Virus record (IMG/VR): IMGVR_UViG_3300037882_001160 | Coordinates: 1-28,893 of that record | Length of the DNA: 28,893 nt | Source: a virus | Direction: 5' to 3' (one strand) | Part shown: in pieces, positions 1 to 28,893 of the stretch | Layout: every line of letters starts with the position of its first letter | How positions within the stretch are numbered: position 1 is the stretch's first letter | Translations under genes and position numbers: made by a program | Notes under the pieces: generated by a model | Told to the model about the DNA's origin: nothing | Databases searched by the model: none | The model's input: only the letters and a program-made list of their open reading frames with translations

Positions 1-488
1 AACTTCTCCTGTACTGTTGTTTCAACTGCATCATTTCCTAATGGGGTGTAAGAAATATTTGCAGCGTCATTAGCTAATACCGAAACAGATTGCCAACTAG
101 CACCATTAAATACTCTTGTCTCGTCATCCGTACTGTTAAAGTACAGTGCACCAACCAAAAGTGCCCCACCGTCATTGTCAACAACTGGATCAGATGTCTT
201 AGACCCTAGGTATCTATCGTCAAAAGCATCGAAAGAGTTGGCTGCTGATGTAGCAGCAGCTTCTGCGGATAACTTAGAAAAGTTTGCTGAAGTTGCTGAT
301 CCAGCGGCTGAGGTAGCAGCCGTGTTAATCTCTGTTGACACAGTATTCATTTCAGTGATAACATCATTTAACTCTTCACCAAAAGAAGGTAGCTCACCAA
401 GAAATATATCTGCCTTAGCAGAAAAGTCGTTTGGAGAGTTCCTGCTTGGAGGATCCGATAACGGAGTTATTGTCGTAGTAATTGGCAT
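1..488 (-). CDS. Tail fibre / tail appendage protein, N-terminal part (runs off window)
   Basis: The frame opens at an ATG at 488 and stays open to the window edge, giving about 162 residues of the N-terminus. An Ala/Ser/Thr-rich helical stretch (about residues 40-87) leads into FDDRYLGSKTSDPVVDNDG (87-105) and then GALYFNST (113-120). This is the recurrent N-terminal block of phage tail fibre or collar proteins, in which a low-complexity helix precedes a virion-attachment module. The gene follows the distal tail gene, the expected place for receptor-binding proteins. The receptor-binding C-terminus lies outside the window, so host specificity cannot be read. The family assignment rests on motif recognition and gene order. 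Confidence 0.8.
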   Translation of the reverse strand, partial: MPITTTITPLSDPPSRNSPNDFSAKADIFLGELPSFGEELNDVITEMNTVSTEINTAATSAAGSATSANFSKLSAEAAATSAANSFDAFDDRYLGSKTSDPVVDNDGGALLVGALYFNSTDDETRVFNGASWQSVSVLANDAANISYTPLGNDAVETTVQEK

Positions 489-538
489 ATTTAACCTTAT
501 AAAAATTACGCTGTAGTATGTAAATCAAATAGAAAGTC

Positions 539-1438
539 TTAAATTAACCCTTCAACCTCCATAGATATTATTGAGTTTGACGGATAAGTTAATTCAACAT
601 TCCAGTCTTTTAAGAATCCGTAGTTAATAGTTTGAGAAAGTTCACTAGCTTCACTACCAACAAATACAGTAGGGGTTGCACGGATAGAACTTAATAATCG
701 GGATACACTATTAAGTCTAATGTTTTCTACAAACACATTGGCACTCATTCTTTTTGAAAAATTTCTTTCTACAAAGAGGGTTTCTCCAAATTCATCCATT
801 TCTTTTATGGAATAATCTCTTATTCCATAATTTAAACCCATTTTAGTATTTCCAATATTAACAGCATTGCCTAGTAGCAGAACACCTAATCCTACTTGAC
901 CACTAGAATTTAAACGAACTTCAATCTCTGAGTTAATATAAGGTGGTAAATCATTTATAAACAGATCACTAGCTAAATTAAACTCAGAAAAGAAGTATTC
1001 ATACCAATCTGTAATAGTTGAGGAGCCAAGATTATGAACCTTGTCATAGACTACTACAGGTGTAGTCGGGGTCATGTCTTTCATTATGACCCGTACAGAA
1101 GTAGCATTGTCCATATTGAGTAGTGACAGACTATTTGTTGCAGTAGGTACACTAATCTTAATTTCTAATGGGCCACTACTAACAGTAGAACGTGTACTAA
1201 CCGTACCATCAAAACAAGCCCACGCATTTGTTGGGCCTGTCTTTAACCAATCGTCTGAAGAAATATCGGGCTGATTCCCTGTATTACCAGAAGTTAAAGA
1301 TCGGTAGACAAAAGTCTCAAAATAAGCAACATCCCCAATGTCATAAACTGTGAGAATAGACCATGGACTATGCACTTCTGTAGTATTGATTGAAACGATA
1401 TTATCTTCTGTGATAACCACAGGTCTTACTATTTTCAT
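539..1438 (-). CDS. Distal tail / tail tip structural protein, hypothetical
   Basis: This 299-residue protein is encoded directly after the tape measure gene with a 7-base gap, and its ATG follows an AGGAAG ribosome site. Residues about 31-75 (YDIGDVAYFETFVYRSLTSG, then GNTGNQP and a DDWLKTG motif) resemble the chitin/carbohydrate-binding module 5/12 pattern of aromatic residues and Gly-Asn turns. The remainder is predominantly beta-strand and has no family I recognise. Position between tape measure and fibre suggests a distal tail or tail-tip protein that joins the tube to the fibres, perhaps with a surface-glycan-binding patch. The structural role is inferred from synteny; the sugar-binding idea is weaker. 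Confidence 0.65.
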   Translation of the reverse strand: MKIVRPVVITEDNIVSINTTEVHSPWSILTVYDIGDVAYFETFVYRSLTSGNTGNQPDISSDDWLKTGPTNAWACFDGTVSTRSTVSSGPLEIKISVPTATNSLSLLNMDNATSVRVIMKDMTPTTPVVVYDKVHNLGSSTITDWYEYFFSEFNLASDLFINDLPPYINSEIEVRLNSSGQVGLGVLLLGNAVNIGNTKMGLNYGIRDYSIKEMDEFGETLFVERNFSKRMSANVFVENIRLNSVSRLLSSIRATPTVFVGSEASELSQTINYGFLKDWNVELTYPSNSIISMEVEGLI

Positions 1439-1445
1439 ATCTTCC

Positions 1446-4400
1446 TCATGCTGCTACAGTACTGATAGAGGTTCCATTTTGTGTCACATCCTCTAAGATA
1501 CGAGTCGTCTTAGCTGCGTTGATAACACCTTGTTGAGTTGTGGCTAGTAGTAAAGAAACTTCATTTTTCAATTCCCTTATCTCTTCTACCATTTCTCTGT
1601 TTGCCTTCTTCATCATTTCAATAGTCTCCCTATTAGAACCTGAATTACTACTTGGATTAAATCCAAAAATCTCAGACTCATTATCTCCCATCTGGGTGGA
1701 ACCATTCTGATAGTCCTGAGTTAAAACAGGGTAACCTCCTGCACTCTGATTTTGTAATGATTTTAAATTCAGTAGAGTATCATTCGATAAATCAGCAAGA
1801 ACGCTACCTGAAGATCCCAGTAAAGTTCCAAAAGATTGCCCTGTAGAGTCTCTACTGGCACTGATAAACAGACTTGACCCTTCCGTAATTCTTTGTGCTA
1901 TGTTTTCTAGCAATAAAGAATGTTGGCTGAGTATATCTTGTGTTAATTTACCTGAAGCTAAACCTTCTTTAAGCGTCTCTAAAGAACTTGTTTGAACATC
2001 TAACATCTTAGCTTCTGCACTAGCACCTAGGCCAAGTACTTCAGCAACAGACGCAGCCTGTTCTAACTGATTCTTTAGTAGTATCGTGTTAAAAAACAAC
2101 TCTTCTCTTGATTTGGCTTGATTAGCAAAAGAACTTTGTAAATCAGTACCCCTACTAGCTAACTCCTCTAATGCTGAAATATCACCTGTTATCGCCTTTT
2201 TAAAAGTTTTTTCAAAGAGGCTTTTGGTAATACTAGCTTGACCTTGTGAAGAACTAGCATTAAACAACAGAGAGTTAGATGCTTCTTTTAAGCTATTAAC
2301 AGCTTCAAAATAGTCAGCAGAAGATTCTCTAGCCTTATTTGACATTTCTTTTGAGATGTCAATTTGCTTTGATATACTATCTATTAACTCGTTAGCAATT
2401 GTACTCTTTAAGTTTAACGCAATTTCTTCAACTTGTTTAAAAGCAGGAGCTAGTTGAAGCAGAGACAAATATAATAACTGACCACTTCTTGAAGATAAGT
2501 CTTGAGCATCAACCAAGGCTTTGTACTCCGCTGCCGTACTAGGTACAGCTACCCCTAGTCTTGCAAAAGCATCTTCTAAGTTCTTTATTGTTAAGTCTAT
2601 CTGTTCTTGTTCTGTATAGATACTACTTATATACTCAGACTGTAAAGATTTTAAGTTATCAATACCACCAGCCATTTCAATAAAAGAGTTAATTAACTCG
2701 ATTGATTGCCCAGCTAAAGTGGCCATTGCAGATCCTAACTTAGGCAGGGCTTCATTAAGCGCTCTAAGTAAATTAACATCCAACAAAGCCGTATTAAGTT
2801 CCTCTGTTGTTGCAGAAAACAAATCTAGTTTTTTGATAACATTGTCTATGTTATCTGCAAAATCAGTTTCTTTTAATGCAGAAAACAAAGCTCTGAGTGA
2901 CTGATCTGCCAGACTTGCATCGTTTAATGCTATCTCGCCAGACAGGAACAGACCGTCAGCTTGACCTTCAGACGTGTTTGAAGAGTTAAAAATGCTTCTA
3001 CCACCTTGTAACGCAGACAGTGTAAAGTTATTATTCTCTCCTTGCCTTCCAGTATTACCCCAAGCGTTAAACGATATATCAGAGCTGACTCCACCTAAGG
3101 ATTTAACAACTTCAATGTATTGTTTAGATAATTCTTTTGATAAGTTTTGCCCGAAATCTGCACCAAAAGAACTGGCAGATATTTTATTACCACCACCAAG
3201 AAGACCCGCTAAGTAGCCACCAATTGCACCACCAATACCAGGGAGTAGTATATTACCAATATACGTCCCTGCTGCTGTCAATGCAGCTCCTTTTACATCC
3301 CCTTCTAGTAGTTTTGCGATAGACCCAGCGTATGTAGCTACTGTCCCTACTGTACTACTTAATTTAACGTATTCTGCCCCCATAGAGGAAAAGCCTTCCC
3401 CTATTAAACGAAACCCTTCATTGTTTAAGTTGCTTGACACTGTAGATAACCCAGCACTGAGTAATGCACCAGTAGTCCCACCGTTACTACCAGCTACAAG
3501 CTGATTTAAAGAGCTACCAAAAGACTCAGCATTGAAATCTTTGTCATTAGATAAGTTCAGGAATTGCTGACCTATATTTTTAATGGCAGGTTCAATTGCT
3601 AGTCTTATAGTCAAAGTCCTAAAGTAATTCTTTATACTTTTCCCTAAATCTTTTACCGCATCGTCACCACCCTTGAATATAGCCTCTCCAAATAATTGAC
3701 CTACATCTTCAAATAGTTTCTCATATTCTTTTTGTTGGTTTTCAAGGGTTTCTTTTTCTTTATTTTTTAACTCATCTTTCCTCTGAGCACCAAAGAGTTT
3801 TTGCTTTTCTTCTCTAAGCTCTCTCCACTTCTTTATTTGAGTTTCAATTGCTGTAACTTCTGAAGCATATTCTCCCTGCATAGCCTGAACTACGGCTCTG
3901 TATTCGAGAGTAGTTATCATGTCATCAATCTTGGCTAATTCAAGATCACGAATAGCATCAGTATTTAATCCAATAATCTTGGTCTGATAAACTGTTTCAT
4001 TAATCTGACCTTGCAAATCGTCAAGAGTACTTTTATCATTCTTTCTAAGGTCTTCGAGTTCTTTCTCTCTGTCTACATTAGCCTTTTTAAGATTACTCAA
4101 TAACTCCAAAGATTTAGCTTCAGCAATATTAGCTTTAATCACCTCTTTTGTTTCTTCGCTAGTCTTACCTTTCAGCTTGGCGTAATCCCGTTCAAACACT
4201 TGAGCTTTACTTAAACTTTCTGATTGTGCAGATAAACTCAAAATATACTCTTTTAAAGAGTCATTTAGTTTTTTGTACTCATCAATTTCTTTAACCCGAG
4301 TTCCGCCTGACGAAGCAACTTTCTCAGGGATTTTATTTAACTGAACAGTTAGAGCTATAACTTCACGAAGGTCTGATAACTCTTGTTTTTTCTTTGCGAT

Positions 4401-6983
4401 AGCTAAACGAGTTATTTCATTAAAATCTTTAGACCCCTCTAAGGCTATTATATCTGCCTCAATAGTTGCTAATTTTACATTAAGTAATTGCTCTTCAATT
4501 GCTTTTAATTCAGCAATAGATTTAGTCCTTTCATTTATCTGTTTTCTTAGGCTCTCGGCTTGATCTTTATAACTTTTTGAAGCCTCTGTTGATAAACTAA
4601 TCGTATCGTTTAACTGCTGTTGTTTAACTATTTGTTCGCCCATAACAAAAGCATGCTCTGCTTTTTCCTGCATGGCTTTCTTTTCAGAAACAGATGCTGC
4701 AATATATGCTTTTTCTAATTTATATAAGGCAAACTCTTGGTCATTCATCCCTAAAGCTAATTGAAGACCTTGATCATTTAGTTTTAACTGATCTTTATAG
4801 AGTTCATCAAAGCCAGCAACTAATTCCTTCAAGGAACCTCTAGCTAACCCAGCAACTTCATCAGAAAAATTTCCTACGATAATTCTAGCTTCTTCCAACC
4901 TTTTAGCAGAGGCTCTTGTAGCTTTAGCCACCTCTTCTTGGGCTTTACTTGCTTCGTCTGAGGAGTCTGCTAAGAACAAATAAGTAGTCGCCAATCCAGT
5001 GATAATCAAACCAATTGCATTACCAGAAGAAAGAGCCTTCATAGATAGGCTCAGACTTGTTGTACCTACAGCAGCAGCTCTTGTAGATGCACTTAAAGCC
5101 AGAGTAGCTGTGCCAAACGCCCACATTGCAGAACCTGCAACTTTAATGATTGGAACAGTAGCCAAAAGAAGTAGTTTATAAGCACCGAAGATACCCAGTG
5201 CAGTAGTTAATATAGAGACACCTTTGAAAATATCTTCAACAAACTTTTCGTTTTCTTTTACGAAAGCAGTTAAACTTTGTAAACCTGTATCTAAAGATTT
5301 TGAGATATTCAAAATACTCTCAGCTAAACCCTTATTACCTCCAAGAGCATTATTCAGTTCTGAAGTACGAACAAATAAGATATTGGTTAATTGTTGGAAT
5401 GCTTGACCTACTGTAATAGGCATACTCTTACCGAGATCCCTAAAGCTCTCTGCCATGATAATAGTACCAGCAGACACAACCTCTGTCGTAAGTTTACCTT
5501 CTTCTGCGAACAGCCTCATTGATGTGGTAGGTACACCTAAAGCATCTGCTAAACCCTTAAGGAAGGCAGGAGCTGCCTCAGAGAGGCTTCTAAACTCATC
5601 ACCAGCTAACTTACCTGATCCCAATGCTTGTGAAAATTGCAAAATCGCAGATTCAGCTTCAGCTACGGAAGTCCCTGATCTAAGCAAAGACCCCGCTAAT
5701 TGTTCAGTTGCAATAAGTGCATCAGTAGATGACCCACCAACGCTCTCTAAAGCAGGAACCAATCTAGCATACAGTTTACCTACAGCTTCAAAAGATTGAC
5801 GAGTATTTGATGCTACCGTAAGTAGCTTTTCTTGAGTATCTGAGAATTTTTCATTTTTAGAAGATACTAATTTAATACGAGCAGCAAGTAGGTTATAAGC
5901 GTCGGTAGTTAAAATAACTTTTCTAGTCAACATACCAAATGTAGCAACAACACCAACCGCACCTAGCGCAGGAAACAACTCTCTTCCGATTGTACTCAAT
6001 CCTTTAAGTGCACCACCTGTCCGGTTCGCCTCTTTCTGAATCTTTTCGATCTCAAGTCGCATCTTTTTATAAGAGTCAATAACCTCTGGAGATGCTCCCC
6101 GTAGTTGTAACCCAGCCACCCCTGTAGCAGTAACACGAGAAAACCCTTCTTTTGCTAGTTCAGTCTCTATTCGCGTTCTTTTTAATTGTTTTTCTACAGC
6201 AATTAAATCTTGTTCATTTTTCTTATTAGCCCTAGCTTCATTTCTCTTTGTTTCAACTAAATCAGCAGCAGCTTTATCTGTTTTTCTTATTTCTTCTCTT
6301 AAAGCTGCGTAAGCCGCAGTCTCTACTTTAATTCTTTTTTCAATAAATACTTCACGGGCACCACCAGCCAAAGCCCTTGTTTTACCGCTTGGGCCTGTGT
6401 GAGCATTAGCTGCTTGTTCGGCTGCTATTTTCAGGCGTTCTTGAAACCTGACAAACTCTGCTGCATCTTTACTTGTTGCAGCGTAGCCACTCCCTAATTC
6501 AGAAAGTACTTGTTTAGATACTTTCAACTGCCTTTCCATCTTGATTAAAGACGAAGTAGTATCGTCAAAAGGGTTCTTCCCTGATATAGCCCTTTGCTTT
6601 GCTAAGACTGTCTCTAATTCCTTAAATGACTTACCAGCAACTCCAGCAGCTTTAGCCGTTGCGAGAATACTCGACTCTCCACGACTATACCCTGCTATCA
6701 TACCATCAAGTATGTTTTTCTGCTTTGCTAGTACATTGGCATTAGCCCCTGTTGCTGCTCTTTGTTTTTCTTGTGCTTGAGTTAATCTGTCTACTTTGCT
6801 GACGAGGTTTTCATTCTTTTTTTCTAAAGAACTAATTACTTTCTCGTAGCCAACAAAAACCTTATTAAGTTCAGGTACAATTTTAGATAATGCACCAAAT
6901 TGTTTTTTAAGTGATTCAAAAGCTATTTCTAAACTCTTTAACTTAGCAATATCTGAATCTGTAACTAAACCTAGGTTCGACAT
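1446..6983 (-). CDS. Tail tape measure protein
   Basis: This is a 1845-residue protein and the longest gene of the window. It sets tail length and is ejected with the DNA. A coiled-coil N-terminus (1-330) is followed by a typical tape-measure N-terminal domain (about 335-560), with motifs such as TRQSFEAVGKLYARLVPALE and SGKLAGDEFRSLSEAAPAFL. Next come hydrophobic segments near residues 590-680 and very long charged coiled coils (about 690-1200). A Gly/Ala-rich hydrophobic patch near 1230-1265 could form a membrane-interacting segment. With about 0.15 nm per residue, the usual rule for this family, the tail would be roughly 270 nm, long for a siphovirus. The ribosome site is weak (AAGGG). It lies just after the chaperone pair, as in lambda. 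Confidence 0.95.
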   Translation of the reverse strand: MSNLGLVTDSDIAKLKSLEIAFESLKKQFGALSKIVPELNKVFVGYEKVISSLEKKNENLVSKVDRLTQAQEKQRAATGANANVLAKQKNILDGMIAGYSRGESSILATAKAAGVAGKSFKELETVLAKQRAISGKNPFDDTTSSLIKMERQLKVSKQVLSELGSGYAATSKDAAEFVRFQERLKIAAEQAANAHTGPSGKTRALAGGAREVFIEKRIKVETAAYAALREEIRKTDKAAADLVETKRNEARANKKNEQDLIAVEKQLKRTRIETELAKEGFSRVTATGVAGLQLRGASPEVIDSYKKMRLEIEKIQKEANRTGGALKGLSTIGRELFPALGAVGVVATFGMLTRKVILTTDAYNLLAARIKLVSSKNEKFSDTQEKLLTVASNTRQSFEAVGKLYARLVPALESVGGSSTDALIATEQLAGSLLRSGTSVAEAESAILQFSQALGSGKLAGDEFRSLSEAAPAFLKGLADALGVPTTSMRLFAEEGKLTTEVVSAGTIIMAESFRDLGKSMPITVGQAFQQLTNILFVRTSELNNALGGNKGLAESILNISKSLDTGLQSLTAFVKENEKFVEDIFKGVSILTTALGIFGAYKLLLLATVPIIKVAGSAMWAFGTATLALSASTRAAAVGTTSLSLSMKALSSGNAIGLIITGLATTYLFLADSSDEASKAQEEVAKATRASAKRLEEARIIVGNFSDEVAGLARGSLKELVAGFDELYKDQLKLNDQGLQLALGMNDQEFALYKLEKAYIAASVSEKKAMQEKAEHAFVMGEQIVKQQQLNDTISLSTEASKSYKDQAESLRKQINERTKSIAELKAIEEQLLNVKLATIEADIIALEGSKDFNEITRLAIAKKKQELSDLREVIALTVQLNKIPEKVASSGGTRVKEIDEYKKLNDSLKEYILSLSAQSESLSKAQVFERDYAKLKGKTSEETKEVIKANIAEAKSLELLSNLKKANVDREKELEDLRKNDKSTLDDLQGQINETVYQTKIIGLNTDAIRDLELAKIDDMITTLEYRAVVQAMQGEYASEVTAIETQIKKWRELREEKQKLFGAQRKDELKNKEKETLENQQKEYEKLFEDVGQLFGEAIFKGGDDAVKDLGKSIKNYFRTLTIRLAIEPAIKNIGQQFLNLSNDKDFNAESFGSSLNQLVAGSNGGTTGALLSAGLSTVSSNLNNEGFRLIGEGFSSMGAEYVKLSSTVGTVATYAGSIAKLLEGDVKGAALTAAGTYIGNILLPGIGGAIGGYLAGLLGGGNKISASSFGADFGQNLSKELSKQYIEVVKSLGGVSSDISFNAWGNTGRQGENNNFTLSALQGGRSIFNSSNTSEGQADGLFLSGEIALNDASLADQSLRALFSALKETDFADNIDNVIKKLDLFSATTEELNTALLDVNLLRALNEALPKLGSAMATLAGQSIELINSFIEMAGGIDNLKSLQSEYISSIYTEQEQIDLTIKNLEDAFARLGVAVPSTAAEYKALVDAQDLSSRSGQLLYLSLLQLAPAFKQVEEIALNLKSTIANELIDSISKQIDISKEMSNKARESSADYFEAVNSLKEASNSLLFNASSSQGQASITKSLFEKTFKKAITGDISALEELASRGTDLQSSFANQAKSREELFFNTILLKNQLEQAASVAEVLGLGASAEAKMLDVQTSSLETLKEGLASGKLTQDILSQHSLLLENIAQRITEGSSLFISASRDSTGQSFGTLLGSSGSVLADLSNDTLLNLKSLQNQSAGGYPVLTQDYQNGSTQMGDNESEIFGFNPSSNSGSNRETIEMMKKANREMVEEIRELKNEVSLLLATTQQGVINAAKTTRILEDVTQNGTSISTVAA

Positions 6984-7041
6984 AATTTACCCTTATTTCT
7001 TTGATCTACTAGACTTGCCAGACTTAGCAGAATTTTCTAAT

Positions 7042-7817
7042 TTATTTTGTTTTTTTGAAATAACTTTCGAGTGCCACTTGATCAAATTTACGAAGAAGAG
7101 ACAACTCCCAAGATTCAGGCTCAATTCCTTCTAATTGAAAGAAGAACCATAATTCTTGGTTTGTGATAGGATTAACACCGAACCCATTAGATGTTCTTTG
7201 CGAGTTGAGTTGAAGAAACCAATGCCATACATGAACTAAGCAGTCAGGCATAGGGGAAACCTCTAACTCAGGAGGTTTCTTGCCTGTCATTTGATATACA
7301 GCTTCTAAATTTTGCTTTAAAGTACTACCGTCTGATTGTTCTGTACAAAGTACAAACTCTTGTTTGGCAGCCTCTAAAGCATCCTCAATCTCGCTTAAAT
7401 AAAATTTGAAAGAGAGTCACTTTCAAAAACAATCGCATCACGCATCCATGAGTGTTCTTTCAGAATACGTCGAACATTCTCCTCGTCAAAAGGGACTTCT
7501 TTGGCTACACCTTTTTCATCCTCTTCTAGGACACCTCTCCACCCCATTAGACGAACTAGACAGGTCTCAATCCCAAAATCTTCTGCATCATCATAGGTTG
7601 TTAATGGGGCTTCACGCCCCTTCTTTTTTGCAGCTTGCTCTTGAAGTTGCATTTCACTAACTTTACGACGAGTAAACTGCTTAACCTTGGAAGAAAAACC
7701 TCCTCTTACAGTTAAAAATGCACCAGTATGCTTGAGTCCGTCTGGTAAAAGTAATTCAAATTCATAACCTACATCAGCTTTCTCTGCTAGGTTTGTCTTG
7801 GTCAAATTTAGACCCAT
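7042..7817 (-). CDS. Tail assembly chaperone, -1 frameshift fusion (gpGT-like)
   Basis: A ribosome starting at 7817 and slipping back one base at the heptamer AAATTTT (7407-7401) enters a frame that is open to the TAA at 7042-7044. The product is about 258 residues: 139 from the upstream frame plus 119 from the -1 frame. The -1 frame has no good own start before the ATG at 7290 and is open upstream of that ATG to just before the slip site, as expected for a frameshift-only extension. It contains a WHWFLQLNSQRTSNGFG block. In lambda the GT fusion, made at low frequency, recruits the tape measure and tail tube for assembly. The gene sits immediately upstream of the tape measure gene, the conserved position. 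Confidence 0.8.
7395..7817 (-). CDS. Tail assembly chaperone, short form (gpG-like)
   Basis: This 140-residue product starts at the ATG at 7817, preceded by AAGGAG with 6-7 bases spacing. An upstream ATG at 7853 in the same frame lacks such a site. The sequence MGLNLTKTNLAEKADVGYEF continues with a basic central part, and the chain ends DSLSNFI just after the slippery site. It lies between the tail tube and tape measure genes, where siphophages encode the G/GT chaperone pair. It is expressed from its own strong promoter (7894-7922), separate from the upstream head genes. I infer its function from position and the frameshift architecture; sequence similarity to lambda G itself is not evident. 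Confidence 0.82.
   Translation of the reverse strand: MGLNLTKTNLAEKADVGYEFELLLPDGLKHTGAFLTVRGGFSSKVKQFTRRKVSEMQLQEQAAKKKGREAPLTTYDDAEDFGIETCLVRLMGWRGVLEEDEKGVAKEVPFDEENVRRILKEHSWMRDAIVFESDSLSNFI
7401..7407 (-). promoter_or_regulatory. Programmed -1 ribosomal frameshift site
   Basis: Read on the minus strand, the zero-frame codons are TCA AAT TTT ATT TAA. The heptamer A AAT TTT fits X XXY YYZ, so both tRNAs can re-pair as AAA TTT one base upstream. The -1 frame is closed by TGA 10 bases before the heptamer and open after it for 119 codons; the zero frame stops 3 bases after the heptamer. No downstream stem-loop was convincingly identified. Confidence 0.8.
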
Positions 7818-7893
7818 TGTTTTCTCCTTTGATTTGATATAAAATAAACACAAAAACCCAAGAAAGTAGTAATACTTCTCAGGTGCATATTTT

Positions 7894-7922
7894 ATTATAT
7901 CCTAATAAATCACATTTGTCAA
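7894..7922 (-). promoter_or_regulatory. Sigma70-type promoter for tail gene segment
   Basis: On the minus strand TTGACA (7922-7917), a 17-base spacer and TATAAT (7899-7894) form a perfect consensus promoter. It starts about 70 bases upstream of the chaperone ATG and only about 10 bases behind the T-run of the tail tube terminator. The flank CCCCTTGACAAA is shared with the promoter at 17843-17871. Confidence 0.88.
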
Positions 7923-7932
7923 GGGGTTGGGC

Positions 7933-7963
7933 AAAAAAAAACCCACTAGATTTCTCTAGTGAG
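7933..7963 (-). terminator. Rho-independent terminator after tail tube gene
   Basis: On the minus strand a 9-bp stem (CTCACTAGA pairing with TCTAGTGGG, one G-T pair) closes a GAAA tetraloop and is followed by nine T. It lies 24 bases after the tail tube stop codon and would end the head/tail-tube transcript before the tail-tip genes restart at their own promoter. Confidence 0.92.
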
Positions 7964-7987
7964 CTTATTAAAGAGTCCAGTTATTAG

Positions 7988-9202
7988 TTAGACAGTAATA
8001 GCAGAGTCTTGGATTGACAGTGTAGTTTGCTGGTAGCTATTATTGTCTACGTTCAAAAGTGCTTGAAAGTTGTGTGTTGAAATAATACCTTTTTCCCCAT
8101 CGTCTTTAGTATCAGAATTGATCTTAATACGTGGTAGAACCACAGTCAAAAAGTCTGCATCTTTCAGATTAGAGGTAGTTAAAGCTACAACCAAAGACAC
8201 TTCTTGCTCATTATTAAACAAGTCACGGAAAGTACCTCCCGTGAAGAAAGCAGTAAAGTCTCCATCAATAAGAATACGTCCATCAAAAATTTCTGGATTA
8301 AAGTTAGATCCTACTACTGCTTCAGTACTTAAATTCCGATTGATGTTCAGATTAAGACCAGTTACCAGAGCAACCCTTTCACCATCAACAAGCAATGCAC
8401 CATTGACTGCTGCAAAAATATTCTTAGTACCTTGAGCAGAAGGGGAGGTAAAATAAGCAGTGGTTCCTGTTTGTTTTAGGTCTTGCCCCATGAAAGCAAT
8501 GTCAATAGTGGCTAAACCTGTAGCAGGTAAAGAAACTCCTATAGTATTTACTTTATTACCTGTGAATACCTCAGACTGCTCAATATCGCCATACCATTCT
8601 TCAAAAGTGTAAGAATCACTTGTATGCCCTGTAAGAGGCGCGTAAGTCTTAGCTCCACTTACAGCCAAGGTTACAGAAGCAATCGCGGTCTGCTCCACTA
8701 ATGCAGAGTTGTTAAGTACAATAACTTCTAAGTCTAACGCAGCAACAGAAGTCACAAGAAGGTTTTTAGCTACGTTCGCAGTATTTAAAGTACCCCCAGA
8801 TAATCGAGTTACATCACCAACTTTAACACCATCTGTAATGAAGGAACCAGCAGCACGAGAGATAGTGTACCCATCTAAAGTCTCGTCAATTGTTACAGTC
8901 AATCCTGTGAGGGATGCACCATTTGTCCAATTACGGGCTACTGCGCTCGCTATGAAGTCACCGTAAGAGGAAGGTGACAATTCACCATTTAAAGACCCTT
9001 CGACGGAACGTACCCCGTGCCTAAAGTCCTGCATTTGATAGTCTGTTCTAATCTCTTCAGATTGATAAGTCTCTTTGGAGAGGTTAAAGTTACCTGTCAC
9101 CCTGCGAAGTGTTTTGGCACTTCCAGCAGAGGGGATTTCACCATAGGTAGTTTCTTTCTTGTAGTAAATACTTTTACGGATACCTTCAGCAATATTTGCC
9201 AT
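7988..9202 (-). CDS. Major tail (tube) protein
   Basis: This 404-residue protein starts at an ATG with AAGGAAG upstream. The N-terminus MANIAEGIRKSIYYKKETTY and following ETYQSEEIRTDYQMQDFRHG are typical of tail tube proteins of phages with this gene order (the variant with a conserved GxxR/VEGSLNGELSP block near residues 62-78). The length is above the usual 200-350 residues, and the alternating Val/Thr-rich middle may be an added Ig-like surface domain. It ends just before a strong terminator, in line with a product needed in large amounts. Identification rests on N-terminal sequence, synteny and that terminator. Confidence 0.85.
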   Translation of the reverse strand: MANIAEGIRKSIYYKKETTYGEIPSAGSAKTLRRVTGNFNLSKETYQSEEIRTDYQMQDFRHGVRSVEGSLNGELSPSSYGDFIASAVARNWTNGASLTGLTVTIDETLDGYTISRAAGSFITDGVKVGDVTRLSGGTLNTANVAKNLLVTSVAALDLEVIVLNNSALVEQTAIASVTLAVSGAKTYAPLTGHTSDSYTFEEWYGDIEQSEVFTGNKVNTIGVSLPATGLATIDIAFMGQDLKQTGTTAYFTSPSAQGTKNIFAAVNGALLVDGERVALVTGLNLNINRNLSTEAVVGSNFNPEIFDGRILIDGDFTAFFTGGTFRDLFNNEQEVSLVVALTTSNLKDADFLTVVLPRIKINSDTKDDGEKGIISTHNFQALLNVDNNSYQQTTLSIQDSAITV

Positions 9203-9233
9203 TTATACTTCCTTGTTAAGTTTAATTTATTTG

Positions 9234-9647
9234 TTAAGTGTTTAACACACTAGCGAAATATTCAATAATTACAGGTACAACATACCTATCTTCTGATACC
9301 ATTGCTCCATTTATTCTTGGTGTTCTTTGAATGATCACTTCTGTGCCTCCTTCAACCAAGGTCATACCCCGTTCAAAAGAGTCCCTTATCTCTTGGGCTT
9401 TTGTGAAAGCTGGAGCACTACCTTTATGGGCAGGGTAGCAAAGGAATATTTGAAATTCACCAACTTCACGATAGTAAGCATCCCCGATAGTGGGGTTTTC
9501 TACAGGTCTTGGTGAAAGTTGCAAGGCCATGAAAGCCACATCTGACTTTGGTTCGTATTTGACATTCTCATAGGCAATTTCAAGAGTTACGCTACTCAAT
9601 ACTTGGATGGCTTTTTCAAAAGCTCTTCTAATATTTAATATCTCCAT
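9234..9647 (-). CDS. Tail terminator / tail completion protein (DUF4128, gpU-like)
   Basis: This 137-residue protein has the layout of the DUF4128/lambda gpU family: an N-terminal helix (MEILNIRRAFEKAIQVLS), then beta-strand elements, a LCYPAHKGSAPAFTKAQEIR stretch near the middle and a C-terminal strand VPVIIEYFAS. Such proteins cap the tail tube when it reaches length and form the tail side of the neck. An AGGGG site precedes the ATG. It sits between the neck gene and the tail tube gene, exactly the conserved position. Confidence 0.78.
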   Translation of the reverse strand: MEILNIRRAFEKAIQVLSSVTLEIAYENVKYEPKSDVAFMALQLSPRPVENPTIGDAYYREVGEFQIFLCYPAHKGSAPAFTKAQEIRDSFERGMTLVEGGTEVIIQRTPRINGAMVSEDRYVVPVIIEYFASVLNT

Positions 9648-9669
9648 ACAACCCCTAGTTGGATAGTTT

Positions 9670-10161
9670 TTACCTAACCTTAGTCAAGACTTTTAAGAAT
9701 TTCTCACGGTATTTTTCGTTATACTGATAAGTCTTGAATATCTGTGTGAGAGTCTGTGTATCAAACCCCTTAATGTGATTTAAATAAGGTGCATTGTTTA
9801 CAATATAAACAGGTCTACCTATTCTGTATTCATCTTGAATTCTGTCGTAGGCTTTCTGGGCTACATCGAAGTCATCAGATTCATAAGACTGAACATAATT
9901 AGAAACACCACCTATGAGTACTACCCTCCAGTTTCCTTTAGCAAAACCTTCCTGTATTCTTAAATTGTATCTTCTGTACCTTGAAACATAATAAGAATAA
10001 TATTTAGTTACATTACCTAATGGAGTTGCTTCAGATAATTCGTAAGTCAAATCATAAGCATAATTTGCAATAACATCTCTTGCTGCTAAAGTCACATTCT
10101 TTTTAAGTTTTGTTATCGTATCTTCTAAATCATTTAACTTAGCAGAATTAAATTTAATCAA
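9670..10161 (-). CDS. Neck / tail completion protein (HK97 gp10-like)
   Basis: The 163-residue frame starts at a TTG (10161), behind a GAGGTGG ribosome site; no in-frame ATG lies near. The N-terminal helix with AARDVIANYAYDLTYELSEA, the ATPLGNVTKYYS turn and the late motif VNNAPYLNHIKGF match the HK97 gp10-like pattern (N-terminal helix, later 'NxxPYxxxIE' loop). It starts about 10 bases after the head closure gene. In this family the protein contributes to the head-tail interface. Function is assigned from motif and synteny. Confidence 0.7.
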   Translation of the reverse strand: MIKFNSAKLNDLEDTITKLKKNVTLAARDVIANYAYDLTYELSEATPLGNVTKYYSYYVSRYRRYNLRIQEGFAKGNWRVVLIGGVSNYVQSYESDDFDVAQKAYDRIQDEYRIGRPVYIVNNAPYLNHIKGFDTQTLTQIFKTYQYNEKYREKFLKVLTKVR

Positions 10162-10170
10162 ATCACCACC

Positions 10171-10533
10171 TCAAGCAGAAATACAGACTAATCTCCATAA
10201 CGAAACAACTTGCTGGACTTCTACACGAGACACTACTTTTACCTGAAAAGACTTATTCTCGAAATCTCTTATTTTGTCACCAAGTTCAGGAGTGAACGCT
10301 AGGTTAGTTCCTGCAATCAAAAAGACTACAGCTTCCTTCCCTACGATAGAAGGAGATTGTGATTCTCTAAATGAAGTATTTGTTTTAAAAGCTAGAACAT
10401 TAAAAGAAGTCTCTGTATTTGTAATAGAGCTTGTAGAAGGGTTATAAACCCCCTCCAGTACCTTCCTGTAAGTAACAGTCCTGCCGTACCTACTAATAAG
10501 TCTTTGAGGGCTTGTAGCTATATTAGACATCAT
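10171..10533 (-). CDS. Head closure / head-tail joining protein
   Basis: This 120-residue, beta-rich protein starts at the first of two ATG codons, with AAGGGG 6 bases upstream. The pattern RYGRTVTYRKVLEGVYNPST, a KEAVVFLIAGTNLAFTPELG middle, and DKIRDFENKSFQVKVVSRVE is that of small beta-barrel head closure proteins (HK97 gp7/SPP1 gp16-like role). It plugs the portal-adaptor channel and offers the tail docking surface. Its gene follows the adaptor gene, as usual. The precise family was not tested. Confidence 0.65.
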   Translation of the reverse strand: MMSNIATSPQRLISRYGRTVTYRKVLEGVYNPSTSSITNTETSFNVLAFKTNTSFRESQSPSIVGKEAVVFLIAGTNLAFTPELGDKIRDFENKSFQVKVVSRVEVQQVVSLWRLVCISA

Positions 10534-10545
10534 CCTTCACCCCTT

Positions 10546-11010
10546 CTAAAAGCCAAAAGGGTCTAAATCTCTTGGAAGACTATTTACTACAAAGGGTGAA
10601 GTATTATTCAAGTTTATAGCTGCACCTTCAACAGGAATTGACTTCTCTACTTTCACATAATTATTATCAGAATCAGCCATATTGGCATTTATACCAGAAA
10701 GACTGATACCTCCTGCGTAAGGAGTCGCCATTGATACTGAGCCATACTCAGGATTCTTGACGTACATAATCAAAGCTTCTTTATATTGCCTGAAGTAGTC
10801 AGAACCTTTATAAGCCAACACATCCACTTCTTCATTCGTCATTGAAGCTAATTTAAATAAGATTGTCTTAGCCACATCTAAAGATGTTTTACGAATAGAG
10901 TTATTATTTTTTTCTAAGAAATATTCATATTCTTCGTCAGATAGTAAAGGAAATACTACATCAGTGTCAGACAACTCGGTGCGTACCATTTGTATAGGTG
11001 TCATTGGCAT
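10546..11010 (-). CDS. Head-tail adaptor (gp6-like connector)
   Basis: The start MPMTPIQMVRTELSDTDVVF with LLSDEEYEYFLEKN is typical of gp6-like adaptors, which dock a ring of alpha-helical subunits under the portal. I place the start at the ATG at 11010 (or 11004) because the longer frame begins with a GTG that overlaps the AAAGGAG site itself. The ATG at 11004 overlaps the stop of the homing endonuclease (ATGA), so the two are probably translationally coupled. The gene ends in TAG, one of several genes here showing that TAG is an ordinary stop in this phage. Length is about 154 residues. Confidence 0.75.
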   Translation of the reverse strand: MPMTPIQMVRTELSDTDVVFPLLSDEEYEYFLEKNNNSIRKTSLDVAKTILFKLASMTNEEVDVLAYKGSDYFRQYKEALIMYVKNPEYGSVSMATPYAGGISLSGINANMADSDNNYVKVEKSIPVEGAAINLNNTSPFVVNSLPRDLDPFGF

Positions 11011-11966
11011 TTGGTTTCCCACTCCTTTAATATCTTGTCTGCAATATCTCGCTTTCGAGCAAGAAAAGTTATCGAATCTTTGTATAAAACTTTTAAAATT
11101 TTTCTACAGTTTTCACCACAAAATGTTACAGAATACAGAAACAAGTTGTTTTTGGTAGTTTTTACTTTTCTAAGTTTTGGCTTAAAAATAACACCACAGT
11201 ATTTCTCAGAAAAATCAATAAAAGATTCAATTATTTCCGAAGATCCGCAAAGGGATATCTGAGAGCTATTGTTTTTTGCTAATCTTATGTGCCCATCTCC
11301 ATCAATAACACCTCTCCAAAAGTGATTAGAAGACAGAAAAGATTTTTCTTTAACAGACTCTTTTAGACTTTTTCTTGTTGAAAATCCAAAAGAAACGCAA
11401 TCCATGACTGGCTTTCCTGAAAAAGAAAACGAACAACTTTTGTATGTTTTTCCTGTTCTTTTGTCAAATCTATCGTAGTATCGAATGTTGTTATCAGAAC
11501 GTAAAAACTGTTTCAACTTTTCAATTATCTCGTAGTCTGTTTGTTTTAGACTTACACTAATACTAATCAGGTTAGATGTCAGACACCCATCTGCAAGAAG
11601 AAAACCAAAAAAGTAATCTCTTTTTTCACCTTCTTCAGAAAAAGCATTTTCATTGTAATCTTTGTGTAAATAGTCACAGTGATTTTTGTTGCGAATCTCT
11701 ATACCTCTAACTTTTAGTAGACGCAAAACAGTATCACTGCTGACACCAAAAGATTTTGCAATCAGATACGAGTTAGTACCTTTTACATATTCGTCACAAA
11801 CGATTTCAATTTGATTAGGTGTAAAACTGATCGGCTTATTTTTTACTACAAGGCCAGAAAGATTGTGCTTTTTTATCGAGTCTAAGCAAGAGGAAATGTT
11901 AATTCCCAGTATTAGACATATTTCTGTAGCTGAATAACCCTTTTTTAAGAGCATCTCTAAAAACAT
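11001..11966 (-). CDS. LAGLIDADG homing endonuclease, free-standing
   Basis: This 321-residue protein has two LAGLIDADG-like helices, FFGFLLADG (119-127) and FWRGVIDGDG (216-225), with catalytic acidic residues D126 and D224. That makes it a single-chain, two-motif enzyme. Two helix-turn-helix-like segments precede them (about 8-35 and 58-88, the second with YLIAKSFGVSSDTVLRLLK). Such enzymes cut DNA lacking the insert and copy themselves by repair. It lies between the intact capsid and adaptor genes, outside any visible intron, and its tail overlaps the adaptor start. The start codon has only a weak GAAG site; an upstream mini-frame (MIYEDKCF) with a better site overlaps it and may limit translation. 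Confidence 0.9.
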   Translation of the reverse strand: MFLEMLLKKGYSATEICLILGINISSCLDSIKKHNLSGLVVKNKPISFTPNQIEIVCDEYVKGTNSYLIAKSFGVSSDTVLRLLKVRGIEIRNKNHCDYLHKDYNENAFSEEGEKRDYFFGFLLADGCLTSNLISISVSLKQTDYEIIEKLKQFLRSDNNIRYYDRFDKRTGKTYKSCSFSFSGKPVMDCVSFGFSTRKSLKESVKEKSFLSSNHFWRGVIDGDGHIRLAKNNSSQISLCGSSEIIESFIDFSEKYCGVIFKPKLRKVKTTKNNLFLYSVTFCGENCRKILKVLYKDSITFLARKRDIADKILKEWETKCQ

Positions 11967-12176
11967 TTATCTTCATATATCATTTTGTCCCCTGTAAAGA
12001 CGTTGTGTGGTGTAGCTATTTCAGTACAGGCTGAAAAAGGGTTAGCAGTCCCTGTTCACTACAATGTAAACACTCTGCTAAAGTGTCTGCTAAATTATAA
12101 ACATATCATAAAAACCCTATAAACTAAGATTCTTATGATATGGAGAGATGCGCTGCATCTCTCTTACGTCAGCTAA
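11967..12176 (-). other. Hairpin-rich spacer between capsid and homing endonuclease genes
   Basis: No gene is visible. The 210 bases hold stacked inverted repeats: CATATCATAA (12102-12111) with TTATGATATG (12133-12142); GAGAGATGC (12143-12151) with GCATCTCTC (12155-12163); and shorter ones, TTTCAG/CTGAAA near 12020-12037 and ACACT/AGTGT near 12070-12086. None has a proper T-run on the minus strand, so they look like mRNA-end stabilising or processing structures rather than simple terminators. Confidence 0.6.
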
Positions 12177-13205
12177 TTAGTATCTAACGCCACGTACAAC
12201 AGCTTGTGGTCTGCGAACCAAGCACAATGGGTTGGTTTCAGTTTGAATCAACAGATTCTCGTCTTTACCATCATCACTGATGAACATGTAAGCCTCTTCA
12301 CCAAGAGTATTAACTAGACTGCGTTTATTTGCAGGGCCAAAGTAAGTGATGAATGTATCATCGGTTCCCATAGGTACGAAATAAACATCGTTCGCTGGGA
12401 TGAGTTTCTGAGAAGTACCAGAAGCATCTTTGTAGCTACCACGATATTCAATAAAGTCAATACCGCAGAAGTGGAATGGACGATTTACAGCGTTACCACC
12501 CAAGCGAGAACGTAGAATGTCTTGCTGTGATTGGTAATACAAGAAGGCTTGTTCTACACGGGCGTGTCCAACCAAGGCAGCAAAGAATTCAGGTGAACAC
12601 CAACCAGTAAAACCACTTACGTTCTCACCAGTCATGATGTTGTCTTGAATGTGTGCAATTACTTCTTCAACCTTAGCACGTACATCGGTAGTACCTACAT
12701 CAAGTTCAAAGTCTACTTCTTTACGAGTAACACCAAAGGCAGCGTAGTAGTCGCTAGAAACAGTACCGTTAGGTGCATAAATACCGCCAGTGGTAATCGC
12801 ATAAGCACGAGCCATTTCTAGGGTAGCACCGTGGGTTTTACGGATACGTTCCATTTTACGCAGAACAGCAGCAGCTTCTGTTTCGGCTGCATCGGTTTGA
12901 CCGTAAGCACGAATACCTTGGAGATCTTGAGGAGTCAAATAATCGTCAAGGGTAAAGTGCGGTACTGGGAAAGAGAACATTTTACGGGTGTCGTCTTTGT
13001 TTACGTTGTTACGAGTACCGCGCATTGTGTCTGTCATCAGAGACAAGGTGCCTTCTGACAATTCAACAGTGATAGAATGTTGAGAGATAGGTTCATTACG
13101 GAACAAACCCATTGAGTTAATCAGGCCCCAAGTATTAGGTATAAGATTAAGTGTTTCTGTATAGTCTACTAGACCAAATGGTTTTTCAAAACTTCGTACT
13201 TGCAT
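12177..13205 (-). CDS. Major capsid protein (lambda gpE family)
   Basis: This 342-residue protein matches the gpE-type HK97-fold family in length and landmarks. The N-terminus is MQVRSFEKPFGLVDYTETLN, residues about 80-90 contain FPVPHFTLDDYLTPQDLQGI, then a long spine helix with EMARAYAITTGGIYAPNG, and the C-terminal part ends with NPLCLVRRPQAVV. No N-terminal delta domain is present, consistent with a separate scaffold gene upstream. An AAAGGA site precedes the ATG. It follows the decoration gene, the lambda D-E order. Compared with its neighbours it uses more G/C-ending codons, as expected for a very highly expressed gene. Confidence 0.93.
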   Translation of the reverse strand: MQVRSFEKPFGLVDYTETLNLIPNTWGLINSMGLFRNEPISQHSITVELSEGTLSLMTDTMRGTRNNVNKDDTRKMFSFPVPHFTLDDYLTPQDLQGIRAYGQTDAAETEAAAVLRKMERIRKTHGATLEMARAYAITTGGIYAPNGTVSSDYYAAFGVTRKEVDFELDVGTTDVRAKVEEVIAHIQDNIMTGENVSGFTGWCSPEFFAALVGHARVEQAFLYYQSQQDILRSRLGGNAVNRPFHFCGIDFIEYRGSYKDASGTSQKLIPANDVYFVPMGTDDTFITYFGPANKRSLVNTLGEEAYMFISDDGKDENLLIQTETNPLCLVRRPQAVVRGVRY

Positions 13206-13231
13206 GTTAGTAATCCTTTATATATAATAGC

Positions 13232-13909
13232 TTAGATGGTATTGCTTACCAAAATACGCTTGGCTTCAAGTGCAGCGTACACAACATCTTTTTCTACATC
13301 TGTGTTATAAGTAGCATCCAGTACAATAGCTGATTTGGATACAATGGCATCACCACGGAACAGCACTAGAACTTTAGTATCGGTAGTAGCTGGAATAGAC
13401 TTGGCTTCAAGTACTAGAGCTTGAACAGCTTTAGAACCATCAGTTGCAGTTTCAACAGCAATTTTGTATTCGTAAGTACCAGTCACAGCGATATTAAATG
13501 CATCACCTAGGGCAAAGTCAGTAGCACCGTCAGCCAAAGTAAATGCCAAGCCACCTTTTGAAAAAGCCACAGCAACAGTACCAGTTCCTACAGGGATACC
13601 ATCAGGGTCAACAACCATGAAAGTACCAGCGTTGGTTGTAGCATGTGTAATTACCAAACGGTACATACCAATCTTAGCTGGAGCCGTTACAGTAATACTA
13701 CCAAAAGCACCGTTACCGGTATTACCAGAAGCGGCAGTAGCTACACCAGCACCACCACTGATTACGCGACCAAGTGCTGTACCAACAACGTACTCTTTAA
13801 GGGCTGCTTCGTTTACAGTCACTGCCTCACGGCAAAAAGCACTTTCAGGGAACAGTTCCCGTTTCACAAGGTTTGAATAGCGCAATGATTCTTGAGCGAA
13901 CATTGTCAT
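13232..13909 (-). CDS. Head decoration protein (gpD-like, enlarged)
   Basis: This 225-residue protein starts MTMFAQESLRYSNLVKRELF and ends with a typical decoration-protein half (GDAIVSKSAIVLDATYNTDV, then VYAALEAKRILVSNTI). Lambda gpD is about 110 residues. Here the two halves are separated by a Gly/Ala/Thr-rich beta insert (about 50-145) with an ITVTAPAKIGMYRLVITHA strand pattern, probably an Ig-like domain exposed on the capsid. The protein would stabilise the expanded head as trimers at pseudo-threefold axes. It sits directly upstream of the capsid gene. Confidence 0.85.
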   Translation of the reverse strand: MTMFAQESLRYSNLVKRELFPESAFCREAVTVNEAALKEYVVGTALGRVISGGAGVATAASGNTGNGAFGSITVTAPAKIGMYRLVITHATTNAGTFMVVDPDGIPVGTGTVAVAFSKGGLAFTLADGATDFALGDAFNIAVTGTYEYKIAVETATDGSKAVQALVLEAKSIPATTDTKVLVLFRGDAIVSKSAIVLDATYNTDVEKDVVYAALEAKRILVSNTI

Positions 13910-13935
13910 AATTTAATTCTCCAATGATTATTTGA

Positions 13936-14355
13936 TTATTTACTTTGATTTGGGTATTTGGCTTTGACTATCTTTGTCAAAGGATTAACCTTTGTACCTT
14001 CACCATCAACATCTACACCAACTTCTTTGAAGATGTCGCTTTTGTCAGCCAAGGATTGCAAACCTTCAAGTGCTTTTACTACAGCCAAGAATTCTGATTC
14101 GTCAGTCAATAACTTTGCAGCTTTGAAAAGAACTTCAGCTTGAGCTTCGTTTTTAACAACATTTTTGATTTGAGCAAACTTAGATTTTTCAATAGCTTCT
14201 TGCTTTTCTTTTTGAAACTCTTGAATTACTTCTTGTGCTTTTTGTAGTTCTACTTTCTGAGTATCAAGAGCTTTCTGTAACTCTACTTGCGCTTCTTGTG
14301 CAGATTTCTGAATCAAGTCAACTACTGACTTTTCAACCATTTCTTTTTCAGACAT
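13936..14355 (-). CDS. Internal in-frame start: short scaffold form (Nu3-like arrangement)
   Basis: Inside the larger frame an ATG at 14355 (MSEKEMVEKSVVDLIQKSAQ) is preceded by AAGAGGAT with 5 bases spacing, a better ribosome site than many genes here. It would yield a 139-residue protein that is precisely the coiled-coil scaffold module. This mirrors lambda, where scaffold Nu3 is translated from an internal start within gene C. The coding capacity and site are seen in the sequence; use in vivo is inferred. Confidence 0.55.
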   Translation of the reverse strand: MSEKEMVEKSVVDLIQKSAQEAQVELQKALDTQKVELQKAQEVIQEFQKEKQEAIEKSKFAQIKNVVKNEAQAEVLFKAAKLLTDESEFLAVVKALEGLQSLADKSDIFKEVGVDVDGEGTKVNPLTKIVKAKYPNQSK

Positions 14356-15003
14356 ATTATCCTCTTTGTCAACTTTTTGATAATCGGTTGGTTCCCAACC
14401 ACCATTGCTATTTTTACTGTACTTTACAAGTACCACAGCAGGTTTATCCACCTTAGTGGATTTGTTAGCACCAACAGAAGTTTTACCTTTAGTTGAGCTT
14501 TCTTTCTTGATCTGATTACTCAAATCAAGATTAGATTCTTTAAAACTCTTTTCAATTTTTTCTTGATCCAGTAACAAAGACAGATAATCTTTTTCACTTA
14601 GCTTTGATATTGAATCAACTAAGTTCTTACTGCCTTTAAGAGATTTGATTATGGTGTAGGATTGTAGTTTCTCTTGTAGATAAGATTCGTAGTCCCATAG
14701 GTCATCTTCATCTTCTTTTGGAGGGACATAACCCATTAGTCGAGCTAAAAGATCAGAGTCCCAAACATCAAAAAACTTTCTTAGGAATTCAGGAAGTTCC
14801 ATTGTTACTTGAACTTGTTGCATCTTCAGGATTGTTTCATCAGAGAACTTATTAGTAGCTTTGAAAACTAGAGTTGTTCTTTCGTTTGCTGGGCCACCTA
14901 CTGAAGGGCCAACTAAGGCTAAATGAGAATCCTCTGAACTAAAGTCAAACTCACTTAATTTTCTTTTTGCTTTTCTTGCTTTCGTCTGAGTATCTTGACT
15001 CAT
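13936..15003 (-). CDS. Scaffold-like protein with N-terminal protease-associated domain
   Basis: This 355-residue protein has two parts. Residues 1-110, with LALVGPSVGGPANERTTLVF and MELPEFLRKFFDVWDSD, resemble the segment that often follows XkdF-type prohead proteases. Residues 217-355 are a charged, Glu/Lys/Gln-rich coiled coil (EAQVELQKALDTQKVELQKA) ending in a basic tail KIVKAKYPNQSK, the hallmark of scaffolds that bind capsid protein through a basic C-terminus. The ATG overlaps the protease stop as ATGA, so translation is coupled. A second start is encoded internally (see 13936-14355). Role: guide shell assembly, then be removed by the protease. Inferred from architecture and position. 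Confidence 0.75.
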   Translation of the reverse strand: MSQDTQTKARKAKRKLSEFDFSSEDSHLALVGPSVGGPANERTTLVFKATNKFSDETILKMQQVQVTMELPEFLRKFFDVWDSDLLARLMGYVPPKEDEDDLWDYESYLQEKLQSYTIIKSLKGSKNLVDSISKLSEKDYLSLLLDQEKIEKSFKESNLDLSNQIKKESSTKGKTSVGANKSTKVDKPAVVLVKYSKNSNGGWEPTDYQKVDKEDNMSEKEMVEKSVVDLIQKSAQEAQVELQKALDTQKVELQKAQEVIQEFQKEKQEAIEKSKFAQIKNVVKNEAQAEVLFKAAKLLTDESEFLAVVKALEGLQSLADKSDIFKEVGVDVDGEGTKVNPLTKIVKAKYPNQSK

Positions 15004-15392
15004 TCATCATTCTCCAGATATTCTGCCTTGGCTTTACAAGATATAGATACACCATTAAAATCTCCAGACTTGACACCTTCCCAGATTTCATCATCGTAGA
15101 ATTGTAAGTTTGTTAGCCATGAACCTTTCTTCACAACTTCATTATCTATAATCATGTCTGCTGGAGCGATGTAACTTTCGATTATGTTAAAAGTCTTGGT
15201 GTTGTTTACTAAGTGCAGTAGGTTTGCCCTCATGCAGCTTTTATTGAAAGACTCCTTCGCTTTTCTTACTTCATCTTCACTATAGGTGTCGCTATGTGCG
15301 TCAATAACATCAGGCTCTAGTACTACAAATAGAGCTTGTTTAAGTTCTTCAGTTTTAGACTTTCTCAGTAACTTAGAAGTGAAATGACTCAT
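15000..15392 (-). CDS. Prohead maturation protease, XkdF-like
   Basis: This compact 130-residue protein matches the XkdF-type phage serine protease family. ALFVVLEPDVIDAHSDTYSE gives the N-terminal strand and turn, NLLHLVNN supplies a conserved His (H60), ESYIAPADM carries the candidate Ser (S73), and KKGSWLTNLQFYDDEIWEGV with FNGVSIS completes the fold. It cuts scaffold and itself inside the prohead before DNA packaging. Its stop overlaps the start of the scaffold gene, and it lies upstream of decoration and capsid genes as expected. Assignment of the catalytic Ser is by pattern and not certain. Confidence 0.82.
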   Translation of the reverse strand: MSHFTSKLLRKSKTEELKQALFVVLEPDVIDAHSDTYSEDEVRKAKESFNKSCMRANLLHLVNNTKTFNIIESYIAPADMIIDNEVVKKGSWLTNLQFYDDEIWEGVKSGDFNGVSISCKAKAEYLENDE

Positions 15393-15429
15393 AGATCATT
15401 CCTTATAAAATTTTATTTAACTTTGTAAA

Positions 15430-16224
15430 TCATAAACCTAGGCGATAAGATACGTTAATACGCCAAATTACACCTGTGTAAACTGGGCAAACTACAGTAG
15501 TCGCAATGTTCACATTAGAGGCGGCTAGACCTGCTCCACCGAATTCAAATTTATAGACTTTATCTACACCAATACCACCTGCATCACTACCAAAAGTTAG
15601 GGCCAGAGCACTAGGAAGGTTTGTAGTAGTAACTACCACAGGAGTTGCACTAGCTGTAAGTGCAGCCGTGGCACTACGGACAACTTCAATCCGATCAACA
15701 TAATGCCGCAAACCTGCGACAGCAGGCAGAGTTGCTGTAACAGTTGCGTTAGCAACACCCGTGGCGGTAACAGCTAAAGTTGAGGATTTTTGATCCCTGA
15801 CGTAAGGGCTAATACTTGCACAAGAATCACTATTAATAGTAACATTTGCTGTTCCACTTGTATAAGAAGTGAAACGAACTTTAATACTACGCAAACCTCC
15901 TACTGCACAACACAGCATCCTGTCAATAACAGCAGCGTTTATAGCTTCTGTATAGACTGGTTGACCAGGGCTAGGAAGTGTCCCGCCTACAGAGGCAGGA
16001 GAGTATGGGTAACATAACAAGGGAACATAAGACACCCCATCGGGGCTTCCTTCAACAATATATGTACAATTCAGAGTACCAAAACCATTAATAAAGATTA
16101 CTGCACTCTCATCTCCATTTACTTCGTGTATTAATTCTGCATTAACAGAAGATAATGCAGCTTGACTTCTGCGGCTCTCAAAGTGCGGCATGAAGTTACC
16201 TAATAAATTTTTTAGTATACTCAT
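15430..16224 (-). CDS. Virion-associated beta-rich protein, hypothetical
   Basis: This 264-residue protein is rich in Ala, Thr, Val and Ser, with a strand-turn pattern throughout. The N-terminus MSILKNLLGNFMPHFESRRS looks like an amphipathic anchoring helix; later blocks such as GTLNCTYIVEGSPDGVSYVP and LRSIKVRFTSYTSGTANVTI read like repeated Ig/jelly-roll strands. It contains five Cys, unusual for this genome. The last gene of the fibre cluster, it lies upstream of the protease. A head fibre or capsid-surface protein is plausible, but I do not recognise the family. Confidence 0.65.
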   Translation of the reverse strand: MSILKNLLGNFMPHFESRRSQAALSSVNAELIHEVNGDESAVIFINGFGTLNCTYIVEGSPDGVSYVPLLCYPYSPASVGGTLPSPGQPVYTEAINAAVIDRMLCCAVGGLRSIKVRFTSYTSGTANVTINSDSCASISPYVRDQKSSTLAVTATGVANATVTATLPAVAGLRHYVDRIEVVRSATAALTASATPVVVTTTNLPSALALTFGSDAGGIGVDKVYKFEFGGAGLAASNVNIATTVVCPVYTGVIWRINVSYRLGL

Positions 16225-16238
16225 TTCAACCTTTCGTC

Positions 16239-16631
16239 CTATCCTTTTATATATGCAATATCAAACTGACCTACAATAGGGCCGTCTTGACTTAATGTAA
16301 AAACTATTGCGTCTGCTAATGCTAAAGCACTAATCGAAAAATCTGCAAGGTCATCCGAATCCCAGTCTTCATTAGGTAAAAGTTGACAAACAAAGTAATT
16401 TGAGACATTAATACCAATTAAAGGGTAATTAACTTCTACAACACCGAATTTTGCTGTTGCAATATTTATTTGAACTTTATTTGGTGTTGTAGAAAGTAAA
16501 ACAACATCATTAAGATGCTTTGTATACAGAGCCTTATCTGCCGTATTGACAGCCAACTCCCCAACTTCTAAGTCGAGGTTAGTTGGTATTACATTAGGAG
16601 AACTAGATCTTTTAGTAATTAGTCTAGCCAT
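16239..16631 (-). CDS. Fibre-type virion protein with Mtd-like N-terminus
   Basis: The N-terminus MARLITKRSSSPNVIPTNLD followed by LEVGELAVNTADKALYTKH is the common phage fibre starter ('KRSS..P....L..GELAVN..D..LY'), seen in major tropism determinant-like and other receptor-binding proteins. The remaining 90 residues are beta-rich and end in GPIVGQFDIAYIKG. At 130 residues it carries only a small head domain after the attachment module. It ends in TAG and lies in a run of five such genes between portal and protease, suggesting head-proximal fibres or decoration. ATG preceded by AAGGTGAAG. Confidence 0.65.
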   Translation of the reverse strand: MARLITKRSSSPNVIPTNLDLEVGELAVNTADKALYTKHLNDVVLLSTTPNKVQINIATAKFGVVEVNYPLIGINVSNYFVCQLLPNEDWDSDDLADFSISALALADAIVFTLSQDGPIVGQFDIAYIKG

Positions 16632-16639
16632 ACTTCACC

Positions 16640-17095
16640 TTAAAATGTCCCACCATCTACTGTTTCAACAGCAATAGTCACAAACTCGTTACCTGAATCT
16701 TTTGTCCAAGAGAGGGAGTTGTTCAGACGAACTACCCCATTCGTTCCGTCAGTCCCCCAGATATATCCAGAAGTGCCTCCTGACACAACAGCTACTTTTT
16801 CATCACTAGACGTAGCAGGGATATTCAGAGCGGTTTTAAAAGAATCAAAAGTAATTTTCTTTTCTTTCTGTCCAGTGGCTTGCGAAGCATCGTGAATAAT
16901 CAGTAAATCCGAAACCCCATCTACAGAAGATAACGTAACTAAGTCATCAATTGCAGGTACAATCGGTAAACGAGTTGTTGCATCGGTAGCTACGTGAAGA
17001 GTTCCGCGGTCTGTAGTAATATGTGGCTCACCTGCCAGCATTCCTGTAGTAGGTAAATTAGTCTTATTACCACGCTTGAGTTGTATTCTTGCCAT
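16640..17095 (-). CDS. Fibre-type virion protein, Mtd-like N-terminus
   Basis: This 151-residue protein begins MARIQLKRGNKTNLPTTGML and continues AGEPHITTDRGTLHV, a second variant of the phage fibre attachment module. The C-terminus has a YIWGTDGTNGVVRLNNSLSW beta segment and ends in ETVDGGTF, matching the ESLDGGEFN end of the neighbouring 68-residue product. The shared DGG ending suggests the two derive from fibre C-terminal joints that once continued into longer chains. A structural virion role is likely; receptor binding is possible but not shown. Confidence 0.65.
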   Translation of the reverse strand: MARIQLKRGNKTNLPTTGMLAGEPHITTDRGTLHVATDATTRLPIVPAIDDLVTLSSVDGVSDLLIIHDASQATGQKEKKITFDSFKTALNIPATSSDEKVAVVSGGTSGYIWGTDGTNGVVRLNNSLSWTKDSGNEFVTIAVETVDGGTF

Positions 17096-17104
17096 TTCTT
17101 TTCC

Positions 17105-17311
17105 CTAATTAAATTCGCCACCATCTAGGCTTTCAGCTTGCCATTTTGTACCGACTAACATCAGTACGTCCCCTTCCTGAGCTTGACTAATATCTACGGT
17201 TTTTAATTGACCAAGGCTTAACTCATTGCTTATTACAGCAGTAGCCTGTAAGGGGTCTAGTCTTGGAATAGTTACAACTGTGTCTGACTTTTTTTGTATA
17301 GTTATAATCAT
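17105..17311 (-). CDS. Small virion-associated protein, hypothetical
   Basis: This 68-residue frame begins MIITIQKKSDTVVTIPRLDP and ends GDVLMLVGTKWQAESLDGGE-FN, then TAG. The 'GDVLMLVGTKW....DGG' ending is commonly found where phage fibre proteins join a trimerising module. It starts 3 bases after the preceding stop and is clearly part of the same operon. No function beyond a structural accessory can be supported. Confidence 0.6.
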   Translation of the reverse strand: MIITIQKKSDTVVTIPRLDPLQATAVISNELSLGQLKTVDISQAQEGDVLMLVGTKWQAESLDGGEFN

Positions 17312-17314
17312 AAT

Positions 17315-17638
17315 TTACTCAATAGTAAATTTACCACGTACTATTTTCTTTTTTACATCATTCTCTAAATGCAGAAATAGATCGTAGTAAAGATTATTAT
17401 ACGGAATAGCATTTAGTTCGGATTCTGTAATTCTGATTTCCATATTGGATGCACCAAAAGAAATTCCGCTTAAATTAGACTTTTGAAGAATAACCTCACC
17501 TCTAGGGTGTGTACGAAGCACAAATAAGCCCTGCGCGTTATTTGTATTAACTGGAGCAGAATTGTTATCTGCAAGAATAACAACCTCAGAAAAATCAGTT
17601 CCTCTTACAGCATATAATTCAACTTCTGTAGTTGGCAT
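17315..17638 (-). CDS. Small beta-sandwich virion protein (BppU-N-like)
   Basis: This 107-residue protein starts MPTTEVELYAVRGTDFSEVV after an AAAGGAAG site. The order 'RGTDFSEVV... NLSGISFGASNMEIRITESE... YYDLFLHLENDVKKKIVRGK' follows the Ig-like N-terminal domain pattern of phage baseplate or upper-fibre proteins ('rGdtf.....DLtG.....sg....l....t..l..G.Y.ydl'). It is the first gene behind the strong promoter at 17843-17871 and its 200-base leader. I infer a fibre or surface accessory. Confidence 0.6.
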   Translation of the reverse strand: MPTTEVELYAVRGTDFSEVVILADNNSAPVNTNNAQGLFVLRTHPRGEVILQKSNLSGISFGASNMEIRITESELNAIPYNNLYYDLFLHLENDVKKKIVRGKFTIE

Positions 17639-17842
17639 AATCTTCCTTTTGAAGTTGGTTACTTAACAACCTTATTCGATTATCAGTCGCTGTGCTTACA
17701 CTTACACAAAGAATCTCCAAACATAATACAAATCATGTTCATAATAGAGGTTTGGATGTATTATCTCAAGATAAGGGTATCATCTTGCACAGAGGCCAGT
17801 AGTAACTGGACTTATGTTTATATTTACTAATATAATAGTAAT

Positions 17843-17871
17843 ATTATATCACATAATAATAAGTTTGTCAA
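17843..17871 (-). promoter_or_regulatory. Sigma70-type promoter for fibre and head genes
   Basis: TTGACA (17871-17866), 17-base spacer and TATAAT (17848-17843), with TG one base before the -10 hexamer: a perfect, extended consensus on the minus strand. It starts a roughly 200-base untranslated leader (17639-17837) that contains small inverted repeats such as CCAGT/ACTGG and no gene. The promoter abuts the end of the portal gene. Confidence 0.9.
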
Positions 17872-17888
17872 GGGGTAAGTCTCAAGTA

Positions 17889-19376
17889 TTAAGAAACATT
17901 ATCGAGATTATTGTCATTATCGTTTGCACCAGAAGAACTTGTCCTTGTACCTTCAAAAGGAGTAGCCATACCGTCACCAGAACGAGAAGCATAATCAGGT
18001 AGTAATTCATCTTGTACAGGGAGATTATCAGGTAATGGCTGCACTCCTAAAGAGGAACGTACTTTATTAAGTACCTCTCTATCTCTTTCAATCATAGACA
18101 CAGAGGTGATGCGCTGGATAGCTTTACTAAATTCCTCTAGGTTTTGTTCTTCGAAGGCATCATAAACAATCCTTGGTGGACGAGTTACATCCCAACCATT
18201 GAATTCTAAAGTCTGGCGTACTAAGTCACGATTCAGGACTTCACAAATTTCTTTAAGGAAGGCTTCAATGTAAATACCCAGTAATGTTTGCTTTAAAGAA
18301 CCCAAGGCAAAAGAACCTGTTGCGCTTTGTCCCAGTATCAGCAAGTCACAACCTAGTACAGTCAAAATAGCTTTACGGTGAGCATCACAAATACTTGCAG
18401 TATTAAAGTTCTTCTTCCCTTCTGTACCAAGCAATTCTAACTTAAACATCGGCTGCTTTGATTCTGGGTCAACATCAGAAGGTAGTACAATACCACCTTG
18501 CTGATTTATCTGGATATTTCGTGCAATATTCTTGAAGTTATCATAAATTGCCTTTTGTGAATCACTCGCATCAGAAGTCATGTAAACAGAAGGGATACTA
18601 ATAATAGGCAAGCCTTGCAAGTCTCGTGCTACACCTGTGGCTTCAATCTCTTCAATCTGAGTCAAGAACTTCCAAGAAAAGTAGCAATCTCTCAAGGCTG
18701 ATTTACCGAAAGGATTACCTCTGTGCTTACCAGTACGGAACAACAGTACCTTAGACATTGGAATGATAATCTCTTTGCTTTTTATTGCTCTAGTAAATCT
18801 ACTGTATCCGTCTTGTACCAAGGAAAGGTTTTGTTTTAGACCTTTTAACTCCCTACCTCCTTCATCATAAATAAACTTATCAATCGTATCTTGAGAGCGA
18901 GGTGCTAACTTCTTCCAACCAATCAACCCATCGTTGTACTTAGAACCTTTTGATTTTAGTCTAGTACGAAATACTTTTTCATGCACAGCAAAACCATAAG
19001 TCTTGGCTGAAGACACTTCTTGAATAAATTCACCCCAAGAATGATCCATGTCGTGCATACATTCTTCAATGTACTTAGTATGATACTTCTCTTCTTCTGT
19101 GGCATCTTCAGGAGGTAAAACCTTCCAATCTACTTTGGCTAACATAACTTCGTACAAGTACAATGCAGCCGCTATAGTAGCGTGATACGTCATTTGCTTG
19201 TAAGTAATCATACTATTGGGAAAATTCAACTCTCGTTTGATCTCCTCTTGAGCAACACCTGAAGTTATCTTCAAGCCAGAATAACCAATCTCCCCAAGTT
19301 TAAACCTAGGTACATCTTCGGAAAGGGTGGCTTTTTGTACTTCTTGTGTCTTAGCTTGGCTTTTTCTGGCAGCCAT
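17889..19376 (-). CDS. Portal protein (DUF935 / Mu gp29-like)
   Basis: This 495-residue protein forms the dodecameric DNA channel at the capsid vertex. Landmarks of the DUF935-type portal family are visible: MITYKQMTYHATIAAALYLY with VMLAKVDWKV near residues 55-87, SWGEFIQEVSSAKTYGFAVH, FRTGKHRGNPFGKSALRDCY (about 215-235) and the stem-helix region with GKKNFNTASICDAHRKAI. The C-terminus is a disordered Ser/Asp/Asn tail. It follows terL with a 29-base gap and an AAGGAG site. Strong assignment by sequence pattern, size and order. Confidence 0.9.
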   Translation of the reverse strand: MAARKSQAKTQEVQKATLSEDVPRFKLGEIGYSGLKITSGVAQEEIKRELNFPNSMITYKQMTYHATIAAALYLYEVMLAKVDWKVLPPEDATEEEKYHTKYIEECMHDMDHSWGEFIQEVSSAKTYGFAVHEKVFRTRLKSKGSKYNDGLIGWKKLAPRSQDTIDKFIYDEGGRELKGLKQNLSLVQDGYSRFTRAIKSKEIIIPMSKVLLFRTGKHRGNPFGKSALRDCYFSWKFLTQIEEIEATGVARDLQGLPIISIPSVYMTSDASDSQKAIYDNFKNIARNIQINQQGGIVLPSDVDPESKQPMFKLELLGTEGKKNFNTASICDAHRKAILTVLGCDLLILGQSATGSFALGSLKQTLLGIYIEAFLKEICEVLNRDLVRQTLEFNGWDVTRPPRIVYDAFEEQNLEEFSKAIQRITSVSMIERDREVLNKVRSSLGVQPLPDNLPVQDELLPDYASRSGDGMATPFEGTRTSSSGANDNDNNLDNVS

Positions 19377-19405
19377 AAAATCTCCTTAGATTATTGTATT
19401 ATTTA

Positions 19406-20851
19406 TTATCTTAGACCGTAAGAAAAATCGTTTTGACTTGGTATGCTCATGTTAGGAAGGACGATGTCTAGGATTACTGTTGCACGATTTAATTGCAACA
19501 TAGCAGTGGACACAGCGTCACAAATATCATCTCTTTCGTTGGTTTTTACACCTGTAAATTCTTCAAGTTCATTAAAGAATTCTTCGTTCCAAGGTGCCCT
19601 GACTACACGTACGTATCCTGCCTCTGCAATTGCTGAGAAAGGCAAGAACCTTGCTCTCTTTGATTTATTTGCTGTGGCTATAGTACAAGTGAAGCCCTTT
19701 TCGGCTAAGTGTTTACGCAAAGAATTTGACCAAGCTACACCACTGCTGCCTGGGTCACGCTCGATCGCAACAACAGCGTTAGGTGTATCTTCAGCTACTT
19801 GGTGAATGGTTTGTTCTACTATGTGCGGCCTATCCCGCAGAGAAACCATATCCTCAATGGTATAGTAACCGTCATTATCTTTGCTTATCGTAACAAGTCT
19901 AGTCCAGTCAGGATTTGGTGAAGCTGTTGACACAGGTGTAGAGGCTTGGTCAACACCAATGACTCTTTTACGTGCCCTGAGGTTAGAATAATCTACCATC
20001 GTAACCCATTCACGTTTGAATAAGCCAGCTTCCTCTTCTCGGGCTGTCCAAGAACCATCCAACATAATCCTACGCCGAATTTCTGGGTAGTTTTGCAACT
20101 TACCTAAATAGCCTGGGTTTGCCTTTAACAATGGTATGTTATCTGTTACGTGCGCCCTAATACTTCTGAAACTTTGCACAGGAGAATCTTTCCCTCCACC
20201 GTGTATAGCTTCAGCCTCTTCTCTTGTTGCGTACCAAACAGGCTTGTCGTTTTGTGTAACAAAAAACCTTTCTATATTTGAACGTTCTTTAATCGGGATA
20301 CCAAGATCATCTAAATAGAAATCTTTAATCCAGTGATAAATTCCATGATTATAAGCAGGGTTTGTCGCCCAGAACATTTGTGGTTTATATGAGACATTTG
20401 CGTTTCGTAATCGACCAATAAGAGGTATAATCATTTCCTCTAAAGGAAACAAAGTGGCTTCGTCAAACACTATTAGACTGTACTGTGCGCCAAGGTGGCT
20501 ATCCACGTCACTTTTATGTTGGAGGTGCGAAAATTTTATGGTAGAATTTGTCTTTGGTAAGTATATCTCAAGATCTCTCCTGCGGATTATCACATCCTTG
20601 CCGAACATTCTTTTAAATACTGCACTGGCCTCTTGCCAAATACCACCGTTCTGCCTTAACTGCGTACTTGTTCTTCGGAACACCACACCAGTAGTGTTCG
20701 GCTTCAAGGCAAATTTGACCAAATTCAATATAATAGCAAAAGTCTTACCTGCCCCCTGAGAACCAGCATAGAGTGTTATGTCACTTTCACTCATCAAGAA
20801 TTGTTCTTGTGGCAGACTTGCAGGGGCAAGCGTAAATGCTTCTTTACTCAT
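19406..20851 (-). CDS. terL: Terminase large subunit
   Basis: This 481-residue packaging motor has an ATPase N-domain with Walker A GSQGAGKT (30-37) and Walker B SLIVFDEAT (125-133), followed by the coupling motif FWATNPA. The C-terminal nuclease keeps its acidic triad candidates: D301 in VIGVDQA, E364 in VAIERD, and D445 in DDICDAVS. It cuts concatemeric phage DNA and drives it into proheads through the portal. The ATG overlaps the stop of a small upstream frame (ATGAGTAA). Both domains look intact. Confidence 0.95.
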   Translation of the reverse strand: MSKEAFTLAPASLPQEQFLMSESDITLYAGSQGAGKTFAIILNLVKFALKPNTTGVVFRRTSTQLRQNGGIWQEASAVFKRMFGKDVIIRRRDLEIYLPKTNSTIKFSHLQHKSDVDSHLGAQYSLIVFDEATLFPLEEMIIPLIGRLRNANVSYKPQMFWATNPAYNHGIYHWIKDFYLDDLGIPIKERSNIERFFVTQNDKPVWYATREEAEAIHGGGKDSPVQSFRSIRAHVTDNIPLLKANPGYLGKLQNYPEIRRRIMLDGSWTAREEEAGLFKREWVTMVDYSNLRARKRVIGVDQASTPVSTASPNPDWTRLVTISKDNDGYYTIEDMVSLRDRPHIVEQTIHQVAEDTPNAVVAIERDPGSSGVAWSNSLRKHLAEKGFTCTIATANKSKRARFLPFSAIAEAGYVRVVRAPWNEEFFNELEEFTGVKTNERDDICDAVSTAMLQLNRATVILDIVLPNMSIPSQNDFSYGLR

Positions 20852-20930
20852 TTTTATCCTTTGAAATTATTTTATTCTCCATCAAAGAATCATCACAAAT
20901 TGGGCACAAGACAAAGTGGTGATTAATCAC
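20844..20930 (-). CDS. Possible micro-gene with CPxCDD motif overlapping terL start
   Basis: A minus-strand frame open from 20969 reads through HKTRLIPERVINHHFVLCPI and CDDSLMENK before TAA at 20844-20846, overlapping the terL ATG. There is no ATG; GTG at 20930 (28 residues) or CTG at 20945 are candidate starts. The CPIC pair could be half of a zinc site, and 'ICDD' echoes the 58-residue Cys protein upstream. The residue pattern looks coded, but the missing ATG makes it either a GTG-started micro-protein or the remnant of a larger gene. Confidence 0.35.
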   Translation of the reverse strand: MINHHFVLCPICDDSLMENKIISKDKNE

Positions 20931-20977
20931 TCTTTCGGGGATCAGCCTAGTCTTGTGGTTTAAATCAAATTAGAATT

Positions 20978-21358
20978 TTATTCTTCTTTCTTGGTGTTTG
21001 TTTCTAGCATGTGCAAAGAAAACTTAGGAGTAGAATCAATCTCTTTTGGAGACTCATTACCCTCGATATCAGGTACAATATCAATATCGTATACAGATTC
21101 AACCAACTGCTTGTAGTACGTCAACATCAAGGCTGCTGCTTTTAACTTACCTGCTTCGGTGGATTTTTCATCCTTCATAGTACCAACAACGGTAGAGATA
21201 GCCAAAGCTAAGTTAGGCTTTAACTTTCGGATAAGGGAGACAAGTTCCTGCTCTTTAATCTTCCTAGCAGAAGGCTTCTCTCGCTTGTTAATCCTGCCTG
21301 AAATATTTTGATTTTTGTCATATTCACCAGTTTCAGGGCATTTTTTCTTAAAAACCAT
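20978..21358 (-). CDS. Probable terminase small subunit / packaging accessory
   Basis: I start the gene at the ATG at 21358 (126 residues, MVFKKKCPETGEYDKNQNIS) because GAGGAT lies 4 bases upstream; the longer frame from 21424 would overlap the Cys-rich micro-gene completely. The chain is helical and charged (KPSARKIKEQELVSLIRKLK, then AGKLKAAALMLTYYKQLVES), fitting the helical core of small terminases that recognise packaging sites. Its place upstream of terL supports that role. No helix-turn-helix can be named with confidence. Confidence 0.55.
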   Translation of the reverse strand: MVFKKKCPETGEYDKNQNISGRINKREKPSARKIKEQELVSLIRKLKPNLALAISTVVGTMKDEKSTEAGKLKAAALMLTYYKQLVESVYDIDIVPDIEGNESPKEIDSTPKFSLHMLETNTKKEE

Positions 21359-21395
21359 AATATCCTCACTCAATAATCTATCTTGTAAGTCCAGC

Positions 21396-21572
21396 TTACT
21401 CAATGTACCTACGAGGTGTAACACCTCTTATGTTGATAATATCCTCAATATCTTTTTGAAGGTGTTCGTCATATTGATAATCAGATTCGTTATTCCCTTT
21501 ATCTGAAAGGCAATCATCACAAATATCTATAACAGTGCTCTTAAAAACTTTCTTACAAAAAAAGCATTTCAT
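21396..21572 (-). CDS. Cys-rich micro-protein, putative zinc ribbon
   Basis: This 58-residue frame starts at an ATG with AAGGAT 6 bases upstream. CFFC (residues 3-6) and CDDC (18-21) form a clear CxxC...CxxC pair with 11 residues between, the minimal zinc-ribbon arrangement. An acidic linker and a basic end VTPRRYIE follow. Its stop lies 37 bases before the terminase small subunit start, so it heads the packaging operon. It could bind DNA/RNA or a host protein; no family is recognised. Confidence 0.7.
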   Translation of the reverse strand: MKCFFCKKVFKSTVIDICDDCLSDKGNNESDYQYDEHLQKDIEDIINIRGVTPRRYIE

Positions 21573-21723
21573 GTTGTATCCTTATTGTTTTTATTATTGG
21601 ATAACTTTAAATGAAGTTGTAGTTGACTTCTAAATAGACCACCCTTAAAGTGGCACTCTGGAACCCTGACCAATCATTACTAGACCGCATGCGTGTTATC
21701 AGCAGGATGCGTTTTGCATCTAG

Positions 21724-21921
21724 GTTGTCCGTTATACCCGTATATCTTACTTATCTGAACTTAAAGCCCGTGAGTATTTAATACAAGAAGATGTACATTT
21801 CAAATTCACGAAAAAAGGTTATGATTTCGGGTACAGTTTATTACACCCAGTGAAGACTTTCCATAAAAACCATTGGAAATGGTTATATGGTGTTTTCTTA
21901 TGGGGTTACTTACAGTATTAA
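21724..21921 (+). pseudogene. Start-less coding-like frame on the opposite strand (remnant A)
   Basis: A 65-codon plus-strand frame without any usable start reads SELKAREYLIQEDVHFKFTK, then GYDFGYSLLHP and KNHWKWLYGVFLWGYLQY before TAA. Aromatic-rich and with a plausible hydrophobic C-terminus, it looks like the 3' end of a gene whose start was lost. It is oriented against the surrounding late genes but in the same sense as the integron-type cassette downstream. The family is unknown. Confidence 0.35.
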
Positions 21922-22014
21922 CCACTCTGTTAGCAAACGTACTACCTGAGAAAATATGCCCAGCACTGCAAAAAATACTAAGTATTTAGTATCACTCCAT
22001 GTATCTTCTTCCAT
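21910..22014 (-). CDS. 34-residue single-pass membrane micro-protein
   Basis: The ATG at 22014 has a strong GGAGG site 6 bases upstream. After an acidic head (MEEDTWSDTK) comes one hydrophobic helix, YLVFFAVLGIFSQVVRLL, and a short WLIL end. Size and form are those of small phage membrane effectors, but nothing links it to lysis directly. It would be inserted in the inner membrane. Its end overlaps remnant A on the other strand by 12 bases. Confidence 0.6.
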   Translation of the reverse strand: MEEDTWSDTKYLVFFAVLGIFSQVVRLLTEWLIL

Positions 22015-22030
22015 AACCACCCTCCATTAA

Positions 22031-22213
22031 ACTAAACTATCTAACTGTAAATTCAAGCAGTGGTTACTTCCAAAAGAGGGTAATGTTTTAGAAGTTGATG
22101 GAACCTTCTGGAAAGTGGTTTCTATCGAAATCCCTTACAAAGCAGACTTCCACCCTAAAATTTATCTAACACCTGTTCCAAACTACTTAGAATATCTTGA
22201 ATCTCTTGTCTAG
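22031..22213 (+). pseudogene. Start-less coding-like frame on the opposite strand (remnant B)
   Basis: A 60-codon plus-strand frame reads KFKQWLLPKEGNVLEVDGTF, then WKVVSIEIPYKADFHP and KIYLTPVPNYLEYLES before TAG. It has no ATG, GTG or TTG in a sensible place. Its 3' third overlaps the minus-strand gene at 22155-22388. The alternating hydrophobic pattern suggests real former coding. Together with remnant A and attC1 it may mark a decayed cassette upstream of the intact one; this is inference. Confidence 0.3.
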
Positions 22214-22388
22214 GAATTATATTCAGATCTTTTTCAGGAGAAACCCCAATCCAAGTTAGAATTTCAGGAACATCACTTCTATAAACGTGCCGACTGTTTG
22301 GGGTAACAATAACAGCCTTCACTTTTCCATAACTTGTGTTTTTCCCTTGATACTCTACTACTCGGTTATCTTCTGTTAATAAATACAT
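22155..22388 (-). CDS. Small hypothetical protein
   Basis: This 77-residue protein has a near-perfect AGGAGG site 9 bases before its ATG. MYLLTEDNRVVEYQGKNTSY leads into a beta-rich half, and the C-terminal part (PRQEIQDILSSLEQVLDKF) is a helix. Charged and soluble, with no recognised family. It lies just left of the integron-type cassette and may originally have been served by the minus-strand promoter at 23251-23279, now about 860 bases away across the cassette. Confidence 0.65.
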   Translation of the reverse strand: MYLLTEDNRVVEYQGKNTSYGKVKAVIVTPNSRHVYRSDVPEILTWIGVSPEKDLNIIPRQEIQDILSSLEQVLDKF

Positions 22389-22417
22389 ATTTTATTACCT
22401 CCTAATTAATTTAAATT

Positions 22418-22474
22418 GTGTAACAAGTCGGTGAAACGGATAACCTTCGGTTTCCGCTTAACTAATCGTTAGCC
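22418..22474 (+). other. attC-type recombination site 1
   Basis: The outer cores GTGTAAC (22418-22424) and GTTAGCC (22468-22474) enclose an imperfect palindrome. GTGAAACGGATAACC (22431-22445) pairs, with bulged bases, to GGTTTCCGCTTAAC (22449-22462) around a short loop. The TAACAA start, CCGCTTAAC...GTTAG end, length of 57 bases and extrahelical bases are the standard anatomy of integron attC sites. IntI recombinases cut such folded single strands between G and TT in the right core. Confidence 0.75.
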
Positions 22475-22502
22475 CTCTCATCTTTAATTTACGGAACCCG
22501 CC

Positions 22503-22958
22503 ATGTCTCCAAGCGAAAAACAAGATTTCTTGATGAAACTGGTCGTTAAACACTCCGATGAAAGGAGGCTTGGTTCCGTAGATATTGTCAAAGTTATTCT
22601 CTCAATCGTCTCTGTTCTTCTAACCGTACTTGCAACAATAGAAGTCCTGCCTCGCCAAGAAATGTCCCTTTGCTCGCTTCCCTTGCAATTTCTTGCACGA
22701 ATTTGTACGTATCCACTTCTTCTGTCTTGCTGTGCGGTTTGTGTGTATCACCTCTACTACACCCTGAATCAGTACAACACCAAGATGGCCCTCCTTGTGA
22801 GCACTGCTCTTGATAATTGCGACAGTTTTGAATCTGCCTACGATTATCTGAAGAAGAACAATACAATCGACCACCCTTGGCTTTACAAGAAGTCTCTTCT
22901 GATAATTTTTGCGTTGTTCGGTCTTTCTCTTCTGGTAATTCTCTTACGCGTACCGTGA
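22503..22958 (+). CDS. Cassette-borne three-helix membrane protein
   Basis: This 151-residue protein opens with a charged cytoplasmic head (MSPSEKQDFLMKLVVKHSDE). Three hydrophobic helices follow: VDIVKVILSIVSVLLTVLAT (about 27-46), a Cys-rich one around FLARICTYPLLLSCCAVCVY (63-82), and KKSLLIIFALFGLSLLVILL (128-147). A soluble loop lies between the last two. No strong ribosome site precedes the ATG, common for cassette genes. Carried by an integron-type cassette and facing against the late genes, it may be an accessory such as an exclusion or stress protein; no family is recognised. An overlapping minus-strand frame (22594-22974) is taken as its shadow. Confidence 0.7.
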   Translation: MSPSEKQDFLMKLVVKHSDERRLGSVDIVKVILSIVSVLLTVLATIEVLPRQEMSLCSLPLQFLARICTYPLLLSCCAVCVYHLYYTLNQYNTKMALLVSTALDNCDSFESAYDYLKKNNTIDHPWLYKKSLLIIFALFGLSLLVILLRVP

Positions 22959-22981
22959 TTTCAAATTCCCTCATTTAAGCG

Positions 22982-23003
22982 TCTCCATATAATCTCCATA
23001 TAA
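22982..23003. repeat. Tandem 11-base repeat before attC2
   Basis: TCTCCATATAA occurs twice in immediate succession (22982-22992 and 22993-23003), between the cassette gene and attC2. It looks like a small slippage duplication. Confidence 0.85.
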
Positions 23004-23006
23004 TCG

Positions 23007-23066
23007 GGCTAACAAATCATTCAAGGCGGAATGGCTTACACCAGTCGCTTAATTCAGACGTTAGTA
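23007..23066 (+). other. attC-type recombination site 2
   Basis: Left core GGCTAAC (23007-23013), a 5-base spacer, an inner arm ATTCAAGGCG, then the matching arm CGCTTAATT, spacer CAGAC and right core GTTAG (23060-23064) make a 60-base site. It reads almost like textbook 59-base elements, with the usual extrahelical G in the left arm (AAGGCG against CGCTT). Orientation agrees with the cassette gene. The next bases, TATATAAGG, would be the start of a following cassette or phage DNA. Confidence 0.85.
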
Positions 23067-23122
23067 TATAAGGCTGCTTACCACAATGCAGGGTGTATTC
23101 GGATATATCAAGGAGGTAATAT

Positions 23123-23185
23123 ATGTACACGGAAGTACGTCAATCATTAACTTTTAAACAGAGGAGCTTCCCGCGAGGCCATTAG
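23123..23185 (+). CDS. Possible 20-residue mini-gene behind attC2
   Basis: An excellent AAGGAGG site lies 7 bases before ATG at 23123, starting a 20-codon frame (MYTEVRQSLTFKQRSFPRGH) that ends in TAG. Basic and without hydrophobic run, it could be a leader peptide or the 5' end of a gene cut short by a frameshift: another frame continues with AISHTWSLWSRNILF. The ribosome site is the main support. Confidence 0.3.
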   Translation: MYTEVRQSLTFKQRSFPRGH

Positions 23186-23250
23186 TCACACGTGGAGCTT
23201 ATGGAGTAGGAATATCTTATTTTAAGTCTTTTATTGATTGACATTGAATT

Positions 23251-23279
23251 ATTATATCATGAATAATCAAATAAGTCAA
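23251..23279 (-). promoter_or_regulatory. Sigma70-type promoter reading toward packaging genes
   Basis: On the minus strand TTGACT (23279-23274), 17-base spacer and TATAAT (23256-23251), with TG one base before -10. Transcripts would run leftwards antisense to the cassette gene and then into the 77-residue gene and packaging operon, so the cassette sits inside its leader. Confidence 0.75.
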
Positions 23280-23310
23280 GTATTTAATCAACTATTTAAA
23301 TATTATTTAA

Positions 23311-23817
23311 TTAACAAGGAGGTATTCCTCCAAGTTCTATAATTGTACGTTTATAATCCAAAACTAACCCATCTCTAAACTCTTTTGCTTTATAAAAGTC
23401 AAAGTATCTATTTGAGATTACTTTACCTTTATCTAAATACTTAACAATAAAGGCATCAGATACTTCAAGATTTGTTTTTATTGAACAATACTTCATTAAA
23501 TTTTTATAACTTAATAAAAGCAAGTAGTGATCTTCTTTTGTTATTTCGATAAGATTACTTAATCTTAAATTATATTTATTAAAATCTTTATTAAATATTA
23601 TTTTTTTACTAAAATAACCAAAGCAAAGTAACCAAATCAATTGATTAACTGGGATAGTCATACTTTTTTTATTTATACTAAGGTTTGTTCTTAATGCAGA
23701 AGAACTACTATCTAAAGCAGTTAGTCTATTTGTACTATTTCTAATCAATGAACCATCTATTGCAGAGTAAGTAAATAATTCCTTTACTTGCTTCTGCGTT
23801 AGTTCTTTATAATTCAT
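23311..23817 (-). CDS. HNH-type protein with lost catalytic residues
   Basis: This 168-residue protein keeps the frame of phage HNH proteins: KELFTYSAIDGSLI at the start, NQLIWLLCFGYFSKK (58-72), then IIFNKDFNKYNLRLSNLIEI (73-92). In active relatives the pattern is about HRLIW...IDHINxDKxDNRxSNLREV. Here the key His positions read N58 and N76, Asp75-equivalent is Phe, and the later Asn is Leu, so nuclease activity is unlikely. The protein may only bind DNA. AGGAGG precedes its ATG, and its 350-base leader contains operator-like repeats. It ends close to the minus promoter at 23251-23279. Confidence 0.6.
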   Translation of the reverse strand: MNYKELTQKQVKELFTYSAIDGSLIRNSTNRLTALDSSSSALRTNLSINKKSMTIPVNQLIWLLCFGYFSKKIIFNKDFNKYNLRLSNLIEITKEDHYLLLLSYKNLMKYCSIKTNLEVSDAFIVKYLDKGKVISNRYFDFYKAKEFRDGLVLDYKRTIIELGGIPPC

Positions 23818-23830
23818 ATCCCTCCTTAAT

Positions 23831-23964
23831 ATATTACTTTATTAATATATTATTTATATAATATTACTTTATTAATATTTATAGTATAAATACTATACTC
23901 CTGAGATTTCAAGCAAACCAATCCCTACCTTATTAGGTTACAACTAAGTAAGCTAATAAAGTAA
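23831..23964. repeat. Operator-like repeats in leader of the HNH-type gene
   Basis: The 18-base ATATTACTTTATTAATAT occurs at 23831-23848 and 23861-23878 as exact direct repeats with a 30-base period. Its core reappears inverted as TAATAAAGTAA at 23954-23964, beside the plus-strand promoter at 23968. Repeats of this kind next to opposing promoters suggest protein-binding sites; AT-richness alone could produce some similarity. Confidence 0.6.
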
Positions 23965-23967
23965 AGA

Positions 23968-23996
23968 TTGACAGTTTACTTGAATCAGGATATACT
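23968..23996 (+). promoter_or_regulatory. Sigma70-type promoter, plus strand, facing the 24168-24196 promoter
   Basis: TTGACA (23968-23973), 17-base spacer, TATACT (23991-23996). Transcription would run rightwards into the stretch 24003-24160, which has no gene but forms hairpins such as GATGC-TTTC-GCATC and TTACGG/CCGTAA, and would collide with transcripts from the minus promoter. Confidence 0.65.
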
Positions 23997-24002
23997 CCCT
24001 CG

Positions 24003-24160
24003 AATCCAAGACGTTCATAACGCAGTTGCTGTTCCTAGAGTGCCGTCAAGCTATACTTGATTCGCCAACATCTAAGTCCCTACCCCAACAACCGATGCTT
24101 TCGCATCACCATAAGGCCGGATTTACGGAATTGCACCGTAAGTCAAAAAAGACTCTACCG
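24003..24160. ncRNA. Gene-free structured stretch between convergent promoters
   Basis: No coding frame is convincing. Inverted repeats include TCAAG/CTTGA near 24048-24062, GATGC/GCATC near 24094-24107 (a GAAA tetraloop when read on the minus strand) and TTACGG/CCGTAA near 24123-24141. The stretch is transcribed from either side (promoters at 23968 and 24196), so it could be a small regulatory RNA, or the leader of the HNH-type gene with an antisense partner. A tRNA fold was tried and did not fit. Confidence 0.4.
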
Positions 24161-24167
24161 AAAGAAT

Positions 24168-24196
24168 ATTGTAGCATGTAATTTTAATTTTGTCAA
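24168..24196 (-). promoter_or_regulatory. Sigma70-type promoter for the HNH-type gene
   Basis: On the minus strand TTGACA (24196-24191), 17-base spacer and TACAAT (24173-24168). It would produce a leader of about 340 bases before the HNH-type gene start at 23817. It points away from the plus promoter at 24442, giving a divergent control region. Confidence 0.78.
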
Positions 24197-24252
24197 TGGG
24201 TAATTTAAAATAATTTATTAAATTATTAGTTTCCATTTAAAGGGCCTAGGTT

Positions 24253-24303
24253 GAGTTTTTAGCATGTAGGTATAGTAAGATATACCCTATCCCCTACAAA
24301 CTC
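24253..24303. other. Large inverted-repeat hairpin in the divergent control region
   Basis: An outer stem GAGTT (24253-24257)/AACTC (24299-24303) and TGTAG/CTACA enclose an inner perfect stem GGTATA-GTAAGA-TATACC. The surrounding 24200-24440 is very AT-rich and carries no gene. Placed between divergent promoters, it could be part of a replication origin, an operator or a bidirectional transcription barrier; nothing in the sequence decides this. Confidence 0.5.
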
Positions 24304-24441
24304 ATTCTACCCCCCTTAAAATCATTTTAAACAGTATTTACATTCAGTTTCTTAATCCCTTATTCCTAAATTTAAGATTTGTTAAATAAATTTGTAAATT
24401 TCAGTAGTAAATTTTCTTCTTTATTTATTTTACAAAAGGTA

Positions 24442-24469
24442 TTGACAATGGGTGTTTTTATGATATATT
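24442..24469 (+). promoter_or_regulatory. Sigma70-type promoter for the rightward early-type genes
   Basis: TTGACA (24442-24447), 16-base spacer, TATATT (24464-24469), with TG just upstream of the -10. It ends about 30 bases before the first plus-strand gene. Confidence 0.72.
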
Positions 24470-24499
24470 ATTACTTTAAACAACAAAAAGGACGTACTA

Positions 24500-24850
24500 A
24501 TGAGTAAAAATAATGCAGAAAACGTAGAAACTGTAGAACGCGTAAGAATTCAAAGATACTCTCTGTTTGATTTTATCAAAGAGTTAGAAGTAAAGATTCT
24601 TGAAGGTTTTAGGGTTTCAAATAAAAGTGGAGACTTTCCTACAGGGTTTGTGAACTTTTTTAGTTGTCAATTGGTTAAACCACTTGATGTAGAAACTGAA
24701 AAAGAGGGTACATCTGAACTTAAACAGGAATCCTTACCTAGCAAATCCTCTGAAGTCTTGGAAGAGGTAGATCAAAAAGAGGTTAGCTCTGAATCTGAGA
24801 TTGACGTAGTAGTTAAACCAACAAAAACTAAGTATTCAAAGACGAAGTAA
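24500..24850 (+). CDS. Hypothetical acidic protein, first rightward gene
   Basis: This 116-residue protein starts at ATG with AAAGGA upstream. A small ordered head (RVRIQRYSLFDFIKELEVKI, then LEGFRVSNKSGDFPTGFVNF; about 15-55) precedes a long acidic, Ser/Glu-rich tail that turns basic at the very end (TKTKYSKTK). Heads of this form occur in small phage proteins of unknown function. The disordered tail suggests partner binding. As the first gene behind the promoter it is likely made early. No function can be assigned. Confidence 0.65.
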   Translation: MSKNNAENVETVERVRIQRYSLFDFIKELEVKILEGFRVSNKSGDFPTGFVNFFSCQLVKPLDVETEKEGTSELKQESLPSKSSEVLEEVDQKEVSSESEIDVVVKPTKTKYSKTK

Positions 24851-24855
24851 CACGC

Positions 24856-24889
24856 TTAACACCTTGGGTTTGTTAGCTTTAGGTGTTAA
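24856..24889 (+). terminator. Possible weak terminator or attenuator hairpin
   Basis: A perfect 9-bp stem TTAACACCT (24856-24864)/AGGTGTTAA (24881-24889) lies 5 bases after the preceding stop codon. Its loop of 16 bases is long and only three T follow, so termination would be partial at best. Confidence 0.4.
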
Positions 24890-24923
24890 TTTAAACAATG
24901 AACAGAAGAACTGGAGGGGTTAA

Positions 24924-25319
24924 ATGTCCTATTATTCTGGTAAATATATTGAGTTTTCAATATTAAAAGGTAAGACTTTAAAATCTATTGTTAGACAAGG
25001 GGATGATGCGTTGTTTTTTGAGACAATAGGAGGTGAAAAGTATGTTATGTACCATGAAAACGACTGCTGTGAAACAGTAACTATAGATGATATTTGTGGG
25101 GACTTAGAAGATTTGGTTGGTTCACCGATTTTTGTTGCAGAAAAAGTAATGAGTAGTAATGAAAACCCAAAGGGAGTAGAAGCTCCAGAGTATTAGGACT
25201 CTTTTACTTGGACTTTTTACAAACTTGATACGAGAAGGGGTGGAGTAACAATTCGTTGGTATGGCGAGAGCAATGGGTATTATTCTGAAACAGTAGATTT
25301 TAAAAAATTAGATGAATAA
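24924..25319 (+). pseudogene. DUF7448-like protein interrupted by in-frame amber codon
   Basis: The reading frame from ATG 24924 (behind a GGAGGGG-like site) ends in TAG at 25194-25196 after 90 residues. It then continues in the same frame for 40 more codons to TAA at 25319. Read through, it gives a 131-residue protein with the DUF7448 pattern: KYVMYHENDCCETVTIDDIC, GDLEDLVGSPI, and after the stop [20 protein letters not shown] and [14 protein letters not shown]. The post-stop half holds some of the most conserved family residues. TAG ends other genes here, so general recoding is unlikely; a nonsense mutation, readthrough or suppressor use remains open. The 90-residue short form may also be made. 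Confidence 0.7.
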
Positions 25320-25349
25320 TCTATCAAAAAATTTTTGGGAGGTCGAGTT

Positions 25350-26117
25350 ATGAGGCAGGAAAGAAAAGTAACTAGAAAAGAAAAAGAAAAGGGCACTATT
25401 CCAAAAGTAACAAGACCAGTTAATCAAAATTGGGCGCAAAGCTACGGAATGAATAAGATAGAACTTACCCCTTCACAGAAGGAATTGAGAAATAAAATTA
25501 TAGCTAACGATTTAATCTTTGTAGTAGGATCTAGTGGGTCTGGTAAATCTATGACTGTCCTGTATACTTACATTCAAGAGTATCTGCGTGACCCATCAAA
25601 GCAGCTGATAGTGGTAAGAACCCCTGTAGAGGCCGGAATGGACAAGGTTGGTGCTCTTCCTAACGGATTATCTGAAAAAATAGAACCTCATTTTAACAGT
25701 TCTAAAGTGCTACTTCAAGAACTCTTAAATAAAGGTAAGGTTGAATCAGATTTAGAGCACAGGATTCATTTTAAAATCCCAAATTACATGCTTGGTAGCA
25801 CTTTAGATAACTCGTTAATCTTGATTGAAGAAGCCCAGCAATTATCCCCTTTAATATTGAAACTTGTTCTGGAAAGAACAGGAATTAACTCTAAAGTTTG
25901 TATTATTGGGGATAATAGTCAGCTTTATGTCGAAGCTAAAGGTAGAAATGCACTAAGAGATGCCATTCCTAGATTTTTCCATACCAATGGAGTTCCAAAA
26001 TTCAATAATATTGCTTACCATGAGTTTTCTGTGGAAGACGTAGTAAGAAGTGAAATTACGAAAATAGTAATAAAAGCCTATAACGCCGCTGTCGCCCCTC
26101 AAAGCGGTGTTATATAA
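25350..26117 (+). CDS. phoH: PhoH-like ATPase
   Basis: The start is the ATG at 25350, 5 bases after GGGAGG; a longer frame would begin at a TTG without a site. The 255-residue product has a basic N-terminal tail, Walker A GSSGSGKS (60-67), the PhoH motif VVRTPVEAGMDKVGALPNG (88-106), Walker B-type LILIEEAQ (156-163) and IIGDNSQL. PhoH proteins are common early phage genes with an RNA-helicase/ATPase fold and a role in nucleic-acid metabolism that is not settled. All ATP-site residues appear intact. It belongs to the rightward early-type operon. Confidence 0.9.
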   Translation: MRQERKVTRKEKEKGTIPKVTRPVNQNWAQSYGMNKIELTPSQKELRNKIIANDLIFVVGSSGSGKSMTVLYTYIQEYLRDPSKQLIVVRTPVEAGMDKVGALPNGLSEKIEPHFNSSKVLLQELLNKGKVESDLEHRIHFKIPNYMLGSTLDNSLILIEEAQQLSPLILKLVLERTGINSKVCIIGDNSQLYVEAKGRNALRDAIPRFFHTNGVPKFNNIAYHEFSVEDVVRSEITKIVIKAYNAAVAPQSGVI

Positions 26118-26130
26118 TAGGAGGATTGAG

Positions 26131-26316
26131 ATGTTTGCAGTGATGGTGAAACCTGCGTTACGAAAACGCATTTGTACCAACGGATTTGTGTGGGTCAAAG
26201 ACGACCGCCACAAGTTTTATGTGAGTATGAAAGAACGCGGACTGTGGCCGACAAAGGCCGAAGCCGAGAAGATGATTACTGAACCGTGGGAGATCGCGGT
26301 AGAGGTGCATAACTAA
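26131..26316 (+). CDS. Small GC-richer hypothetical protein
   Basis: This 61-residue gene starts at ATG 26131 with AGGAGG 6 bases upstream, 13 bases after phoH. The protein is basic and aromatic (MFAVMVKPALRKRICTNGFV, then RHKFYVSMKERGLWPTKAEA), small enough to be one alpha/beta unit. Its codons are clearly richer in G/C (CGC, GCG, GCC, CGG) than all neighbours, pointing to recent arrival from another genome. No family recognised. Confidence 0.65.
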   Translation: MFAVMVKPALRKRICTNGFVWVKDDRHKFYVSMKERGLWPTKAEAEKMITEPWEIAVEVHN

Positions 26317-26364
26317 GTATTTTAGGTCAAATAACTACTGATTTCAGAACCAAAGGAGAGAAAT

Positions 26365-26985
26365 TTGAATAAAAACAGATTAAACGGGCCTAATGACGAC
26401 GCTAATTGTAGGAATCAAGAAGATACTTATGTAAAAATATTAGAAACACCTTATACGGCGAGGCATTATAAGGTATTCTTGAACAAAGAGATAGGGGAAC
26501 CGCATTTATATGAAGAGTTGATTCAGATTTTACTAACTAGCTCAGAGACAGATTTCATAGAAATCTCTTGTAATTCTACAGGCGGACAATTGGACTCTTG
26601 TATTGATATTTTTAATGCACTTCAGGCTTCAGAATCTCGTACAAAAGCGATTATATCTGGTAATGCTCATAGTGCAATGAGTATAATTGCTTTAGCTTGT
26701 GATGATTGTATTGCTATGCCTCATAGTGCAATGCTTGTACACCAACCTAGGGGTGGAAATTATGGCAGGCACGCAGAACAAGTATCTTATGGGGAGTTTA
26801 GTAAAAAGCACATAGAAACTTTTTTTAAAGATGCTTACAGTGGGTTTTTGGAAACCCCTGAAATCTATGAATGCCTGAATGGTAAAGATTATTGGTTTGA
26901 TTCTGAAGAGATCAATAGAAGAATTGCTAATCGAAATAAAATTAGAGAGAAAGAGCTTAAAAAGATTAAGAATTCTAAGAGCTAA
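26365..26985 (+). CDS. ClpP-like serine protease
   Basis: The frame starts at TTG (26365) 6 bases after AGGAG; there is no in-frame ATG before the conserved core. The 206-residue protein has the ClpP/crotonase fold signatures: SCNSTGGQLDSCIDIFNAL (oxyanion strand and helix), nucleophile S103 in GNAHSAMSIIAL, H126 in LVHQPRGG, and D175 in GKDYWFDSEE. In phages such proteins sometimes serve as head proteases, but this one lies far from the head genes, which already have an XkdF protease. A protein-processing role in host takeover is possible. The C-terminus is a basic helix. Confidence 0.83.
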   Translation: MNKNRLNGPNDDANCRNQEDTYVKILETPYTARHYKVFLNKEIGEPHLYEELIQILLTSSETDFIEISCNSTGGQLDSCIDIFNALQASESRTKAIISGNAHSAMSIIALACDDCIAMPHSAMLVHQPRGGNYGRHAEQVSYGEFSKKHIETFFKDAYSGFLETPEIYECLNGKDYWFDSEEINRRIANRNKIREKELKKIKNSKS

Positions 26986-27118
26986 GGTTCTGTCAAGTAC
27001 GAAAACGTATCTTCTGGAGTTACCCAGTGGGTACGTCTTAGTTGGTAAAGCAAATACTGGAGAATAGAATTGAAGTTCAAAAGTTTGAAGTTGTAGATAA
27101 AAATATTTCATAAAACAC

Positions 27119-27146
27119 TTGACAAATTAGATCTTTCGTGTATAAT
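27119..27146 (+). promoter_or_regulatory. Sigma70-type promoter of the tRNA/ncRNA unit
   Basis: TTGACA (27119-27124), 16-base spacer, TATAAT (27141-27146). Expected start near 27153, about 165 bases before the first tRNA. It is the only strong promoter seen for the 1.1-kb non-coding unit that ends at the terminator 28284-28323. Confidence 0.85.
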
Positions 27147-27152
27147 TAATTT

Positions 27153-27304
27153 AACGCTACAGATTATGTAGTGTTGATTGCTTCCTTTATCTGAGGCTTT
27201 CAATGACACACCTTCGGGTTGTATTGAGATAAACTGTAATCACCTGACCGAGGGGTGATTGAGCAGAATAAATATTTCTGGGGTTCTGGAGGTATAGCTC
27301 GGTC
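27153..27304 (+). ncRNA. Structured leader upstream of the tRNA cluster
   Basis: A long hairpin is built from TATCT/AGATA and a CAAT-ACA-ACC stem capped by a TTCG tetraloop (about 27188-27231). A second hairpin, AATCACC (27238-27244)/GGTGATT (27254-27260), follows, and its 9-base loop is complementary to bases 27298-27304. No coding frame of interest. The covarying look of the stems suggests a real RNA domain; no Rfam family can be named by eye. Confidence 0.6.
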
Positions 27305-27315
27305 TTTTTTTTTTT
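27246..27315 (+). terminator. Terminator-like stem / pseudoknot with T11 just before tRNA-Glu
   Basis: GACCGAG (27246-27252) pairs perfectly with CTCGGTC (27298-27304), followed at once by eleven T (27305-27315). The left strand lies in the loop of the hairpin 27238-27260, so the elements either form an H-type pseudoknot or compete. As drawn it resembles an attenuator that would stop transcription before the tRNAs unless the alternative fold wins. Confidence 0.5.
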
Positions 27316-27317
27316 AC

Positions 27318-27392
27318 TCTCCCATAGATTATCGGTTAGATCAACAGGTTTTCATCCTGTAAGGCCCAGTTCGACTCTGGGTGGGAGTGCCA
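27318..27392 (+). tRNA. tRNA-Glu (TTC)
   Basis: A cloverleaf of 75 bases: acceptor TCTCCCA/TGGGAGT with a T-T mismatch at the first pair, D arm GATT/GATC, anticodon arm ACAGG-TTTTCAT-CCTGT with anticodon TTC at 27351-27353, T arm CCCAG-TTCGACT-CTGGG, discriminator G and encoded CCA. Only the first acceptor pair is unusual. It follows the T11 tract by 2 bases. Confidence 0.85.
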
Positions 27393-27400
27393 AGTTTTAT

Positions 27401-27477
27401 TTGCGAATGAGTGTGTAGGTAGCACAGAAGGCTCATAACCTTCAGGGAACTGTTCGATTCAGTTATTTCGCAACCCA
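27401..27477 (+). tRNA. tRNA with CAT anticodon (Met or Ile2), slightly irregular
   Basis: The acceptor TTGCGAA/TTCGCAA is perfect, followed by C and CCA; T8 is present. The D arm GTG/CAC has the loop GG. The anticodon arm GAAGG-CTCATAA-CCTTC has CAT at 27434-27436, and the T arm is AACTG-TTCGATT-CAGTT. Two extra bases (AT, 27465-27466) lie between T arm and acceptor, unlike a canonical tRNA. Whether it is charged with Met, or with Ile after lysidine modification, cannot be told from sequence. Confidence 0.7.
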
Positions 27478-28283
27478 GTTTTGAGTAAATCATCGAAGAG
27501 GATGACAAGGTAGCTCCTTGTATGAACTTGGAAAAATATCGGGATAAACAAGCGAAGCATAGGTTGACTCAAACGAAAGTTTAGCGCGTTCAACAAAGCC
27601 CGACCACAGGACATTAGACGAGTGTAGGCTAGTGGTAAGTCTCTCCGTTTGGGGCGGAGAGATCGTTGGTTCAATTCCAACCACTCGTACCAAAAAAATA
27701 GTACTATAAGAGCAATTAGTAAGTATTTAAAGTTTTTGAGTAAAGCATTTAAAACGGATGATGCAAAGGTAAACGGAACCTAAGAAGCGTTTCAATAAGA
27801 CGCTACTCAAATTTGAATCAATGCTGGTTAGTGAAAGGTGGTATTAAATTACCTTGTGGCAACCGTGAGACAATCGACCCCTCACCACTTCTGCTCTTGG
27901 AGCACCAGCGCCAGTTTTGTGTTCGTCTGATGATAAGACACCACCTCTCAAGGTTGGGAAGTTTACTTCCCTGTATCGTAAAGGAGACACAGGTCTGATT
28001 CCTGTACACAAATTAGTTTTAGCTTTCTCCCGAAGCTATGCACCTGAGCACAGGTTAAAGGTTGTTGTGTGACAACCATAGTTTCGTAGCTACGAAAGCA
28101 GTGACTGCAACATCTTCAAGCTCCACGCTTGGTACAGGCTCACTAAACAAAGTCCGAGCAGGAGATTCGCGGGTAGAAGCTACCTCCCCTCCAGCAGGCA
28201 AGACCTGAATTAACAGGTGAAAGGGTTAGTTGTACTTACCCGCTAGAACATCAAAAACCCTGACGCAATGTCAGTGAAATCAG
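27478..28283 (+). ncRNA. Large, densely folded non-coding RNA surrounding tRNA-Pro
   Basis: No credible gene lies here, yet nearly every segment folds. Examples: TTTGAGT...ACTCAAA closing 27480-27582 and again 27738-27812; CAAGG-TAGCT-CCTTG; AAAC-GAAA-GTTT; AGCGT/ACGCT near 27787-27805; GGTA/TACC, GTGAG/CTCAC and TGCTC-TTG-GAGCA inside GCTGGT/ACCAGC (27825-27909); TTTGTGT/ACACAAA (27916-28012) with a T-arm-like ACAGG/CCTGT; AGCTT/AAGCT (28021-28037); ACCTG-AGCA-CAGGT (28042-28055); GGTTGT/ACAACC (28060-28077); a 16-base palindrome (28082-28097); and GCGGGTA/TACCCGC (28169-28243). It shares promoter and terminator with the tRNAs. Size, hairpin density, phage setting and embedded tRNA resemble the GOLLD class of giant phage RNAs; identity is inference. 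Confidence 0.6.
27618..27692 (+). tRNA. tRNA-Pro (TGG)
   Basis: A fully canonical 75-base cloverleaf: acceptor ACGAGTG/CACTCGT, D arm GGCT/AGTC, anticodon arm CTCCG-TTTGGGG-CGGAG with TGG at 27650-27652, T arm GTTGG-TTCAATT-CCAAC, discriminator A and CCA. It reads CCA (Pro) codons. Structured RNA domains flank it on both sides, so it may be excised from the larger transcript. Confidence 0.95.
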
Positions 28284-28323
28284 ACCCCTCAGGCTTAATT
28301 GCTTTGAGGGGTTTTCTTTTTCT
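28284..28323 (+). terminator. Rho-independent terminator of the tRNA/ncRNA unit
   Basis: An 8-bp perfect stem ACCCCTCA (28284-28291)/TGAGGGGT (28305-28312) is followed by a T-rich run TTTCTTTTTCT. It marks the 3' end of the non-coding unit. Confidence 0.88.
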
Positions 28324-28352
28324 AGTTCTGATTAACTTTACAAAGGAGTTAT

Positions 28353-28646
28353 ATGAAATTTACACTTGTGTTATACTGTTCTTGGTTGATGGAATCAGTG
28401 AGTTACCATGCACCAAGACTAGAGGTAGAGTTAGTGCCAAGGTCTTATACGTATTTGTACGAATCATTGTGGTGGGAACTTTGCAAACAAGATTACTTGA
28501 ACTACAGTAACCTATACTTGAACTTTGATTATTTAAAAATCATAGATGACAAAGGAGAAGTACAATACTCCTCAAAACCCTTGACACCGGATGAACTTCA
28601 AGATAAAATCAAATCTACCACTTTAGAGAATGTAAAATTAGAGTAA
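28353..28646 (+). CDS. Hypothetical small protein
   Basis: This 97-residue protein starts at ATG with AAAGGAG 5 bases upstream. The first half has a hydrophobic start (MKFTLVLYCSWLMESVSYHA) too weak for a sure signal peptide. The rest is aromatic and acidic, with YLNFDYLKIIDDKGEVQYSS and a helical end PLTPDELQDKIKSTTLENVK. It lies 30 bases after the terminator of the RNA unit without its own obvious promoter, so it may depend on read-through. No family recognised. Confidence 0.65.
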   Translation: MKFTLVLYCSWLMESVSYHAPRLEVELVPRSYTYLYESLWWELCKQDYLNYSNLYLNFDYLKIIDDKGEVQYSSKPLTPDELQDKIKSTTLENVKLE

Positions 28647-28660
28647 CAAAAGGAGTTAAA

Positions 28661-28893
28661 ATGACTAACTGGAAGAATAAAGAAGAAGTTTTGAAAGCTG
28701 TAAAACAGTGTGGTTGGGCTATAAGATTCGCAAGTAAAGAACTAAAAGCAAATAAAGAAGTTGCACTAGCTGCTGTAAAACAGGATGGTTATGTTTTACA
28801 ATTTGCAAGTTCAGAGCTTCAAGCAGACAGAGAAGTAGTCTTAACTGCTGTTAATCGGAATGGTTATGCTTTACAATATGCAAGTTCAGAGCT
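28661..28893 (+). CDS. DUF4116-repeat protein, N-terminal part (runs off window)
   Basis: ATG at 28661 follows AAAAGGAG by 5 bases. The visible 77 residues are about three copies of a 25-residue repeat with the DUF4116 pattern: KEVALAAVKQDGYVLQFASS and REVVLTAVNRNGYALQYASS show the repeated 'EV.L.AV...G..L..AS.EL' theme, predicting stacked helical pairs. DUF4116 proteins occur in phages, giant viruses and intracellular bacteria; the role is unknown, and repeat solenoids of this kind usually bind proteins. Total length lies outside the window. Confidence 0.8.
   Translation, partial: MTNWKNKEEVLKAVKQCGWAIRFASKELKANKEVALAAVKQDGYVLQFASSELQADREVVLTAVNRNGYALQYASSE

Follow-up and report, generated by a model that had tools for sequence, protein, structure and literature searches.

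CALINs, defined by at least two close attC sites with no integron integrase nearby, have already been described in phages. A screen of 10,705 phage genomes yielded 17 CALINs, distributed among virulent and temperate phages as well as uncharacterised ones, with TJE1, P12002L and PH101 as examples, and IntI1 was able to use five of the six phage attC sites tested (Qi et al. 2023, PMC9892861). In these published loci, cassette genes are accompanied by two attC sites or more and by no integrase, within a tailed-phage genome. The bacterial counterpart is the proteobacterial cassette of the Xanthomonadales or class-1-like kind, whose attC of about 60 bp follows the succession TAAC-N5-TTCAAG ... CTTAA ... 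GTTRG, with an R'' box matching the start of its own cassette.

The locus presented here, contained in the IMG/VR record IMGVR_UViG_3300037882_001160 (28,893 nucleotides, analysed in its entirety and referred to below as the window), shares all these characters with the phage CALINs of Qi et al., including the single direction of the cassettes displayed by TJE1 and PH101. It differs from them by the phage lineage and the cassette gene, which are both new, by the presence of a single complete cassette and by weaker sites, and it is known here from sequence alone. With respect to the proteobacterial cassettes, whose general site layout, size and R'' rule are conserved, the phage stems are partly mismatched and AT-richer and the record contains neither attI nor intI. 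The integron cassette in a phage genome reported by the first-pass annotation is real, but less novel than its description suggested, since phage CALINs, including those of virulent phages with IntI1-active sites, were published in 2023 (PMC9892861). The phenomenon is real and already described, and the present phage is a new, partly decayed example of it.

The phage and its relatives

The virus record is a 28.9-kb fragment of an incomplete phage genome. Terminase, portal, capsid and tape-measure-like genes are located on the minus strand to the left of the cassette, and PhoH and ClpP-like genes are found to its right on the plus strand, together with three tRNAs. The nearest isolate is the Curvibacter phage P26059A (KY981271), which is lytic (PMC5964084) and whose terminase is 68% identical. 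PhoH and ClpP are also divergent from the terminase genes in P26059A, and the homologous terminase, PhoH and ClpP in the same arrangement identify the present phage as P26059A-like. In contrast, the interval between the terminase genes and PhoH/ClpP is occupied in P26059A by unrelated genes devoid of attC. The Limnohabitans phage DC31 (PQ492658), compared by its terminase only, is 47% identical for this protein. Judging from these relatives, the host is probably a member of the Comamonadaceae.

No DNA-level similarity to phage records was detected. The relatives share the gene order and not the intergenic DNA, so that no empty insertion site can be defined among them. The 28.9-kb record, whose genome is incomplete, displays no match to the tyrosine recombinase family PF00589. 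Two close attC sites are present in it with neither intI nor attI, and the locus is therefore classified as a CALIN and not as an integron, although an integrase may exist elsewhere in the genome.

Two further features of the fragment were recorded. In the segments 23311-23817 and 23880-24200, a very AT-rich HNH endonuclease gene of the minus strand is accompanied by non-coding DNA of higher GC content (23980-24160), possibly an intron or a structured-RNA remnant, for which Rfam returned nothing. A LAGLIDADG-like gene (11001-11966) is inserted between structural genes, the following one of which starts within it.

The attC sites and the cassette they delimit

A covariance search for attC, of the kind proposed by the first-pass annotation, was performed using two models built for the purpose. 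R1 was built from 47 attC sites of bacterial genomes and is fixed on the TTCAAG type, while R2 is a broader model comprising 127 more diverse attC sites and trained on sites from viral contigs. A strict pattern was also employed (TAAC, spacer, TCAAG, 8-38 bases, CTTAA, spacer, CGTTRG). The right-hand site, attC2 (23007-23066, plus strand; R'' GGCTAAC, L'' ATTCAAGGCGG, L' CGCTTAATT, R' GTTAGTA), was retrieved by all three: it scores 56.5 bits under R1 (E=1.2e-13) and 46.6 bits under R2 (E=3e-9), the two models concurring despite their respective bacterial and viral-contig training sets, and it provides the only match of the strict pattern in the window (23010-23064), none being obtained in 100 shuffles. 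The left-hand site, attC1 (22418-22474, plus strand; R'' GTGTAAC, L'' GGTGAAACGGA, L' CCGCTTAACT, R' GTTAGCC), was identified by R2 with 26.7 bits, corresponding to E=1.6e-4 when computed over the window and to 6.8e-7 when computed over 121 bases; no other position of the window exceeded 10.3 bits with this model. R1, restricted to the TTCAAG type, fails to recognise attC1 in full for this reason. The R'' boxes of both sites end in TAAC and their R' boxes start with GTTA, as those of attC do. An Rfam search of the window gave no attC match; to our knowledge Rfam holds no attC family, and this result therefore says nothing on attC. Neither R1 nor R2 detected attC in 266 kb of DNA from related phages, so that the comparison with relatives also proposed at first pass shows the sampled ones to be free of such sites.

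The presence of two attC sites in the same orientation bounding one cassette, with a single plus-strand gene at 22503-22958, is thus confirmed as initially reported. The cassette extends over 592 bp on the plus strand (22469-23060), from the G|TT crossover point of attC1 to that of attC2, its limits being the TT of the attC1 R' box (22469) and the G of the attC2 R' box (23060). Its first bases, GTTAGCC, are the exact reverse complement of the attC2 R'' box GGCTAAC, and the R' box of attC2 itself, GTTAGTA, displays no such match. This complementarity, already noticed at first pass, is the commoner situation in bacterial arrays: among 131 pairs of neighbouring bacterial attC sites, a match of R'' to the beginning of the cassette to which it belongs was observed in 96, and a match to the beginning of the following cassette in 42. 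One short open reading frame between attC sites of like orientation, with an R'' box complementary to the start of the unit, identifies the segment as an integron cassette. With their non-matching R' and R'' boxes, both attC sites are hybrids of two units. Because R'' is complementary to the beginning of the cassette to which it belongs and both sites are hybrids, the arrangement would be the work of an integron integrase; such hybrids carry no indication of where the assembly took place. The composition of the cassette is supportive of a foreign origin and not decisive, since its overall GC content of 0.43, against 0.375 for the window, only reaches the 92nd percentile of the latter.

The anatomy of the sites agrees in part with the initial description. 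The spacers of 5 bases are found on the R'' side of both sites and not on the R' side, where they measure 6 nt in attC2 and 4-5 nt in attC1. The announced fit of the inner arms and extrahelical bases holds for attC2, whose L'' and L' boxes, with an extrahelical base, clearly lie at the near-fixed spacing from the R boxes, and holds less closely for attC1, whose L stem contains two mismatches, with an extrahelical base different from the usual one and a spacing one base short. Upon folding of the bottom strand as DNA, the R and L boxes can pair in both sites, but the energies obtained (-6.2 kcal/mol for attC1 and -3.9 kcal/mol for attC2) are weaker than those of about 95% of 203 bacterial attC sites, whose 5th to 95th percentiles range from -19.7 to -8.9 kcal/mol. 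The folding energies of both phage sites are no better than those of shuffles, and the folding z-scores alone give no separation from shuffled sequence, which is provided by the sequence models. Weak folding fits a decay of the sites after capture. It also makes the recombination activity of both sites uncertain, and hence the mobility that the cassette may have retained.

The cassette gene and the remnants to its left

The gene carried by the cassette (22503-22958, plus strand) starts 35 bases into it and encodes a protein of 151 amino acids, predicted to be all-helical with about three hydrophobic segments and belonging to no known family. Its GC3 is 0.46, compared to 0.20-0.40 in 20 phage genes. 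The AlphaFold model computed from this single sequence is entirely helical, with a low-confidence pLDDT of 62.7. Family searches produced no Pfam or PHROG match at 1e-3 and none in PADLOC at useful E-values; a weak PADLOC resemblance to a '2TM effector' (E 0.22) was discarded as it does not constitute evidence. No tblastn match was obtained in plasmids or phages, and a search by peptide pattern revealed no homologue in genome contigs; none was found either in 399 genomes belonging to the order. Integron cassettes commonly contain orphan genes, and homologues in bacterial integrons are usual and not obligatory for them. Our best guess, of low confidence, is that the predicted product could be a membrane protein with a role during infection of the cell, superinfection exclusion being one example. 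The function against competing phages proposed at first pass is speculation.

The region to the left of attC1 contains traces of what may be an older array. The sequence at 22039-22060 (plus strand) has the organization of half an attC site, with R'' ATCTAAC, the 5-nt spacer TGTAA and L'' ATTCAAGCAG. The motif TAAC-N5-NTTCAAG occurs twice in the window, in this half site and in attC2, on the plus strand in both cases, for an expectation of 0.14. Since neither R1 nor R2 scores a full site there, it is regarded only as the probable remnant of a further cassette. The half site starts about 50 bases past the end of a decayed gene (21724-21989, plus strand) whose frame shifts mid-gene and which is possibly an older cassette gene. 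Sequence searches gave no real homologue of this gene; three weak genome matches, located inside frames of about 400 amino acids with no attC nearby, appear to be fortuitous resemblances to a large membrane protein and were set aside. An open frame remnant without start codon (22031-22213, plus strand) is found between the half site and attC1. The position of the half attC after the decayed gene suggests the leftover of a once longer array, which is probable and not certain; if this reading is right, the phage once carried at least two cassettes. The capture of one or more cassettes, as first proposed, is thus borne out by one complete cassette, and by the half site and frameshifted gene as the probable remnant of an older array.

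The left border of attC1 is formed by an open reading frame of 77 amino acids on the minus strand (22155-22388), which is probably a native phage gene in view of its strong ribosome-binding site and phage-like GC3 of 0.24. No homologue was found by peptide-pattern and tblastn searches. The possibility that this gene occupies a cassette of its own was dropped, as no GTTACAC start matching the R'' box of attC1 is present to its left and its composition is phage-like. The start regions GGAGGTAATAAAATATGTA (22385-22402, minus strand) and GGAGGTAATATATGTA (23106-23128, plus strand) form an imperfect inverted repeat on either side of the cassette, which probably corresponds to two similar ribosome-binding sites.

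Origin of the cassette and its significance

The strict attC pattern was found in 48 stretches of IMG/VR contigs, against approximately 0.3 expected by rough arithmetic. Among the attC-bearing viral records, 13 of 47 have a terminase match and eight of these 13 carry three attC sites or fewer; two of the eight, L033 and L071, have the same sites and could represent a single phage. A number of the 48 stretches may be prophages beside chromosomal integrons. Records with many attC sites, up to 17 per record (L041, L055/L060, L057, L063 and others), probably represent integron DNA of the host or prophages adjacent to integrons. One terminase-bearing viral contig (L043, 4163-5272) contains a gene judged by eye to be RtcB-like between two attC-like sites. 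The view of some of the 48 loci as relatives of the present phage is unsupported, as the stretches examined displayed no homology to its marker genes. On the bacterial side, 116 of the 151 genomes of the family of Curvibacter match R2, and a pattern scan found attC in Curvibacter gracilis and in a Comamonadaceae MAG. The family is rich in attC, and a donor pool is therefore at hand in the likely host family. For the cassette gene itself, the searches of bacterial genomes, plasmids and phages returned no homologue.

We regard it as highly likely that the locus, taken as a whole, is a CALIN of captured cassettes in a tailed phage, issued from the host pool and decayed thereafter. This small attC cluster without integrase would occupy the variable interval that separates the packaging genes from PhoH/ClpP, which are divergent from them. 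The cassettes would have been assembled by an integron integrase, as the R'' match to its own start and the hybrid sites suggest, and would have reached the phage from the integron pool of its host. The last step would be either an insertion by host IntI into phage DNA at GTT or the acquisition of a piece of host array by ordinary recombination during infection. The attC sites would then have begun to decay inside the phage, and the predicted membrane protein, by a further guess, would have been kept open, perhaps as a benefit to the phage in the infected cell.

The two routes of the last step cannot be separated here. The uptake of a block of host integron array by illegitimate or homologous recombination, followed by erosion, has slightly under an even chance in our estimation: it accounts for the alignment of more than one attC site, of which the leftmost is truncated and has a frameshifted gene, and it was suggested for several phages by Qi et al. 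(PMC9892861), but no bacterial array with these genes was found. A direct insertion by host IntI during infection, by recombination of attC with an attG-like GTT or with an older attC, is plausible and is put forward slightly more tentatively. It agrees with the R''/R' hybrids at both sites, with the abundance of integrons in the putative host family and with the published role of widespread attG sites as an entry to bacterial genomes (Loot et al. 2024, as cited in PMC11023631, from which this point is taken). However, hybrids tell that IntI built the array and not where, no empty phage site is available and the decay of the left neighbour is just as compatible with block transfer. The initial claim of a capture via host IntI is consequently retained for the captured cassette, which has phage genes on both sides, and not for the direct action of IntI, since block capture of a host array by recombination that is not site-specific fits equally well and no empty site was found.

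An artefactual junction of phage and bacterial integron DNA would be conceivable for a record issued from a metagenome assembly. It is nevertheless very improbable, as phage genes in the P26059A order are found on both sides, the insert is only about 0.6-1.4 kb long and the native-like phage frame with its ribosome-binding site abuts attC1. Hardly any credit can be given to attC sites arising as chance resemblances, or as phage terminators around a native gene, for even if their folding is no better than that of shuffles and similar stem-loops could end transcripts, such an origin is opposed by model E-values of 1e-13 and 1.6e-4, the same orientation, the cassette spacing, the exact R'' match to the cassette start and the lack of such sites in the 266 kb of relatives.

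Within the preferred reading of captured host cassettes, the few phages known to carry cassettes are joined by a freshwater phage of Comamonadaceae type. The locus looks like a post-capture state, with one cassette still open, decaying attC stems and an older cassette already broken, and its cassette gene would represent an unstudied membrane protein kept open by a phage. Together with the 48 attC-bearing viral stretches, this case lends support to a role of phages in carrying cassettes from cell to cell. A broader and rather unlikely proposal is that phages of integron-rich freshwater bacteria repeatedly gain cassettes in their divergent promoter region, directly via the host integron integrase acting at non-attI sites. 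If this were true, such phages would sample the cassette pool of their hosts as accessory genes of their own.
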